Below are positions 1-64,000 of a DNA stretch of 64,000 nucleotides, one piece after another. The stretch is taken from positions 1-64,000 of the forward strand of contig CAIPUE010000049.1 of assembly GCA_903868125.1 (NCBI GenBank), read 5' to 3'. Position numbers and translations under genes: made by a program. Source of the stretch: an uncultured bacterium. Lineage in GTDB: Bacteria > Cyanobacteriota > Vampirovibrionia > Gastranaerophilales > Gastranaerophilaceae. Below the pieces are notes generated by a model. The model was given only the letters and a program-made list of their open reading frames with translations, was not told the DNA's origin and did no database searches. Every line of letters starts with the position of its first letter. The stretch's first letter is position 1.

Positions 1-106
1 CAGTCTTAAATACCTTGCTCTGCCCCCGTTTAATTAACTCATACTCTTGAACAGTATTTAGCATTTTAATAGCCAATGTTTTTGAAATTAGTTCTTTGTT
101 TGTCAT
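1..106 (-). CDS. Transposase-like protein, N-terminal fragment (cut by window edge)
   Basis: Only the first 35 codons are in the window. The gene runs off the left edge on the minus strand. The start is an ATG at 104-106 preceded by a clear AAAGGAGT ribosome site at 112-119. The visible residues include VQEYELIKRG and QSKVFKT, which resemble the helix-turn-helix lead-in of integrase-core (DDE) transposases from related genomes. That resemblance is from memory and is not proven. About 230 bp upstream lies a sequence (333-354) that recurs as the end of a MITE-like element near 17.8-18.0 kb, which supports an insertion-sequence origin. It could instead be another small DNA-binding protein. Confidence 0.45.
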   Translation of the reverse strand, partial: MTNKELISKTLAIKMLNTVQEYELIKRGQSKVFKT

Positions 107-332
107 TTTCTTACTCCTTTTTATTTATTTAAAAACAAAAATTGTAAGCGAATTACTTGACCTCTACAATTGCGAGGCGAGGATTTTTTAGTCAAAAAAC
201 CATTGAGGGAGCGAAGCAATCTCTTCGCCCTTTGCAATAATACATGGAGATTGCTTCAGTGGAAGCTTTTTGTCACATTCGGCACTTGACCTCTACAGCA
301 ATGACGCAAAACCACTACACAAGTTAATTAAC

Positions 333-354
333 ATCTACCTGAGTTGTTACAAAA
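333..354. repeat. Putative insertion-sequence terminal repeat (reads TGTAACAACTCAGG inward)
   Basis: On the minus strand this reads TGTAACAACTCAGGTAGAT. The same 22 bp is found at 17952-17973, and an inverted diverged copy lies at 17783-17800. The position, about 230 bp upstream of the transposase-like start, fits a terminal inverted repeat. The assignment is inferred from repetition and position only. Confidence 0.45.
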
Positions 355-358
355 AAAA

Positions 359-378
359 GCCTGAATTTTACTTCAGGC
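359..378 (-). terminator. Rho-independent terminator, probably bidirectional
   Basis: A 7-bp perfect stem GCCTGAA/TTCAGGC closes a TTTTAC loop. An eight-A run lies on its left at 351-358, which is a U-run for minus-strand transcripts. T383-387 lies on its right. It sits 80 bp past the stop of the minus-strand small gene at 457-621 and would end that transcript. Confidence 0.7.
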
Positions 379-456
379 ACTCGTTTTTGTTAAAACTTTA
401 AAGGGATTTAGGGATAGGGTAGGTTATGGGAGGTATATCTTTTGTATAAATTTAAA

Positions 457-621
457 TTATTTTCTGCTTAGAAAGGATTTGTTATTTAATGCAATAAAAT
501 TCATTTGCTCCATTAAAATTTGAGAACGGTCTTCCCAATCTGCGGAAGTTGTTGTTGTAATTTGATTTGCGTATATTTGGATTAATTTATCATCAATTTT
601 ACTTGGGTCTTTTATTGTCAT
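457..621 (-). CDS. Small hypothetical protein, 54 aa
   Basis: This short minus-strand frame begins with ATG at 619-621 and ends with TAA at 457-459. It starts MTIKDPSKIDDKLIQIY, has a TTTTSADWEDRS middle, and ends NNKSFLSRK. The composition is soluble and mixed-charge, like a real small protein, with no membrane segment or signal peptide. A GAGGCAGG stretch just upstream could serve as a ribosome site. An AT-rich promoter-like sequence (TATACTTTATA on this strand) lies about 30-40 bp upstream, and a good terminator follows at 359-378. I do not recognise a family. The opposite-strand frame at 567-800 overlaps its start and looks non-coding. Confidence 0.55.
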   Translation of the reverse strand: MTIKDPSKIDDKLIQIYANQITTTTSADWEDRSQILMEQMNFIALNNKSFLSRK

Positions 622-853
622 CTTGCCTGCCTCGTTACTACTTACATATATATAAAGTATATATCACTTATCTTATTTCAGGTTTCTCTAATTTTGTTAC
701 ATTTTTTAATAAACCTTGCCCTTGGGCGGATTTCTTAGTCAGCAAGAGATTTTTTACAGTTCTTGTTGTTACGTATCTTATACTTTTGTCAATTTTTTAA
801 TTAAATTTGTTTTTATATTTATATAATTAATTAAGGTAGGAAATGGTGAACTT

Positions 854-2806
854 ATGAATTATCCGGTTAACCAAAGAATAAATACATATCCGCAGTCATC
901 GACAGGTCTTAGCTTGTCTCAACTTCAAGAAATAAACGGAGATACGATTAAGAATGGAGTTGCGCAAAATGAACTTATTAAAAGTGTCAGCGAAGACAGC
1001 GACAAAACGCCTTGGCTTGCACCAGTGTTAAGCTTGCCTGTTTGGGCTAGTATGGTTTACGGAATGAATAAATTCAACACCGCTTGCGGTGGGCAATACG
1101 AGCAAAGTTTACCTTATAGAATGGTTAAATCTGTAGATAATTTTATTAAAAAATATGAATTTTTAGACAAAATGTCCAATAAGATTGTGAGTGGCTTCAA
1201 GTCTGCTACTACTGCTTTAGATAAAAGATTTGTTTCTAAGTCTAAAATTTTAACCGCATTTTTTAAGACCCCGTCTGAACCTAAATTGATTATGGTAAAA
1301 ATGATGTCAAAGGGAACAATTGCTGAAGTTTCATCAGAAGCTATTAAACAGTTGGAAGCATTTAAGGCAAAAGATCCTGCAAATCTTTTAAAAATGGGCA
1401 TAAGAGAAGCAGAACTCCAAGAATTGATTGCAAATCCTCATATAGACAAAAATATTCAAAAAATAATACAGCTCTGTGAAAAATTAAGTACGAATATTAT
1501 GCCTGCTTCAGATAAAGTTATTAAGCTTCCTTTTACAAAAGGGCAGAAGTATTTGTCTGATTTTATTCCCGGACTCGGAACAGCCTTAAAAAAGGACATT
1601 GTATTCTCTGAGTATGCTAATAAAATGAAAACTCTCCAGGGCGTACATGCTACTACTGTTCTTGGCAAATCCGTTCCAAGACTTATAATGAGAATTATAG
1701 AAAGCGTTACAAACGGTACTGCCGGCGGTAAATTTGCTATCTTCATGGCCGCATATTTTATTGCCGATTCAATAAAAGATGCAATACATGCTCCAAAAGA
1801 CGATAAGGTCAAAAAATTTGCAGAAAGTAATATTTCAGGTATGGCATTTTACTTAACTATGCCTTTTGTTATCGGACTGTTGCATAAATTTGGTGGACTA
1901 CAATATATAGGCGTTGATCCTGAAAAAGTTGAACATTATAGAACGGCACTTAATGAGTTCAATAATAAGGTAAATAGCGGTGCAATTAAAGTGAAAAGTA
2001 TCTATCTTGCAGAAGAAGCCAAAATCTTAGCTTTGAAAAAACAATTACTGAAACCTGCAACCGCAATTCAAAAATCCGATAAATTGGGAACACAAATCAT
2101 TAAAGCATTTAAAAACATAGTTTATAAACCATTAAGCCTGGGTGCAAATGTCTTAACAACCGGATTAGAATGCACGGTGGCGTTCAACCCGGAAGGAGTC
2201 AATAAGTCAAGCGGAGTGGGGGTTAAGGTGAAGCAGTTTTTCACAAACGGAAAATTTAAAGGTACAAAGGGTTTTCTCGGTGCACTAATAAGATTTGGTG
2301 TATTCGCAGCCTTTTTCGCTCCAACCTTAGGTAAGTTGGGTGCAAAGTTCTCTCACTTAATCTTCGGACGTCCAAGTAAATCAATACTTGATGAAGAACC
2401 TGAAGTAAAGGAAGGCGAACAACCAAAGCAGGCAGCCGTGGCAACTCCTACAACCTCCACTACGCCTATGAAAGCAACACCAACAGCGCCAATTCAACAA
2501 ACCCAAATCCAACAGCCTATAACAATGAAACCTATTAAAAAAAATAATGAAAATTTAATCAGTAATCAAACCACGCCGGCACAAAGAGAAAATTTGGTTG
2601 ATATGTATCAAGGCTCTCCTAACGCCTCAAAATCAATGATGGCGTCTCAAGAACCTGTTAGAACATACGTACCGTCTTCTGAAAGAGTAAACATTCAGCC
2701 AACTGCAGCAGATGAAGAAAAAAATAGTAAAATGAATACAGCATTGAGTAAAGCTGATAAAGCCGAATTGATGGCAAATAAATTCGTTGGAGGCAAGCAA
2801 CATTAA
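854..2806 (+). CDS. Unknown lineage-specific membrane-associated protein, 650 aa
   Basis: I do not recognise a family. The N-terminus (MNYPVNQRINTYPQSS) is the polar Asn/Gln/Ser-rich type seen on other unknown proteins of this window, with no signal peptide. Short hydrophobic or amphipathic stretches appear near residue 55 (VLSLPVWASMVYG), 290-310 (GGKFAIFMAAYFIADSI), 330-350 (MAFYLTMPFVIGLL) and 475-495 (GVFAAFFAPTLGKLG). Residues about 515-600 are a low-complexity Pro/Thr/Gln tail. Lysine-rich helices lie between the hydrophobic parts. The start has an AGGAAATGG ribosome site. It stands alone, convergent with cca. A peripheral or integral membrane structural role is only a guess. Confidence 0.8.
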   Translation: MNYPVNQRINTYPQSSTGLSLSQLQEINGDTIKNGVAQNELIKSVSEDSDKTPWLAPVLSLPVWASMVYGMNKFNTACGGQYEQSLPYRMVKSVDNFIKKYEFLDKMSNKIVSGFKSATTALDKRFVSKSKILTAFFKTPSEPKLIMVKMMSKGTIAEVSSEAIKQLEAFKAKDPANLLKMGIREAELQELIANPHIDKNIQKIIQLCEKLSTNIMPASDKVIKLPFTKGQKYLSDFIPGLGTALKKDIVFSEYANKMKTLQGVHATTVLGKSVPRLIMRIIESVTNGTAGGKFAIFMAAYFIADSIKDAIHAPKDDKVKKFAESNISGMAFYLTMPFVIGLLHKFGGLQYIGVDPEKVEHYRTALNEFNNKVNSGAIKVKSIYLAEEAKILALKKQLLKPATAIQKSDKLGTQIIKAFKNIVYKPLSLGANVLTTGLECTVAFNPEGVNKSSGVGVKVKQFFTNGKFKGTKGFLGALIRFGVFAAFFAPTLGKLGAKFSHLIFGRPSKSILDEEPEVKEGEQPKQAAVATPTTSTTPMKATPTAPIQQTQIQQPITMKPIKKNNENLISNQTTPAQRENLVDMYQGSPNASKSMMASQEPVRTYVPSSERVNIQPTAADEEKNSKMNTALSKADKAELMANKFVGGKQH

Positions 2807-2812
2807 TCGGTA

Positions 2813-4027
2813 TTAAGCTATCGGGTTTAGGTAATCTTTAATTATTTCAAGCTCCTGTGATTTTTTCATGTGCGGATTTTTAAGCTTTTCTTTTAGAACA
2901 AAATCCAATCCTTCGCCAAATAATTTTGACGGTTGAAACCCGAGTTCCAGCAAATCTTTACCGTTAATCGACAGTTTAACTTTTGCCAAATCTTCCAAAT
3001 AATGCAAAACCTGTTTTTCTTGACCGGAAATTGCCAAAATTAACAAAGTTTCAAGTTTTTGAGCCATAAAATTTTTATAAATCTCAAAATCTTCGTTCAA
3101 ATTACTCTTATAAAGCCTTTTTGCGTTCAAAATAATATCTTTTTCGTTTTTGGTAAGTTCTAATTTATCAGACAGTACATCGGATTCAAAGATTGCAATA
3201 AGCCCTAAATATACGAGCCAAGGGTGTTTGGGTTTGTATTTTGCGATAAGGTTTTCAATACCAATTTGCGGTATTTTAAACTCTTTTTGCGAAATTAATC
3301 TGTAAATTTTTTGATTAATAAATTTTTCAAAAATTTCTTGTGAGTACTCATTCAAAGTTTTTTTGAGTTCATTTTTAATCCTTTTGTTGCACATATCATA
3401 ATTAACATTTTTTAAATAAGTTTCTTGCAATTTCAGAGTGTTTTCTTCGATTTCAAACCCCAGTCTTGATGAATATTTTAGTGCGCGAATTATTCTTGTC
3501 GGGTCATCAACAAAGCTTTTAGCATGTAGAACTCTTATTTTTTTATTTTTTAAATCGTCTAAACCGTCTGCATAATCAATTAAATCGGCAAAGCTATCCT
3601 GATTTAGCGACATAGCAAGCGCATTGACCGTAAAATCACGGCGAAAAATGTCTTCTTTAAGGTTACAACCAATTCTATCGACATGTGGTAAATGTCCTTT
3701 TTTAGGATAAATTTCACTGCGAGTTGATGCAAAATCGATTTTTTTTCCGTTAATTTCTACTTTTATCGTGCCAAAATTTTTATGAATACTTAAAATTTTG
3801 ACTTTGGCTTCACTTTCAAGAATTCTCGCAAATTTAATCGCATCACCCTCAACCGTAATATCAATATCTAAGCTATTTTGGTTTAATAATAAATCTCTAA
3901 CCAATCCACCGATAAGATATAATTTATAACCGTTTTTCAAGGCGATTTTTGAGCAGAGTTCAAAAATCGCCTTGAAACCAGCGTCAAAATACGAATTATA
4001 ATTCTCATATAGATTAATGATGTTCAT
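2813..4027 (-). CDS. cca: CCA tRNA nucleotidyltransferase / poly(A) polymerase family, 404 aa
   Basis: This enzyme would add or repair the 3' CCA of tRNAs from CTP and ATP in the cytoplasm. The head domain has GGLVRD followed by the metal-binding DIDITVEG (DxD), then RRDFTVNALAM and the nucleotide-selecting DDPTRIIRALKYSSR, which are the hallmarks of class II enzymes. The rest is helical neck and body of normal length. I chose the internal ATG at 4025-4027, behind an AGGAACT site, rather than the upstream ATG, because the extra 25 residues are unlike the family. A TAAAAT box 7 nt before this ATG means the mRNA may also be nearly leaderless. An A-adding-only role cannot be excluded. Confidence 0.9.
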   Translation of the reverse strand: MNIINLYENYNSYFDAGFKAIFELCSKIALKNGYKLYLIGGLVRDLLLNQNSLDIDITVEGDAIKFARILESEAKVKILSIHKNFGTIKVEINGKKIDFASTRSEIYPKKGHLPHVDRIGCNLKEDIFRRDFTVNALAMSLNQDSFADLIDYADGLDDLKNKKIRVLHAKSFVDDPTRIIRALKYSSRLGFEIEENTLKLQETYLKNVNYDMCNKRIKNELKKTLNEYSQEIFEKFINQKIYRLISQKEFKIPQIGIENLIAKYKPKHPWLVYLGLIAIFESDVLSDKLELTKNEKDIILNAKRLYKSNLNEDFEIYKNFMAQKLETLLILAISGQEKQVLHYLEDLAKVKLSINGKDLLELGFQPSKLFGEGLDFVLKEKLKNPHMKKSQELEIIKDYLNPIA

Positions 4028-4161
4028 AGTTCCTATTTTAACGTAAAATAAAGGAAATAGTAAAGAACATTGAAAATTAAAAATCGGGCAAGCCCTATTC
4101 ACTCTTTCTTCTTTTGGAACGACTACAAATCGGATTAGACAAAAGAAAGGAGGTGATGAAA

Positions 4162-4227
4162 GTGGTAATCAATACAGAAGAACTACTAGTAATCTTAACG
4201 ATACTAATAGTTCTCTTACAACATTAG
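4162..4227 (+). CDS. Candidate 21-residue hydrophobic peptide (type I toxin-like or leader peptide)
   Basis: GTG at 4162 opens 21 codons ending TAG at 4225-4227. The start context AAAGGAGGTGAT (4147-4158) complements essentially the whole 16S rRNA 3' tail, which is far stronger than any other site in the window. The peptide begins MVINTEELL and is then almost entirely Leu, Ile and Val, so it could span a membrane once. A terminator hairpin follows at once, making a self-contained mini-gene. It resembles the short hydrophobic toxins of type I toxin-antitoxin loci. The run of branched-chain codons could alternatively mark an attenuation leader, but the next gene is a helicase and not a branched-chain biosynthesis gene. 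Confidence 0.45.
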   Translation: MVINTEELLVILTILIVLLQH

Positions 4228-4265
4228 GGCTTTTAAAGAGAGGAGTGCAATCCTCTTGCCCTTTT
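4226..4265 (+). terminator. Strong Rho-independent terminator after the 21-codon peptide
   Basis: The outer stem AGGGC/GCCCT and inner stem AGAGGA/TCCTCT close on a GTGCAA loop, followed by TTTTT at 4262-4266. It starts at the peptide stop codon, so it ends that transcript before the helicase gene or acts as an attenuator for it. Confidence 0.75.
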
Positions 4266-4290
4266 TAATTATAAACCATTTTATAATTAA
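4265..4290. promoter_or_regulatory. Perfect AT-rich inverted repeat, 11-bp arms
   Basis: TTAATTATAAA at 4265-4275 is perfectly inverted at 4280-4290 around a CCAT centre. It lies between the peptide terminator and the helicase start at 4329. It could be an operator or a hairpin adding to the terminator. No binding protein can be named. Confidence 0.4.
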
Positions 4291-4328
4291 ATCAAGAGGG
4301 TAAAATAAAAAAAATAAAGGATAAAAAT

Positions 4329-7300
4329 ATGTTACAAGAAGCTACACGCGCATTAAACTCCGCATTTAACAACAGTTTTATAAAAAAGCTTTGTCAATAT
4401 CTTCACGACTGTGTTCGTGAGGAGGTTAAAAGTGCTACTTTTAGGAACTTAAAACAAGACAAGGATAACAAGTGGATTTTCTTAAAAGAAGAAGAACAGT
4501 TGTTCCATAATTATGGCGAGTATTTACGACTTGAGGGTTCGGACAGCAAGCTTACGGAATTGATGATTCAGAGCGAATTAAGCCAAAAAGATAAATATTT
4601 GATTTACGGGTATTTGTTTTTAGTCGGAAAAAGCTCAAAGAACCGTAAATCAAACGAGTTTTTGACTCCACTTTTGTATATGCCTTGTAAACTTGAACGA
4701 AACGGGGTTAACATTAACTGTATGCTTCAGGATGAGTTTTTATCTCTAAATACCGGTGCTTTAACCGCTATGATGAAAAAAAGTGATGATGACGATGAGG
4801 TAGAACAATTATTGGAAGGGCTTTTGGATGTTGTACCGGAGTTGCCGATAACCAATGAAAAAATGGATATATTTTTAACCACTTTAAAATCAATTATCCC
4901 CGACATTGAAATCAAATTTGACCATTCCGATGATGTCGATGAGGATAATGTTACAAAGGATTTTTATAAAGAGGAAGAAAAAATTGACTTTGATAATTTG
5001 GATGAAATTACTGAAGAAACCGTAGTAAAAACATCCGTAAAATTGGAGAAAATCACTTTAACAAATCAGTGCTCAATAATTTTGACAAAACGTCCTTCAA
5101 TAACCGCAGGTGTTTTACATGAATTAATGCAGATTGCCGAAAAACCAAGCGGGGTTTATAGAGAAACTGCGCTGAATATAATTAACGAAGAATATTTACA
5201 AACCAAAGGTAAGATAATTGATAATCCAGCCAAGGGATTCAAGGATTTAAAGGATTTTGCTGCAATTACTCCGCTTTCGCTGAGTGATTCGCAGGAAAAT
5301 GTTATAAAAAGCCTCGAAAATAACACTTTTGTAGCTGTTTATGGACCTCCGGGAACCGGAAAATCACAGACGATTGTTAATTTGGTTTCACACCTTATAG
5401 CAAGCGGCAAGACTGTTTTAGTCGCATCTCGTATGGACAAAGCGGTGGATGTGGTTGCTGATAGGTTAAACGAGCTCGGCGCACCGTTTTTAGCACTTCG
5501 TGCCGGTAGGTTAAATTACCAAAAACAGTTAAGTTTTCAGCTTCAAGACTTACTTTCAAACAAAATTGATTTAGACTCAGAGTACGAAAATGCCATTTTC
5601 GCCGACATTAAAGATATGAAAGAATTATTAAACACCATAAAAGATTTGGAAAATAAATCGGAAAATACAATCAAACTTGAACGGGAGTGGCAAGAAATAT
5701 CTGTTCAAAAAACCGAACAGGAAAAAACTTTAGGTGCAATGCAATTTATACAAAATATTTTGAAAAAATCAGAAATTGATCAAATTGTTGATTTAATAAA
5801 AATAATCGAAAAAAATCTTGAAAAAACAGGGGTTTTCGCTTCGATTTCAAATTATTCAAGCAAAAATAAACTAAAAAAAATCTTGAAATTAAACGAATTT
5901 GAAGCAAGTTATGAAAAGTTAGCAAGATTACATGCAGAACTTGAGGTTTCCAAGCTTACTTGCACTATGCGCCTGATTGAAGCTAATATACAAAAACTAG
6001 GTAACCTACATGTTATGTCAGAACAAATCCGTATGCTAAAGAGAAAACAACGCAATTTGGCGATTGATATCCTAAAAGGGAAACGCAGAGAGGCTTTAAA
6101 AGGATTACTGCGTGATCAGGTTAAGCGCCAAAGATTAATCGTTCATACAAAATCACTCGTTGAACGCAAAAAAAATCTTCAAAACCGCCTGCTTGAATGT
6201 GAAGATTTTAGACCCTTAATGGAGGCATTTCCTTGTTGGTGCGTTACAACTTACGCAATTTCTGGTTCTTTGCCTATGAAACCGGGACTTTTTGATGTTG
6301 CAATTATTGATGAAGCTTCTCAATGCGACATCGCAAGCTGTTTCCCGATACTTTATCGTGCAAAACGCGCAGTGGTTGTTGGTGATGACAAACAGTTACC
6401 TCACCTGTCATTTCTTGAAAAAGCAAAAGAGCAATCTTTTTTAAGCCAATATTCAATTCCGGATAAATATCAGTTAATGTGGCGTTTTAGAACAAATTCA
6501 ATGTTTGACTTGGCAAATTATTATTCAATGAATCCTGTTTTACTTGATGAACATTTCAGAAGCCTGCCGCCTGTCATAAATTTTTCTAACCGAGAATTTT
6601 ATGGAGACAGGATTAGAATTATGCGCAGAAATGTAAATGAAATTAAAGCTTTGGAGCTTATTCATGTGCCTGAGGGTAAGGTTGATTTTGACGCAACAAG
6701 AAATTTACCTGAAGTTGAAGCTGTTGTGGCTAAATTACAGGAAATTATACTTGAAGATGAACGTAAAAACCCTGAAAATCCTGTTTCTATCGGAATAATC
6801 TCTCCTTTTAGGGCGCAGGTTGAACAGTTGAAAACCTCCGTTGCAATGGTTTTGTCTGAACATATGATAAAAAAACATAAAATTGAAATTGGTACGGCTC
6901 ATACTTTTCAAGGCGATGAACGAGATATCATACTTATGTCTTGGGCATTTGCGAGTAATAGTTTTGTCCAAAGTCTAACATTTTTGCAAAAACCGAATTT
7001 ATTCAATGTTGCGATAACCCGCGCGAGATATAAAATGATTAATTTTACATCCAAAACCCCAAGAGAATTAGCAGAGGGACTGTTTAGAAGTTATTTGAAT
7101 TATGTTCAAGAATATGAAATTAGACAAAAAGCCATTGAAAATAAAGAAATTGAGGAAAATTTCTACAAAAATAGCTTTGAAAAGGAAATAGCACAAACAA
7201 TCCGTGACTTAGGGCGTGAAGTTCAGGCAGGTGTAGAAATCGCAGGATTTAGCGTTGATTTACTTGTCGATGATAAAATTGCAATCGAATGTGACGGCGT

Positions 7301-7442
7301 TGAGGATAATAAAAGAATTTCAGCGACAAATATGAAAAAACAGGCTATTTTAGAACGTTCAGGAGTCAAAATTAACAGAATAACCTATCGAGAATGGCAA
7401 TATTCTCCCAAAGCCTGTCTTGACAGAGTTTTAGCGCAATAG
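4329..7442 (+). CDS. Superfamily 1 DNA2/NAM7-type helicase fused to a C-terminal Vsr-like nuclease, 1037 aa
   Basis: This is a predicted ATP-driven nucleic-acid translocase with its own nuclease. Walker A GPPGTGKSQT is at 339-348 and the Walker B region DEASQCD at 661. GDDKQLPHL is at 685, HTFQGDERD at 858-866 and VAITRAR at 894, the full set of UPF1/DNA2-like motifs. A coiled-coil insertion fills about 415-620. The N-terminal 330 residues are acidic and unassigned. Residues about 950-1037 carry VDLLVDD then AIECDG, the D...E-x-C/D core of the Vsr/DUF559 fold of PD-(D/E)XK nucleases. Such architectures occur in anti-phage and DNA-repair proteins. It stands alone behind the 21-codon mini-gene. 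A defence role is inferred. Confidence 0.85.
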   Translation: MLQEATRALNSAFNNSFIKKLCQYLHDCVREEVKSATFRNLKQDKDNKWIFLKEEEQLFHNYGEYLRLEGSDSKLTELMIQSELSQKDKYLIYGYLFLVGKSSKNRKSNEFLTPLLYMPCKLERNGVNINCMLQDEFLSLNTGALTAMMKKSDDDDEVEQLLEGLLDVVPELPITNEKMDIFLTTLKSIIPDIEIKFDHSDDVDEDNVTKDFYKEEEKIDFDNLDEITEETVVKTSVKLEKITLTNQCSIILTKRPSITAGVLHELMQIAEKPSGVYRETALNIINEEYLQTKGKIIDNPAKGFKDLKDFAAITPLSLSDSQENVIKSLENNTFVAVYGPPGTGKSQTIVNLVSHLIASGKTVLVASRMDKAVDVVADRLNELGAPFLALRAGRLNYQKQLSFQLQDLLSNKIDLDSEYENAIFADIKDMKELLNTIKDLENKSENTIKLEREWQEISVQKTEQEKTLGAMQFIQNILKKSEIDQIVDLIKIIEKNLEKTGVFASISNYSSKNKLKKILKLNEFEASYEKLARLHAELEVSKLTCTMRLIEANIQKLGNLHVMSEQIRMLKRKQRNLAIDILKGKRREALKGLLRDQVKRQRLIVHTKSLVERKKNLQNRLLECEDFRPLMEAFPCWCVTTYAISGSLPMKPGLFDVAIIDEASQCDIASCFPILYRAKRAVVVGDDKQLPHLSFLEKAKEQSFLSQYSIPDKYQLMWRFRTNSMFDLANYYSMNPVLLDEHFRSLPPVINFSNREFYGDRIRIMRRNVNEIKALELIHVPEGKVDFDATRNLPEVEAVVAKLQEIILEDERKNPENPVSIGIISPFRAQVEQLKTSVAMVLSEHMIKKHKIEIGTAHTFQGDERDIILMSWAFASNSFVQSLTFLQKPNLFNVAITRARYKMINFTSKTPRELAEGLFRSYLNYVQEYEIRQKAIENKEIEENFYKNSFEKEIAQTIRDLGREVQAGVEIAGFSVDLLVDDKIAIECDGVEDNKRISATNMKKQAILERSGVKINRITYREWQYSPKACLDRVLAQ

Positions 7443-7506
7443 TGCGCAGATAATTAATTTTGATGTATAATGGTTATTGAGAAATGAACTGGAGTTTAAG
7501 TGAAAA

Positions 7507-8100
7507 ATGAAATTATGCGTCTTCCAAGGGACTTTTAACCCTATACATAACGGACATTTAGCCATGGCGCAATATGTTAAAAGTGTTTATAATTATGACA
7601 CTATATTATTCATACCCGCTTACAAGCCACCTCATAAAGAATTGGATGATAATATGTCCAACCACCGTTTTCAAATGGTTAGACTTGCAGTAAGCGGCGA
7701 AGGATTCTTTGGGATAAGTAATATTGAATTTCAAAATGAAAGATTTTCCTATACTTACCTGACCATTCTAGAACTGTACAAAAGATATAAAATAGAGGGT
7801 AAAATAGGCTTTATCATAGGCTTAGATGCTTTTCGAGAACTACTGGAATGGTTTGAAGCCGATAAACTGAAAACTCTTGTGGACTTTATTGTTTTCCCAA
7901 GAGATCTTGATATTGATACAGATAGACTTGCATTATTGCATTATAAAGGGTACCAATTTACTGTGGCAAAAATGCAACCGGTAGAAATATCTTCAACGAA
8001 TATAAGAAAAAGAATAGAAGCTAATCAGAACATAAGCACATTGATACCTAATGTAGTTTTGGAGTATATAAATAAAAATGGATTATACAGAGAAGAATAA
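7507..8100 (+). CDS. nadD: Nicotinate-nucleotide adenylyltransferase, 197 aa
   Basis: This enzyme joins ATP to nicotinate mononucleotide, giving deamido-NAD, the last adenylylation of NAD synthesis. GTFNPIHNGHL at 9-19 holds the HxGH nucleotidyl-transfer motif. SSTNIRKRI near 163 is the C-terminal signature. The length is normal for NadD. The gene overlaps yqeK by 23 bp, a common pairing and a sign of translational coupling. A GGAG lies 12 nt before the ATG. With nadB and nadC at 55.5-58.0 kb, most of the de novo NAD route is in the window. Confidence 0.95.
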   Translation: MKLCVFQGTFNPIHNGHLAMAQYVKSVYNYDTILFIPAYKPPHKELDDNMSNHRFQMVRLAVSGEGFFGISNIEFQNERFSYTYLTILELYKRYKIEGKIGFIIGLDAFRELLEWFEADKLKTLVDFIVFPRDLDIDTDRLALLHYKGYQFTVAKMQPVEISSTNIRKRIEANQNISTLIPNVVLEYINKNGLYREE

Positions 8101-8647
8101 AAAAGCCATATCTTGGCTTAAAGAAAATTTAGATGAAGAGCGATTATTACATTCACTCGGATGCGCTCAATGTTGCGCAGAATTGGCACATAAATTTAAA
8201 CTTGATGAAGAAAAAGCTTACACAGCAGGACTTTTGCATGACTGTGCAAAGTGTTTCAGTCAAGAAAAAACAATGGAGATTGTCCAAAAGCTTAATCTTG
8301 AAGAAACAGAACTCGTTAACTTCAAGGTGCTTCATGCCCCTGTAAGCGCTTATATTGCACAGTATGAATTGGGAATTAAAGATAAGGAAATTTTATCCTC
8401 AATTCGCCTACATACATTGGGAAATCTCAATATGACTGATTTTGAGAAAATAATATTTTTAGCGGATAAAATAGAACCCAATACAAGAGATTCCGAGTTC
8501 AGGGATAAAATGTTAATGTTTTTAGAAGAAGAAAATGGTATGAACAAAGCACTTTTAACCTGTTACAAAGAAACCATCAGAAGCTTAGTAAAAAAAGGCT
8601 TGAAAATTTGTGCTGTAACCGTTGATATTTATAACAGTATGCTCTAA
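8078..8647 (+). CDS. yqeK: YqeK-type HD-domain hydrolase, 189 aa
   Basis: A single HD domain occupies the whole protein. LLHDCAK near residue 52 is the metal-binding HD. An upstream H in LLHSLGC and the downstream HTLGNLNMTDFEK and FLADKIEP blocks match the YqeK family, whose members cleave diadenosine tetraphosphate symmetrically to ADP. The gene starts inside nadD, as in many bacteria. The ribosome-silencing factor gene rsfS that often follows is absent. Instead the 3' end overlaps the convergent cheA stop by 4 bp. The role in Ap4A control is inferred from the family. Confidence 0.9.
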   Translation: MDYTEKNKKAISWLKENLDEERLLHSLGCAQCCAELAHKFKLDEEKAYTAGLLHDCAKCFSQEKTMEIVQKLNLEETELVNFKVLHAPVSAYIAQYELGIKDKEILSSIRLHTLGNLNMTDFEKIIFLADKIEPNTRDSEFRDKMLMFLEEENGMNKALLTCYKETIRSLVKKGLKICAVTVDIYNSML

Positions 8648-11600
8648 TTTCCTTCGTGCAAAATTTCTTCAATTATTTTTTGAAAACTTTCTTGTTTAAA
8701 TTCACTTTTAACAATATATTTTTGAGCACCTAAAACTCTTGCACGTTTTTTGTTTTCTTCGCTGACTAGCGAGCTTACCATAATAACAGGGATATCCGCA
8801 TACATTTCATCAGTTTTTAATTTTTCAAGGAATTCAAATCCATCCATTTCGGGCATTTCTACATCACTTATGATTAGGTCAAATTTTATGTTTTTCATTT
8901 TATCAAAGGCGTCTGGGGGATTTTCAGCAGTTTCCACATTATAGCCTGCTTTGGTTAAAATATTTTTTTCCATAGTTCTTGTTGTTATTGAATCATCCAC
9001 CAATAATATTTTATAATCTTTGTTGCTTGATACTTTCGTTATACTTGATGAATTGGAGGGTAATTTTGTAAGTTTTGTTATATTTATGATATCCGTAATA
9101 TTAAGAATTAAGCAGATTTCGCCGGACACCAATGCGGTAATTCCTGAAATATTTTTCAATTTATAAAAAGGAGCGGAAAGTTTTTTGTGTAAAATTTCTT
9201 GATCGCCTATCAATTTATCCACGGAAAGAGCCATTATTTTGTCGTCTGATTCTATAATTAGTATTGTTTCTCTATCTTTATTGTAATTAGACTTGGGTAA
9301 ATTTAAAATATCCGTCAAATTGTATAATGGGATTGTTTTTTCTCCAAAAATAATAGATTTAGTGCCGGTACTTGAAATTATTTCTTCTTTTTTCTTTCTT
9401 AAAACAGTTTTTATCACTTCCATCGGAACCGCGAATGTTTGGTCAGAAGATTTAACCAGAAACGCTTTGAGAGTAGACATTGTTGTGGGGAGCTCTATTT
9501 GCACACAGCAGCCCTTATTAATTTCGGAAAATACTTTGACTCTACCGTTAAGTTGAGAAATTTTTGTTTGTACAATATCCAAGCCGATTCCCCGTCCCGA
9601 TAGATTTGTTATCTCAGCCACAGTAGTAAATCCCGGCGAAAAAATAATATTTATTATTTGTTCATCGGTCATTAAATTTATTTCTTCTTGAGTTAAAAAT
9701 CCTTCCTGTAGTGCTTTTTCTTTTATTTTTGCCAGATTAATTCCACGACCGTCATCTTTTATTTCAATTATTACTTTATGATTAGATTGTCTGGCAGAAA
9801 GAATTATCTTTCCTTCAGGTTTTTTACCTAATTCTATTCGTTCTTTGGGAGTTTCTATCCCATGGTCAATGGCATTTCTTATAATATGAATTAATGGGGT
9901 TTTTATTTCTTCTATAATTTTTTTGTCTGTACTTGTTTCACTTCCTACAATTTCAAGTTCAATTTTTTTATTTTTTTCTTGTGCAATATCTCGAACCATT
10001 CGCCCAAAAAGATGGAAAATCGTTGCTAAGGGCAAAACACGGATATTCTGAACCATATTTTCTACGCTGTCAACTATTACGTTCATTTTTGCATCATCTT
10101 CCTGAATCATCCTATGCAGGCTTGTAATATTTAAAACGGTTTCTTGAACTTTTTTATTATTATCAGTAAATAAGGTCAAAATTTGTTTTACGAAAAAGGA
10201 AATCGGACTGTCGCTTATTCCTGATTGAAAATACTTTTTATCATAATATTTTAAATAATTGAATGTTTTTGTCAAATTTCTTTGCCATTCTTCAAGTTCT
10301 TTATTTATTAAGCTCAACTCATGTAAATGTTTTTTGGTTTTTATTTTTGTAGTGGTTAATTCACTGACCTGATTTATCAATACATCAAGCTTTGAAGAAT
10401 CCACTCTTAAGGTTTTTATTGTTCCTGTGTTAAAGATTTCTGAAAAATCGGATATTTTTTCGCCTTTAGCTCCTGCCCCTTTTTTTGTGATAAAGCTTCC
10501 TTCTTCAATTTTTTCTTTATTAAATGTTAATACTTGCTGTACAATTTCCAATCGTTGCAAAATAAGCACTTTGTCGGCACTTTCACTTTTATTTTTGCTT
10601 ATATCATCACAATATTCAATACTTTGTTTTAAGACAGAGACTGTTTCTTGCTCAAATTGGGTTTCATTTTCACAGGCAAAATCAATGATTTCAATCATTT
10701 TTTGCAAAATACTCTTAATATTACTGTTCGAACAAATATTCTCATACTCCAACAGTAAACTTTTAATCGGAACTATAGAACTGCCGCTATTCAACAATTC
10801 CCAAATTTTATTGTTAATAATAGCCAAATCATCATTAATTGTAGCATCTTTATTTTGAGAAATATCTGAAGTTTGTTCTTCCTGAATTATTTCAACATTA
10901 TGCTCGGATTTGTTTCTGAACAGTGTTGAATTAGAAGATAATTTTTCAAACGCAACTGAATAATAATCTACAAGCTCTATATTATGCAACTCACATATAG
11001 CAATAAATTTATTAATTATACTATCTAAAACTTTATGGATTTCGGCTATTTCATCATTTGTTAAAATGTTAGAAGCTTGACTGGTAAAATCTAATTTAAG
11101 ACAGATATCTTCAAAACTTTTTTTTATGTCAAAAAGACCGATTTTTTCAAAAATAGTATGCAATTCTCTGACAACCAAAAGTAAGTTTGTAATTAAATTT
11201 TCGCTTTTTCCTGTTTCAATTTGCATCAATATTAAAAGACTTTCCGGAACAAGGGTATTAATTTCCCCAATATTTTTTACAAATAATTCTAAGTCAAAAT
11301 CCGATTGTTGATTATCAGAAAGAGTTTCTTCTATGTTTTCGTTTAGTTCTTCTAAAATAGCAATATGTTTAGGAATATTTTCATTGTATATTTCTTGACC
11401 TTTTTGTATAGACTTTTGGATTATTTCAGCTAAAAAATCAACTGTCTTATATAAAATATTAACGACATTGGAGGTTAATGAGATTTTATTTTCTTTAGCT
11501 AATCCAAGTATATCTTCCATTTTATGAGCAATAGTTTGAACGCTGTTAAATCCAACCATTCTTGATGCACCTTTGAGCGTATGCGCGTCTCTAAAAAGCA

Positions 11601-11733
11601 TAAGGATAGCGTCCTTGTTTTTTGAATTTTTTTCCAATTCTAAAAGGCTATTGTTTAATTTTGAAATAATTTCTTCTGATTCTGCCTGAAATATCTTAAA
11701 TATTTCAGCAGTTACTTCTTTTGAATAATCCAT
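8644..11733 (-). CDS. cheA: Hybrid chemosensory histidine kinase CheA-REC, 1029 aa
   Basis: The domain order is clear. An Hpt domain sits at the N-terminus with the phospho-acceptor His51 in AHTLKGAS. A second, degenerate Hpt-like helical stretch lies around 140-265. The dimerisation helices follow near 440. A histidine-kinase ATPase lies at about 600-750, with RNAIDHG, DDGRGI and GRGIGLDIV. A CheW-like coupling domain follows. A receiver at 908-1029 has VDDS and phospho-acceptor Asp957 in IISDVEMP. The attached receiver recalls FrzE- and PilL/ChpA-like kinases, where it serves as phosphate sink or output. It lies 19 bp downstream of the MCP gene on the same strand, so the two are probably co-transcribed. 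Confidence 0.95.
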   Translation of the reverse strand: MDYSKEVTAEIFKIFQAESEEIISKLNNSLLELEKNSKNKDAILMLFRDAHTLKGASRMVGFNSVQTIAHKMEDILGLAKENKISLTSNVVNILYKTVDFLAEIIQKSIQKGQEIYNENIPKHIAILEELNENIEETLSDNQQSDFDLELFVKNIGEINTLVPESLLILMQIETGKSENLITNLLLVVRELHTIFEKIGLFDIKKSFEDICLKLDFTSQASNILTNDEIAEIHKVLDSIINKFIAICELHNIELVDYYSVAFEKLSSNSTLFRNKSEHNVEIIQEEQTSDISQNKDATINDDLAIINNKIWELLNSGSSIVPIKSLLLEYENICSNSNIKSILQKMIEIIDFACENETQFEQETVSVLKQSIEYCDDISKNKSESADKVLILQRLEIVQQVLTFNKEKIEEGSFITKKGAGAKGEKISDFSEIFNTGTIKTLRVDSSKLDVLINQVSELTTTKIKTKKHLHELSLINKELEEWQRNLTKTFNYLKYYDKKYFQSGISDSPISFFVKQILTLFTDNNKKVQETVLNITSLHRMIQEDDAKMNVIVDSVENMVQNIRVLPLATIFHLFGRMVRDIAQEKNKKIELEIVGSETSTDKKIIEEIKTPLIHIIRNAIDHGIETPKERIELGKKPEGKIILSARQSNHKVIIEIKDDGRGINLAKIKEKALQEGFLTQEEINLMTDEQIINIIFSPGFTTVAEITNLSGRGIGLDIVQTKISQLNGRVKVFSEINKGCCVQIELPTTMSTLKAFLVKSSDQTFAVPMEVIKTVLRKKKEEIISSTGTKSIIFGEKTIPLYNLTDILNLPKSNYNKDRETILIIESDDKIMALSVDKLIGDQEILHKKLSAPFYKLKNISGITALVSGEICLILNITDIINITKLTKLPSNSSSITKVSSNKDYKILLVDDSITTRTMEKNILTKAGYNVETAENPPDAFDKMKNIKFDLIISDVEMPEMDGFEFLEKLKTDEMYADIPVIMVSSLVSEENKKRARVLGAQKYIVKSEFKQESFQKIIEEILHEGN

Positions 11734-11752
11734 TTACAATCCAATCAATTAA

Positions 11753-12790
11753 TTAATTAATATTTTCTTTAAAAGAGTCGGACAGTTCGTTTAAAGAATG
11801 AATATTCTTAATTTTCTCTTCTAAAAGCTTCAAAGATGCTTTTAGCCCTTCATCCAGTGTGTAGAAAATAGAACTTACACTGTTTGACGAATTTGTTTGA
11901 CTTTCCGAATCGATAAAAATTTCTTCCGCAGATAATTTCACTTCTCCAATAAGGTTAATTAACGATTCAATATTTATATTAATATTATCGGCGAATTTCA
12001 CTCCCAGTTCAATTTCCTTAGAACCTTCTTCTGTTGCCATGACTGTTGAATTTGTAGCTTGTTGAATATTTTTAATTAAAGATGTAATTTTTGTTGTAGC
12101 CTGTTTTGATTCATCAGCCAACTTCCTTATTTCACCTGCAACAACCGAAAACCCTTTTCCATTTTCTCCCGCACGGGCAGCTTCAACTGCGGCGTTGAGA
12201 GCAAGCATGTTTGTTTGTTCTGCAATATCCTCAATCAATCCGATAGTTTCGCCTATTTGTTGGGTATGCTCTGACAATTCAAGGATTAATTCTGCAATAA
12301 CTTGTATTCTTTGTCTTAACATAATCATTTTTTCAATATTTGCTTTCACCGATTCTTGCTCTTTTTGAGAATAGTCTAATGATAAATTAGCCTTAGTTGA
12401 AACATTTTGAGCATTTTGCTTTGTTTTTTTCGAAGCCTCCTTTAAGGCTTCGACATTTGTTATTGCACTTTCTACCAATCGCACGTAACTTTCAATGCCA
12501 TCTTTTTGCTTATTTGAAAGATCTGTTATCGTTTGAGTTGTTTTCGACGTATCAAAAATCTGTGTTCCCACACTTTTTACCATATATTTTTCAACCCATT
12601 GTCTGGTTAATTCATACTGAATTGCATAAATAATTAATAAGGAGGAAATCAATATTGCGTCATATTTACCCAATTTAAGTAAAAAATCCACAAGCAAAAT
12701 TATTATAATTATGACGATTAAAAATAATCTATCTATAAACGATTTTATCCTCATTTTGTTTCCCAAGCTGATTTCAGAATCATGTTTCAT
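11753..12790 (-). CDS. Methyl-accepting chemotaxis-type receptor with minimal sensor region, 345 aa
   Basis: The protein has two adjacent N-terminal membrane helices (about 22-40, rich in Ile, and 45-61) with almost no loop between them, so there is no periplasmic sensing domain. The rest is a long signalling coiled coil whose hairpin tip reads [20 protein letters not shown] and is followed by [16 protein letters not shown], the part that binds CheA and CheW. A good AAAAGGAG site lies 6 nt before the ATG. It shares a divergent promoter region with the REC-GGDEF gene and is followed by cheA. No cheR or cheB is present, so methylation control is doubtful. Signals may come from the membrane or from partner proteins. 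Confidence 0.92.
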
Positions 12791-12899
12791 AAGAGCTCCT
12801 TTTATTTTCTATTATAGATGTAAAAATCCTTTTAATAATCATAGATTTGTAGTATAATTATTGTATTACAAAAACGAAAACAAAAGAGGATTTAGATAG
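12791..12899. promoter_or_regulatory. Divergent promoter region between MCP and REC-GGDEF genes
   Basis: On the minus strand a TATAAT box lies at 12811-12816, ahead of the MCP. On the plus strand a TATAAT box lies at 12853-12858, ahead of the diguanylate cyclase gene. Neither has a convincing -35. The back-to-back arrangement would let one regulator control both halves of the chemosensory cluster. Confidence 0.5.
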
Positions 12900-14384
12900 A
12901 TGTCTCCAAAAATTTTATTAATAGATGATAGCGCCACTCAATTAGAAATATTAAAACTCAATTTTTCTAAATTGGGTTATGATGTTATAACGGCAAAAGA
13001 CGGAAGTGAAGGTTATCGGATGGTTTTTGAGGCAGCTCCTGATTTAATTTTATCCGATATTGTAATGCCAAATCTTAATGGATATCAACTTTGCCGACTC
13101 TTGAAAAATAATAAAATTACTCAAAAAATTCCGATAATTTTATTAACTGTTCTTGATAAAAAAATAGATAAATTTTGGGGAAGTAAGTCCGGTGCGGATA
13201 AATTCATATCCAAAACAACGAATTATGAAGAAATTGAAGAAATTGTCAAGAAAAATATAGAAAAAAATCCTGTTTCTGATGAATACAAAAAGCATTTATT
13301 AAATAATTCCGTCAGTAATGAAACAATCCAAAATCAAATTAATAGCGTACTTGATGAATTATTGATGAATTCAACCTTTTTAAATGAATTTAGAGATTTA
13401 GGCGAATTTTTATCACATGAAAAAGTTTTAATAGAAAAAACTTTTAAGTTAATCGGTTCTTTCGTTGAATACAATGTTGCAGGACTATTTCTTAATACTC
13501 CTGATAAAAATGAAAAGAATATTTTACATATAGATATAGGCAAAAATTCTGTTTCAAGTTTTGTTATGGAAAAGATTAAAAGAGATTTCTTCGCAAAAAT
13601 GCCCGGAGTATCAACTTTTACCATTAGAGATTTTGGTCATGATGTAGTTAGAGAGCCGGTTAACAAGGATGAAACCGTTTTAAATTTCGAAGAATTTAAA
13701 ACGGCTCATATCTTACCGCTTATCTCAAATGGGGATTTAGTGGGCGGAGTTTGTTTTTATAATACGGAAAAGTGTAATTATACTGAGTTTAAATTTTACA
13801 AAACGATGATTAGCGAACTTTTATTGCTTTTAAAAATGAGATTTTTATACTCCCAGACCGAATATTTATCTGTAACTGATGGACTTATGGGGCTTTATAA
13901 CAGAAGACATTTTGAATATAATATTGAGCGAGAATTCTTAAGAACAAAACGTTATCCTTCTGATTTAAGTTTGGCTATGATTGATATAGACCATTTTAAA
14001 AATGTAAATGATACTTATGGGCACCAGTTTGGGGATTATGTCCTTAAAGATATTTCCGATATTATATTAGAATCATTCAGGAAAACTGACATGGTATATA
14101 GATACGGGGGCGAAGAATTAGCAATAATTTTAACCGAAACTTCATTAGAGAGTGCCCTTATCCCATTAGAAAGACTTAAAGATAAAATTGCTAAACACCA
14201 ATTTGCCTATAATGGCAAAACAACAAATGTTACCATCAGCATTGGCTTAAGTTCTAATTTTATGGATATTCAAACTCAGGAAGAATTGGTAGAATCTGCT
14301 GATAAAGCTCTTTACAGAGCAAAACAAAGTGGTAGGAATAAAGTGGTAGCATACTCTTATGAAAAATTTAGCAACATTACCTAA
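12900..14384 (+). CDS. Response regulator diguanylate cyclase (REC-linker-GGDEF), 494 aa
   Basis: This is a PleD-like output protein that would make cyclic di-GMP from two GTP when phosphorylated. The receiver spans residues 1-120, with IDDS at 8-11 and phospho-acceptor Asp53 in ILSDIVMP. A GAF-like linker domain fills about 160-320. The GGDEF domain covers about 325-490, with active-site GGEEL at 403-407. The inhibitory I-site RKTD (394-397) lies exactly five residues upstream, so product inhibition should work. An AGAGGATT site precedes the ATG. The 3' end overlaps the tandem CheW gene by 26 bp, so the two are coupled. CheA is the likely phosphate donor (inferred from context). Confidence 0.95.
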   Translation: MSPKILLIDDSATQLEILKLNFSKLGYDVITAKDGSEGYRMVFEAAPDLILSDIVMPNLNGYQLCRLLKNNKITQKIPIILLTVLDKKIDKFWGSKSGADKFISKTTNYEEIEEIVKKNIEKNPVSDEYKKHLLNNSVSNETIQNQINSVLDELLMNSTFLNEFRDLGEFLSHEKVLIEKTFKLIGSFVEYNVAGLFLNTPDKNEKNILHIDIGKNSVSSFVMEKIKRDFFAKMPGVSTFTIRDFGHDVVREPVNKDETVLNFEEFKTAHILPLISNGDLVGGVCFYNTEKCNYTEFKFYKTMISELLLLLKMRFLYSQTEYLSVTDGLMGLYNRRHFEYNIEREFLRTKRYPSDLSLAMIDIDHFKNVNDTYGHQFGDYVLKDISDIILESFRKTDMVYRYGGEELAIILTETSLESALIPLERLKDKIAKHQFAYNGKTTNVTISIGLSSNFMDIQTQEELVESADKALYRAKQSGRNKVVAYSYEKFSNIT

Positions 14385-15396
14385 TAATCATGTTTTAGAC
14401 AAGGATGAAAATTTATACTTGTATTTTCAGCTGGGAGATAACAAGTATGCGCTAAATATATGGCAAATGGTAGAAATAATAAAACTCCCTTTGCTTGATT
14501 ATCCGCAAAAACTCGCGAATAATTTTGTCGGGCTTTTAAATTACAATAATTTTACGATAAATATTTTGGATTTAAGATTTTATCTTAATATAAAAGTATC
14601 TCCTTATTCCGTCTCCAACCAATTACTTATAGTAAAGACTGATGAAACCATATTTGGGTTAATAATTGATAAAGTTGAGGATATAATTTATTTAGAGCAA
14701 TCAAAAATAGAATACTTGCCATGCGCAGGGGATACAAAAATTATTGAATTTATGTATAAAAAAGAGAATGAAACTATTTCCATAATTAATCTATGTGCCG
14801 TTGAAGAAGTTATTAAGCAAGGTGTTCCATTAAGTGATATTGATATCCCGTCACTTTTCCCCAAGGATGATGATTCTCGATATAAATTAATGCAAAGAAA
14901 TCATGCTCTATTTGAAAAATCTAATGCAAGCTTGGGGACAAATATTTTCGCTCAGGATAGATTTATCTCCTTTTCACTCAACGAAAATATTTATTGTATA
15001 AATGTAGAATATGTAAAAGAAGTTTTGAAGAATTTTTTAATAACTCCAATTCCTTGTAACTTGGATTATGTTGCTGGCGTTATAGCCTTAAGAGGTGATT
15101 TTATCACCGTAGTTGACATAAAAACCCTGTTGGGAATAAATGAAAAGGCTTCAAGTATTGATTCAATGGGGAGCAAAAACAGCCTGATTATTATTGAAGT
15201 GCCTGATTATCAAATTGGATTTTTGGTGGATGAACTTTTTAGTATAATTAATATTGCTGAAGATTTAATCAAAAAAAATTCTAACAATCAAAACAAATAT
15301 ACATTAAGCGAAGTTATTTTAGAGGATAAGTTTTATACAATTTTAGACATAAAAAACATTTTATCTGATGAGAAATTTTTTATCGAAGATAATTGA
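14359..15396 (+). CDS. Tandem CheW-domain coupling protein, 345 aa
   Basis: Two CheW-like SH3-type domains follow each other. The first is about 15-140 (YFQLGDNKYALNIWQMVEI, LLNYNNFTINILDLR). The second is about 195-340 (FISFSLNENIYCINVEYVKEV, GVIALRGDFITVVDIKTLLG). Such proteins bridge receptor tips and CheA. Two copies in one chain could link neighbouring array units. The start lies inside the diguanylate cyclase gene. The N-terminal domain is the less conserved of the two. It completes a receptor-kinase-coupler-output set with its neighbours. Confidence 0.9.
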   Translation: MKNLATLPNNHVLDKDENLYLYFQLGDNKYALNIWQMVEIIKLPLLDYPQKLANNFVGLLNYNNFTINILDLRFYLNIKVSPYSVSNQLLIVKTDETIFGLIIDKVEDIIYLEQSKIEYLPCAGDTKIIEFMYKKENETISIINLCAVEEVIKQGVPLSDIDIPSLFPKDDDSRYKLMQRNHALFEKSNASLGTNIFAQDRFISFSLNENIYCINVEYVKEVLKNFLITPIPCNLDYVAGVIALRGDFITVVDIKTLLGINEKASSIDSMGSKNSLIIIEVPDYQIGFLVDELFSIINIAEDLIKKNSNNQNKYTLSEVILEDKFYTILDIKNILSDEKFFIEDN

Positions 15397-15552
15397 TAAA
15401 AGGGGAAAGAGAAAAATAGTACTGTTGGACAGGTATGAACTTGAACAAAGTGAATTTACAATACGTAACATTATTTTCTATTTTAGGCAATTTTTGCTGA
15501 AAATATTTTTTTATATATAAATAGTGTGTTATTTAATGTGGAAGTGGTAAAG

Positions 15553-16437
15553 ATGGGATTAGAATCGGTTTCTAATAGACCGTCATCTGGTGTGCGGTTA
15601 GATTCTTTGTTTAATTCAATACAAGGAAGTGCTTATAGTCAGTCGAGTTATGCTAAGTTAGCTTACATTCCGGATTCTGTGGCTATAAATGCAGGATTCC
15701 AAAAGTATTTAAGCGAAAAATCAATTATAGAAATGATTAAGGTAAGTTCTGAAATCAAGCGGATTTTGAATGTTGCAAAAATTCCGCTTAAAATTAACAT
15801 GAAAATGTTAAATGATTTAGTTCAGAATCACCTTACCCATACAAAAAAGATAGCGGTGGGAATAGTGGGAAATCTTCCGCAAGGTTTCAAATCAGAAGTC
15901 AATCTTCAATCATTACAAAAAGCTGCCGTTTTGCATGATATCGGAAAAGTACTAATACCCGAAAGAATACTGAATAAAAAGGGTGCATTAAACGCTGAGG
16001 AATTGGCGATAGTGCAAAAACATCCAACGCTGAGTTATGAAATGCTCAAAAATACAGATTTGGACGAAACGACTTTAAATTTAGTTAAAAATCATCACCA
16101 AAATGCGCAAAAAACGGGATATCCCAGCGTAACCGGAAACTTTATCGCAGATATTAATTTACAAATCCTCTGTGCATCTGACGTATATTCAGCCCTGAGA
16201 GAAAAGCGCTCGTATAAGCCTGAGTTAAATAAAAATCAAGCATTGGCGATAATTCATCAGGATATGATGAGTGGTAAACTGCATCCTTGCGTATTCAAGG
16301 CACTTGTCGATTATGCAAACAAGAGCGAAAGTGAGAACATGGCTAAAACTCAAGACGCAACGGTAAATCCTTTACTTCAAACCTGTAAACGGCTTCTGTT
16401 CCTAAATCCTCAAAGGCAACCAATTCCTTCCCGATGA
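15553..16437 (+). CDS. HD-GYP domain protein, putative cyclic di-GMP phosphodiesterase, 294 aa
   Basis: The C-terminal half carries HDIGK followed by PERILNKKGALN, then KHPTLSYEML and HHQNAQKTGYP, which match the HD-GYP pattern including GYP itself. These enzymes degrade cyclic di-GMP. The N-terminal 100 residues are lineage-specific and polar. I prefer the ATG at 15553 behind GGAAGTGG over the upstream GTG at 15526. It follows the REC-GGDEF/CheW pair on the same strand, so synthesis and breakdown of the messenger would be encoded together. Its last 95 bp overlap the 3' end of the convergent fumarase gene, and its own tail (LLFLNPQRQPIPSR) may be a read-through extension. Confidence 0.85.
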   Translation: MGLESVSNRPSSGVRLDSLFNSIQGSAYSQSSYAKLAYIPDSVAINAGFQKYLSEKSIIEMIKVSSEIKRILNVAKIPLKINMKMLNDLVQNHLTHTKKIAVGIVGNLPQGFKSEVNLQSLQKAAVLHDIGKVLIPERILNKKGALNAEELAIVQKHPTLSYEMLKNTDLDETTLNLVKNHHQNAQKTGYPSVTGNFIADINLQILCASDVYSALREKRSYKPELNKNQALAIIHQDMMSGKLHPCVFKALVDYANKSESENMAKTQDATVNPLLQTCKRLLFLNPQRQPIPSR

Positions 16438-17758
16438 ATTTTTCTGACAAATAGCAGGAAATACCCCCGATAACCTTAAAGTAAAGTCTTCCAAGTTGTT
16501 TTGCGGTTTTTTCGACCTCCTTGGAACGTTCACCTTTTCCGATTGTAGCCAAAACGCCTTTCTCATAAAGGATTGGAGCGAATTTATCCATTCTTGATGA
16601 TGTAGTAGGTCCAATTGAGCCAACGACGCAATCTTCAGCGCACGGGCAAGGCCCTGCGTAGAATATTATTTTGTCTTTAAGGTCAAACGGTAATTTTTCA
16701 CCTTTTTCTATTAATTCAATCAGTCTTTTGTGAGCCATGTCTCTCGCCGTATAAATTTCACCTGATAAAAGTACTTTTTGACCTTTTTTAAGTGATTTTA
16801 ATTGCTCGATATCTGATGAATTGATTTGAGTATAATTTATAGGTTGAAAAGTCGAAAAGTCGAATAGTTGAATAGTTTTGTGCATCTCGCTTGCTTTTTC
16901 CTTTTTGCTTTTCCCTTTTTCCTCACCATCGGCACCAATAACACACTTTGCATGTCGTAAGCTGTGGCAGTTTATTGTAACTGCTACAGGCATGCACGCA
17001 ATATGGGTAAAATCGGTCAGAATTTTTACGTCCAATGCTGTTGAGGTGCCGCCGAGACCGGCGGCACCTATATTCAATCCATTAATCGCATTTTTAATTT
17101 TCTCGGCAAAAATTTTGTGTTGTTCATCAATATTTTCATCTAACAGTAAAGCTTTTTTGGACAAAATCCCTGCATATTCCATAGTCCCGCCTATTCCTAC
17201 CCCGACAAAATACGGAGGGCAGCCCTTAGCTCCTGCTTGTTGGACAACTGAAACAACGAAGTCAGTAATTTCAGCTTCTGTTGAAGTCGGCGAAAGCATG
17301 GAAATTGCGGAAACATTTTCAGAGCCTGCACCTTTTATCAAAAGTTCCAACTCAAGCTCGCTTCCCTCTGTTAATTCGGTATAAATAACGCAAGGTGTGT
17401 TCGTTTTTGTGTTTGTACGATTAAACAGGGCATTTTGGACAACTGATTTTCTGTAAAAATTTCCTTCATAAGCTTTGGAAACGGTCTTATTTATTGAACT
17501 TTCAAGGTTTTCGACCTGACATTGTTCGCCGATTTTTACAAAAACCAAAACTTGCCCTGTGTCTTGACACAGTGGCATTTTTTTCGCGTAAGCCATTTGA
17601 GCATTTTGTAGGATTAATTGAAGTGCCTGTTTTGCATCAAGATTTTGCTCCGAATTGTAGGCATTAAGAATTTTACCAAAAACATCCTCACTAAGCACGG
17701 TATTGGCTTCAACGCATAAATTATAAACAGCATTTTTAATAATTTGTGAACTAATCAT
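16343..17758 (-). CDS. Class I (iron-sulfur) fumarate hydratase, alpha and beta domains fused, 471 aa
   Basis: This enzyme hydrates fumarate to malate using an oxygen-sensitive [4Fe-4S] cluster. The alpha part (about 1-278) has LCQDTGQVLVF with the first cluster Cys, GAKGCPPYFVGVGIGG with the second, and AVTINCHSLRHA. The beta part (about 305-471) has LLSGEIYTARDMAHKRL and YAGPCPC, and ends TEAVYRFEVKD. Many anaerobes encode the two as separate genes of this combined length. Here a Lys-rich linker (about 279-305), lying over pyrimidine-rich repeat DNA, joins them. A TAAAAT box ends 6 nt before the ATG with no ribosome site, so the mRNA may be leaderless. Confidence 0.93.
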   Translation of the reverse strand: MISSQIIKNAVYNLCVEANTVLSEDVFGKILNAYNSEQNLDAKQALQLILQNAQMAYAKKMPLCQDTGQVLVFVKIGEQCQVENLESSINKTVSKAYEGNFYRKSVVQNALFNRTNTKTNTPCVIYTELTEGSELELELLIKGAGSENVSAISMLSPTSTEAEITDFVVSVVQQAGAKGCPPYFVGVGIGGTMEYAGILSKKALLLDENIDEQHKIFAEKIKNAINGLNIGAAGLGGTSTALDVKILTDFTHIACMPVAVTINCHSLRHAKCVIGADGEEKGKSKKEKASEMHKTIQLFDFSTFQPINYTQINSSDIEQLKSLKKGQKVLLSGEIYTARDMAHKRLIELIEKGEKLPFDLKDKIIFYAGPCPCAEDCVVGSIGPTTSSRMDKFAPILYEKGVLATIGKGERSKEVEKTAKQLGRLYFKVIGGISCYLSEKFIGKELVAFEDLGTEAVYRFEVKDLPLRLEF

Positions 17759-17764
17759 AGAATA

Positions 17765-17770
17765 ATTTTA
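17765..17770 (-). promoter_or_regulatory. -10 box of fumarase gene, 6 nt from ATG
   Basis: TAAAAT on the minus strand is separated from the ATG by six bases (TATTCT). Transcription would begin at or within a base or two of the start codon. No good -35 was found at the usual distance. Confidence 0.45.
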
Positions 17771-17782
17771 CATCAAAAAAAA

Positions 17783-17973
17783 CATGTAATAACTCAGGTC
17801 AATTTAATTTTTCATAAAAAGCTTTAATCGTTGACTTCTTCCACCCTTGAGGGGGAAGAAATTTTTCAACACGAGAGATTTTCTCGAGTGTTAGAAAAAT
17901 TGTTGGGGGGGGGCGTAAACGCTTGTTGTTGCAGTATTATAGCAAATTAAAATCTACCTGAGTTGTTACAAAA
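17783..17973. mobile_element. MITE-like element, about 190 bp, ends matching the IS end at 333-354
   Basis: The left end reads TGTAATAACTCAGGTCAATTT. The right end is the inverse, ATCTACCTGAGTTGTTACA, and is identical over 22 bp to 333-354. Inside is a hairpin at about 17866-17902 (TTTTTC, AACAC, GAGA and their near-complements) and a G-run, but no ORF. This fits a short non-autonomous element mobilised by the transposase whose gene begins at the left window edge. No clear target duplication was seen. Confidence 0.5.
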
Positions 17974-18110
17974 TCAGATTCACGTTCATAAATATTTACA
18001 ATCGGCTAAACATCAATAATAACAATTGATTGCCGTTAATAAGACTACTTAATTTGACATTCAGCTAGCAAATTATTTTTATTACATGTTTTTAAGCAAC
18101 TGAGGATGCG

Positions 18111-18262
18111 GAAAAATCCAAAAAATGACAGTTTTTGAGATTTTTCAAGTCCGACCTTGGAAGTGCTCGCGCCCATACCAGCTGCGGGATAGCCGGTGGT
18201 ATGGGTGCGAGCCGGACAAGTGAGATTGCGAGAAAAATTCCCAATTTTTCCGCAAGCTCACT
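18111..18262. ncRNA. Block of three consecutive stem-loops (candidate structured RNA or palindromic DNA element)
   Basis: Stem-loop 1 (18111-18146) pairs GAAAAATC-CAAAAA with TTTTTG-GATTTTTC. Stem-loop 2 (18149-18217) pairs GTCCG with CGGAC and then GCTCGCGCCCATACCA with TGGTATGGGTGCGAGC, with one mismatch. Stem-loop 3 (18219-18262) pairs AGTGAG, TTGCG and AATTTTTC over a CCC loop. A TATAAT box at 18272-18277 follows, so the block lies upstream of the promoter of the next gene and is not its leader. It does not match SRP, RNase P, tmRNA or any riboswitch I know. A REP-like DNA role is possible, since the core of stem-loop 3 recurs at 47445 and 42893. Confidence 0.45.
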
Positions 18263-18301
18263 GTGAAACTGTATAATTATTCAAAAAGGAGAAAATGAGA
18301 A

Positions 18302-18802
18302 ATGAGAATTATAAAAATTGCTAATAATCAACCAACAGGCACAAATCCGCCGATAAGCAACCAAAGCCAACCCGCTTTTAAAATGAAGTTTTCAGAAAAA
18401 CCTTATCAAGTGCAAGAGTTGACAGACTTTTTGTCCAGATTTAATACGCATTCATCTCAGATAATGAACGAATTAGAAAAGCTTAAAGTTTGGCTTGCTG
18501 ATCTAACAATAAACGACAACCATCCTGTGTTAAGTATAAAACCCAAAGGAATCAAGGGGGTTAATGGCAATGTAACAGTAACTTTTACGGTACCGAGCGG
18601 GCGTGAAATCTCAGAAACTATACTTACTGAACAACTTACAGCAAGTGCGTCGCCTCAGCAGATTGCTGTAACAATTAAAGGTGTAATCCAAGACTGTTTT
18701 GACAAAGTAGCAGGCAAAGCACCAACATTAGATAGAAGAAATGATACAATTGTAGATAATTGGGTAAATGATTTTATAAAAGGAATGAACGAACAAGCCT
18801 AA
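18302..18802 (+). CDS. Unknown small protein with PAFKMKF N-terminal motif, 166 aa
   Basis: I do not recognise a family. The N-terminus is a polar Asn/Pro/Gln tail ending SQPAFKMKFSEKPY, similar to the tails on the proteins at 52015 and 44592. The rest looks like one small alpha/beta domain: helix 40-70, strands near GNVTVTFTVPSG, and a C-terminal helix. There is no signal peptide and no membrane segment. AAAGGAGAAAA precedes the start and a TATAAT box lies 25 bp upstream. It is monocistronic. The function is unknown. Confidence 0.75.
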   Translation: MRIIKIANNQPTGTNPPISNQSQPAFKMKFSEKPYQVQELTDFLSRFNTHSSQIMNELEKLKVWLADLTINDNHPVLSIKPKGIKGVNGNVTVTFTVPSGREISETILTEQLTASASPQQIAVTIKGVIQDCFDKVAGKAPTLDRRNDTIVDNWVNDFIKGMNEQA

Positions 18803-18892
18803 TAAAACAAATCATTTAATGATTATGCCGTCTAACATATCTGCCCGACTTACTTTTTGCCTTTTCCTTTTTGCTTCTTCGGGCTTGTTGAC

Positions 18893-18989
18893 GGTGGGTT
18901 AGGGAACCCACCCTACCTTTTCTCGGGGCTTATTGACTGTGCGGTTAAATCCGCACCCTACCGTTCACCGTTCACCGTTTACCGTTTAC
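18893..18989. repeat. Cluster of two palindromes and a 7-bp tandem repeat
   Basis: GGTGGGTTAGGGAACCCACC plus CCTACC lies at 18893-18917. GTGCGGTTAAATCCGCACC plus CTACC lies at 18939-18961. Four copies of CGTTYAC (C,C,T,T) run from 18962 to 18989. All lie in the spacer between the 18302 gene and mutS. Each type recurs elsewhere in the window, always between genes. The stems could act as terminators or mRNA stabilisers. Confidence 0.8.
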
Positions 18990-19005
18990 CCGTCCACTCA
19001 CTCGT

Positions 19006-21597
19006 TCAAAACAAATTCAACTGGGGAACGTTGTCTTCCAATTTGTCCGATTTTGCTGATTTTCTACGGGTGGAGAGGTTGTTTGAAAAATCATTTTGCA
19101 TCTTGAGCATTAAGTCTTGTGAACGGCTGATAACACTGTTTGGCAACCCCGCCATTTTCGCCACCTGTATCCCGTAACTCTTGCTCGCACCGCCTTGAAC
19201 AATTTTTCGCAAAAATTCAATCTCGCCGTTTTCCTCTGAAATTGTTATCCGATAATTTTTAATCTGCGGATAAGTATTAGTCATGACATTGAGTTCATGA
19301 TAATGCGTCGCAAAAATACATCTTGCCCCAATCTTTGTCGCAATAAATTCAGCTACCGCCCAAGCAATCGCAACACCGTCATAAGTGCTTGTGCCACGCC
19401 CGATTTCGTCAAGTAAAATTAAACTTTTTTCACTCGCCGAGTTTAGAATATAAGCCGTTTCAATCATTTCAACCATAAAAGTCGATTGACCTAACGTCAA
19501 ATCGTCACTCGCCCCCACTCGAGTAAAAATCTTGTCAACAAGCCCGATTTTAGCGTAATCGCAAGGAACAAAAGCACCTATTTGCGCCAAGATAGCAATC
19601 AGTGCATTTTGGCGCATAAAAGTAGATTTTCCCGCCATATTAGGACCTGTTAAAATCATAAACTGCGTTTTATCGGAGTTGGAACCTTGATTGTATGCCA
19701 GTTCCAAGTCATTTGAAACGTATTGACCCAACGGTAAAATTTTCTCCAAAACAGGATGGCGTCCGTTTTTGACCAAAAAATCACTGCTTTCATCGACAAT
19801 AGGTTTTGTGTAATTATTTTCAACCGCAACAGTTGCCAAAGAGGTCAAAACGTCTATTTTTGCTATGCAATCTGCTACTTCTCTAATTTTTGTTACGTAT
19901 TCTTTTGAATAATTTTTCAGGTCAGAAAAAAGTTTGTTTTCAAGCTCTCTTGCCTTAAATTGAGCAGAAAGAACGTCATCCTCGTGTTTTTTCAATTCGT
20001 CCGTAATAAATCTTTCAGCACCGGTAAGGGTTTGTTTTCTTACGTAATTATTGGGAATAAGGTTAAGGTTTGAGTTTGTAACCTCAATAAAGAATCCAAA
20101 AACTCTGTTATAACCGACTTTTAAGAATTTACATCCCGTGCGTTCTTTTTCATTTTCTTCAAACTCTTTTAACCATTTTTCACCGCCTGTCAAAAGCTCT
20201 TTGAAGTAATCCAATTCCCCGTTTACGCCAGCTTTTATAACTCCGCCGTCTTTTGTAATAATCGGTGCATCTTCCGAGATTGTTCTGTCTAAAATATTAG
20301 CAAATTCGCTAAGTTCAAGTTCATATTCAGACAATTTTCCAAACGCTTTTATATCAAGTGCTTGCGCTGTTTTAATTATTTCGGGAAGCAAAAATAAAGT
20401 GTCTTTAATACTTAAAAAATCTCTTGGATTAGCTGAATTATTGCTCAATCTGGTCGAAAGCCTTTGAATATCATAAATTTCGCCCAAAATAGTTGCAAAT
20501 TCATTTCTTACACTCGGCTTAAAGAGAAGTTCTTCAATAATATTCTGTCGTTGGATAATTTCAGGCAGGTTTTTTAAAGGTTGACAAATCCAAGATTTTA
20601 AAAGCCTTGCGCCCATATTTGTTTTAGTTTTATCAATAGCCCACAAAAGTGAGCCGTATTTATTTTTCTCGCGCAAAGTTTCGGTCAATTCAAGATTTTT
20701 TCTTGTACTTGAATCAATCATGACGTATTCTGATAATTCATAGGATTCAATTCTATCAAATTTCGGAAAATTTTCTTTCATCGTCTCCCAGATATAGGAA
20801 ACCAAAGCTCCTGATGCTTGAAAGCCGAGCTTGTAATTCTCGTATCCGAAAGAATCGAGGGAGTTGGTTTTAAAAACAGTTTTTAAGTTATTCAAGGCAA
20901 AATTTGTCTCAAAAACATTCGACGGAACTTTTGAGCAGTTATAATTATTTAAAATTTCCTCAGGCAAATCGATTTTTTCTTCCGGTACGATTTGAAAAGG
21001 CATAATTTTTTGCGCAAGCGAAGGTGCTATAATTTCTGAGGGCTTAACCCTTGCAAGTTCAGATAAGACCATACTTAGAGAGGCTTGGGTAGTTTTAAAT
21101 TCGCCTGTTGAAATATCCGTGTAAGCAAACCCATATAAATCAGTCTTTTTATCCTTAACAATTGCGCAAATATAATTATTACTATTTTTTTCAAGTAAAT
21201 TACTTTCCGTAAGAGTTCCTGCGGTAACCAGCCTTACAACGCCTCTTTTAACAATTCCTTTTGCTTCTTTTGGAACTTCCAATTGTTCGCAAATCGCTAC
21301 TTTATAATTTTTTTCAATAAGTTTTTCCAAATAATTATCGATTGACTTTGCAGGAACACCCGCAAGCGGGATTCTCCCTAAAACCTGACCCGCATCACGT
21401 CCCGTGAGGGTTAATTCAAGCTCTCTTGACATGATAACCGCGTCTTCAAAAAATGTTTCGTAAAAATCTCCAAGTCGGTACAATAAAATTACGCCCTGAT
21501 GTTGGCGTTTAATCTCAAGATATTGCTGCATTACGGGCGTTGTATCCCCAATGTTGACATCTAAACTATTTACATGATTGATTTCTGGTTTTGTCAT
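19006..21597 (-). CDS. mutS: DNA mismatch repair protein MutS, 863 aa
   Basis: MutS finds base mismatches after replication and recruits MutL. The mismatch-binding domain shows RLGDFYETFFEDA (the Phe-x-Glu wedge of the family). The ATPase has Walker A GPNMAGKST at 651-659 and Walker B LLDEIGRGTSTYDG, followed by ATHYHEL. Length and domain order are normal. The C-terminus ends VPQLNLF, a typical clamp-binding-like tail. No mutL is in the window. No clear ribosome site is seen at the ATG, and a diverged palindrome of the interspersed family (21623-21646) lies just upstream. Confidence 0.97.
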   Translation of the reverse strand: MTKPEINHVNSLDVNIGDTTPVMQQYLEIKRQHQGVILLYRLGDFYETFFEDAVIMSRELELTLTGRDAGQVLGRIPLAGVPAKSIDNYLEKLIEKNYKVAICEQLEVPKEAKGIVKRGVVRLVTAGTLTESNLLEKNSNNYICAIVKDKKTDLYGFAYTDISTGEFKTTQASLSMVLSELARVKPSEIIAPSLAQKIMPFQIVPEEKIDLPEEILNNYNCSKVPSNVFETNFALNNLKTVFKTNSLDSFGYENYKLGFQASGALVSYIWETMKENFPKFDRIESYELSEYVMIDSSTRKNLELTETLREKNKYGSLLWAIDKTKTNMGARLLKSWICQPLKNLPEIIQRQNIIEELLFKPSVRNEFATILGEIYDIQRLSTRLSNNSANPRDFLSIKDTLFLLPEIIKTAQALDIKAFGKLSEYELELSEFANILDRTISEDAPIITKDGGVIKAGVNGELDYFKELLTGGEKWLKEFEENEKERTGCKFLKVGYNRVFGFFIEVTNSNLNLIPNNYVRKQTLTGAERFITDELKKHEDDVLSAQFKARELENKLFSDLKNYSKEYVTKIREVADCIAKIDVLTSLATVAVENNYTKPIVDESSDFLVKNGRHPVLEKILPLGQYVSNDLELAYNQGSNSDKTQFMILTGPNMAGKSTFMRQNALIAILAQIGAFVPCDYAKIGLVDKIFTRVGASDDLTLGQSTFMVEMIETAYILNSASEKSLILLDEIGRGTSTYDGVAIAWAVAEFIATKIGARCIFATHYHELNVMTNTYPQIKNYRITISEENGEIEFLRKIVQGGASKSYGIQVAKMAGLPNSVISRSQDLMLKMQNDFSNNLSTRRKSAKSDKLEDNVPQLNLF

Positions 21598-21622
21598 CGC
21601 TATACTTATCTTAATTAATATT

Positions 21623-21646
21623 GTCGGGTTGAAAAGCCCAATCTAC
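21623..21646. repeat. Imperfect palindrome of the CTAC-tailed family
   Basis: GTCGGGTTGAAAAGCCC followed by AATCTAC is a decayed relative of the perfect copy at 34209-34232. It lies between the divergent mutS and 21686 genes. Confidence 0.5.
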
Positions 21647-21685
21647 ATAGGAACATGTTAGCGTGAAAGTAGGAGAAATTCAACT

Positions 21686-22288
21686 ATGGGTTGTTTGAAA
21701 AATATTTTTAAAGCTGTAATTATAGTTTTTGCCGTTATAGGGTTTATTTCTATCGGTGGAAAAGATTATTTTGTAAAATTATGGACGGATTTCACAAACC
21801 CGCCTCAAGATGTTATGCTCGAACGGGCTAAAAAAGTCGGAGATTTTTCGCGTGTCGGAGACGAATTTGAAATAGATAAAGCGGCCAGTGCGCTTGGATA
21901 TAACGGAGTTTTGGCAGAACATAAAGCAAGCGGACAAAAAATGGTTGTCGTTGATTCCGGCAGAAAACCGCTATTAACACCTGAAGATTTTAAAGCGGGC
22001 AAAATTGAGGGAAAGTTACAAGATTTAACTAATAAATTCAGGTATTCTGCAATAAATGTTACTGATTTGAAAATAATCAAAAAAGGTCGTATCCGTGCGT
22101 TTGGAAAAGCCGCACCTTACGTAAAATTTAGCGCAAAAATAAGCAAAATCCCCGGTGGCGACGTAGAGGGAGTTATTTCTTCCGTCGAAACAGACTCCGG
22201 TCAAATCAGAGTAATTCTTTCTGTAAATGAAAAGGATAAATATTCACAACTTATAACGGAAGATTTTTTCAAAAAAGTTAGGGAATAA
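21686..22288 (+). CDS. Unknown membrane-anchored protein, 200 aa
   Basis: One N-terminal membrane helix (about 7-26, IFKAVIIVFAVIGFISIGG) is followed by a soluble domain of about 160 residues with alternating strands, for example KMVVVDSG, YVKFSAKIS and IRVILSVN. There is no lipobox. The short cytoplasmic N-terminus suggests an N-in anchor with the domain outside. I do not recognise the family. AGGAG lies 11 nt before the ATG. It is divergent from mutS and convergent with the glycosyltransferase pair, so context gives no function. Confidence 0.75.
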   Translation: MGCLKNIFKAVIIVFAVIGFISIGGKDYFVKLWTDFTNPPQDVMLERAKKVGDFSRVGDEFEIDKAASALGYNGVLAEHKASGQKMVVVDSGRKPLLTPEDFKAGKIEGKLQDLTNKFRYSAINVTDLKIIKKGRIRAFGKAAPYVKFSAKISKIPGGDVEGVISSVETDSGQIRVILSVNEKDKYSQLITEDFFKKVRE

Positions 22289-22292
22289 CTAT

Positions 22293-23171
22293 TTATAGTT
22301 CTATCTTGAATTTATTGAACACTTTTCTAACAATGTTTTGTTTAAATATTGTACAATCTTCGGGTAGAATTCTACTTTTTTCGAAATCAAATTCTAAAAT
22401 TTCTTTTTGAATTTCTTTCAAGTGTTTTTGATTTTCTTTAGTGGTCCCAAGCGCACTTGTGTTGTCATATTTTTTATTTATATCAAGTCTGATTGTTGAC
22501 ATATGATGCATCGCAATTTCTTGGAGTGAAAATAGTTTAAACCTACCGGCGTGAGATAATTTTCTGGTCGGGTCTGTGTAGCAAGGAAAATAATTTTTGC
22601 CGTGGCGTTGTTTTTTAAACTGACTGATTTTTATAACAAATGGAACATAAAAATTGTATAATTCAGCACCCTTTGGAGTAAAAGTATAGCCGCCAACGAT
22701 TTGATTTTCTGGACTTTTCAAATATTCAATAATCCCCACGGCAGACATTTTTATATTATTTAATACTATGTAATTTAGTGCTTCGTTGAATTGGTTTTCG
22801 TCGTAAAATTCGTCTGCATCAATGCTTAAAAAATAGTTGCATCCGCCTTTTTTAGCTAATTTAAGCCCAATATCTCTTTTGTTTTTTTCATTTTGCTGAG
22901 CACTGATTTTTAAATTCGGTTCGTATAAATATAATTCATCAACTAATCCTTCTTTTTTAAGTCTTTCAAGGTTTTCTTTTAAATCAGGGTTTGCAGAATT
23001 TCCAAAATTTGAAGTTGTTTGATAAACAACGCTGATGTGATGAACATTTTTACGAATGGTTCTTATCGAATAAGGCAGAAGTTCCTCACCATCAAAAAGA
23101 TTGTATGATGCACCGAGTGTCATGTTTTTTCTTAATATTTTTGCTAAATTGTTTTTCAATAAAGTTTTCAT
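22293..23171 (-). CDS. Glycosyltransferase-like protein (GT2-type fold), 292 aa
   Basis: The protein has the GT-A pattern: an early segment on extra-cellular sugar-donor type loops (YNLFDGEELLPYSIRTI), then FLSIDADEFYDENQF at about 122-136, where DAD is the metal/nucleotide-sugar site. His- and Arg-rich acceptor-side loops follow (GKNYFPCYTDPTRK, HHMSTIRLD). There is no membrane helix. It starts 2 bp after the stop of the upstream GT2 gene with GGAAAT inside that gene, so the two form a tight pair. The substrate is unknown. Surface polysaccharide or LPS decoration is plausible. Confidence 0.8.
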   Translation of the reverse strand: MKTLLKNNLAKILRKNMTLGASYNLFDGEELLPYSIRTIRKNVHHISVVYQTTSNFGNSANPDLKENLERLKKEGLVDELYLYEPNLKISAQQNEKNKRDIGLKLAKKGGCNYFLSIDADEFYDENQFNEALNYIVLNNIKMSAVGIIEYLKSPENQIVGGYTFTPKGAELYNFYVPFVIKISQFKKQRHGKNYFPCYTDPTRKLSHAGRFKLFSLQEIAMHHMSTIRLDINKKYDNTSALGTTKENQKHLKEIQKEILEFDFEKSRILPEDCTIFKQNIVRKVFNKFKIEL

Positions 23172-23173
23172 TT

Positions 23174-24010
23174 TTATTTCCTTATCGCTTTGAAGATTAT
23201 TAAGTTTAATTTATATTTGTCATGAGAGGTACATAAACCTATTATTTTTTTTATTAACAAGCGGTTGCCAATCCATTTATAAGGTGTTAGAAAGTGTTTT
23301 GACAGAAAATTATTAATAGATATAAAAAATGATATTTTGGAATAATATTTTTTTCTTATATCTTTTCGTTCTTTTTTACAGATTTCTATTGCGTTTGAGG
23401 AAAATCCTCCTTGCTGGTATATTGCGATGGGGAGTTGTAGATATAAAGCAGTTGTTTTGTTTTGCACAAGACATTTTATATTAAAATCCCAGTCGGAACA
23501 TATTTTGTAATCAAGGCAGTAGCCCCCGAATTTTTCGAATAGGCTTTTATGATAGAAAATAACTTGATGACAGATGTTATTTAAAGCGAGAGAAAAATCA
23601 GTTTGAATATTTTCATAAGTCAGAATTTGAGCATTTTTTTTATCTTCTGAAATACATTTAACATCTCCAAATAAAAATTTTATTTCAGGATGTTTGTTTA
23701 AAGCGTTTACAACGCTTATCAAAACCTCGTTATTATAGAATATGTCATTTGCGTTTAGAAATATTATAAAATCGCCGGTTGCGAGTTTAATTCCTTTGTT
23801 CATTGCATCATAAATTCCTTCGTCGGATTCTGAAATAAAATGAGCAATTTTTGCTTTATACTTATTTATAATTTCGAGAGTACCATCGTTAGAGACTCCA
23901 TCGACTACAATAAGTTCAATATTTTCATAGGTTTGATTGAAGACACTTAACAAAGTATCTTCAATCGTGTCTTTTGCATTAAAACAAACCGTAATAATAG
24001 ATATTTTCAT
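23174..24010 (-). CDS. Family 2 glycosyltransferase, 278 aa
   Basis: The protein opens with the classic GT2 nucleotide-sugar domain: MKISIITVCFNAKDTI, then LIVVDGVSNDGTLEII, ISESDEGIYDAMNKGI and GDFIIFLNANDIFY, with a D-x-D-like NAND. This WcaA-like subgroup adds single sugars to lipid-linked or surface glycans at the cytoplasmic membrane face. A TATAAT box ends 6 nt before the ATG and there is no ribosome site, so the transcript of this two-gene unit is probably leaderless. Confidence 0.9.
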   Translation of the reverse strand: MKISIITVCFNAKDTIEDTLLSVFNQTYENIELIVVDGVSNDGTLEIINKYKAKIAHFISESDEGIYDAMNKGIKLATGDFIIFLNANDIFYNNEVLISVVNALNKHPEIKFLFGDVKCISEDKKNAQILTYENIQTDFSLALNNICHQVIFYHKSLFEKFGGYCLDYKICSDWDFNIKCLVQNKTTALYLQLPIAIYQQGGFSSNAIEICKKERKDIRKKYYSKISFFISINNFLSKHFLTPYKWIGNRLLIKKIIGLCTSHDKYKLNLIIFKAIRK

Positions 24011-24016
24011 ATTCGC

Positions 24017-24022
24017 ATTATA
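24017..24022 (-). promoter_or_regulatory. -10 box (TATAAT) 6 nt from GT2 start codon
   Basis: A perfect TATAAT on the minus strand is followed by GCGAAT and then ATG. Transcription should start at the ATG itself. The -35 region is AT-rich without a consensus hexamer. Confidence 0.55.
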
Positions 24023-24127
24023 TTATAAAAATGAATTAACATTTAATTTTATGCTTCTTTAATCAATCTGACTTTACAAATATTTTGCTTTAAAGTAAAA
24101 TAAAACCAAAGAAAGAAATGGTGCCTG

Positions 24128-24853
24128 ATGGAAAATGATTTAAAATATAAAAGAATTTTGTTGAAAATCAGTGGAGAAGCCCTTTTGGGGGATCAGGAGT
24201 TTGGCATTGACCAAAAGCCGCTTGAGATGATTGCTAATGAAGTTAAAAAAGCTCACAACGAAGGTGTAGAAATTGCAATTGTTGTTGGAGGCGGAAATAT
24301 TTTTCGAGGAGTAAAAGGCAGTGCAAAACTCGGGATGGATCAAGCTTCGGGTGATTATGTCGGCATGCTGGCAACCGTCATGAACGCAATTCTTCTTCAA
24401 AGTGCACTAAGAGCAATCGATGTACCTTGCAGAGTCCAATCAGCAATCCAAATGAATCAGGTTGCGGAACCTTATTTAAGGTTTAAAGCCATAAGACATT
24501 TGGAAAAAGGTCGTGTCGTAATTTTTGCGGCAGGAACAGGAAATCCTTTTTTTACAACAGATACAGCAGCAGCACTTCGTGCCTCAGAAATAAACGCAGA
24601 AGTAATGCTTATGGCTAAAAATGGTGTTGATGGGGTTTATACGGATGACCCTAAATTAAATCCTGAGGCAAAAAAATTAGATAGTATAAAATATGATGAT
24701 ATAATTAAAAATGGATTAAAAGTCATGGATACTTCTTCTTGTGCGTTATGTAAACAAAATAATATTCCGATTATTGTTTTTGATTTTCAGGCAAAAGGAA
24801 GTATTTTAGATATTTTACATTCAAAAAGAGTCGGAACATTCGTAGGAGGATAA
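24128..24853 (+). CDS. pyrH: UMP kinase, 241 aa
   Basis: The enzyme phosphorylates UMP to UDP with ATP and works as a hexamer. LLKISGEALLG near the start, IVVGGGNIFRG around 58 and GTGNPFFTTDTAAALRA around 140 are the amino-acid-kinase motifs of bacterial PyrH. The length is standard. It opens the run pyrH-frr-cdsA-rnc-rpe, with frr starting 1 bp after its stop. No strong ribosome site is seen upstream. Confidence 0.97.
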   Translation: MENDLKYKRILLKISGEALLGDQEFGIDQKPLEMIANEVKKAHNEGVEIAIVVGGGNIFRGVKGSAKLGMDQASGDYVGMLATVMNAILLQSALRAIDVPCRVQSAIQMNQVAEPYLRFKAIRHLEKGRVVIFAAGTGNPFFTTDTAAALRASEINAEVMLMAKNGVDGVYTDDPKLNPEAKKLDSIKYDDIIKNGLKVMDTSSCALCKQNNIPIIVFDFQAKGSILDILHSKRVGTFVGG

Positions 24854-24854
24854 A

Positions 24855-25421
24855 ATGTCAGAGGCTATAGAAGAATTATTTTTATTTGGCGAAGAAAAAA
24901 TGGAAAAAGCCCTCAATCAGCTTAAGCGCGAGTTTGGTTCAATACGTTCGGGACGCGCAAATCCCATGATTTTAGATAAAGTTCTTGTGGATTATTATGG
25001 TGCACCTACACAACTTCGTCAAATGTCTCAAGTTACAGTTCAAGACGGCACAACGCTGGTTATTTCTCCTTACGACAAAACAGTAATGAAAGAAATTGAA
25101 AAAGCAATAATAAAAGCGGAAATCGGCGTACCTCCAAATAGTGACGGAATCGTTATAAGACTTGCGTTTCCGCCTTTAACGGAAGAAAGAAGAAGAGCAA
25201 TTACCAAGGATGTCAAAAAACTTGGTGAAGAATCTAAGGTTGCGATAAGAAATATTCGCCGCGACATGGTTGATGATTTGAAAAAACTTGAAAAATCAGA
25301 AAATCTTCCTGAAGATATCGTTAAAGACAATCAAGACGAAATTCAAAAATTAACGGATAAATATACAAGAATTATTGAAGTAGCGGTTGAAGAAAAAGAG
25401 CAAGAGGTATTAACAGTTTAA
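24855..25421 (+). CDS. frr: Ribosome recycling factor, 188 aa
   Basis: With EF-G this factor splits the post-termination ribosome. The sequence shows the family blocks SIRSGRANPMILDKV, YGAPTQLRQMSQV, IRLAFPPLTEERR and RNIRRDMVDDLKK, with the long coiled-coil arms at both ends. The length is normal. AGGAGG precedes the start. The stop overlaps the cdsA start by one base, and pyrH lies just upstream, the usual partner. Confidence 0.97.
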   Translation: MSEAIEELFLFGEEKMEKALNQLKREFGSIRSGRANPMILDKVLVDYYGAPTQLRQMSQVTVQDGTTLVISPYDKTVMKEIEKAIIKAEIGVPPNSDGIVIRLAFPPLTEERRRAITKDVKKLGEESKVAIRNIRRDMVDDLKKLEKSENLPEDIVKDNQDEIQKLTDKYTRIIEVAVEEKEQEVLTV

Positions 25422-26329
25422 TGAATTTGAACTTAAATAAAAATGCAACAAGATTGCTTACGGGTCTCATTATAGGGACAATTGCCCTTTGGTGTTTGAT
25501 TAATGGCGGAATTGCACTTTTATTGCTCATTTCGGTTGTAGTGTATTTAGGTTCTAAAGAATATGTTCAAATCCTCAAAAATAAAGGGTTTTTTCCCAGC
25601 TTAAAAGTAATTTTAATTTCAGATGCGTTTCTTGCTATGTTATCTTATTTTAACAGATTTGATTTGGTTGCTCTGGCGTTTACTTTGTGTTCAATATGGG
25701 CATTTATTTGGGTATTATTTAGAGGGCGTCAGCCATATATAGCAAACGTTTCAACTACTATTTTAGGATTTGTTTACGGCGGATGGTTTCCTCTGCACCT
25801 CTTATTTTTAAGAGGCTTGAATGCGGATAATTATCAGGGATTTTTGAAACTAAACGTTCACAATGACGGATTAGGCTACGTTTTGCTTCTTTTTATAGGC
25901 ATATTATTTACAGATACTGGTTGTTATTATTTTGGGGAAAAATTCGGGAAAAATAAACTGTCTCCAATTATCAGCCCGAAAAAAACCATTGAAGGTGCCA
26001 TAGGCGGTGCTATTTGTGCAGTAATAGGGGTATTAATCATAGGATATTTTATCCATCTTGAATGGTATCAATCTTTAATCTCAGGAATATTGTGTACGAT
26101 TTTCGCCCAAATAGGAGATTTGTCTGAGTCTTTAATTAAACGCGACGCAGGAGTCAAGGACTCTGGAACTTTTTTACCGGGACATGGCGGATTTTTGGAC
26201 AGAACCGACAGTTATGTGCTTACAGTGCCTGTTTTGTTTTATTATTTTAAATATTTTGTAGTCTCAAATCAATTGTGGTTAGATTTTGTTAACTTTATAA
26301 AGGTTTTTTTACATGCAATCGGATTTTAA
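25421..26329 (+). CDS. cdsA: Phosphatidate cytidylyltransferase, 302 aa
   Basis: This integral membrane enzyme makes CDP-diacylglycerol from phosphatidate and CTP for phospholipid synthesis. Multiple membrane helices run through the chain. The family signature SLIKRDAGVKDSG followed by PGHGGFLDRTDS is near the C-terminus. Its start overlaps the last base of frr, and its end overlaps rnc by 17 bp, so expression is tied to the whole operon. Confidence 0.96.
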   Translation: MNLNLNKNATRLLTGLIIGTIALWCLINGGIALLLLISVVVYLGSKEYVQILKNKGFFPSLKVILISDAFLAMLSYFNRFDLVALAFTLCSIWAFIWVLFRGRQPYIANVSTTILGFVYGGWFPLHLLFLRGLNADNYQGFLKLNVHNDGLGYVLLLFIGILFTDTGCYYFGEKFGKNKLSPIISPKKTIEGAIGGAICAVIGVLIIGYFIHLEWYQSLISGILCTIFAQIGDLSESLIKRDAGVKDSGTFLPGHGGFLDRTDSYVLTVPVLFYYFKYFVVSNQLWLDFVNFIKVFLHAIGF

Positions 26330-27029
26330 AGAGAAAATTTTAAAATTAGAGAAAATTTTTCAAATTGAAATTTTAAATAAAGAACTTTTTGCCAAATCGT
26401 TGACCCACGGCTCTTTCACAAGAGAGAATGAAATGGATTCGTTGGGGAATTACGAGCGGTTGGAATTTTTAGGCGATGCTGTTTTAAAATTATGTATTTC
26501 GGATATTTTATATAAAAAATTCCCTGAATATGCAGAAGGTGAATTAACCAAAATCCGCTCAATTGTTGTGTCAGATAATACTTTGTCTAAAATAGCCCAA
26601 AAAATAAAACTCGCACCGATTATGATTTTAGGCAAGCAAGAGGAAAAAATGGGCGGACGCAACCGTTCATCAATTTTAGCCTGCACATTTGAAGCTATTT
26701 TAGGCGCGTATTATCTTGAGGGAAAATTTGAGGAAGTTTCGGCGTTTCTGGCAAAAACTTTTGAAGTATTTATCGAAGAAGTTGACAAGAATTTTGAAAA
26801 ATTCAATGCCAAAGCGATTTTGCAGGAATACACCCAAGCTCAAAACAAGGAAATTCCCTACTACAAAATTGTGAATGAAATTGGACCTCAACATGACAAA
26901 ATTTTTGTTGTCGAGGTGTCTTATATGGATGAAGTTTTGGCTTCGGGCAAAGGCAAAACAAAACGCGAGGCGGAGCAGGCATGTGCTTATGAGGCTTGCG
27001 TAAAACTTGGTGCGATTACGATAGAGTAA
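26313..27029 (+). CDS. rnc: Ribonuclease III, 238 aa
   Basis: The enzyme cuts double-stranded RNA, including rRNA precursors. The catalytic domain has NYERLEFLGDAVLKL near 45-60 and the second acidic cluster in CTFEAILGAYYLEG. A C-terminal dsRNA-binding domain (AILQEYTQAQNKEIPYY to KREAEQACAYEACVKLG) completes it. The length is standard. It begins inside cdsA. rpe follows after 59 bp with its own ribosome site. Confidence 0.97.
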   Translation: MQSDFKEKILKLEKIFQIEILNKELFAKSLTHGSFTRENEMDSLGNYERLEFLGDAVLKLCISDILYKKFPEYAEGELTKIRSIVVSDNTLSKIAQKIKLAPIMILGKQEEKMGGRNRSSILACTFEAILGAYYLEGKFEEVSAFLAKTFEVFIEEVDKNFEKFNAKAILQEYTQAQNKEIPYYKIVNEIGPQHDKIFVVEVSYMDEVLASGKGKTKREAEQACAYEACVKLGAITIE

Positions 27030-27088
27030 ATGGTGAAATGAAAGCAACAAGAATCTTATAACCGAAAAAATAGATATTGAGGTAAAAA

Positions 27089-27727
27089 ATGAAAAAAATA
27101 ATAATTTCCCCGTCAATATTATCGGCGGATTTTGTAAATTTGGAGCGTGATATAAAGCTTGTCGAAAAAGCAGGTGCGGATTGGCTTCATATTGATGTGA
27201 TGGACGGGCATTTTGTTCCGAATATTACAATTGGAGTGCCTGTCGTTAAATCGATTAAAAAAGTTTCTTCAATTCCGCTGGATGTTCATTTAATGATTGA
27301 AAACCCCGAACAATACATTGAGGCTTTTAAAAATGCAGGTGCGGATATTATAACTTTTCACTATGAAGCGGTAGAGGATGTTTTTACTGTTATTAATTTA
27401 ATTAAATCGTACGGTCTAAAAGCAGGGCTTTCGATAAAACCACAAACACCCGCGGAGGATATTGTTAAATTCTTGCCCGACCTAGATTTAGTTTTGATAA
27501 TGACTGTGGAACCCGGTTTTGGCGGACAGAATTTTATGCATGACTGTGCTCAAAAAATCGCCGAAATTAAACAAAACGCTCCCGATGATTTAATAATTCA
27601 GGTGGACGGCGGGATAAATAATATTACGGGGCATATTTGTACTTCACTGGGCGCAAATTCGCTAGTTGCAGGCAATTATATTTACGGACACAATGATATC
27701 GCTCAAGCAATCAAGTCGTTGAAATGA
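27089..27727 (+). CDS. rpe: Ribulose-phosphate 3-epimerase, 212 aa
   Basis: This enzyme interconverts ribulose-5-phosphate and xylulose-5-phosphate in the pentose phosphate pathway. The TIM-barrel motifs SPSILSADFVNLERDI, HIDVMDGHFVPNITIG, DVHLMIENPEQYI, MTVEPGFGGQNF and QVDGGINN are all present, including the metal ligands His and Asp. GAGGTAAAAA precedes the ATG. It is the last gene of the pyrH run, convergent with the ABC ATPase gene only 5 bp away. Confidence 0.97.
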   Translation: MKKIIISPSILSADFVNLERDIKLVEKAGADWLHIDVMDGHFVPNITIGVPVVKSIKKVSSIPLDVHLMIENPEQYIEAFKNAGADIITFHYEAVEDVFTVINLIKSYGLKAGLSIKPQTPAEDIVKFLPDLDLVLIMTVEPGFGGQNFMHDCAQKIAEIKQNAPDDLIIQVDGGINNITGHICTSLGANSLVAGNYIYGHNDIAQAIKSLK

Positions 27728-27732
27728 TTTAT

Positions 27733-28701
27733 TTAATCATTCAAATAACATGCCGAAAGGTGTTTGGGAGCAATTTCTTTCAATTCAGGCACTGTTTGAG
27801 AACAAATTGGCATGGCAAATTCACATCTGGGATGGAATTTGCAACCCTTAATCTCTTGTTGGATTGATGGCGGTTGACCTTCAATAATCGCAAGTTTTTC
27901 TCCCTTTTTCGACTTGTTGGAAGGCAGCGATTTTAGCAGAGCTTTGGAGTAAGGATTGTTTGAATTTTTAAAAAATTCTTTGGTTGAGGCACTTTCCACA
28001 ATTCTACCCGAATACATAACAGAAATTTCATCCGCGCAATCTTCAACAAGTGCTAAATCGTGTGTTATCAAAAGAATTGATGTTCCGATTTCTTTTTTTA
28101 TATTATCCAAAATATTCATAATTTGTGCTTGAATTGTCACATCTAATGCTGTTGTCGGCTCATCTGCGATTATTATTTGAGCATTGCAGGCAAGGGCCAT
28201 AGCGATTATGGCTCTTTGTTTCATCCCTCCCGAAAACTCGTGCGGATATGACTTTAAACGGCTTTTTGCCGAAGGTATTTGAACCAACTCAAGAGCTTCT
28301 ATTGCCTTTTGAACTGCTTCTTTACCCTTGATGTTTTGATGTTTTTCTATAACTTCCAGTAATTGATTTTCAATCGTGTAAAGCGGGTTTAAAGAGGTCA
28401 TAGGGTCTTGAGGAATTAGAGCTATTTTTGAACCTCTGATTTTTTCCAAAGCACTATTATTTAAGGTTAAAATATTTGTGTTCTGCTCACTTAGGTAAAT
28501 TTCTCCGCTTGTTATTTTAGCGGTTTTGGGTAAAAGCTTTAAAATACTCATTGCGCTGATTGTTTTTCCACAACCGGATTCGCCGACCAAAGCATGGATT
28601 TTACTTTTTTTAAGGGAAAAAGAAACATCATACAATGCTTGTTTAAAGCCGGATTCTGTTTCAAACCCCAAATTCAAATTTTTAACTTCTAAAATATCCA
28701 T
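27733..28701 (-). CDS. Peptide/nickel-type ABC transporter ATP-binding protein (OppD/DppD-like), 322 aa
   Basis: This is the cytoplasmic ATPase of a peptide-type importer. Walker A GESGCGKT, the Q-loop LIPQDPMTSLNPL, signature FSGGMKQRA and Walker B IIADEPTTALDVT are intact. The C-terminal KFHPRCEF-MPICS cysteine cluster is the oligopeptide-transporter extension of OppD/DppD. I start it at the third in-frame ATG (28699-28701), where family homology begins, because TATAAT lies only 7 nt before it. No permease, binding protein or second ATPase lies nearby, so it is an orphan subunit. Confidence 0.9.
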   Translation of the reverse strand: MDILEVKNLNLGFETESGFKQALYDVSFSLKKSKIHALVGESGCGKTISAMSILKLLPKTAKITSGEIYLSEQNTNILTLNNSALEKIRGSKIALIPQDPMTSLNPLYTIENQLLEVIEKHQNIKGKEAVQKAIEALELVQIPSAKSRLKSYPHEFSGGMKQRAIIAMALACNAQIIIADEPTTALDVTIQAQIMNILDNIKKEIGTSILLITHDLALVEDCADEISVMYSGRIVESASTKEFFKNSNNPYSKALLKSLPSNKSKKGEKLAIIEGQPPSIQQEIKGCKFHPRCEFAMPICSQTVPELKEIAPKHLSACYLND

Positions 28702-28708
28702 GATTAAC

Positions 28709-28714
28709 ATTATA
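28709..28714 (-). promoter_or_regulatory. -10 box (TATAAT) 7 nt from ABC ATPase start
   Basis: TATAAT on the minus strand, spacer GTTAATC, then ATG. If this is the promoter, the two upstream in-frame ATGs are not transcribed and the mRNA is leaderless. Confidence 0.45.
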
Positions 28715-28771
28715 GCCATAAAATTTTAAAAAAGCATTATGCACTAAGTCTAAATTTTACCATTTTTCTGA

Positions 28772-28777
28772 TATAAT
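28772..28777 (+). promoter_or_regulatory. -10 box (TATAAT) 6 nt from metG start
   Basis: The sequence is TATAAT, then ATTTAC, then ATG at 28784. No ribosome site is present. This is the same geometry as at the GT2, nagZ, yitT-like and fumarase genes. The -35 is weak. Confidence 0.55.
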
Positions 28778-28783
28778 ATTTAC

Positions 28784-30340
28784 ATGGAGAAATTTTACTT
28801 AACAACAGCTATAGACTACGTAAACGGAGTACCGCATATCGGGCACGCTTATGAGAAAATTGTTTCAGATATTATTGTCAGACACTTTAAACAACGTTGC
28901 GAAGATGTTTATTTTCTTACCGGCACCGACGAACACGGGATTAAAATTCAAAAAACGGCGGCTGAAAAGGGGATTACTCCTAAACAAATGTGTGATGAGC
29001 ATGCGGCAAAATTTAAAGAGGCTTGGACTGCGTTAAATGTTGATTACGGCCAATTTATAAGAACAACGGATGAGGCACATAAAAAAACAGTCCAAAAAAT
29101 ATTCAAAAAATTACTTGAGCAGGGCGACATATATAAACATTCCTACACAGGGCTGTATTGTAGCGGTTGCGAGGGGTTTTTGAACCCAAAAGATTTAACC
29201 GAAGATGGATTTTGTCCTGTTCATCTCAAAAAACCTGAAGAAGTCAGCGAGGAGAATTATTTCTTTAGGTTGACGAAATACAAAGACGCTATCGCAAAAC
29301 ATATAAAAGAAAATCCAAGTTTTATAGTTCCCGCTTTTCGTGCAACAGAAGTTTTAAACCAGCTTGAAAACATTGAGGATATTTCCGTTTCACGCGCAAA
29401 AGCAAATGTTTCTTGGGGGATTGATGTTTTGGGCGATTCTGAACAAGTTATTTATGTTTGGATTGACGCGCTTTCAAACTATATTACGGCGCTTGGCTAC
29501 GATACCGAAAATCCGTCAGAAAAATTCAAAAAATATTGGAGTGTTTCGCGTCATGTTATCGGAAAAGATATTTTGAAATTCCATAGTATTTATTGGAGCG
29601 GAATTTTACTGGCACTCGGATTACCATTACCTCATCAGCTTTTTGTCCACGGATTTATTAACATTAATCAGGCAAAAATGTCAAAATCTACGGGAAACGT
29701 TATTTCGCCTGTAGATATTCTAAAAACTTGGGAGCTTGAAATTCCTGACGCTTTTCGTTACTATATGGCGACTGCGGCAGCACTCGGCAGAGACGGAAAT
29801 TATTCCGATGAAGATTTTAAGGAAAAAGTTAATGCGGATTTGGCGAATAATATGGGAAATCTTTTAAACAGAACTCTTTCTATGCTGGTTAAATATTTTG
29901 ATGGTGAAATTAAGCCTGAATTTAAAACCGATTGCGAACTCTTTGAAACGGCAAAAGAAACGATTGAAAAAGTTAAGAAGCATTTTGATAATTACGAAAT
30001 CCAAGAAGCGGGAAATGAAATAATTTCGCTTGTTAATTTAACAAACAAATATGTTGCAGACAATGCGCCTTGGACTTTGGCAAAAGAAGAAAAATTGACC
30101 GAATGTGGTCAGGTTTTGGCAAATGTGCTTGAAATTATGTGCGTTGTGAGTGTTTTAATTTATCCATATTGCCCAAATATTGCGAGAGAAATGGCTAGGC
30201 AGTTGAAATTTGATATAAATATAAAGCTTGATGATTTAACTATTAATAATATCAGGTCTGGTAAATTAATCGAAAAGGACGAAATAAAACCCGTGTTTTT
30301 GCGTTTGGACAGCGAATTTGCGATTAAAGGTGAAAAATGA
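28784..30340 (+). CDS. metG: Methionyl-tRNA synthetase, 518 aa
   Basis: The enzyme charges tRNA(Met). The class I motifs are HIGHAYE (about 17) and KMSKS at 298-302. The zinc knuckle region shows YCSGCEGFL followed by CPVH, so one Cys2-CysHis site. The chain ends after the anticodon-binding helices, without the C-terminal tRNA-binding domain of longer forms. The stop overlaps the prfB start in ATGA, giving translational coupling. There is no ribosome site at the start. A TATAAT box ends 6 nt before it. Confidence 0.97.
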   Translation: MEKFYLTTAIDYVNGVPHIGHAYEKIVSDIIVRHFKQRCEDVYFLTGTDEHGIKIQKTAAEKGITPKQMCDEHAAKFKEAWTALNVDYGQFIRTTDEAHKKTVQKIFKKLLEQGDIYKHSYTGLYCSGCEGFLNPKDLTEDGFCPVHLKKPEEVSEENYFFRLTKYKDAIAKHIKENPSFIVPAFRATEVLNQLENIEDISVSRAKANVSWGIDVLGDSEQVIYVWIDALSNYITALGYDTENPSEKFKKYWSVSRHVIGKDILKFHSIYWSGILLALGLPLPHQLFVHGFININQAKMSKSTGNVISPVDILKTWELEIPDAFRYYMATAAALGRDGNYSDEDFKEKVNADLANNMGNLLNRTLSMLVKYFDGEIKPEFKTDCELFETAKETIEKVKKHFDNYEIQEAGNEIISLVNLTNKYVADNAPWTLAKEEKLTECGQVLANVLEIMCVVSVLIYPYCPNIAREMARQLKFDINIKLDDLTINNIRSGKLIEKDEIKPVFLRLDSEFAIKGEK

Positions 30341-31417
30341 ATATCGAATTAAAACAGCAATTTAATATATTAAAATCTCGTGTGCAAAAAGCACTGGAGT
30401 GTCTTTGACCAGCAAAAATTACAAACAGAGCTGGAAGAACTTGAAAAAAAATTACAGTCCCCCGAAGTTTGGTCTAATCAGGACTTAGCTTCATCTTTAG
30501 GCGGGCAGGCTCGAGAGCTTAAAAACAATTTATCTTTGATTTCCTCTTGGCAAAACCTTTTGGAGGATACAGAAGTAGCTATTGAATTAGATGATGAAGA
30601 TTTGATGAGCGAAGTTGAACAAAATTTAGCGAAACTTGAAATTGAGCTTGATAAATTTGATATTCAGCAGATGTTGAGCGGAGAATATGATGAGGCCAAT
30701 GCCATTTTAACGGTCAACGCCGGCGCAGGTGGAACAGATGCTCAGGATTGGGCGGAAATGCTTTTGAGAATGTATATCCGCTGGGCTGAGAGCAAGAATT
30801 GGAAAGTTGATTTGCTTGATAAATCCGAAGGTGAAGAGGCGGGAATTAAGTCAGCGACGATAAAGATTACGGGTAAATTTGCTTACGGCTACGCCAAGGC
30901 TGAAAAGGGGGTTCATAGACTTGTGAGAATTTCGCCTTTTAACGCTAACGACAAAAGACAGACGAGTTTTGCATCTTGCGAGGTTTCACCTATTATAGCG
31001 GATTTTGAAAAGAAAATTATAATTCCGCCTGACGAAATAGAATTTGAGACCATGCGAGCAGGTGGCGCGGGCGGTCAGAATGTCAACAAAGTCGAAACAG
31101 CGGTGCGTTTGGTGCATAAACCGACAGGAATTGTGGTTAGATGCCAGCAGGAACGTTCCCAATTGCAAAACAGGGAAAACGCAATGCAAATTTTGGCTTC
31201 AAAGTTGCTTGCGCTGAGACAAGCCGAACACGAAAAAAAATTAGCGGAGCTTAAAGGGCAAAATTTTGATATAAATTTCGGGTCACAAATTCGTTCCTAC
31301 GTTTTTCATCCATACAAAATGGTCAAAGACCACCGAACAAATTACGAAGTCGGAAACGTTGATTCCGTTATGGACGGCGATTTGGACGGATTTATTGAAT
31401 CTTTTTTGAAAAGCTAA
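30337..31417 (+). CDS. prfB: Peptide chain release factor 2 with programmed +1 frameshift, 359 aa
   Basis: RF2 reads UAA and UGA. Translation starts at ATG 30337 (overlapping the metG stop) and runs 23 codons to CTT TGA C at 30403-30409. A Shine-Dalgarno-like GGAG sits 3 nt upstream of the CTT, as in E. coli. Shifting forward one base at CTT gives DQQKLQTEL and the rest of the family. The stop-recognition SPF (RISPFNAND) and the catalytic GGQ ([12 protein letters not shown]) are intact. When RF2 is scarce the in-frame UGA is read slowly and shifting rises, so synthesis is autoregulated. The 3' end overlaps the convergent SDR gene by 4 bp. Confidence 0.97.
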
Positions 31418-32235
31418 AGTTTGGACATTCGAGCATTTAGGGCTTTATGGACTACAAAATTAATCCAGCTCTGCGGAAGATGTGAAAAAATCTCGGCGAA
31501 TTTTGCATCTAAACCTATTGTATAAGATGGTTTGGGATTATTTAATCCTTCGATTTTCACTATAAAATTAACAACTTTTTGAACATTTAAACCTTTATGT
31601 TCATTTTTTGCGGCATTTTTCATCAAAAAGTCAAACTCTTTTTCATATTTTTTATTCTCGCCTAACGCCCCTTGATTTTTTTCAATCGATTTAGCCCACA
31701 GCGGCGTTTTTATCACCCCCGGCTTTATCGAAACAACTTTAATATCTTTTGCGCACTCCATTTGCATTGAATTAAACAGAATATCCAATGCTCGTTTTGA
31801 TGCGCAATAAGGTGCGATAAAAGGGAAAATTCCAAAACTCGCCATCGAACTTATATTGATGACCTTTCCACCTCGCAATTTATCAAAAAGTCCCTGCGTA
31901 AATTCCAAATGAGAAAAAGTATTAATTTCAAACTGCTCTCGAATTTTATCAACCGCCAAACATTCCATAGGTCCCGCAAAAACACATCCTGCAACATTTA
32001 TCAGTGTATCAATTTTGTCGGTTTTATCCAAAATAAACTTCGCCGCACTCAAAATAGTATCACGTTTTGACATATCAATGTAAAAAGGGATTACGTTATC
32101 CGCAATTTTTGCCAAGTCGGCTTTCAAATCGCTGTTTCTGTAACCCGCAAAAACTATGCAACCTCGATTGGCAAAACTTTTTGTAAGCAAATTTCCTATA
32201 CCGGATGTTGCTCCTGTTATAACGATTATTTTCAT
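31414..32235 (-). CDS. Short-chain dehydrogenase/reductase, 273 aa
   Basis: The Rossmann fold has ITGATSGIG for NAD(P) binding, then NVAGC, catalytic Ser in NISSMASFG and the Tyr-x3-Lys pair in [10 protein letters not shown]. These are classic SDR features. I start at MKIIVITG (ATG at 32233-32235), because the upstream in-frame part overlaps the nitroreductase gene. The start lies 7 bp after that gene's stop and has no strong ribosome site, so translation is probably coupled to it. The substrate is unknown. Confidence 0.88.
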
Positions 32236-32242
32236 TTTGGGA

Positions 32243-32758
32243 TTACCATTTTTCAAAGTGAATTTTTTTCGGGTCAAATTTGTTTTTCGGGTGAACCTCG
32301 CCATCAGGATGACCGACAGCAATCATTGAGACAGGTATAACATTACTTGGAACCTCCAATAATGCTGCAAGAGGTTTATAAATGTTTTCTTTCGGAAAAA
32401 CTCCAAGCCAAACGCTTCCTAATCCCATTTCTGTTGCCTGAAGCATAATATTTTCAGTCGCGGCAGAACAATCCTGAACCCAATAATCAAGCCCTTTTAA
32501 ATCAGGAAATTCTTTGTTAGTATCCGCACAAACCACAATTGCCAAAGGAGCCTCCTTTAACATAAACGAGTAAGGGTGAAATTCAGTAATTTTTAACAGA
32601 GTTTTCCTATCCTGAATAACCACAAATTCCCAAGGTTGGGAATTCTTAGCCGAAGGTGCAGCCATGCCTGCCTTCATAAGCATTTCGATTTCTTCAGGAG
32701 AAACTTTTTCGTTCGTATATTTTCTAACGCTTGTTCGTTTAAATATAATATTTGTCAT
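32243..32758 (-). CDS. Nitroreductase-family FMN oxidoreductase, 171 aa
   Basis: This is a small flavoenzyme of the NfsB/FRase fold. FKRTSVRKY near the start is the phosphate-binding Arg-Ser-x-Arg of the family. AAPSAKNSQPWEFVV (about 33-47) and GLGSVWLGVFP complete the FMN site. Short forms like this reduce quinones, nitro compounds or flavins with NAD(P)H. AAAAGGAG lies 7 nt before the ATG. The SDR gene follows after 7 bp, forming a two-gene redox unit. Confidence 0.92.
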   Translation of the reverse strand: MTNIIFKRTSVRKYTNEKVSPEEIEMLMKAGMAAPSAKNSQPWEFVVIQDRKTLLKITEFHPYSFMLKEAPLAIVVCADTNKEFPDLKGLDYWVQDCSAATENIMLQATEMGLGSVWLGVFPKENIYKPLAALLEVPSNVIPVSMIAVGHPDGEVHPKNKFDPKKIHFEKW

Positions 32759-32864
32759 TTAGAACTCCTTTTTTAGTTGAAAGGTTGATTTTGGAAGAAT
32801 GGAAGGCTGGATGCATGGAGGAATAGCTTTTGGGTTGAAAGGTTGAAAAGTTTTGCTGTTGGTG

Positions 32865-32888
32865 GTGCGGTTAAATCCGCACCCTACC
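32865..32888. repeat. Palindrome of the CCTACC-tailed family
   Basis: GTGCGGTTAAATCCGCACC followed by CTACC is identical in core to copies at 18939, 34170 and 34271. It sits between dapL and the nitroreductase gene. A degenerate CGTTYAC run follows to about 32907. Confidence 0.8.
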
Positions 32889-32911
32889 GTTCAACTTTCA
32901 CCGTTTACTCT

Positions 32912-34099
32912 TTACTTCGCTACCATTGCCATTTCATAAGCAATTCCTGCTTCTTTCATGCGGGCAAGAGCTTTTTTTAATGTTTCAACATCTTTTGTCA
33001 ACGCTATTCTAAAGTATCCCTCACCGTAAGCTCCATATCCATTGCCCGGTGGGACAACAATTCCTGCTTTTTCTAGCATAATAGTCGCAAATTCCTCTGA
33101 TGTATAGCCGTTTGGAACTCGTAACCATAAGTAAAAAGTTGCCTTTGACGGTTTAATATCCCATCCGAGTTCTCTCAAGCCGGCTTCCATAATATCCTTA
33201 CGTTCCTTATACATTTTATTAAGGTTGTCAATTTGTTCCTGTGGAGCCTCGTAAGCCTTTGACGCTGCTTGTTGAATTGCCTTGAAAACTCCGCTGTCTA
33301 TATTGTTTTTGATTGTTCCTAAAGCTTTTATAGCACTGGCGTTGCCGGCAACAAAACCGACCCTCCAACCCGTCATATTGTAGGATTTAGAGTGAGAGAA
33401 GAATTCAATCGCGATATCTTTTGCTCCTTCAATTTCTAAAACAGATGGCGCAATGTAGCCGTCATAAGTCATTTCACAGTATGCTTGGTCGTGACAGAGT
33501 AAAATATCGTATTTTTTACAAAAATCAACTGCTTTTTTGAAAAATTCCAAGTCACAACTCGCTCCGGTTGGGTTATTTGGGTAATTCAGGAACATTAATT
33601 TTGATTTTTTCGCGATATCCTCAGGAATTTTTTCAAAATCGGGTAAAAAATTGTTTTCGGCTAAAAGAGGCATCGAATAAGGAGTTCCTCCAGCAAAAAT
33701 CGTTGCATTTTTGTAAACAGGATATCCCGGATCAGGAATTAGCGTATAATCGCCCTCATCAACAAAAGCAAAGAAAACATGCGCAATAGCCTCTTTCGAA
33801 CCAATATTTGCAAGCATTTCCGTATTCGCATCCAAATCAACACCAAAACGCTTTTTCATCCAATTAACAGACGCTTTTCTAAACTGCTCCGTGCCGTTAT
33901 AAGGTGGATAATCATGGTTTTTGGCATCATCAATCGCAACATGCATTTCTGTAACAACGGTTGGAATAGTGGGAGTATCAGGATCGCCTATCCCCAAACT
34001 TATAATATCAATGCCTTTTGCTCTTGCTTCTGATATTTTTCTATCAATCTCCGCAAATAAATACGGAGGAATTTTGTTTAAACGTTCTGATGTTTTCAT
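32912..34099 (-). CDS. dapL: LL-diaminopimelate aminotransferase, 395 aa
   Basis: This PLP enzyme converts tetrahydrodipicolinate straight to LL-diaminopimelate, bypassing the acylated intermediates. It is the route known from plants, cyanobacteria and chlamydiae. SLGIGDPDTPTIP near 36, FLNYPNNPTGASC, the PLP-lysine block SHSKSYNMTGWRVGF and the C-terminal FRIALT are as in DapL. The leader contains a hairpin with GTGTTGAGGT (34110-34140) almost identical to the one before serA. Its product feeds murE and lysA, both in this window. Confidence 0.9.
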   Translation of the reverse strand: MKTSERLNKIPPYLFAEIDRKISEARAKGIDIISLGIGDPDTPTIPTVVTEMHVAIDDAKNHDYPPYNGTEQFRKASVNWMKKRFGVDLDANTEMLANIGSKEAIAHVFFAFVDEGDYTLIPDPGYPVYKNATIFAGGTPYSMPLLAENNFLPDFEKIPEDIAKKSKLMFLNYPNNPTGASCDLEFFKKAVDFCKKYDILLCHDQAYCEMTYDGYIAPSVLEIEGAKDIAIEFFSHSKSYNMTGWRVGFVAGNASAIKALGTIKNNIDSGVFKAIQQAASKAYEAPQEQIDNLNKMYKERKDIMEAGLRELGWDIKPSKATFYLWLRVPNGYTSEEFATIMLEKAGIVVPPGNGYGAYGEGYFRIALTKDVETLKKALARMKEAGIAYEMAMVAK

Positions 34100-34109
34100 T
34101 TTTTTCTTC

Positions 34110-34140
34110 TTACCTCAACACGAAATTGTTTAAATTTCGC
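34110..34140 (-). promoter_or_regulatory. 31-bp hairpin leader of dapL, shared with serA
   Basis: On the minus strand CGAAATT and AATTTCG pair around TAAAC, followed by TGTTGAGGTAA containing the ribosome site. The serA copy (63700-63730) differs at 3 of 31 positions, and one change inside the stem is a G-T wobble that keeps pairing. It could be a regulatory 5' UTR element or a mobile repeat. Confidence 0.55.
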
Positions 34141-34169
34141 TCTTACTAACTACTGCTTAATTTATGATG

Positions 34170-34293
34170 GTGCGGTTAAATCCGCACCCTACTTTATTGC
34201 TTTTTGCTGTCGGGCTGGAAAGCCCGACCTACTGGACTACTTTTCACCTTTTTGTTTTTGATTATTGTCGATGCGGTTAAATCCGCACCCTAC
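34170..34293. repeat. Three palindromes of the CCTAC-tailed family
   Basis: Copies are at 34170-34192 (GTGCGGTTAAATCCGCACC core), 34209-34232 (GTCGGGCTGGAAAGCCCGAC core) and 34271-34293 (ATGCGGTTAAATCCGCACC core), each followed by CTAC. A pyrimidine run TTTTGCTTTTCCCTTTTT follows at 34302-34319 and is identical to 16903-16920 inside the fumarase gene. All lie between dapL and the thioredoxin-like gene. Confidence 0.8.
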
Positions 34294-34317
34294 TTTTTAC
34301 CTTTTGCTTTTCCCTTT

Positions 34318-34764
34318 TTACTTATTTATCATTGAGCGAATTCTCAAATATCTGTCAAATTCAATACGAAGTTTGCCCAAATCATCGTAAATGTTGTTGG
34401 TTAAGGAAATTCTGTTGTCAATTTTCGGATCTATAATATACATTGTCGGAAAACCCTCAACAGAATAGTCTTTTACGAGTGTTGCATATTTTGGATTTTC
34501 TGCGTCTATCATAACCAGATTGTATTTGTTTTTATAAACATCTGATAGTATTTTATATTTTGGCATAAATCTCATGCAATATGTACACCAATCAGCATAA
34601 AAAAGAGCAATCATAGGTTTTTTGTCTTTTATTGCTAATTCGTAAGTTGTTCCAATATGATATTCCGACGGTTTTAAGTTCTTCTTTGGACTAAAAGCCC
34701 AAACAACCGCAGAAGTGATAAGTACCGTTGCAATAATTGCAATTATTAGTAGTGTTTTTTTCAT
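34318..34764 (-). CDS. Membrane-anchored thioredoxin-like protein, 148 aa
   Basis: One N-terminal membrane helix (about 5-25) would place a thioredoxin-fold domain outside the cytoplasm. The redox centre is YADWCTYCMRFMP, a CxxC with Trp before it, as in thioredoxins of the DsbD-gamma or TlpA type. EGFPTMYII carries the conserved cis-proline. A thiol-reducing or disulfide-exchange role in the periplasm is likely. GGAGAT lies 7 nt before the ATG. It stands alone between glgC and dapL. Confidence 0.85.
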   Translation of the reverse strand: MKKTLLIIAIIATVLITSAVVWAFSPKKNLKPSEYHIGTTYELAIKDKKPMIALFYADWCTYCMRFMPKYKILSDVYKNKYNLVMIDAENPKYATLVKDYSVEGFPTMYIIDPKIDNRISLTNNIYDDLGKLRIEFDRYLRIRSMINK

Positions 34765-34802
34765 TTTTTATCTCCTTTTTATTGTTTATATTATAACTTT
34801 CT

Positions 34803-36035
34803 CTATAACCTTGCACCCTTTGGTACTACAGTTACGCCGCCCTCTGAAACATAAAAACCTCTTTTTTCATCTTCTTCTCTATCAAATCCGATTTTCATTT
34901 CAGCAGGAATTGTTACATTTTTATCTATAATCGCTCGTTTTATTTCAGCGTGTCTTCCGATAGAAACATTTTCCATCAAAATAGACTCGGAGATCTGTGA
35001 ATAACTGTTAATTCTTACTTTCGGAGCCAAAATACATCGAGAAAGGCTTCCTCCTGAGATTATGCATCCCTCTGAAACCATTGAATTTGTTGCCATCCCA
35101 ACTCTATCCCCTTCCTGCCAAATAAATTTTGCAGGCGGATAATTGTAATTAAATGTTCTCAAAGGCCATTCTTTTGAGTATAAATTCAGTTCAGGACTGT
35201 AATCCAAAAGATCCATGTTTGCCTGCCAGTAAGCGTCAACGTTTCCGACATCCCTCCAGTAACCTTTTTCAGAATCGCTCATCCCCGCAAATTTATTATT
35301 ATTAAAATTATACACGAATATTTTTTTATTTTCTTCAAGCAAAGACGGAATTACGTTTTTACCAAAATCATGACGGGTTTTTTCGCTACAAGCGTCTTTG
35401 AAAAGAGCATCAACCAAGATATTTCTGTTAAAAATATAGTTCCCCATGGATGCTAAACACATTTTAGGATTATTCGGAATGGTTTTGGGGTTAGCAGGTT
35501 TTTCTTCAAAGCTGATTAATCTCCAATTTTCATCAACTTCCATAATCCCAAATTCAGAAGCCTCTTCAATGGGAACTTGTATAGCAGAAATAGTTAAATC
35601 GGCTTTCTTCTTTTTGTGATAATCAAGCATTTGTGAAACATCCATTTTATAAATATGGTCGCCTCCAAAAACGCACAGATAGTTCGGGTCGGCATCTAAA
35701 ATTTGGTTGATGTTTTGAAATACTGCGTCCGCAGTTCCCATGTACCAGTCGCCGCCTGTTCTCATTTGAGCAGGCACCAAGTCCACATATTGGCTTAAAA
35801 AAGGAGACAAAGACCAACCACGGGTTATATGTTTATTCAACGAGTCGGATTTGTATTGTGTCAAAACTTTTATTTTGAAAAATCCTGAGTTTACAAAGTT
35901 GTTTAGTACAAAATCGATAATTCTGTATCTACCACCAAAAGGTACGGCAGGTTTTGCGCGGTCTCTTGTAAGCGGGAAAAGTCTTTTCCCCTCGCCACCG
36001 GCTAAAATCATTACTAACACATCTTCGTTCGTCAT
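34803..36035 (-). CDS. glgC: Glucose-1-phosphate adenylyltransferase, 410 aa
   Basis: This enzyme makes ADP-glucose, the committed step of glycogen synthesis. [20 protein letters not shown] and [13 protein letters not shown] are the N-terminal pyrophosphorylase motifs. [10 protein letters not shown] holds the catalytic Asp and SFEEKP the sugar-phosphate site. The C-terminal quarter is a left-handed beta-helix region. AGGAGAG lies 5 nt before the ATG. No glgA or glgB is nearby. The C-terminus [10 protein letters not shown] is typical of the cyanobacterial/firmicute type. Confidence 0.95.
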
Positions 36036-36389
36036 AAACTCTCCTAATATTTGGACTATCTTCTCTTATATATTTTATGGATAATTATTTTTATTTTTTT
36101 GTTTATGTTACGAGCAACCGAAAAAATCCGCTACCTCAAGTAATAATATAATATAAAAGTAAATATATTGCACTAATCCCAAATAATTAATTTTTATAGG
36201 TGAGAGGTTAGGAGTAAACGGTAAACGGTAAACGGTGAACAGAGGGCTATACCTCTCGCCATTCATTGTCACGCCCTTGACCATATGGTCTATAAGAATT
36301 TTAACCCAAGGGTTGATGTGTTGTCGGCTCAAAACTATTATGCTTATTTCGTTAGGTTGAGTAATTAAGATTAAGTTGGGAGTAGGGAA
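36036..36389. other. Non-coding spacer between glgC and the 36390 gene
   Basis: No gene was found. The AT-rich sequence carries promoters for the divergent neighbours and a 7-bp tandem repeat at 36214-36241. The 74-codon minus frame here spans the repeat and was rejected. Confidence 0.6.
36214..36241. repeat. 7-bp tandem repeat, GTAAACG x3 plus one variant
   Basis: Three perfect GTAAACG units and one GTGAACA form 28 bp. The reverse complement is the CGTTYAC unit of 18962-18989. Both sites are intergenic. Confidence 0.8.
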
Positions 36390-37520
36390 TTGAATAAGAG
36401 TGCTAAATCAGTAAATTTTAAGAAAATATTTTTGATGTTTGCAATTGGGATTTGCTTCACCGGAGGTAACGTTTTTGCATCAGATAATGTCTTGCAGGCA
36501 ATCCAAATTGACGGAGTTAAAGATAGTTATAATATTGTTCTTAAATCAGACGATGTTTCTGAAATTAAAAAAACAGTTCAAGCTCCAAATAAAATGATTT
36601 TAAACCTAAAAGGAATAAGAGCTTCTAAAACGATTAATACAATTTATAACAATACATCAAGTGTTGACAGCGTTGTGGTTGAACCGACCAGTGATGATTC
36701 TGTAAAGATTTCAATTCAAGCAGATAATGTCGCTAACGCAGGTGTCCATTTTGATACCCTAAAAACCCCTTTGGGAGTTTTGGATAAGTCCGCAAAACAA
36801 AACAAAACAACTGATGAACTTGTATTGAATAAACCTATGGATTCCTATACCCCAGTCTATAATGAAAATCTTGAAGAAAAAGAAACTGGGTTTTCATTAA
36901 CAGGAGCCTCAAGTTCAATTGCAAAACAACTTAAAAATATTTTTGAAAATGATGCAGCAACTTTATTAGTCGGTTGTGGGCTTTTCTCAATATTTTTCTT
37001 CGGGGGATTAAAACTTATTAAAGGAAAAGATAGTGAAATTAAGGTCGGCTTGAGCCAAAGCTTGAAAGAAAGAGAAATCGACTTATATAGAGGCGGTTTA
37101 GATTTAAATACTCATCCTGTAGCGAATATGAATGGGGTTTCTTATACAAATTCAAATGCAAACGTGCAAACAAAAAATCCTGCGGGAAATAATTACGGTT
37201 TAAGAGCTTATCAAAACGGGACAAAAAGCCCTTATGCCTCACCTGAAATAAAACGCCAAAGACCTTTAGCAGCTACTCAGGCACCTTCTGTTAATTTACA
37301 GCAAGTAGCGAACAATATGAATCTGCGTCAAGCAACCCCAAATCCAATGCAGAATACAATCCAAAAAACTGGACCAATCAATACAAAGTCCCAATCTGCA
37401 AATATTGACAGTATGAAATTTTTAGAATCAATGACAAAGATTTATGAAAAAAACGGTCGTTCCGACTTAGCACAAGGGTTAAAATCAAATATGAAAAAAG
37501 CCAAGATGAACTTGGCTTAA
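36390..37520 (+). CDS. Unknown exported protein with AMIN-like domain and one membrane helix, 376 aa
   Basis: The TTG start at 36390, behind GGGAGTAGGG, gives a normal signal peptide: Lys-rich start, IFLMFAIGICFTGG core, cleavage near FAS. Residues about 30-140 alternate strands (YNIVLKSDD, KMILNLKGI, SVVVEPTS, VKISIQAD) like AMIN domains, which bind cell wall in PilQ and amidases. A membrane helix (about 192-210, LLVGCGLFSIFFFGGLKLI) follows. The C-terminal 170 residues are Asn/Gln/Pro-rich and disordered, ending in a helical MKFLESMTKIYEKNG. A terminator follows. A link to pili or cell wall is only suggested. Confidence 0.75.
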   Translation: MNKSAKSVNFKKIFLMFAIGICFTGGNVFASDNVLQAIQIDGVKDSYNIVLKSDDVSEIKKTVQAPNKMILNLKGIRASKTINTIYNNTSSVDSVVVEPTSDDSVKISIQADNVANAGVHFDTLKTPLGVLDKSAKQNKTTDELVLNKPMDSYTPVYNENLEEKETGFSLTGASSSIAKQLKNIFENDAATLLVGCGLFSIFFFGGLKLIKGKDSEIKVGLSQSLKEREIDLYRGGLDLNTHPVANMNGVSYTNSNANVQTKNPAGNNYGLRAYQNGTKSPYASPEIKRQRPLAATQAPSVNLQQVANNMNLRQATPNPMQNTIQKTGPINTKSQSANIDSMKFLESMTKIYEKNGRSDLAQGLKSNMKKAKMNLA

Positions 37521-37539
37521 AATACTCAACATATTAATC

Positions 37540-37563
37540 GGGGGCTAAGCCCCCTTTTTTTTT
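37540..37563 (+). terminator. Rho-independent terminator after the 36390 gene
   Basis: A perfect 6-bp GGGGGC/GCCCCC stem with a TAA loop is followed by nine T. It lies 20 bp after the stop. Confidence 0.9.
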
Positions 37564-37577
37564 AAAATCATCGAGTT

Positions 37578-37898
37578 CTATCTGATTGACTCATAAAAAA
37601 TCCCTTTATTAACAACTTCATCATGGAAAAAATAATTACGGTTTAATTCTCTTTTTGTCATGGGATGAATATCTATAAATACATTCTCTTTATAATTCAA
37701 AAAGCTGATTAATTTGTATAACTTTGTTTCAATATCATCATTAATTTTATTAAAAAGTCCCACTATATCTATGTCGCTTTCAGGCGTGCAATCATCACGT
37801 ACTTGCGAACCATAGACGTAAACTCCCATAAAATCAGGAATTAATTTTGATAATTCTTCATTTAATTTTCTAACAACTTTTTCAATTTTTTTATTCAT
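37578..37898 (-). CDS. MNT-type minimal nucleotidyltransferase, 106 aa
   Basis: A single small nucleotidyltransferase domain. GVYVYGSQVRDD followed by ESDIDIVGLF is the GSxxR...SDxD motif, and IDIHPMTKREL supplies the third Asp. Relatives (MntA) are antitoxins that modify HEPN toxins, and others are adenylyl-transferring regulators. No HEPN-domain partner is adjacent on either side, so it looks like an orphan. It ends just past the terminator of the convergent 36390 gene, and the coiled-coil gene lies upstream. Confidence 0.8.
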   Translation of the reverse strand: MNKKIEKVVRKLNEELSKLIPDFMGVYVYGSQVRDDCTPESDIDIVGLFNKINDDIETKLYKLISFLNYKENVFIDIHPMTKRELNRNYFFHDEVVNKGIFYESIR

Positions 37899-37938
37899 TG
37901 TTTTATTATAACTTATTTTTTTATTTGTTCAAGCTTTT

Positions 37939-38973
37939 TTATTTTTGTGTGCTGCTTGAATATTTACTTAATTCTGCTTGAGCTTGGCTTATTTTATCCC
38001 CCCATGCGTTATTAGCTGTTCTTGCTTGGGTTTGTTTTTTTTGAGCTTGTGATAATGCCTCTTTGCTTTTATTTAAATTGGTGTTAGCTGTAGCAATGTC
38101 TGTTACTAACTTATCAACTTTTGTTTTTTGAGCGTCATAATTTTTTTGAGCTTTTGCTTTTGCATCATTTTTTGTCTTTTGCGTTGCTTTAGCTTGATCT
38201 AAAGTAGTTTTAGCGCTATTATAAGCTGATTGTGCTGAGGCTACTTTTTGCTGTGCAGTACCTTTAGCTTGAGGTGTTGCACTATTTAATGCTTGTTGAG
38301 CAGTAGTTAAATTTGTTGTAGCTGTATCAAAAGAACTTTGTGCTGATACAACTGCCTTATCTGCTTCTGTTGCTTCTTGCTCCGTAGATTTTTTAGTCGT
38401 TTCTAAATTTCCCAGTGTTACTTTTTCTTTCTGATAATTACTACTTAAATCGCTAAATGTTTTTGTATCATTATTAAAAGTGTTTTGAGCATTTATAACC
38501 ATATTTTCAATTTGATCGGCTTGAGCTTGTTGAGTAGCAGTATCTTGTGCCACCTGTGTTTTTAACTCATCAACTTGACCATTCTGTTGGCAGGCTTTAA
38601 TCGCTTCGTCCAATGATTTTGTTGAAGAATTGGCATTATTTGCTTCTGTACTTACATTACCGTTGTCTTTACTATTATTATCAGGAGTTTTTTGTCCACC
38701 ATCAGGAGTTTTATTGGAGTCATTCGTTGCCCTTCCAGGGAAGAACAAGCCTTTTAAAAGTCCTACAACTCCTGCTGCAACACTTAATCCGCATGCGACC
38801 TCGCCTAATTTTTCTATAAAAGATTTCTTGGGCATTTCAAAATTGCATGACGGCTGTTGTTGCCAGATAGAATTACAACAAAACCCTGGTGGAGTGTACG
38901 AATACCCACCGCTTGGAAGGTTTTTATAGTTAATTTTTGATTGTGATTGATAAATACTTAAAGCATTACTCAT
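37939..38973 (-). CDS. Unknown Ala/Gln/Thr-rich coiled-coil protein, 344 aa
   Basis: I do not recognise a family. The N-terminal 50 residues are Ser/Tyr/Pro/Cys-rich (KINYKNLPSGGYSYTPP, FCCNSIWQQQ). A short hydrophobic helix follows (GEVACGLSVAAGVVGLLKGLFF, about 52-73), then a Asn/Asp-rich linker. Residues about 115-340 are a long alanine-rich coiled coil of repeating AQ, TT and KA steps. There is no signal peptide. The architecture suggests a membrane-inserted filament or surface spacer. A gene of biased composition like this is easily lost or gained. AGAGAGCAAG precedes the ATG. Confidence 0.7.
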   Translation of the reverse strand: MSNALSIYQSQSKINYKNLPSGGYSYTPPGFCCNSIWQQQPSCNFEMPKKSFIEKLGEVACGLSVAAGVVGLLKGLFFPGRATNDSNKTPDGGQKTPDNNSKDNGNVSTEANNANSSTKSLDEAIKACQQNGQVDELKTQVAQDTATQQAQADQIENMVINAQNTFNNDTKTFSDLSSNYQKEKVTLGNLETTKKSTEQEATEADKAVVSAQSSFDTATTNLTTAQQALNSATPQAKGTAQQKVASAQSAYNSAKTTLDQAKATQKTKNDAKAKAQKNYDAQKTKVDKLVTDIATANTNLNKSKEALSQAQKKQTQARTANNAWGDKISQAQAELSKYSSSTQK

Positions 38974-39169
38974 AACTTGCTCTCTTTCTTTGGATGGGCG
39001 TCTTATATATTAATTAAGTATAAAGTATATATAAAATTGCCTAAAAGCATGTCGTAGCATGTGTTTCAGATGGTTTAAACACTATTAAAATCAGTACTTT
39101 TTAGATTGTAACAAATTATTAACATTGTATATAGGTAATATATACAATAGGGCAAATTTAACTATTTGC

Positions 39170-40165
39170 TTAAATAAATACGGATTTTTTAAATTCTATT
39201 ATTCTGTCAAAAGAGGTGTTTATACCATTGAATAATTCTTCATCATATTGGGCCAGTTCGGCTAAATCTTCTATGATTTGGATTGTTTCATCAAAAGAAT
39301 TTCGATATAAAAGCAGGTTAACGCCGGCTTTTATTGCTTTAATTGCTGAAATAGTTGACGAGTTTATTTCTTTCTGTCCACTAATACCGCCCATAATCAT
39401 ATCGTCGGTTATTATAAGTCCTTTGTAGTTTAAATTGTTTCTTAAATACCCTATTACATTTTTGCTCAAGGAAGATGGAATTTCGTCTTTATCAAACGCG
39501 CTACAATGCAGATGAGCAACCATAAGCATCGGACTTTTAATTTCTTTAAAAGGTTTTATGTGGGTTTTTTCCATTTCTTCAAGACTCAAATTTATTTTAG
39601 GTAAAGCAATATGGCTGTCGACATTTGCATCGCCATGCCCGGGAAAATGTTTATTACAAGGAATAATACCGTTTTTTAAATATGTATCAATAACTATTTT
39701 GGCGAATTTTATGACTTCGTCGGGGTCATTAGAAAACGCGCGCTCCCCGATTATCGGATTATTGGGGTTTGTATTTACGTCGGTGCATGGCGCAAAATTT
39801 AAGTTTATCCCAAAATCGTTTAACAGGTGCGAAATTTGCTCAGTTTGATTTCTCAAAAATTCTTCGCCTTGTTCGGCGGCAAATTTCGCACTTAAATATT
39901 TTTTACCCCTAAAAATATTTTCTGTTCGTTCCACTCGTCCACCTTCTTGGTCTATTGATAAAAAAGGCGGGATTGGAGCTTCATTTTTAACATTTTTAAT
40001 CAAATTTTTAAATTGTTTAGTCGTTTGTATATTCTGAGTAAAAAAGATTACACCGCCAAGTCCGTTTTGAAGTGCGTTAATGAGATTTTTATTTTCTTTT
40101 AATTCTTCGCCTTCTAAGCCCAGCACAAACATTTGATATACTTTATTTTTAATAGTTTTTTCCAT
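39170..40165 (-). CDS. nagZ: Beta-N-acetylhexosaminidase NagZ (GH3), 331 aa
   Basis: This enzyme removes GlcNAc from peptidoglycan fragments during wall recycling. LSIDQEGGRVERT near 80, the catalytic His loop NKHFPGHGDANVDSH around 170 and ITDDMIMGGI with the nucleophile Asp are diagnostic. I start at MEKTIKN, not the upstream ATG, because TTGATT-N18-TATGAT places a promoter whose -10 ends 6 nt before this codon. The transcript would be leaderless. nagA at 51 kb acts further along the same recycling route. Confidence 0.93.
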   Translation of the reverse strand: MEKTIKNKVYQMFVLGLEGEELKENKNLINALQNGLGGVIFFTQNIQTTKQFKNLIKNVKNEAPIPPFLSIDQEGGRVERTENIFRGKKYLSAKFAAEQGEEFLRNQTEQISHLLNDFGINLNFAPCTDVNTNPNNPIIGERAFSNDPDEVIKFAKIVIDTYLKNGIIPCNKHFPGHGDANVDSHIALPKINLSLEEMEKTHIKPFKEIKSPMLMVAHLHCSAFDKDEIPSSLSKNVIGYLRNNLNYKGLIITDDMIMGGISGQKEINSSTISAIKAIKAGVNLLLYRNSFDETIQIIEDLAELAQYDEELFNGINTSFDRIIEFKKSVFI

Positions 40166-40171
40166 ATAAAA

Positions 40172-40201
40172 ATCATACATTTAATTGAGGTAAAAAATCA
40201 A
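40172..40201 (-). promoter_or_regulatory. Promoter of nagZ, -10 box 6 nt from ATG
   Basis: On the minus strand TTGATT (40196-40201), an 18-bp spacer, TATGAT (40172-40177), then TTTTAT and ATG. This is the best-formed promoter of the leaderless set, and it decides the start codon. Confidence 0.6.
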
Positions 40202-40249
40202 GGGTTTGTGTAGTATAATATATATAAAGTGAGGGATTTGTGAGGGGTT

Positions 40250-40702
40250 ATGAGGAATAAACTATTTATTTTGCTTTTAATAGGGGCTTTGTTCACCGTG
40301 GTATTTAGTATGGAAGCCGTAGAAGCAAAAAAGTCCAAGAAAGTCGGTATTGCGCAAGAAGAAATTGACGCAATGTCTACAACCGTCGATGGCTTAACAA
40401 AAAAAATGTATGCAAACGGGCTTTTTTCACCTCAAGATAACGAAAATTTAATCGATATAAAAATAAAACTGGACAATCAAATGCTTGTGGCTCCTGATGT
40501 TACCTTAGCGCCATTATATTATAAGGTATCGTTGCTTTACAAATCAAGAGATATGAAAAATGAAGCAATTGATTGTTTTCAAACAATTTTAGAAAACTTT
40601 GCAGACACTGCCCTTGCTCCAAAAGCGGCAAATCAATTAAAAAGTATGGGTGTAGCTGTAAAATTACCTGAGAAAAAAGAAGCAGACGCAGGAGGAGAAT
40701 AA
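40250..40702 (+). CDS. Unknown exported helical-repeat protein, 150 aa
   Basis: A signal peptide (MRNKLFILLLIGALFTVVFS) is followed by AEVEAKKSKK-like basic residues and then helical pairs resembling a single tetratricopeptide unit (APLYYKVSLLYKSRDMKNEAIDCFQTILENF, abbreviated here as a pair of amphipathic helices at about 82-115). The last 15 residues are acidic and Lys-rich. I do not recognise a specific family. It stands alone between nagZ (divergent) and a zinc-ribbon gene (convergent). A periplasmic scaffold is a guess. Confidence 0.7.
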   Translation: MRNKLFILLLIGALFTVVFSMEAVEAKKSKKVGIAQEEIDAMSTTVDGLTKKMYANGLFSPQDNENLIDIKIKLDNQMLVAPDVTLAPLYYKVSLLYKSRDMKNEAIDCFQTILENFADTALAPKAANQLKSMGVAVKLPEKKEADAGGE

Positions 40703-40767
40703 TAAAGGGCATGGCATTTAGTTAGTGGGAGCATTCCGCATTACTGACCAAATCAAACAACCCTGTA

Positions 40768-41130
40768 TTAGTAGCTTGGGAGCAGTTTTATTGGGGTGAA
40801 AGTGTTTTCTTCAATCCAAGTTTGGATAAAACTTTGCTTTCTAATTTCGACAACTTGTTTTAAAACTACTGCATAATTTATATTTACTATATCTAAATTA
40901 TTTAATTCTTCTACTACAAACGAGTTGCTTCCGCAATTTCTGCAAAACTTTGTGTCGCTGATAATTTTTCCATTTTTCACTATTGTTTTTTGTTTAATAT
41001 TACAACATGCGCAACGGGTTATGAACCATTTGTTTTGGACATATTCTCCGCAATCAGGGCAATAGCCCGCGCTTATATTCGGGGTAATTTTTTCATGCGA
41101 ACATGACTTTTGCCAAGGTAATTTAAACAT
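40768..41130 (-). CDS. Zinc-ribbon protein of unknown function, 120 aa
   Basis: Several paired cysteines, CPDCG (about 26), CACC (about 42) and CRNCG (about 64), would bind one or two zinc ions in a ribbon fold. The second half is a plain alpha/beta extension. I start at MFKLPWQKS (ATG at 41128-41130), because CGGAG lies 8 nt upstream; the longer frame overlaps the glnA terminator. It is probably cytoplasmic, and it may bind nucleic acid or act as a protein adaptor. It follows glnA on the same strand, beyond that terminator. Confidence 0.7.
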   Translation of the reverse strand: MFKLPWQKSCSHEKITPNISAGYCPDCGEYVQNKWFITRCACCNIKQKTIVKNGKIISDTKFCRNCGSNSFVVEELNNLDIVNINYAVVLKQVVEIRKQSFIQTWIEENTFTPIKLLPSY

Positions 41131-41185
41131 ACAAACTCCGCTAAAATAAAATTCAAAACCACATAAAGTATTTAATGCTAATAAT

Positions 41186-41216
41186 AAAAAAGTCAAACAA
41201 ATTGTTTGACTTTTTT
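41186..41216 (-). terminator. Terminator of glnA (works in both directions)
   Basis: AAAAAAGTCAAACAA and its perfect inverse TTGTTTGACTTTTTT give a 15-bp palindrome with U-runs on either strand. It begins 25 bp after the glnA stop. Confidence 0.85.
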
Positions 41217-41240
41217 GCGTTTAATTTAAACTTTCAGAAT

Positions 41241-42602
41241 TTAATATCTTTCAAGATATCTATCGATTTCCCATCCTGAAACATACGTTCTAAAAGCGTC
41301 CCATTCTTTTTTCTTTGCACTGACAAATTCAGAGAAAATATGATCACCCAAAGCGGCTCTTGCAACAAGGGATTTGTCCAATTGTTCAAGTGATTCTGCC
41401 AAACTGCCAGGTAGAGAATCAATTCTTTGTTTTTTACGTTCTTTAGATGTTAAATGGTAAATATTACTTTCAACTGGTGCAGGCGGGTCAATTTTATTTC
41501 TAATCCCGTCCAAGCAAGCTTCTAAAATTGCCGCAAACGCTAAATATGGGTTGCAACTTGGGTCAGGTGAACGCAATTCAACTCTTGTAGCATTCCCACG
41601 TTTGGCAGGAACTCTCAAAAGAGCGCTTCTGTTAGCCAAAGACCAAGCTAAATAAACAGGAGCTTCATAACCCGGAACAAGACGTTTGTAGCTGTTTACT
41701 GTTGGGTTTGTAATCGCGGTGATACTTTTGATATGTTTTAACAGCCCGCCGATTGCAAAAAGTGCCGTGTCAGAAAGTTGGTATTCTTTCTTTTCGTCCA
41801 AGAATGCGTTTTTATTATTTTTGAATAAAGATATGTTACAGTGCATCCCCGAACCATTTATTCCAAAAATAGGTTTTGGCATAAATGTCGCATGTAGTCC
41901 GTGTTGAGCTGCGATTGCTTTTACCGCTATTTTAAAAGTAACGACATTGTCAGCTGTTGTTAATATATCAGCGTATTTAAAGTCGATTTCGTGTTGTCCG
42001 TCAGCCACTTCGTGGTGGGACGCTTCAATATCAAACCCGATTTTTTTAAGTGCCGCAACAATATCCGCACGAACATTTTCGCCCAAATCATCAGGACCTA
42101 CATCGTAATAACCTGCTTTGTCATGAGTTTCTGTTGTAATTTTGCCATCTTTTTTCTCAAATAAGAAAAATTCTGCTTCAGGTCCTAAATTCATTGAAAA
42201 CCCTAGTTTTTCAGCTTCTTTCATAACTCTTTTTAAATTACATCTCGGACAACCCTCAAATGGAGTTCCGTCGGGGTTGTGTATGTCACAAATAAGTCTT
42301 GCGCTTTTTGCATTCTCGTTTGTAGACCAAGGTAAGATTTGAAAAGAATCTTTGTCCGGATGAAAAAACATATCCGAAGTTTCAATGCTTCTAAACCCTT
42401 TTATAGACGAGCCGTCAAGCATAATTTCGTTAGATAATACTTTATCAATATGTTCCGACGGGATTGCCATGTTCTTTATTTGCCCGTTAATGTCAACAAA
42501 TTGCAATTGTATCAACTTGACATTGTTTTCCTGAATAAGTTTTTTGATGTCTTCTTCTGTGTAGGACCTATTGTCCAATGGAATGTGTTTAAATTCTTTC
42601 AT
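41241..42602 (-). CDS. glnA: Glutamine synthetase type I (alpha subtype), 453 aa
   Basis: The enzyme assimilates ammonia into glutamine as a dodecamer. [14 protein letters not shown] and [10 protein letters not shown] are the N-terminal motifs. The metal site is in PGPEAEF-like [23 protein letters not shown] and the ATP block [21 protein letters not shown] follow. In place of the NLYDLP adenylylation loop it has [12 protein letters not shown], the alpha-type form known from Firmicutes, so adenylylation control is unlikely. Length agrees with the alpha class. GGAAGAGG precedes the ATG. A terminator follows. Confidence 0.96.
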
Positions 42603-42989
42603 AAAATTTTTCCTCTTCCTGCCCTTCGACTAAATTATAATCAACTATATTATTAGAATATGTTTTTGAAAAAAGGTCAAGCCTTTTTATATTAAGATTA
42701 TGTAAATTCTTCCTTTACAAAAAACTAAAAAACGAAAGTTTTAGATGAATTTTGCATTATAAAATTGAATTTTTACAAAAAAAACTAAAAAAACAATATT
42801 AAATTCATATTTTGGTCGAAAAATCTAAAAAAATCATGAAAAAATTAAATAATCAAAAAAATCGTCATCTGATACGTTTGTTTACAATTTTTTGCAATTT
42901 TTCCGCAATCTAATACTGTTTTCACTTTCTACTCAATAGGTTTTATTCATGGTAAAATAATATTGTTATTATAAGAGTAAGAGGTAAGT
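42603..42989. other. Very AT-rich divergent spacer glnA / lysS
   Basis: No gene was found. Two imperfect direct repeats, TTTACAAAAAACTAAAAAA near 42711 and a longer-spaced copy near 42771, share an ACTAAAAAA core. A half-copy of the TTGCGGAAAAATTG palindrome core lies at 42893-42910 (minus). A TAAAAT box near 42953 is a plausible lysS -10. Confidence 0.5.
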
Positions 42990-44483
42990 ATGACTACAAC
43001 GCATGAATCAATTTCGCCAAAAGAAAATATAAGACAGGGCAGAATACAAAAATTGAACGATTTAACGGATAAAGGCATAAATCCGTACCCGTATTCTTAT
43101 AATAAAAATGCAAACGCACAAGATTTACAAGACAAATATAAAGATTTACCCATCGGCGAAGAAACAGAAGATTGTTATTCATTAGCCGGACGTATTATGG
43201 CGATGAGAAATACAGGAATGTTTATTGATTTGATGGATGCTTCGGGAAAAATTCAAATTTTTTGCCATAAAGAAAACATGGACGAAGAAGCAATTAAAAA
43301 TCTTAAATTAATAGATATCGGAGATATTGTAGGATTTTATGGTTCAATCAGAAGAACGCCCCGAGGAGAGCTTTCTATCAAGGCAAAGAATTATAAACTG
43401 CTCTCAAAATCACTTCTCTCCCTGCCTGAAAAATTTCATGGACTAACCGATGTCGAAACTCGTTATCGTCAAAGATACGTTGATTTGATTGTGAACGAAG
43501 AATCGAGAGACACACTAAAAAAGAGAAGTTTAATAGTTCAAAAAATGAGAGAATATCTTATAAAACAAGGATTTTTGGAAGTGGAAACTCCAATGCTTCA
43601 CCCTCAAGCAGGCGGGGCAAACGCAAGACCGTTCGTTACTCATCACAACACACTTGATATGGAAATGTTTTTGAGAATTGCGCCCGAGCTTTATCTAAAA
43701 AGGCTGATGGTAGGCGGTTTGAGCGAAAAGATTTTTGAAATAAACAGAAGTTTTAGAAACGAAGGCTGTGATACAAGACATAATCCTGAATTTACAATGA
43801 TAGAACTTTATCAAGCTTATGTCGATTACAACGAAATGATGGCACTTGCTGAAAATATGGTAAGCTCAATCGCTCAAGATATTTTAGGAACAATGAAAAT
43901 TAAATTCGGAGATAAAGAAATAGATTTGACTCCGCCTTGGGATAGAAAAACCATGCTTGGAGCAATTAAAGAATATACCGGAATAGATTTTAATACTTAT
44001 TTCACCGCACAAGAAGCCGCTGAACAGGCTGACAAAATGGGTGTTGCAGTTGAAAAAACAGATAATTGGGGACAAATTCTCGATAAAATATTTGAAGAAA
44101 AAGTTGAACCGCATTTAATCCAACCAATTCACATTATTGATTACCCTCGTGATATATCGCCGTTAGCAAAAGTTCACCGCGATAACGACAGATTAACCGA
44201 ACGTTTTGAAACAAGAATTAACGGTTGGGAAGTGGCGAATGCGTTTTCTGAATTAACCGATCCTATTGACCAAAGGTATCGTTTTGAAGCTCAGGCAAAA
44301 GCAAAAGCCCAAGGAGACGAAGAAGCTTGTGATATTGACGAAGATTTCATCAATGCGCTTGAATACGGCATGCCTCCTACAGGTGGCATGGGGATGGGTA
44401 TTGACAGAATTGTAATGCTTTTGACAAATTCACAAACGATAAGAGAAGTTATAGCATTTCCTACAATGAGAAAAATTCAGTAA
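42990..44483 (+). CDS. lysS: Lysyl-tRNA synthetase, class II, 497 aa
   Basis: The enzyme charges tRNA(Lys). An N-terminal OB-fold anticodon domain (GRIMAMRNTGMFIDLMD) is followed by the class II core. Motif 1 lies around RQRYVDLI, motif 2 is FRNEGCDTRHNPEFTMIE, and motif 3 is PPTGGMGMGIDRIVMLLT. The length is standard. AGAGGTAAGT precedes the ATG. It is monocistronic and divergent from glnA. Confidence 0.97.
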   Translation: MTTTHESISPKENIRQGRIQKLNDLTDKGINPYPYSYNKNANAQDLQDKYKDLPIGEETEDCYSLAGRIMAMRNTGMFIDLMDASGKIQIFCHKENMDEEAIKNLKLIDIGDIVGFYGSIRRTPRGELSIKAKNYKLLSKSLLSLPEKFHGLTDVETRYRQRYVDLIVNEESRDTLKKRSLIVQKMREYLIKQGFLEVETPMLHPQAGGANARPFVTHHNTLDMEMFLRIAPELYLKRLMVGGLSEKIFEINRSFRNEGCDTRHNPEFTMIELYQAYVDYNEMMALAENMVSSIAQDILGTMKIKFGDKEIDLTPPWDRKTMLGAIKEYTGIDFNTYFTAQEAAEQADKMGVAVEKTDNWGQILDKIFEEKVEPHLIQPIHIIDYPRDISPLAKVHRDNDRLTERFETRINGWEVANAFSELTDPIDQRYRFEAQAKAKAQGDEEACDIDEDFINALEYGMPPTGGMGMGIDRIVMLLTNSQTIREVIAFPTMRKIQ

Positions 44484-44591
44484 ACGTTACGAATTGTAAA
44501 ACATTTTCAGGAATATATGACTTTCTCCTAAAGATAATTAAAATATTAGCCGATATAGAAATTGTGAGTAAATCGAAATAGGAGAAATAAA

Positions 44592-44969
44592 ATGTCATTT
44601 ATTAGTCCAATCAATGTAAATTCTCAAGGAATAAATGCTGCTTCAGGATTTGGGGCAAAACCTCAATCAAAAGAAGAAGCAACAGAAAAAACTGAAGAAT
44701 CCAAGGTAAAGAACACACCGACTTCAGTATCTGCCGATGAAGTTTTTAATTACATGGCACAATCCGCAATTTCAATAACTCCGGCAACTCCATCTATTGA
44801 CACATCAAAATACGTAGATAAAGAAAGTGCGGCAAGAATTGCAGGATTTATGTCTGCCTTTGAAGATAAAGTGGTTGAAGGTCTGGCTGCATTTAATAAA
44901 GAATTTGCTGGAGTAGATATTTCTGATTCTGCAAAGTTGGCACTAGTGCTTGCCGGTATCAATGCGTAA
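44592..44969 (+). CDS. Unknown small protein with GFGAKP N-terminal motif, 125 aa
   Basis: I do not recognise a family. The first 20 residues (MSFISPINVNSQGINAASGF) are Asn/Ser-rich and lead into GFGAKPQ, the tail type shared with the proteins at 18302 and 52015. A charged Glu/Lys stretch follows, then one compact helical domain (about 45-125). AGGAG lies 8 nt before the ATG. A very strong hairpin ends the gene, so it is probably well expressed. The function is unknown. Confidence 0.75.
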   Translation: MSFISPINVNSQGINAASGFGAKPQSKEEATEKTEESKVKNTPTSVSADEVFNYMAQSAISITPATPSIDTSKYVDKESAARIAGFMSAFEDKVVEGLAAFNKEFAGVDISDSAKLALVLAGINA

Positions 44970-45000
44970 ATATAGAAACTTATAAATATAACAACCCCGA

Positions 45001-45031
45001 AATAAGCGGCGCCAAAGGCGCCGCTTATTTA
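45001..45031 (+). terminator. Strong hairpin after the 44592 gene
   Basis: AATAAGCGGCGCC pairs perfectly with GGCGCCGCTTATT over an AAA loop. It is followed only by TATTG, so termination would rely on the 13-bp stem more than on a U-run. Confidence 0.75.
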
Positions 45032-45036
45032 TTGAG

Positions 45037-45136
45037 ACTAATGCACAATTAAGAACCCGCATAGGGACATTTCTCTCGAAATCAAAGATTTCGGAGAAAG
45101 CAGTCAAAACAAATTTTCTATACTTGTGCAGTGGTC
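45037..45136. ncRNA. Candidate structured RNA, about 100 nt
   Basis: A closing stem GAC..TGCACAA (45037-45049) pairs with TTGTGCA..GTC (45124-45136). Inside are a CCC/GGG mini-hairpin (45057-45067) and a long hairpin TTTCTC-CGAAATC / GATTTCG-GAGAAA (45071-45100). TTTT follows on the plus strand at 45137-45140. It lies between two terminators, so it is outside both neighbouring mRNAs. I could not match it to a known RNA family. The strand is uncertain. Confidence 0.4.
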
Positions 45137-45150
45137 TTTTATTACAAATA

Positions 45151-45183
45151 AAAAAGGGTTTTTGGTTTCCAAAAACCCTTTTT
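45151..45183 (-). terminator. Terminator of pnp
   Basis: AAAAAGGGTTTTTGG pairs perfectly with CCAAAAACCCTTTTT over TTT. It lies 25 bp past the pnp stop. U-runs are present on both strands. Confidence 0.9.
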
Positions 45184-45207
45184 CGTTTTATCTATTGTTG
45201 ATTTATT

Positions 45208-47349
45208 TTAGCAGCAAACCAAAAACTTAGCCTTTTCTTGCTCGCTAACTCCTTTAATTGTAAGGTTGACTCTGCCCTTATCGTCAATTCTCATTACCTT
45301 AACAACAACTTCATCACCAACATTCAAATGCGGTTCGATTGTATCGATTCTTTCGTTACAAATTTGAGAAATATGCACCATTCCGTCTTTACCTTGTGCT
45401 ATTTCAACAAACGCGCCGATTGGAATAATTCTTACAACTTTGCCTTTAACAACCATGCCTTCTTGCGGTTTGAATGTGATATTTTTAATCATATTTATCG
45501 CAATATCAGCACCTTCTTGGTCGTTTGAAGTAATAGTAACAATCCCCGAATCTTGAATATCAATTTCGGCACCTGAAGCATCAACGATTGCTCTAATTTG
45601 CTTTCCTCCAGGTCCAATAACAGACCCGATATCTTCGTTAGCGATTTGCATAGTGAAAATTCTCGGTGCGTGTGGAGACATAACTTCGCTTGGAGCAGAA
45701 ATAGCTTTTTTCATTTCTTCCAATATATGTAGTCTGCCTTCCTTAGCTTGAGCAAGAGCGTTTCTCAAAAGTTCGTTTGAAATTCCCTTTGCTTTCATAT
45801 CCATTTGGATTGCCGTAATTGCATTTTCGCTACCGGTTACTTTAAAGTCCATATCACCTAAGAAATCTTCGATTCCTTGAATGTCCGTAAGTACAACCGC
45901 TTTATCGCCTTCTTTAATAAGCCCCATAGCCACTCCGCCAATCATACATTTAACGGGAACACCGGCGTTCATCAACGCCATTGAACTTCCGCAAGTTGAC
46001 GCCATGGAAGTTGAACCGTTTGATTCAAGGATATCAGATGTTACTCTGATTGTGTATCCAAATTCTTCTTGGCTCGGAAGAGCTGCAATATTAGCACGTT
46101 CTGCCAAACATCCATGACCAACTTCACGTCTGCCGGGTCCTCTCATTGGCTTTACTTCACCAACTGAGAATCCAGGGAAGATGTATTTATGCATGTATCT
46201 TTTTTCTTTTTCAGGATCAACGCCATCAAGATCTTGTTTCATACCCGGACCTGCAAGAGTTACAACCGAAAGCGCTTGAGTTTGTCCTCTTGTAAATACT
46301 GCTGAACCGTGAGCTCTTGGGATAACGCCGGTTTCACACCAAATAGGTCTTACTTCGTCTGATTTTCTTCCGTCTGCTCTAGTACCTTCGTCAATAATCA
46401 TTGCGCGCATAACTTTTTTCTCAAGGGATTTGAATTCTTCAGATACAAAGTTAATACCTGATTCTTTAAGCATTTTTTTGATAGCGTGATCATCGCTTAA
46501 AGCTTCTACTTTTTCTTTAACAAGAGTTTTAGCTTCAGCCAATTTGTCTTGTCTGTACTGTCTGTCGAAGTTGTGATAAGCATCTTTGACTAAATCATAA
46601 GCCGTTTCTTTGATGATAGACGCTAATTCTGTCGTATCATAAGGATCAACAAATGTTCCTTTGATAGCGCCACATTCTTTAGCGAAAGCAACTTGAACTT
46701 CGCACTGTTTTTTAATTTCTATTTGAGCGAATTCAACCGCTTCCATAATATCGTCTTCTGTAACAAATTTACAACCTGCTTCAACCATTATCACTGAATC
46801 TGCAGTTCCTGAAACAACAATGTCTAAATCTGATTTATCAGCTTGTTGGTGAGTTGGATTTGCAATTAATTGCCCGTCAACTTTTGAAACTCTAACCGCT
46901 CCGATAGGACCTTCAAAAGGAGCGCCTGAAAGCATTAATGCAAAAGAGGAACCTAACATTGCTAATGTGTCGGGCTGATTTTCTTGATCGTAGCTGAATA
47001 ACTGAGCAACGATTTGGATATCATTTCTGTAACCTTTAGGAAATAAAGGTCTGATTGGTCTGTCAATTAGTCTGTCTATTAGTATAGCTTTTTCGCTTGC
47101 TCTTCCTTCAGAACGGTTAAATCCGCCGGGAATACGTCCGATTGCAGACATTCTTTCTTCATAATCAATTAGTAATGGGAAAAAATCTATTCCCACTCTT
47201 GGTTCTTTGCTGACGGTTGCGTGAATGAACAACATTGTGTCGCCGCATCTGATTGTAATTGAGCCGCTAGCCGTGTTAGCGTACTTTCCTGTTTCGACTT
47301 CGACGAGTTTTCCGCCGATTTCAAATTGTGTTTTTTTTGAATCTACCAT
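45208..47349 (-). CDS. pnp: Polyribonucleotide nucleotidyltransferase, 713 aa
   Basis: PNPase degrades RNA phosphorolytically from the 3' end in a trimer. Two RNase PH domains are present (GIDFFPLLIDYEERM and SDILESNGSTSMASTCGSS among others), with an alpha-helical linker between. A KH domain (IGSVIGPGGKQIRAI) and an S1 domain (GMVVKGKVVRIIPIGAFVE to RVNLTIKG) follow. The length and order are standard. AGAAGGAAG precedes the ATG. No rpsO is upstream, unlike in many bacteria. A palindrome of the TTGCGGAAAAATT type lies in the divergent spacer. Confidence 0.97.
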   Translation of the reverse strand: MVDSKKTQFEIGGKLVEVETGKYANTASGSITIRCGDTMLFIHATVSKEPRVGIDFFPLLIDYEERMSAIGRIPGGFNRSEGRASEKAILIDRLIDRPIRPLFPKGYRNDIQIVAQLFSYDQENQPDTLAMLGSSFALMLSGAPFEGPIGAVRVSKVDGQLIANPTHQQADKSDLDIVVSGTADSVIMVEAGCKFVTEDDIMEAVEFAQIEIKKQCEVQVAFAKECGAIKGTFVDPYDTTELASIIKETAYDLVKDAYHNFDRQYRQDKLAEAKTLVKEKVEALSDDHAIKKMLKESGINFVSEEFKSLEKKVMRAMIIDEGTRADGRKSDEVRPIWCETGVIPRAHGSAVFTRGQTQALSVVTLAGPGMKQDLDGVDPEKEKRYMHKYIFPGFSVGEVKPMRGPGRREVGHGCLAERANIAALPSQEEFGYTIRVTSDILESNGSTSMASTCGSSMALMNAGVPVKCMIGGVAMGLIKEGDKAVVLTDIQGIEDFLGDMDFKVTGSENAITAIQMDMKAKGISNELLRNALAQAKEGRLHILEEMKKAISAPSEVMSPHAPRIFTMQIANEDIGSVIGPGGKQIRAIVDASGAEIDIQDSGIVTITSNDQEGADIAINMIKNITFKPQEGMVVKGKVVRIIPIGAFVEIAQGKDGMVHISQICNERIDTIEPHLNVGDEVVVKVMRIDDKGRVNLTIKGVSEQEKAKFLVCC

Positions 47350-47443
47350 TGTTTTCTTCCTTCTAGCACATCCTGTGTGCCGTTTCTAGTTATACACTTC
47401 TATTACAACAAAATTATACATCAAACATGAAAAAAGTAAAAAG

Positions 47444-47477
47444 AGGCTGCGGAAAAATTTCAATTTTTCCGCAGCCT
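47444..47477. repeat. Perfect 16-bp palindrome with TGCGGAAAAATT core
   Basis: AGGCTGCGGAAAAATT pairs with AATTTTTCCGCAGCCT over TC. The core recurs in stem-loop 3 at 18219-18262 and as a half-site at 42893-42910. It lies in the divergent pnp/ABC spacer, where it is not needed as a terminator. Confidence 0.7.
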
Positions 47478-47574
47478 TCAAAGTAATCTTTACATTTTTT
47501 TTATCTTTTAAAGATAGCATTTCAGGTTTTTTTGTGTAAACATATTATTTATAGCATTAAGATGTGGGGGATTT

Positions 47575-49398
47575 ATGAAATTAAAGGATACAGTTTCAAA
47601 AGACGCATTTAGGTACGGATATTTATTACAGAGAATTTACCCGTATTTAAAACCTGTTTTGTTCAGAGCAATTTTAGGCATAATAATAGCAATTCCGTTA
47701 GGATTATTGGACGGCGTAACGGCGATTGCATTAAAGCCTTATTTAGATAATGTTATCAACGGCAATCCTCATGCAACATTTAAATTTCTTGGGATAATTT
47801 TTCACAGCCAACATTTTTGGGCGATGATAATACCACCCGCAATTATAGCTTTTGCAATTATTCAAGGTGGCTTGAAGTACGCTAACACTTATTTGACAGA
47901 TTGGACGGGAATGAGGATTTCAAATTCGCTAAAGTCCGAATTATTCGCAAAGCTAACCTCTCTTAACCCTAAATTTTATGATGTTAATTCGTCAGGTCTG
48001 GTTTTACAAAGGTTTTTGGGCGATCCTGATGCTGCTTCAAGAAGTATTATTGATAACGTAAAAGTATTCATTTCTGCATTTTTCGGTATAGTAGGATTGG
48101 TTGCTGTTTTATTGTTCACGGCTTGGAAGCTCGCAATTATCGGTGTGACTGTTCTCGGGCTTGCAATGCTGCCTGTCGCGTTTATTAGAAAAAAAGTTAA
48201 ATCTGTTTCTAATTCAGCCATGGTTATCGGCGGTGGCATGAACACTAATTTTAACGAGACTTTTTCCGGTAACAAAATTATTGCAGCATATAACTTACAA
48301 GGACAACAAAATCAACTATTTAATCACCAAATTGATGAACAATTTGATTTATCAATGTCTTTAACAAAACGCGTAGGCTGGTTATCACCTGTAATGTATT
48401 TTGTTGCCTCTTGCGGGGTCGCGCTCGTAATGGCATATGGAAACCACTTAATCATAACAGGAGAACTTACAAGCGGGAGTTTTGCCGCATTCGTAACTTC
48501 GTTGTTATTGCTTTATAAACCTGTAAAAGGCTTAGGGCAAACAATTGCAGGGTTACAGGGGACTTTTGTTGCTATGGGACGGGTTTTTGAACTGTTTGAC
48601 TTAATTCCTGAAATTAAATCAGAACCTAATTCTATTGAAATGAAAGGGTTTAACAATCAAATTGAGTTTAAAAATGTTAATTTTGATTACGTTAAAAATG
48701 TTACAGTGCTGAAAGATTTCTCCTTGATTGTTCCTAAAAATGAAACAATTGCATTGGTGGGGAATTCCGGTGGCGGGAAAAGTACGGTTGTTAATTTAAT
48801 TCCTCGATTTTATGATGTTAAATCCGGTTCGATTGAAATTGACGGCATTGATTTAAGAAAATTTGATTTGTGTTCGTTAAGAGAACAAATTTCGTTCGTG
48901 TTTCAGGATAATTTTTTATTCTCAGGAACACTCAGAGATAATATAATGATGGGCAGAAAAACGGCGACGGAGGTTGAGTTAAGCGAAGTTATCAGAATGG
49001 CGCACTTGGATGAATTTCTCTCCACGTTGGAATTGGGAATTGATACGGTGGTAGGGGAACGCGGGACAACTCTTTCGGGCGGACAAAGGCAGCGTGTTGC
49101 GATTGCACGCGCTATGATAAAAAACGCTCCGATTGTTATTCTGGATGAGGCAACATCCGCTCTTGACAACAAGTCGGAAGCTATTGTTCAGCATGCGTTA
49201 GATAATTTGATGCGGAATAAAACAGTTTTTGTAATTGCGCATAGACTTTCAACTATCCAAAATGCAGATAGAATAGCCGTTGTCAACGAAGGTCGGCTTG
49301 TGGAACTCGGAACCCACAATGAATTAATAAAAATTGAGAACGGAAAATACAAACATCTTTATGAAATGCAATTTGCGAAGTCAGAAGTAACTGCATAA
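47575..49398 (+). CDS. MsbA-type ABC exporter, fused permease-ATPase, 607 aa
   Basis: Six membrane helices in the first 330 residues form the exporter domain. The ATPase half has Walker A LVGNSGGGKST, signature LSGGQRQRVAIARA, Walker B IVILDEATSALD and the switch His in IAHRLST. The overall fit is best to MsbA, the lipid A flippase, although drug or lipid exporters of the same fold cannot be excluded. GGGGGAT precedes the ATG. murE follows after 42 bp on the same strand, an envelope-synthesis context. Confidence 0.9.
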   Translation: MKLKDTVSKDAFRYGYLLQRIYPYLKPVLFRAILGIIIAIPLGLLDGVTAIALKPYLDNVINGNPHATFKFLGIIFHSQHFWAMIIPPAIIAFAIIQGGLKYANTYLTDWTGMRISNSLKSELFAKLTSLNPKFYDVNSSGLVLQRFLGDPDAASRSIIDNVKVFISAFFGIVGLVAVLLFTAWKLAIIGVTVLGLAMLPVAFIRKKVKSVSNSAMVIGGGMNTNFNETFSGNKIIAAYNLQGQQNQLFNHQIDEQFDLSMSLTKRVGWLSPVMYFVASCGVALVMAYGNHLIITGELTSGSFAAFVTSLLLLYKPVKGLGQTIAGLQGTFVAMGRVFELFDLIPEIKSEPNSIEMKGFNNQIEFKNVNFDYVKNVTVLKDFSLIVPKNETIALVGNSGGGKSTVVNLIPRFYDVKSGSIEIDGIDLRKFDLCSLREQISFVFQDNFLFSGTLRDNIMMGRKTATEVELSEVIRMAHLDEFLSTLELGIDTVVGERGTTLSGGQRQRVAIARAMIKNAPIVILDEATSALDNKSEAIVQHALDNLMRNKTVFVIAHRLSTIQNADRIAVVNEGRLVELGTHNELIKIENGKYKHLYEMQFAKSEVTA

Positions 49399-49440
49399 AA
49401 TATCAAAGCCCGACAAAAGAAATATGAGAAAAGGTGAAAC

Positions 49441-50916
49441 GTGAACAGAAGAAGACTGGAAGAACTAATAGAAAATTTAAAGTATAAAGAATTAATCAAC
49501 TTTGAAGATGTTGAAATCACCGGAATTTCTTATGACTCAAAAACAACTAAATCGGGTGATATTTTCGTTTGCCTCGTAGGCGAACACTCTGACGGACATG
49601 CATATTTTAAAAGTGCAGTCGAAAGTGGTGCAAAGGCATTTTTTGTAGAAAAAAAACTGGATACCCATCTTCCGCAAATTGTCGTCAAATCCACAAGACG
49701 CCAAATCGCAGATATTGCCGAAAAATTTTACAATTCGCCCTCAAAATCGCTCAATCTAATAGGTATTACAGGCACAAACGGCAAAACAACCGTAACACAT
49801 CTTGTGCAAAAAATCCTTGAATCTAAAGGTGAAAATTGTGCATTGATTGGAACTTTAGGTTATAAGTTATCATCAAAAGATGAGTACAAAGAGGCTAAAC
49901 ACACAACTCCACAGGCGCCCGAACTGCAGGCAGTGCTTGATTTGATTAAAACAGAGGGCATAAAGAATGTTGTAATGGAGGTAAGCTCCCACGCGCTTGA
50001 ACAAAACAGAGTCGGCGGATGTGTTTTTGCAGGTGCTGTTTTGACCAATTTAACCCAAGATCACTTGGATTATCACGTTACAATGGACAATTATTTTGAT
50101 GCCAAGGCAATTCTTTTCACAGAACTAAAAGCCGGTGATTTTGCAGTGATTAATGCTGATGATGAGTATGCACAAAAATTTTTAGAAATAATTCCTCAAG
50201 GAGTAAGAATTTTGACCTATGGGGTAAAAAATTCGGCTGATATTATGGCTAAAGAAGTTGAATTTTCGCTTTCAGGTGCGGAATTTGTCTGTGAAACAAA
50301 GCAAATTGAATCACAAAAAGTTAGATTACAAATGAACGGAATGTTCAGTGTTTATAACGTACTTGCGGCGATTGCGACAGGGCTTTCAATGGGTATTGAC
50401 CTTAATATGTGTATCAAACCTTTGGAAACCACAAAGGGTGTTGCAGGTCGATTTGAAGTCGTTGCCAAAAATCCGCTTGTGATAGTAGACTACGCCCATA
50501 CACCAGATGGACTTGAAAACGTTTTGACCGCGGCAAGAGAAATTACCCCGAAAAATTCAAAATTAATCTGCCTTTTTGGTTGCGGTGGTGACCGAGACGC
50601 AACCAAAAGACCAAAAATGGGAGCTATCGCAGAAAAACTTTCTGATAAAATTGTCATTACTTCGGATAATCCCAGAAGCGAAGACCCGCAACAAATTATA
50701 ACCGATGTCTTAGCCGGATTGAAATCGATTAATACGCAAAAAGTTTTTGTTGAACCTGATAGGGCTAAAGCGATTGAACTTTTGAAAACGATTTGTGACA
50801 AGAATGATGTAGTTGTGCTTGCAGGAAAAGGGCATGAGACTTATCAAATTTTAAAAGATAAAACAATTCATTTTGACGACAGAGAAGAGGCTAAAAAGGT
50901 TTTCTTAGGCGCGTAG
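49441..50916 (+). CDS. murE: UDP-MurNAc-L-Ala-D-Glu : meso-DAP ligase, 491 aa
   Basis: The enzyme adds meso-diaminopimelate to the peptidoglycan precursor. The ATP site ITGTNGKTT is at 109-117, and the family block TTPQAPELQ follows near 155. The DNPR motif at 409-412 (SDNPRSEDP) specifies DAP rather than lysine, consistent with dapL and lysA here. The C-terminal LAGKGHETYQ is standard. The start codon is GTG behind GAAAAGGTG. nagA follows after 28 bp. Confidence 0.96.
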   Translation: MNRRRLEELIENLKYKELINFEDVEITGISYDSKTTKSGDIFVCLVGEHSDGHAYFKSAVESGAKAFFVEKKLDTHLPQIVVKSTRRQIADIAEKFYNSPSKSLNLIGITGTNGKTTVTHLVQKILESKGENCALIGTLGYKLSSKDEYKEAKHTTPQAPELQAVLDLIKTEGIKNVVMEVSSHALEQNRVGGCVFAGAVLTNLTQDHLDYHVTMDNYFDAKAILFTELKAGDFAVINADDEYAQKFLEIIPQGVRILTYGVKNSADIMAKEVEFSLSGAEFVCETKQIESQKVRLQMNGMFSVYNVLAAIATGLSMGIDLNMCIKPLETTKGVAGRFEVVAKNPLVIVDYAHTPDGLENVLTAAREITPKNSKLICLFGCGGDRDATKRPKMGAIAEKLSDKIVITSDNPRSEDPQQIITDVLAGLKSINTQKVFVEPDRAKAIELLKTICDKNDVVVLAGKGHETYQILKDKTIHFDDREEAKKVFLGA

Positions 50917-50944
50917 TGATATAAAGAATAATTAGGTGTAAAAA

Positions 50945-51913
50945 ATGAAAAACGAAAATTTTTATAAATCCAAATTATTGGTAGAACAACATTTTCACGG
51001 ATGTTTTGGGGTGGATTTCGGAACCTGTACTTCGGATGAAATTTTGTTTTTGTCAAAAAAACTTTTAACGCATGGGATTGGCGGATTTTTTCCGACATTG
51101 GTTACTGACGGCATAGAAAATATTAGACGCCAAATCGAACAGATTAAAATAGCCAAATCCCAACAAACACCTGAAATGGCAACGATTTTAGGTATTCATA
51201 TTGAGGGGATTTTTATTAATCCCGATAAAAAAGGGATTCATGACGAAAAATTGTTTTTGAAACCGACAATCGAAAATTATAAACTTATTGAAGATGATTT
51301 AATTAAAGTAGTCACGCTCGCTCCAGAGTTAGATGAAAACTTTGCCCTGAGCCGTTATTTGACGCTTAAAGGGGTAAAAGTTCAAGCAGGTCACTGCGTT
51401 GGGGCTGATTTGAACAAATGCGACGGGGTTACTCACCTTTTTAACGCTATGCAGGGGATTAATCACCGCGAACAGTCAACGGCTTTGAGTGCGTTGATTG
51501 AGGATAAAATTTACACAGAAATTATCGCGGATGGTGTACATTTGAGCGAAGATATTTTAAACCTTGTTTTGAAAACAAAACCCACGGAGAAAATAATTTT
51601 AGTTTCAGATTCCCTGCCGTTGGCTAAGAGTGGTTTAAAAGAAATGATTTTTGCCGGAGAAAAAATCTTTTATAACGGTAAAAAGGCGACTTCAGCTAGC
51701 GGGACGATTGCGGGAAGCACGACAGTTTTAGATGAAGTAGTTAGGCGCTTGGCATTTAATGCCCCTGAAAATTTTGAAAAATACGTAAAAATGGCTTCTG
51801 ATAACTTATACAACTATCATAATATTGAGCTTGAAGGCTGTATTTATTGGGATGAGGATTTTAACATCACCGCGATTGAAAAAGACGGAATTGTTTTATA
51901 CAAGGAATATTAA
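50945..51913 (+). CDS. nagA: N-acetylglucosamine-6-phosphate deacetylase, 322 aa
   Basis: This enzyme deacetylates GlcNAc-6-phosphate, feeding recycled wall sugar into glucosamine metabolism. EQHFHGCFGVDF near 14-25 and GIHIEGIFINP with the metal-binding Glu are present. HCVGAD, THLFNAMQ, IADGVHL and the catalytic Asp in LVSDSLP complete the amidohydrolase site. It lacks the N-terminal beta-barrel part of longer forms (about 60 residues), so it is a short variant. AGGTGTAAAA precedes the ATG. Confidence 0.9.
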   Translation: MKNENFYKSKLLVEQHFHGCFGVDFGTCTSDEILFLSKKLLTHGIGGFFPTLVTDGIENIRRQIEQIKIAKSQQTPEMATILGIHIEGIFINPDKKGIHDEKLFLKPTIENYKLIEDDLIKVVTLAPELDENFALSRYLTLKGVKVQAGHCVGADLNKCDGVTHLFNAMQGINHREQSTALSALIEDKIYTEIIADGVHLSEDILNLVLKTKPTEKIILVSDSLPLAKSGLKEMIFAGEKIFYNGKKATSASGTIAGSTTVLDEVVRRLAFNAPENFEKYVKMASDNLYNYHNIELEGCIYWDEDFNITAIEKDGIVLYKEY

Positions 51914-52014
51914 AATCTAAAGATATAATTTACAAAATTTTACAAAATTGGTAGCAACTATTTTTTTAGAGGTTTTAAAGCACATGTATAATTTAAAATG
52001 AAAAGAGTATTAAA

Positions 52015-52365
52015 ATGTCATTATCTGTAAATCAAACTAATTATTCTAATTATAAACCGGCTTTTGGGGCGGGTAAAAATCCTATTAGGAAAGGTAATTT
52101 CTGTAGTTTTGTAAGACAACAATCTCTCCATTTTGGTATACAAGCCGGAAGTTTTGCCCTTTTAAATGCATCCAAGCCACATTCGCAAGACTTAGAAACA
52201 TTTTTAGCTATAAAACTTGGGTGTGATATTGGTGAAGCATTCCACACCATATTGTCATTAAAAATGCCGTTTGATATTAACCACCAATGTTCAAATCCCT
52301 TTGCTTATCTCGCAGACGGTACAAGAGCCGTAACAAAATTCATATCATCAAAAATGCAAAAATAG
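52015..52365 (+). CDS. Unknown small protein with YKPAFGAGK N-terminal motif, 116 aa
   Basis: I do not recognise a family. MSLSVNQTNYSNYKPAFGAGK is the polar PAF-type tail shared by several unknown proteins of this window. The rest is one small helical domain with a basic segment (IRKGNFCSFVRQQS) and no membrane helix. A weak AAGAG precedes the ATG. The gene stands alone between nagA and the convergent gcvPB. Confidence 0.7.
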   Translation: MSLSVNQTNYSNYKPAFGAGKNPIRKGNFCSFVRQQSLHFGIQAGSFALLNASKPHSQDLETFLAIKLGCDIGEAFHTILSLKMPFDINHQCSNPFAYLADGTRAVTKFISSKMQK

Positions 52366-52369
52366 TAAT

Positions 52370-52389
52370 GTTGGGTTAGTAAACCCAAC
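52370..52389. repeat. Palindrome GTTGGGTTAGTAAACCCAAC
   Basis: A diverged relative of the GGTGGGTTAGGGAACCCACC copy at 18893. It sits 5 bp after the 52015 gene, close to the gcvPB stop, and could end both transcripts. Confidence 0.65.
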
Positions 52390-52405
52390 CACATTCTTTT
52401 GATAG

Positions 52406-53845
52406 CTACAAACCCTTATATCTCAAATCAGGTTGTCTTGCGGCTAGGGTTTCGTCGATTTTTTTAACGGGAGTTTTTTGAGGAGACTTTAGGACTTCTG
52501 CGGGATTTTCTTCGATTTCGTTCGCAATTTTGAGCATAACCTCCACAAATTCATCCAATCTTTGCTTGTTCTCAGTTTCAGTAGGTTCAACCATTATCGC
52601 CTCATGCACAATCAGCGGGAAATACACGGTCGGAGGATGAATGTTCTCGTCCATAAGCCTTTTGGCAATCCAAAGAGTTGAAGCCCCTTGTTCTTTCTGT
52701 TTTTCACCAGACAGAACAAATTCATGCATGCAAGGATAATCGTAAGGCAACTCATAAGCACCCTTTAATTTTTCCTTTAAATAATTAGCACTCAAAACGG
52801 CGTCTTCGCTCACTTTTTTTAGGTTTTTACCCATCATTAAAATATAAGCGTAAGCCCTAACCAATACCCCGAAATTTCCGTAAAAACCTTTAACCTTACC
52901 TATTGAATTTTTTAAATCATAGTTTCTGAAATATTTGCCTTGCTTAAAATCAATCACAGGGACGGGCAAAAAATCTTTTAATTTATCCACAACCCCGATA
53001 GGTCCTGCCCCCGGCCCACCGCCACCATGGGGGGTTGCAAAAGTTTTATGCAGATTTATGTGAACAACATCAAATCCCATTAGTTTCGGATTTGTGTAAC
53101 CCATAATCGCGTTAAAATTCGCCCCGTCATAATAAAGCAAAGAGCCGTTTTCGTGCATTATCGTTGAAATTTCTAAAATATTTTCTTCAAACAACCCGAG
53201 AGTATTGGGGTTTGTCATCATAATCGCTGCGACATCTTTGTCTAAAACCGCTTTTATCGCTTCGATATCAACCTGACCTTTTTCGTTTGATTTTATCTCA
53301 ATACAGTCAAATCCGCACATCCTTGCGCTCGCCGGATTTGTGCCGTGCGCCGAATCAGGGATAATAACCTTTGTCCGTTTCTCGCCTTTTAATTTGAACT
53401 GCTCTTGGTCAAAATATTTTTTTATAATCATCATGCCCGCAAACTCGCCATGCGCACCCGCTGCAGGTTGCAGGCTTATTGCATCCATCCCTGTAACTTC
53501 TTTTAGTGAATTTTGAAGATTATACATCAATTCCAAGGCACCTTGAGAATTTTCGTCGCTTTGGAGCGGATGAAGGTTAGTAAACCCCTCCAAATTTGCA
53601 AGCATTTCATTTACCTTGGGATTATATTTCATTGTGCAGGAACCTAAAGGATAGAAACCTTTTTCTATGCAAAAATTCTTGTCGGAAAGTTCTTTATAAT
53701 GTCTAAGCGTTTCCAGTTCACTTAATTGAGGCAAATTTAGGGGGATTTTTCTTAAAAATTTTTCATCTATAAAAGCGGTTTCAGCAGAATCAGAAACATT
53801 TACTCCATCAATATTATTGCTTTTTTCAAAAATTATTTTGGTCAA
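52406..53845 (-). CDS. gcvPB: Glycine dehydrogenase (decarboxylating) subunit 2, 479 aa
   Basis: This is the PLP-bearing half of the two-subunit P-protein of the glycine cleavage system. The cofactor lysine lies in HINLHKTFATPHGGGGPG. GAHGEFAGMMII, IPDSAHGTNPASARMCG and MGKNLKKVSE-like blocks agree with GcvPB. The start is TTG at 53843-53845, 9 nt after a strong GGAGGAG. It follows the sigma factor gene by 22 bp. gcvPA, gcvT and gcvH are not in the window, which is unusual, since they normally lie alongside. Confidence 0.94.
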   Translation of the reverse strand: MTKIIFEKSNNIDGVNVSDSAETAFIDEKFLRKIPLNLPQLSELETLRHYKELSDKNFCIEKGFYPLGSCTMKYNPKVNEMLANLEGFTNLHPLQSDENSQGALELMYNLQNSLKEVTGMDAISLQPAAGAHGEFAGMMIIKKYFDQEQFKLKGEKRTKVIIPDSAHGTNPASARMCGFDCIEIKSNEKGQVDIEAIKAVLDKDVAAIMMTNPNTLGLFEENILEISTIMHENGSLLYYDGANFNAIMGYTNPKLMGFDVVHINLHKTFATPHGGGGPGAGPIGVVDKLKDFLPVPVIDFKQGKYFRNYDLKNSIGKVKGFYGNFGVLVRAYAYILMMGKNLKKVSEDAVLSANYLKEKLKGAYELPYDYPCMHEFVLSGEKQKEQGASTLWIAKRLMDENIHPPTVYFPLIVHEAIMVEPTETENKQRLDEFVEVMLKIANEIEENPAEVLKSPQKTPVKKIDETLAARQPDLRYKGL

Positions 53846-53867
53846 TCCGCGTCTCCTCCAACAATTA

Positions 53868-54470
53868 TTAAAATGTGTTATCCGGCTTGCTTAACTCTTT
53901 TTTAATTTTATCAAGTCCTGATTGGATAAGTCTTGAGGCTCTTGATGGTGAAATGTCAAAGTCCATTGATATTTCTTTTAACTTTTTATCTTTAAAAAAT
54001 TTATATTCAATCAGTTCTTTTTCCCTTTGAGGTAATTTTTTGATTGCTTGAACTACTTCCAATTTTAATTCGTGAAATTCCATTGACTCTTCTGGGGTTT
54101 TGCCATCGTCTTTGATTTGCGTTGGAGTTTCAAAATCGGTTATCTCATCTATAGATAGAATTGTTTTGTATACCGCTTCTCTTAAATCTTCTTGATCTTC
54201 ATTATTTTGATGATGTTTGAGAGAATACCACTTATAACGTCTTCTGATTTCATTTCTAATCGCCCATTTAATAGCAGTAGATAAATACGAATTGTTAAAT
54301 TGCTCCGGCTCTGAATTCTTGAATAAATTATATAAAGTTTGAGTACCTATATTAACCAATTCTAAATATTCGATTAAATGACCGGCAGAAAGTTTTTGAT
54401 ACTCAACTTTTGCTATGGTTTCAATTAATTCCTTATATTCTTTAAGATTCGTAGCTTGTTTTGATTGCAT
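53868..54470 (-). CDS. Alternative RNA polymerase sigma factor, sigma-70 family, 200 aa
   Basis: The protein has a region 2-like core (HLIEYLELVNIGTQTLYNLF to KWAIRNEIRRRYKW, about 30-85), with the -10-binding basic segment. Region 4 (LPQREKELIEYKFFKDKKLKEISMDFDISPSRASRLIQ, given here as residues about 150-190) forms the -35-binding helix-turn-helix. Region 3 is largely replaced by an acidic linker. This is a short FliA/SigF-like architecture. It is upstream of gcvPB by 22 bp. No anti-sigma gene is adjacent. Its target genes are unknown. Confidence 0.88.
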   Translation of the reverse strand: MQSKQATNLKEYKELIETIAKVEYQKLSAGHLIEYLELVNIGTQTLYNLFKNSEPEQFNNSYLSTAIKWAIRNEIRRRYKWYSLKHHQNNEDQEDLREAVYKTILSIDEITDFETPTQIKDDGKTPEESMEFHELKLEVVQAIKKLPQREKELIEYKFFKDKKLKEISMDFDISPSRASRLIQSGLDKIKKELSKPDNTF

Positions 54471-54658
54471 AATAAACTTCTAAAAAACCCTAATTCTACC
54501 CATAAATTATCTTATATCAAAAAAAAATAGATTACTAGACAATGTTATTTTTATTAACTTTTGTTATTTATTATTTATACTAAGTTATCATCAATGTGTA
54601 ATCTCATATTGAACTTGGTATAAATAAAAATTTTACTAGAATTAATTTAGGAGATATT

Positions 54659-55516
54659 ATGAGAGTTTTATTTTGTACAGACGGTTCTGAAATCAGTTTA
54701 AATGCGTTTTATAACGTTTCAAAGTTTTTAAAAGACGCAATTATTGATGCTATCTGCGTTATCGATTGGAATTTTTTACCGGATTCCATGAACATTGAAA
54801 ACGAAAATTATTCAAAAGCTTATGAAAATATTGCCGACAGCGTTTTGAATTTTGCCGAAAATCTAATCCAAGAGGAAAATTTTACGGTCGGGAATAAAAT
54901 AAAAAGTTTTGGCTCTGCCGCCGAAGGACTTTTGGAACAATTGACAAAAGAAGACTATGATTTGGTGCTTTTGGGTTCGCATGGTAAAAAAGGGATTCAG
55001 AAATGGTTGGGTTCGGTCTCTCGACAAGTTATTTCTCATTCGCAAGTGCCGGTTTTTGTTAGCAAAAAAAGAACCCAAAGTAATAAAATCCTTTTGACGG
55101 TTGACGGTTCCGAAGAATCATTTAATGCTGTAATGCATGCGGCTAATTTACTTAATTTAAAAGAAACAGAAGTATCAATCATAAGTGTAAAAGAAAATCC
55201 CGAACTTTTACCGATTGAGGCAACTTTGGACCAAAATTGGCTTGATTCTATCGAAAAACAACAACGAATACACGCAACAAAGGCTATTAATAAAGCAAAA
55301 ACATTGATGAATAACGCTCAAATTCAAATTCAAAACGAAGTAATTCTAACGGGAAATCCTGCCCATAAAATTATTGAATTTGCAGAAAACGAAAAAATAG
55401 ATTTGATAATAATGGGTGCCAGAACAAAAACTGATTTATCAAAACTGCTCTTAGGTTCAGTCAGCAAAAGGGTGCTTGAAAACGTAGACAGCGATATTTT
55501 GATTATCAGCAAATAA
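54659..55516 (+). CDS. Tandem universal stress protein, 285 aa
   Basis: Two Usp domains are joined (about 1-137 and 139-285). Each starts with a strand-plus-acidic site (VLFCTDGSE; ILLTVDGSEES) and ends with the glycine ATP motif (GSHGKKGIQKWLGSVS; GARTKTDLSKLLLGSVSKRV). The first motif is one residue shorter than the usual spacing, so nucleotide binding there is less sure. Usp proteins are induced under starvation or stress. AGGAGAT lies 4 nt before the ATG. It is monocistronic and divergent from the sigma factor gene. Confidence 0.93.
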   Translation: MRVLFCTDGSEISLNAFYNVSKFLKDAIIDAICVIDWNFLPDSMNIENENYSKAYENIADSVLNFAENLIQEENFTVGNKIKSFGSAAEGLLEQLTKEDYDLVLLGSHGKKGIQKWLGSVSRQVISHSQVPVFVSKKRTQSNKILLTVDGSEESFNAVMHAANLLNLKETEVSIISVKENPELLPIEATLDQNWLDSIEKQQRIHATKAINKAKTLMNNAQIQIQNEVILTGNPAHKIIEFAENEKIDLIIMGARTKTDLSKLLLGSVSKRVLENVDSDILIISK

Positions 55517-55542
55517 AAGGGAAACGGGAAATATCTGCCGCC

Positions 55543-56382
55543 TTAAATGTCCAATGCCAAGTCCAAGGTCGGGGCTTTTGCAACTATTGCGCTTGAAGAA
55601 ATTATGTCGACGCCTGTTGCAGCTATTTCCTTAACTGTTTCCAAGTTTACGTTTCCGCTCGCTTCGACAATTGCTCGTTTATTGATTAAGTTACACGCCT
55701 GTTTCATTTCGTTAAGCGACATGTTGTCAAGCATAATTATGTCGACTTTACAATCCAAAGCCTCTTGAACCTGTGCCAAAGTATCACATTCAACCTCAAT
55801 CTTATGCGCGTGAGACAAATTTTTCCTTAGTTTTTCTACAGCATTAGAAATCGAACCCGCAAGCTGAATGTGGTTGTCTTTTATCATCGCACAATCAGAC
55901 AAATTAAACCTATGCAACAACCCTCCGCCTGTTTTTACCGAATATTTTTCAAAAATTCTAAAATTAGGGGTAGTTTTCCTCGTATCCGCAATTTTTGCGG
56001 AATAATCGGCTATCGCTTCTTGATATTTCTTCGTTTCTGTCGCAATACCGCTCATTCTTTGTATGTAATTGAGTGCAGTTCTCTCACCCGTCAACAAAAA
56101 TCTCGCAGACCCTGAAATATCAGCGATTTTATCGCCTGATTTAATAAAATCACCGTCTTTGAAATAAAATTTTATCTCGATTTTATTACAAAGTACCTTA
56201 AAAACCTTTTCAAACACCGAACATCCGCACAAAACACCGTTTGAACGTGAATTTAAACTTCCTGAAAGAAAATCACTATCTTCAGCTAAAAAATCCGTTG
56301 TGATATCTCCAAACCCAATGTCCTCTGCAAGTGCTGATTTAACGTGTTTTTCTATTATAAAATCGTGTAAAATTTGTCCCAT
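55543..56382 (-). CDS. nadC: Nicotinate-nucleotide pyrophosphorylase (carboxylating), 279 aa
   Basis: The enzyme turns quinolinate and PRPP into nicotinate mononucleotide. GERTALNYIQRMSGIAT and DTRKTTPNFR (usually TTPGxR) form the PRPP/quinolinate site. Glu/Asp residues in EVECDTLAQVQEAL and IIMLDNMS are conserved. The length is standard. It lies 19 bp downstream of nadB on the same strand, so they form a de novo NAD unit. nadA is not in the window. Confidence 0.95.
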   Translation of the reverse strand: MGQILHDFIIEKHVKSALAEDIGFGDITTDFLAEDSDFLSGSLNSRSNGVLCGCSVFEKVFKVLCNKIEIKFYFKDGDFIKSGDKIADISGSARFLLTGERTALNYIQRMSGIATETKKYQEAIADYSAKIADTRKTTPNFRIFEKYSVKTGGGLLHRFNLSDCAMIKDNHIQLAGSISNAVEKLRKNLSHAHKIEVECDTLAQVQEALDCKVDIIMLDNMSLNEMKQACNLINKRAIVEASGNVNLETVKEIAATGVDIISSSAIVAKAPTLDLALDI

Positions 56383-56401
56383 ACTACCTCATAAACTAAT
56401 C

Positions 56402-58018
56402 TTAAGCCACAAAAACAGGCTCTTTTTCACCTTTTACCACACAATTATGTTCTGCTCTTTCTTTTGTAATCTGATAATCCGTTCTAAAATGTGCCCCGCG
56501 CGATTCTTTACGTTTTTGCGCCGAATCGATTACCAATTGAGCAACCGTAAGCATATTTTTAAACTCATATTCATACTTACTAAAACACTTTGCACTTAAG
56601 GAAAATTCAGACTTGAGCTTTTGTAATTTTTCATCCGCAATTTTAAGCGAAGTTTCATCCCTTAAAATCCCGACATAATCCCACATTATATCTTGCAATT
56701 GACTTTTTAACCCGTCGACATCATACTCAACGTAATCAATTTCTTGAGAATATTTGTCAACAATACTTTTAATTGTTTCATCAATTTGTTTTGGCGGAGT
56801 AAGATTTACGGATTTAAGATAATTTGCTAATTCGTAAGCGCAAACAACACATTCAAGAAGTGAATTACTCGCCAGCCTATTAGCCCCATGGAGTCCGGTT
56901 GAAGCAACTTCGCCTATCGCATAAAGCCCGCGGACAGAGGTTCTTCCCTCTATATTTGTTTTAACCCCACCCATAGAGTAGTGTGCGGCAGGCGATACAG
57001 GGATAAAATCTTTTGAAATGTCAATTCCGTGTTCTTCGCAAATTCTTGTAATATTCGGGAAGCGTTTTTGTAACATAGATTTTTCAAGATGTGTTGAATT
57101 AAGATAAACATTGTCCAAATTTTGTTCTTTCATCTCGTTAAAGATTGCACGGGTTACAATGTCCCGCGGGGCAAGCTCCTTTTTTTCATTGTATTTATGC
57201 ATAAATTCAACACCATTTGCATCAACGAGTTTAGCCCCTTCACCCCGAACAGCTTCAGAGATTAAGAACCTGTGTTCGTTAATTTTAAGCGCAAGCGCTG
57301 TCGGATGAAATTGAATAAATTCCATATCCTGAATTATGGCACCTGCATTATACGCAAGAGCAATCCCATCACCTGTAGCAACAGCAGGATTTGTCGTATG
57401 TTTGTAAAGCTGTCCGAGACCGCCTGACGCCAAAATTACAACAGAGGAATAGATTACTTCGTATTCTTGGGTCAAATCATTAAACGCGACCAATCCTTTA
57501 CATTCGCTGTCTGAATTAACGAGTAAATCTAGCGCAAGAGTTTGTTCATAAACTTCTATGTCGGGATTTTGAATAACTTTTTTTGTCAAAGCTTTTTCTA
57601 TCCCCCTACCTGTCGCATCTCCGCCCGAGTGTAAAATTCTATTTACACTATGAGCTGCCTCAAGAGTTAAAAAGAAGTTGTCGTTGCCGTTTTTGTCAAA
57701 TTCGACACCCAAATCCAGTAAATCTTTGACTACCGCATCTGAATTTTCCGAGATAAACTTTGTAACATTAAAATCGCTCAACCCTGCACCGGCTTTAAGC
57801 GTATCGCTTACGTGCAGACTGGTGGAATCGTTTTTATTTTCGTTTAAAACCGCAACAATTCCGCCCTGAGCGTATCTGGAATTACTTTCACCAAGTTTGG
57901 ATTTTGTAACCAAAAGCAACCCGTCAGGGAGTTTACTTTTTTGTGCTATTTTTAACGCGGCATAAAGCCCTGCAATGCCTCCGCCAATTATTACAGCTGA
58001 ATATTTTGAATGTTTCAT
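56402..58018 (-). CDS. nadB: L-aspartate oxidase, 538 aa
   Basis: The FAD enzyme oxidises L-aspartate to iminoaspartate, the first step of NAD synthesis. The dinucleotide motif IIGGGIAGLYAALK is at the N-terminus. NSRYAQGGIVAV, HSVNRILHSGGDATG, the active-site ISEAVRGEGAKLVD and HYSMGGVKTNIEG are characteristic. I start at MKHSKYS (58016-58018) behind AAAGGAATT, because the upstream 30 residues are not family-like. It is paired with nadC. Confidence 0.95.
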   Translation of the reverse strand: MKHSKYSAVIIGGGIAGLYAALKIAQKSKLPDGLLLVTKSKLGESNSRYAQGGIVAVLNENKNDSTSLHVSDTLKAGAGLSDFNVTKFISENSDAVVKDLLDLGVEFDKNGNDNFFLTLEAAHSVNRILHSGGDATGRGIEKALTKKVIQNPDIEVYEQTLALDLLVNSDSECKGLVAFNDLTQEYEVIYSSVVILASGGLGQLYKHTTNPAVATGDGIALAYNAGAIIQDMEFIQFHPTALALKINEHRFLISEAVRGEGAKLVDANGVEFMHKYNEKKELAPRDIVTRAIFNEMKEQNLDNVYLNSTHLEKSMLQKRFPNITRICEEHGIDISKDFIPVSPAAHYSMGGVKTNIEGRTSVRGLYAIGEVASTGLHGANRLASNSLLECVVCAYELANYLKSVNLTPPKQIDETIKSIVDKYSQEIDYVEYDVDGLKSQLQDIMWDYVGILRDETSLKIADEKLQKLKSEFSLSAKCFSKYEYEFKNMLTVAQLVIDSAQKRKESRGAHFRTDYQITKERAEHNCVVKGEKEPVFVA

Positions 58019-58250
58019 TATAAAATTCCTTTGATTTTTAATATATTTTAAATTAAAAAAACTTTTTTTTCTAGTAGGAGGATTTGAAAAATATTGCGGG
58101 ATTGTCATTCTGCCGTCAACAACTTAAAATTTATAAACAAAAAGCCATAGAGGGCACCAAAAAATCTTTGCAAAAAAATATATTAATGATAAAATATTCA
58201 TGGTGGGACTTTTGCAACAGTCCTGTATTATAAAGAAATAGGATATTAAG

Positions 58251-59579
58251 ATGACTTCAAGTACAAATCAATCGATAAAACCGGTTACGACAACAATCAA
58301 CAGCGCAGGAAATTTACAAATAGGCGGATGTGATTTAGTTGAACTTGCCCAAAAATATGAAACTCCGCTTTATATAATAGATGAAACCACTTTACGGACA
58401 ATTTGCAGAGAATATAAAAAAGCGTTTGCAGGTTATGAAAAAGTTAACATGATGTATGCTTCAAAGGCTTTTATGTCAAAAGCGATTGCGAAAATAATCG
58501 CATCCGAGGGGTTTGGATTTGACGCCGTATCCGGCGGCGAAATTTATACGATACACAAATCGGGCGCTGATATGTCAAAAGTTCTCTTTAACGGGAACAA
58601 CAAATCCTACGACGAGCTTACTTTGGCGCTGGAGCTTAAAGTCGGCAGATTTTCAGTGGATAATTTCTTTGAGCTTTCACTTTTAAACGAAGTCGCAAAA
58701 AGTCATAACAAAAAAGTTGATATTTTATTGAGAATAACTCCGGGGATTGAATGTCATACCCACGAATACATTCAAACAGGTCATTTGGATTCTAAATTCG
58801 GATTTGATTTATCGCAGGTTTATGAGGCAATCGAACTTATTCAGGAACAGTACACAAATCTCAACTTGAGAGGGTTTCATGCTCACATCGGCTCACAAAT
58901 TTTTGAGACAAAAATATATGAGGATGAAATCGAAATTTTAATAAAAGAAATCGCGCTTATAAAAGAAAAATTCGGAATAACTTTTGATGAAATCAACATC
59001 GGCGGCGGTTTGGGAGTCAAATATACAGAAGAAGAATATCCTCCATCTGTTTTTGAAATAGGCAAACTAATTATTAAAGCGCTTAATAAAAATATTAAAA
59101 AGTATTCCATCCCTGCTCCTACGCTTTATATCGAACCGGGTAGAAGTATAATTTGCACATCAGGCGTAACGTTATATTCAATCGGAAGTTCAAAACAGGT
59201 TCCGCACGGCACAAAATACTGGGCGGTTGACGGTGGAATGGCTGATAATCCACGTCCGAGTATGTATCAGGCAAAATATTCGGCACAAGTTGCGAATAAA
59301 CCGAATTGTGAAAATTCACAAAAAGTTACAATAGCAGGCAAATTTTGTGAATCGGGTGACATATTAATCAAGGATATAAATTTGCCTGAGCTTGAAGAAG
59401 GCGATATACTCTGTGTTTTCAACACAGGAGCTTACAATTATGCAATGTCCAGCAATTACAATAGGTTTCAAAAACCCGCCGCGGTACTTGTAAATAATTC
59501 TCAATCTGATATTATTATAAGAAGAGAAAGTCTTGAGGATTTAATATCTCACGACGTAATACCGAACAGATTGGATTAA
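58251..59579 (+). CDS. lysA: Diaminopimelate decarboxylase, 442 aa
   Basis: The PLP enzyme makes lysine from meso-diaminopimelate. The cofactor lysine is in MMYASKAFM. HAHIGSQI, EPGRSII and the C-terminal FCESGDIL and NTGAYNYAMSSNYNRF are the alanine-racemase-fold motifs. The length is normal. AATAGGATATTAAG precedes the ATG. dacA starts 4 bp after its stop, so lysine and cell-wall supply are tied to cyclic di-AMP synthesis. dapL at 33 kb supplies its substrate line. Confidence 0.95.
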   Translation: MTSSTNQSIKPVTTTINSAGNLQIGGCDLVELAQKYETPLYIIDETTLRTICREYKKAFAGYEKVNMMYASKAFMSKAIAKIIASEGFGFDAVSGGEIYTIHKSGADMSKVLFNGNNKSYDELTLALELKVGRFSVDNFFELSLLNEVAKSHNKKVDILLRITPGIECHTHEYIQTGHLDSKFGFDLSQVYEAIELIQEQYTNLNLRGFHAHIGSQIFETKIYEDEIEILIKEIALIKEKFGITFDEINIGGGLGVKYTEEEYPPSVFEIGKLIIKALNKNIKKYSIPAPTLYIEPGRSIICTSGVTLYSIGSSKQVPHGTKYWAVDGGMADNPRPSMYQAKYSAQVANKPNCENSQKVTIAGKFCESGDILIKDINLPELEEGDILCVFNTGAYNYAMSSNYNRFQKPAAVLVNNSQSDIIIRRESLEDLISHDVIPNRLD

Positions 59580-59583
59580 TAAA

Positions 59584-60489
59584 ATGTTGCACGATTTATT
59601 TACTTATTTTCAATCACAGCTTAGGACCATTAACTGGTCTTTTACTTGGTTAAATGTATCCGAAGTTCTAATAATCGTGGCTACGGTCTTTGTATTTTAT
59701 AAAAAATTTATAAAAAATACCCAATCAGAAAAACTTGTAAAAGGGATATTTTTCCTTTTTTTGGCATGGGTTTTCAGCGAAATTCTTATTTCAATAGGTT
59801 TGAATATTTTAGGAATGTTTATCAGGGCATTGGTGACTCTCGTCGCACTTAGTTTGATTGTGATTTTTCAGCCGGAATTGCGAAGATTTTTGGGGTATTT
59901 GGGACAACCCGGATTCATAAGCAAAACTCTCTGGAAAAACCCGACTTCCTGCGGGTGTGAAAAAACAGATGTTATTAAAGAAGTTATAGAGGCGGTCAAA
60001 TATCTTTCAAAATCCAGAACCGGAGCTTTAATTGTGTTCCAAAAAGAAATCAGCGCATCTTCTTACTTTGATGTCGGAACAAAGTTAAACGCGGAGGTTA
60101 CGACTGAGCTGATTTTAACCATTTTTCATCCAAATACGCCGCTTCATGATGGGGCTATGGTTATAAAAGATAACAAAATACTTTCGGCAGGCGTTTTATT
60201 GCCTTTGACGGAAGACCCTAAATTAAGTTGGAAATATGGGACAAGACACAGAGCAGCTATCGGGATGACGGAGGTGAGCGATTCTGCTTGTCTGGTGGTT
60301 TCTGAAGAAACGGGCGACGTTTCAATGTCTATGGATGGAACGCTTAAAAAATATGAAGATTTAACCAGTTTGAAAACGGATTTGGATAATATTTTGGGTT
60401 GCTGCGATTCTGAGGATAAAGACAAAACGACAATTTTTAAGATTAATAATTTAATTACAATTAAAAAAGAAAAAAAAAAGAGCAAGTAA
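59584..60489 (+). CDS. dacA: Membrane diadenylate cyclase (CdaA/DacA type), 301 aa
   Basis: The enzyme makes cyclic di-AMP from two ATP at the cytoplasmic membrane. Three N-terminal membrane helices (about 20-40, 55-75 and 80-98) precede the DAC domain, which has the catalytic DGA in PLHDGAMVI and the RHR in GTRHRAAIGMTE. The Lys-rich tail (IKKEKKKSK) is extra. The order lysA-dacA is unlike the glmM-linked cdaA of Firmicutes. Cyclic di-AMP typically controls turgor, potassium and cell wall. Confidence 0.93.
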   Translation: MLHDLFTYFQSQLRTINWSFTWLNVSEVLIIVATVFVFYKKFIKNTQSEKLVKGIFFLFLAWVFSEILISIGLNILGMFIRALVTLVALSLIVIFQPELRRFLGYLGQPGFISKTLWKNPTSCGCEKTDVIKEVIEAVKYLSKSRTGALIVFQKEISASSYFDVGTKLNAEVTTELILTIFHPNTPLHDGAMVIKDNKILSAGVLLPLTEDPKLSWKYGTRHRAAIGMTEVSDSACLVVSEETGDVSMSMDGTLKKYEDLTSLKTDLDNILGCCDSEDKDKTTIFKINNLITIKKEKKKSK

Positions 60490-60556
60490 AACCATCTGAT
60501 ACAGATTGTGTATTGATTGAGTAGAATAGAAGTGAAAGTATAAAAAGGAGTATGGA

Positions 60557-61030
60557 ATGAAGAAGAAAATTTTATCACTTATGTTGGCTTTAACAATTGT
60601 TTCCCCTGCATTTGCAATGTTTCAATCAGCTAAAGTTTCTAAAGCAAAAAAAATAACCTCCCCCGTAGGCGAACAGGAATTAACACTTGGGATTGTCCAG
60701 AAAGATATTAAAATAGGCTCAACACAAGACGAAGTAGCTATTGCTCTTGGTTCTCCAAATATAGTTACAAGAGATTCCGATGGAAAAGATACTTGGATTT
60801 ATGACAAAGTTGCTTCAATTACATCATATTCTGATAGTGGATTTGGTGTCGGAGCTGGCGGTCTTGGAGGAGGTGGCGGCGGAAATGGCTTTGGTGGAGG
60901 CATTTTAGGTGTTGCTTACTCTAAAAACAAAGGAAATATCCAAACAACACAAAAAACACTAACCGTAGTAATTAAATTTGATAAAAATAATGCCGTAGAA
61001 TCATTCACTTATCACATGAGTAAGTTTTAG
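60557..61030 (+). CDS. Exported BamE/SmpA-like protein with glycine-rich insert, 157 aa
   Basis: A signal peptide ends near AFAM or SAKVSKA. The middle reads IQKDIKIGSTQDEVAIALGSPNIVT and then TWIYDK, the start-of-domain pattern of BamE/OmlA proteins and of other beta-propeller-like outer-membrane assembly parts. A GGLGGGGGGNGFGGG run (about 100-115) interrupts the domain, followed by two strands (TTQKTLTVVIKFD, NAVESFTYH). No lipobox is obvious. AAAAGGAG precedes the ATG. It is the first of three exported-protein genes on one strand. Confidence 0.7.
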   Translation: MKKKILSLMLALTIVSPAFAMFQSAKVSKAKKITSPVGEQELTLGIVQKDIKIGSTQDEVAIALGSPNIVTRDSDGKDTWIYDKVASITSYSDSGFGVGAGGLGGGGGGNGFGGGILGVAYSKNKGNIQTTQKTLTVVIKFDKNNAVESFTYHMSKF

Positions 61031-61042
61031 TTAGGAGAAACA

Positions 61043-61573
61043 ATGAAAAAAGTTCTATTTAGTATAATATTATTAGGGTTAATTTTAAATATTGCCCCAG
61101 TATATGCAAAAAAAGCACAAGGTAGCGATATTCTTAATTCGCAAACGCAATTACAGAAGCGACAATTTCAAACGAGAAATTATGATTGTACAGATAAAGC
61201 ATTAATAATGAAAGCAATGTTAAATGTCTTACAAGATGAGGGCTTTATTGTTAACAATGCAAATCCGCTTTTAGGATTTATTTCGGGCTCAAAAGAATTT
61301 GATGTTTCCGACAAATCTATTGATATATCTAAAGAATTTGGAACAAGTAAAGGTTCTCTTATGTGGAAAGGGGTAAAAGTTGCAACTATAGAATCTACTG
61401 CCAATGTAACAGAATATGGAAAAGAAATAAAAGTTAGAATTAATTTTAAAAGAAAATTATTAAATGTTTACGGCAACGCACAATTTATTAATGAAATTGA
61501 TGAAGAAAATTATTATCAGGATTTCTTCGCAAAAGTTGACAAAGCAATATTTATACAAAAGCAGAAAATATAA
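61043..61573 (+). CDS. Unknown exported protein, 176 aa (paralogue of next gene)
   Basis: A signal peptide (MKKVLFSIILLGLILNIAPVYA) is followed by a soluble domain. The block QTRNYDCTDKALIMKAMLNV then LQDEGFIVNNANPLLGFISG and KEF is shared with the next gene in the same order (see there). The C-terminal YYQDFFAKVDKAIF also matches. AGGAG lies 7 nt before the ATG and 12 bp after the previous stop. I do not recognise the family. The two are likely a duplication in the same periplasmic or outer-membrane pathway. Confidence 0.75.
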   Translation: MKKVLFSIILLGLILNIAPVYAKKAQGSDILNSQTQLQKRQFQTRNYDCTDKALIMKAMLNVLQDEGFIVNNANPLLGFISGSKEFDVSDKSIDISKEFGTSKGSLMWKGVKVATIESTANVTEYGKEIKVRINFKRKLLNVYGNAQFINEIDEENYYQDFFAKVDKAIFIQKQKI

Positions 61574-61575
61574 TT

Positions 61576-62175
61576 ATGAAAAAATTACATTCAATATTAT
61601 TAATACTATTTTTTATGTTCTTCTCTACCTTGTCAAGTGGTGCAAGCTCTTTTAAAAAACTTTCACAGCTTGAGATAAGGGAGGTTCAAACACATATTTA
61701 TGATACTTCTGATAAGCAACAAGTTTTCAAGGCGACTATAAACGCACTGCAGGACGAGGGTTTTTCTATCGTTAATATTGAAGATGAACTTGGTTATATA
61801 AGGGCTAAAAAAGAATTTAAGGGGCGTAGAACAGATAAAAAAAGAGTTACTATTTATTCATTACAACTGGCTTATGCGGTTGCTTGTTCGGTCATTACAT
61901 ATGGTGCAGGTTCTTCTTACCTGATTGCTCCGTCAATGCACTTAAAAAATGAACTTGCCGATAAAACTGTTATAATTGATACTAATGCAAATATTGAGTC
62001 TTTTGGTAAGCAAACTAAAGTAAGATTAACAATGGTGGAAAAAGTTTTAGAAAATGCTGACGGATATTCTTACATTAAATCTTCCCCACGAAAAGTTATA
62101 AGGATATATACTCCTTTAGTTTATCAAGGGTTTTTTAATGAACTCGATAAAAGTATTTTTTATGAGAAGATTTAA
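61576..62175 (+). CDS. Unknown exported protein, 199 aa (paralogue of previous gene)
   Basis: A signal peptide (MKKLHSILLILFFMFFSTLSS) is followed by the same domain: QTHIYDTSDKQQVFKATINA then LQDEGFSIVNIEDELGYIRA and KKEF. The C-terminal GFFNELDKSIFYEK also matches. Compared with its partner it carries an extra hydrophobic stretch (about 103-125, LAYAVACSVITYGAGSSYLI), which may insert in a membrane. It starts 2 bp after the previous stop. A palindrome follows the gene. Confidence 0.75.
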   Translation: MKKLHSILLILFFMFFSTLSSGASSFKKLSQLEIREVQTHIYDTSDKQQVFKATINALQDEGFSIVNIEDELGYIRAKKEFKGRRTDKKRVTIYSLQLAYAVACSVITYGAGSSYLIAPSMHLKNELADKTVIIDTNANIESFGKQTKVRLTMVEKVLENADGYSYIKSSPRKVIRIYTPLVYQGFFNELDKSIFYEKI

Positions 62176-62184
62176 TCAAAGCAA

Positions 62185-62208
62185 GTAGGGTGGGATTGCC
62201 CGACCTAC
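62185..62208. repeat. Palindrome ending in CCTAC, in the other orientation too
   Basis: GTAGGGTGGGATTGCCCGAC followed by CTAC combines features of the GGGTGGG and GCCCGAC members of the family. It lies 10 bp past the stop of the 61576 gene. Confidence 0.65.
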
Positions 62209-62249
62209 TGCACTAATTTATTACTGGCTCACCTCTCACTTTTTACCAC

Positions 62250-62277
62250 TGGACATTTACTTTTATTTTGGTATCAT
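62250..62277 (+). promoter_or_regulatory. Promoter of the YitT-family gene, -10 box 6 nt from ATG
   Basis: TGGACA (62250-62255), a 16-bp spacer, TATCAT (62272-62277), then TTAATT and ATG. No ribosome site is present. The geometry is as at metG, nagZ and the GT2 gene. Confidence 0.5.
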
Positions 62278-62283
62278 TTAATT

Positions 62284-63174
62284 ATGATGAATTTAATAAT
62301 AAGATTATTTTTCTTAGCATTTGGAGCTTTTATAGCAGGATTTGGGCTTGAGGGTTTTTTGATTCCGAACAATATGATTGACGGTGGAATTGTCGGAATT
62401 TCAATTATGTTAAGCTATTTAACCAAAGCAAATTTAGGTGTGTTAATTTTGCTGATTAATCTTCCATTTGTTTTTCTTGCGTTGAAAAAACTTGGCAAAC
62501 TCTTTGTTATACAAACTTTCTACGCTATAGCCATGCTTGGCATTAGCGTAAACGTTTTTCATAATCATCATGCAACAGATGACGTTCTGTTGGCAACTGT
62601 ATTTGGCGGGGTTGTGCTTGGAATAGGCGTTGGAATTGTGCTTAGAAACAATGCGGCAATGGATGGCACAGAAATTCTTTCGATAAGATTAGCCAAAAAA
62701 TCAGGGTTTTCTATCGGCGAAATAATTATGTTTTTTAATATTTTTATTTACACCGGCGCAGGATTTTTATACGGTTGGGATAAGGCTATGTACTCAGTTC
62801 TCGTCTATTTTATAACGTACAAAGTCATTGATATCGTGCTTGAAGGGCTTAACGAATCAAAATCGGTTAACATAATCTCAGATAAATCAGAAGAAATAGG
62901 AAACGCCATTATAAAAAAACTTGATGTGGGAGTTACATATATAACCGGCAGGGGTGGATATACAGGTGCCGAAAAGCAAATAATCTATTGCGTTATTTCT
63001 CGTTTGGAATTGGCAAAATTAAAAGAATTGGTTAAGGTAATCGATAAAACTGCATTTTTGTCTGTCGAAAGTGTTCACGAAGTTGACGGGGTAAGAATTA
63101 AAGAGCAAAAAGCAACGAAAAATTTTGCTAAAAGTGTATTCAGAGTGATGAGACGAAAAAGAAAAAAAACTTAA
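62284..63174 (+). CDS. YitT/DUF2179-family membrane protein, 296 aa
   Basis: Five membrane helices in the first 180 residues (for example FFLAFGAFIAGFGLEGFLIP, LGVLILLINLPFVFLAL, LLATVFGGVVLGIGVGIVL) are followed by a soluble DUF2179 domain (about 190-285) with VTYITGRGGYTGAEKQIIYCVI and SVHEVDGVRIK. That is the standard YitT layout, present in many bacteria without a firm function. The last 20 residues are strongly basic. A TATCAT box ends 6 nt before the first of two ATGs. Confidence 0.9.
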   Translation: MMNLIIRLFFLAFGAFIAGFGLEGFLIPNNMIDGGIVGISIMLSYLTKANLGVLILLINLPFVFLALKKLGKLFVIQTFYAIAMLGISVNVFHNHHATDDVLLATVFGGVVLGIGVGIVLRNNAAMDGTEILSIRLAKKSGFSIGEIIMFFNIFIYTGAGFLYGWDKAMYSVLVYFITYKVIDIVLEGLNESKSVNIISDKSEEIGNAIIKKLDVGVTYITGRGGYTGAEKQIIYCVISRLELAKLKELVKVIDKTAFLSVESVHEVDGVRIKEQKATKNFAKSVFRVMRRKRKKT

Positions 63175-63233
63175 CATCTGGACATTTTACATGAGTTGTA
63201 TTATTATTAGAAAAAGATTAATAGAGGTGGGCA

Positions 63234-63581
63234 ATGGCTAAACATATAGACACAATTCCAATAGAAGTAAGCATCTTGACTGCTGACCATGATATAAAAG
63301 GAACAGTCCATGTTTCAAAATATACAAGTACAAATCGCGAATTAACCGATTTATTAAACGATAAAGACAGAAGATTTCTTGCAGTAACTAACGCCGAAAT
63401 TTATCCCAGAAATTCCGCACAGTCGCCCAGAAGGTATAATTTTTTAGAAATACATATAGATTATGTTTTGATGGTTCATCCATCTACTCAAGCGGTATTT
63501 AAAGAATCCGGCAAGGCACAAGAAGACATTGTACGATTTAGAGATTTGAGAATTAAACTCAACCAAACAAAACCGTTTTAG
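63234..63581 (+). CDS. Unknown small protein, DUF6812-like, 115 aa
   Basis: The sequence alternates strands: IPIEVSILTADHDIKGTVHV, then LTDLLNDKDRRFLAVTNAEI, then FLEIHIDYVLMVHPS. This resembles small beta-barrel proteins annotated DUF6812 (from memory). There is no signal peptide and no membrane helix. AGAGGTGG precedes the ATG. It stands before serA without overlap. A cytoplasmic regulatory or adaptor role is a guess. Confidence 0.7.
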   Translation: MAKHIDTIPIEVSILTADHDIKGTVHVSKYTSTNRELTDLLNDKDRRFLAVTNAEIYPRNSAQSPRRYNFLEIHIDYVLMVHPSTQAVFKESGKAQEDIVRFRDLRIKLNQTKPF

Positions 63582-63633
63582 GGTGAGAAGTTAGTGGTGA
63601 ACGGTTTTAGGCAACAAGCCCGAGGTCGTCAAA

Positions 63634-63657
63634 GTAGGGTGGGTTCACTAACCCACC
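63634..63657. repeat. Palindrome of the CCTACC family, inverted orientation
   Basis: GTAGGGTGGGTTCACTAACCCACC is the reverse of the 18893 copy apart from the loop. It lies between the 63234 gene and serA. Confidence 0.75.
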
Positions 63658-63699
63658 GACAATAAACTCGAGGAAGTAAAAAGGAAAAAGTAAGTAAAG

Positions 63700-63730
63700 G
63701 CGGAATTTAAACCATTTCGTGTTGAGGTGA
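63700..63730 (+). promoter_or_regulatory. 31-bp hairpin leader before serA, shared with dapL
   Basis: CGGAAT and ATTTCG pair (one G-T wobble) around TTAAACC, followed by TGTTGAGGTGA. It matches 28 of 31 positions of the leader of dapL at 34110-34140. The GAGGTGA would be the ribosome site of serA. Confidence 0.55.
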
Positions 63731-63733
63731 AAA

Positions 63734-64000
63734 ATAAAAGTACTAATTACTGATAAAATTAATGAAGTAGCGAAAAACATATTGATTGAGGGTGAAGATA
63801 TCGAGGTTGATATTTTGCCGACAATGAGCGAAGACGAATTGTGCAAGGCAATCGTTGATTATGATGCTTTAATGATAAGAAGTGAAACAAAAGTTACTAA
63901 AAAAGTTTTAGAAGCAGGAAAGAAATTAAAAATAGTCGGTCGTGCAGGTGTCGGGGTTGACAATGTTGATGTTGAAACCGCAACTCAACAAGGGGTTATT
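63734..64000 (+). CDS. serA: D-3-phosphoglycerate dehydrogenase, N-terminal part (cut by window edge), apparent ATA start
   Basis: The frame KVLITDKINEVAKNIL, then DALMIRSETKVTKKVLEAG, then KLKIVGRAGVGVDNVDVE is the substrate domain of SerA, the first enzyme of serine synthesis. The 89 visible codons run off the right edge. Family proteins begin MKVLITD, but the codon there is ATA (63734-63736), 4 nt after GAGGTGA, and an in-frame TGA lies just upstream at 63728-63730. No ATG, GTG or TTG is in frame until a TTG about 16 codons in. Either ATA is the start or a base differs here. Confidence 0.85.
   Translation, partial: MKVLITDKINEVAKNILIEGEDIEVDILPTMSEDELCKAIVDYDALMIRSETKVTKKVLEAGKKLKIVGRAGVGVDNVDVETATQQGVI

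Follow-up and report, generated by a model that had tools for sequence, protein, structure and literature searches.

We analysed a 64,000-nucleotide stretch of DNA (the window), corresponding to contig C49 of a 1.89-Mb genome (assembly 99.66% complete) from Candidatus Gastranaerophilales, an order of gut relatives that forms a sister lineage of the cyanobacteria. Between positions 8644 and 16437, a cheA-mcp pair diverges from a pair of genes encoding a REC-GGDEF protein and a tandem CheW, with an HD-GYP gene last. On the minus strand lie cheA (1029 aa, 8644–11733) and mcp (345 aa, 11753–12790), spaced by 19 bp. On the plus strand lie the gene of the REC-GGDEF diguanylate cyclase (494 aa, 12900–14384), the tandem cheW gene (14359–15396), which overlaps the cyclase gene by 26 bp, and the gene of an HD-GYP-type protein (15526–16437; Pfam HD_5/HD), a lineage-specific accessory. 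The 109 bp between mcp and the cyclase gene (12791–12899) presumably hold the divergent promoters; a consensus promoter scan of this gap found no more sites than in shuffled sequences or by chance. Pfam matches above cut-offs were obtained for all five proteins, which confirms the set of receptor, CheA-REC, tandem CheW, REC-GGDEF and HD-type protein listed in the first-pass annotation, and NCBIfam contained no equivalog above cut-off for any of them. Compared with a sister species, all five genes are under purifying selection (dN/dS 0.09–0.18; 0.11 for the cyclase gene).

CheA comprises an Hpt domain (residues 10–92), a dimerisation domain (H-kinase_dim, 440–495, barely above its Pfam cut-off), HATPase (612–750), CheW (757–884) and a C-terminal REC (909–1017). 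No P2 docking domain was found with Pfam, and the long linker from 110 to 430 has no domain assignment. A residue check confirmed H51 in Hpt and D957 in REC; these two residues and K1009 are invariant in an alignment of 22 genus representatives. The receptor of the window has two hydrophobic stretches about six residues apart, no HAMP domain was matched in it by Pfam, and it can be aligned over its length with 21 relatives. With two adjacent transmembrane segments and no periplasmic domain, it indeed lacks an external sensing domain, as first proposed. The predicted hairpin arms of about 140 residues each are consistent with the 40H length.

In the cyclase we confirmed D53, K105, the RKTD motif at 394–397, which leaves the I-site intact as had been claimed, and GGEEL at 403–407. 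Judged from these residues, both the A-site and the I-site expected of an active diguanylate cyclase appear to be in place, with L instead of F as the fifth residue. Among 16 cyclases, K105 does not vary and D53 shows at least 90% conservation; genus g31 has glutamate in place of the receiver aspartate. A GAF label for the middle domain had been a guess and was dropped, as there is no Pfam match. A Foldseek search gave PleD and WspR as top matches, driven by REC and GGDEF. In the HD-GYP protein the signature HHExxDGxGYP reads HHQNAQKTGYP and is degraded; in a comparison with 4mcw the HD, KH, HH and D positions are aligned, and several metal ligands look kept. The true start of this gene is likely to be codon 10, at about 15553. 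Among the loci compared, it lies next to the array in the window's genus alone (G000, G290), and we do not count the HD-GYP protein as a core part of the system.

Family searches over the whole host genome, which was also examined by stretches, returned no match for CheR and none for CheB, one MCP signalling domain, that of the cluster's receptor, and three CheW domains, all inside the cluster. Because of this single MCP domain, the confinement of all three CheW domains to the cluster and the lack of CheR and CheB, a second che operon is unlikely. The absence of cheR and cheB from the cluster thus extends to the entire genome; their presence elsewhere, which would have spoken against the first-pass reading, was looked for and not seen. 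REC matched 22 times genome-wide, and two of these receivers are stand-alone proteins, neither of which adjoins che genes: one of 121 aa (L089 7831–8196), flanked by a hybrid histidine kinase and a GspE-like ATPase, and one of 137 aa (L096 8323–8736), below the Pfam cut-off. Hence the first-pass annotation was right that no CheY is linked to the che genes, but two stand-alone receivers are encoded elsewhere. The row of hybrid histidine kinase, 121-aa REC and a protein with MshEN and T2SSE domains (L089:6370–10263) may connect two-component signalling with pili or secretion by a route of its own.

Across the order, CheA was found in 209 of 383 genomes, FliG above cut-off in 162 and PilT in 366. 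In a cross-table whose Fisher tests ignore phylogeny and are descriptive, and in which absence from a draft genome may be an assembly gap, 153 genomes had both CheA and FliG, 56 had CheA without FliG, and nine had FliG without CheA, eight of them from g29. The largest group without FliG is g21. PilT accompanied CheA in 208 genomes and was missing in one; 158 PilT genomes had no CheA. Of the 17 genomes in which PilT was not matched, 16, flagellated g29 among them, had no CheA either.

The locus itself was compared in 26 genus representatives, 22 of which were usable, since the cyclase slot is cut by a contig end in four (L067, L075, L076, L086). A REC-GGDEF gene occupies the divergent slot, together with tandem CheW, in 16 of the 22. 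GGEE and RxxD are both kept in 14 of these 16 cyclases and were lost together in two (g18, g19). No cyclase lies beside the array in the other six (g14, g24, g25, g26, g33 and f6; the g33 contig ends within the cheW gene, which begins directly beside mcp), and g14, g24 and g33 are flagellated genera that keep the array without an adjoining cyclase. The comparison across the order, which had been suggested as a check, thus found REC-GGDEF with the array in most genera and the phospho-acceptor, GGEE and I-site conserved. The cheA-mcp/dgc-cheWW unit is old; since the cyclase is missing or degenerate in some genera, the array may do without cyclase output there or rely on another response regulator in trans.

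In a CheA tree of 82 rows, midpoint-rooted and with row labels assigned from gene order and not from annotation, the 14 rows from Gastranaerophilales come together in a single clade (100/100), which joins the Coleofasciculus, Spirulina and Magnetominusculus rows (100/98). Wsp-labelled rows form their own clade (100/99) apart from it, and the ChpA-labelled rows, only two in number, another; CheA of the window is not grouped with ChpA/PilL. Window-type CheA is sister to two cyanobacterial CheA and not to WspE.

The host genome is flagellated and encodes FliG, FliM, FliN, MotA, MotB, flagellin and FlhA; its motA-motB-fliL-fliM-fliN operon ends without cheB-cheR. The N-termini of FliM and FliY dock CheY, and CheC dephosphorylates CheY. 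FliM was found in all 48 genomes searched. Its N-terminal motif LSQx(D/E)IDxLL is present in 13 of 13 genomes read from families f2–f6 (G002, G003, G004, G005, G006, G010, G012, G015, G022, G024, G028, G030 and G032). It is absent from all 32 Gastranaerophilaceae, of 16 genera, in which the start of FliM could be read (FliM of G248 begins at a contig edge and was left out) and from both f7 genomes, G007 and G013. Where the pattern caught other strings, FliM was read by eye, which gave ILSQDEIDNLL in G006 (L242) and no LSQ motif in L261. The gene after fliM encodes FliY with a CheC part in 11 of 11 readable f2–f6 loci (L222 ends at a contig edge) and FliN only in 18 of 18 readable Gastranaerophilaceae loci, a comparison that left out L248–L265 (g16, g18, g19, g26, g27, g29, f7 and others). 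FliN of the window's genome shares 74% identity with the FliN portion of an outer-family FliY. The window's genome accordingly has neither the CheY-docking motif of FliM nor FliY, one or the other of which marks the F class.

For CheR, about 170 bits or more was taken as chemotaxis grade, a threshold set after the gap in scores was seen; weaker matches (about 1e-4 to 1e-31), which occur order-wide and even in genera without CheA, were disregarded. CheR of chemotaxis grade is present in f2–f4 and in four Gastranaerophilaceae (G376, G382, G281 and G138), where CheA and CheB accompany it in a separate operon. In f2–f4, CheB and CheR are encoded downstream of fliM and fliY in L194, L197, L201, L203 and L205 (named by Pfam in L194). 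In L194, the window-type mcp and cheA come after fliM-fliY-cheB-cheR, and in G026 (f3) the mcp-cheA pair follows these genes directly; because of this adjacency in G026, a motor role existed or still exists in relatives. A second operon with CheA, CheW, MCP, CheR and CheB was seen in L190, L191, L192 and L193 (Gastranaerophilaceae), whose FliM is without the CheY motif. Second operons with CheY occur in Gastranaerophilaceae g36, one g20 and g26 (g37 was partly read), and the FliM motif is absent there too, so its absence alone is no proof of lost CheY control.

Two further observations concern export. Extra FlhA-family, FliP/FliQ/FliR/FlhB-like and SpoA-like genes lie outside the main flagellar operon (L100:2109–4205, L216, L215:403–4349 and L095:1–480) and are possibly a second export apparatus; the Pfam check covered the two FHIPEP genes (the other FlhA is L097:10834–12939) and one FlhB-family fragment. 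A loose pattern, a polar N-terminus that closes with a brief F(G/K)(A/G) motif, recurs in several proteins, in the window at 44592–44969 and 52015–52365 and in L095 at 1626–4469 and 6633–6995, and may be an export signal.

The array was compared with known systems. Wsp of Pseudomonas (WspA–F, WspR) has WspC (CheR), WspF (CheB) and separate CheW proteins (PMC8552884). Both have an MCP-CheW-CheA-REC phosphorelay, here read from the genes, to a REC-GGDEF protein with GGEE and I-site, and a CheA without an assigned P2. They differ in that here CheR and CheB are absent, CheA falls into another clade with good support, the cyclase carries an additional middle domain, the CheW domains are joined in tandem, the gene order is divergent, and the receptor has no outer domain, whereas a periplasmic domain marks the Wsp receptor. 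The likeness to Wsp proposed earlier therefore holds as a functional analogy, in the link from CheA-REC to REC-GGDEF, but not as kinship of CheA with WspE. Chemosensory cluster 2 of Halomonas titanicae is likewise non-Wsp and combines CheA-REC and a cyclase with a 40H-class receptor (PMC5907407), a class that the arm length would also fit here; unlike the window's array, it has CheR-TPR, CheB, CheY and an Hpt-REC-REC-GGDEF cyclase (PMC5907407). The cyanobacterial Tax/Pix/Pil systems pair MCP-CheA-CheW with type IV pilus motility, and motility in cyanobacteria is also affected by c-di-GMP (PMC5812497); these systems share these components with the array, whose nearest CheA in the tree include those of Coleofasciculus and Spirulina, but their output is PATAN-CheY and CheY regulators, with no cyclase in the operon (PMC5812497). 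The F-type che operon of some Gastranaerophilales (L190, L192, L193) belongs to the same order and shares MCP-CheA-CheW, but is a separate second system with a CheY-like REC, CheX, CheA without REC, CheR and CheB. In the window's genome, none of the F-class features CheR, CheB or a CheY linked to che genes was found.

Binding of c-di-GMP is a property of PilZ and MshEN domains. Directly beside flhA, the host genome encodes a PilZ protein of 196 aa in which RxxxR and DxSxxG occur. It also encodes PilB- and PilT-like ATPases, and PilB carries an MshEN domain whose first motif starts KLG and not RLG. The PilZ protein and PilB are plausible c-di-GMP targets.

We consider it fairly probable that the locus encodes a single, methylation-free array with the divergently encoded REC-GGDEF cyclase as its main output, and most likely that this array sets a messenger level and not motor direction. 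The receptor, without an outer domain, would sense a membrane or cytoplasmic cue and form a core signalling unit with tandem CheW and CheA, in which CheA, as in its family, should autophosphorylate at H51. D53 of the cyclase would receive the phosphate, as would D957 in CheA's own receiver, which is probably a sink whose decay stands in for a CheZ or CheC phosphatase. The conserved motifs suggest that the phosphorylated cyclase makes c-di-GMP and that the I-site limits it; in the window's genus the HD-GYP protein might perhaps remove c-di-GMP nearby. The messenger could then act on the PilZ protein, possibly a YcgR-like motor brake, and on MshEN PilB, with motility or surface behaviour as the presumed end effect. 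Without CheR and CheB, the readout of the array should reflect how strong the stimulus is at a given moment, not how it changes over time.

That the array still steers the motor, with CheA phosphate passing to a stand-alone REC encoded elsewhere, such as the 121-aa protein, that would dock on FliN or at a different site of the switch, and with the cyclase as a side branch, we regard as unlikely. The FliG, FliM, FliN, MotA, MotB and flagellin of the genome speak for such steering, as do the mcp-cheA pair adjoining fliM-fliY-cheB-cheR in G026, the flagellated genera g14, g24 and g33 with an array and no cyclase, and the strong association of CheA with FliG (153 of 162 FliG genomes, not corrected for phylogeny), which also counts against cyclase output. 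However, the FliM motif and the FliY CheC part are absent in the window's family where read, the 121-aa REC sits between a hybrid kinase and a GspE-like gene, CheA occurs in many genomes without FliG, and flagellated g29 has no CheA. The earlier claim that the output is a second messenger and not motor bias is thus backed by the altered switch and by CheA in 56 FliG-less genomes, but it had overlooked the flagella, and the cyclase is missing in six of 22 genera and degenerate in two.

Control of type IV pilus motility as in cyanobacterial Pix/Pil, with c-di-GMP or receivers acting on PilB/PilT, is a possibility to be taken seriously, though clearly short of even, and it overlaps with cyclase output if c-di-GMP is the carrier. 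It would fit the MshEN domain of PilB, the cyanobacterial CheA among the closest outside the order, and the presence of PilT in 208 of 209 CheA genomes, with 16 of 17 PilT-less genomes, g29 included, also lacking CheA. Yet PilT is near-universal, so that this association has little power, and two genera account for most of it. CheA is missing from 158 genomes with PilT, the loci read showed no pilus gene next to the array, and no PATAN-type regulator was noticed in the stretches read. Finally, the REC-GGDEF protein could be mainly a phosphate-receiving binding partner with secondary catalysis, as the gene still stands in its slot in g18 and g19 although both GGDEF and I-site are gone; the retention of both sites in 14 of 16 genera and the low dN/dS of the window pair make this improbable. 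As to how an array with cyclase output arose, we tentatively suggest, at somewhat less than an even chance, that a once methylation-adapting flagellar array was rewired in Gastranaerophilaceae: CheY docking on FliM, the CheC part of FliY and cheB-cheR would have been lost from the motor, whereas the array would have held on to its cyclase, turned into a c-di-GMP sensor without adaptation and later persisted in flagella-less lineages.

Our literature search, incomplete in coverage, found no description of such an array. Flagellar, chemotaxis and pilus genes have been reported in a termite-gut member (PMC5877343), and Di Rienzi et al. described gut types of Melainabacteria without chemotaxis genes (PMC3787301), a claim that is qualified by CheA in 209 of 383 genomes. 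The order holds both the earlier and the later state of the flagellar switch, with the FliM motif and FliY or with neither, so that a change of output could be followed within it. If our reading is true, the locus would represent a non-Wsp route from a chemosensory array to c-di-GMP, without CheR and CheB, in the sister lineage of the cyanobacteria.
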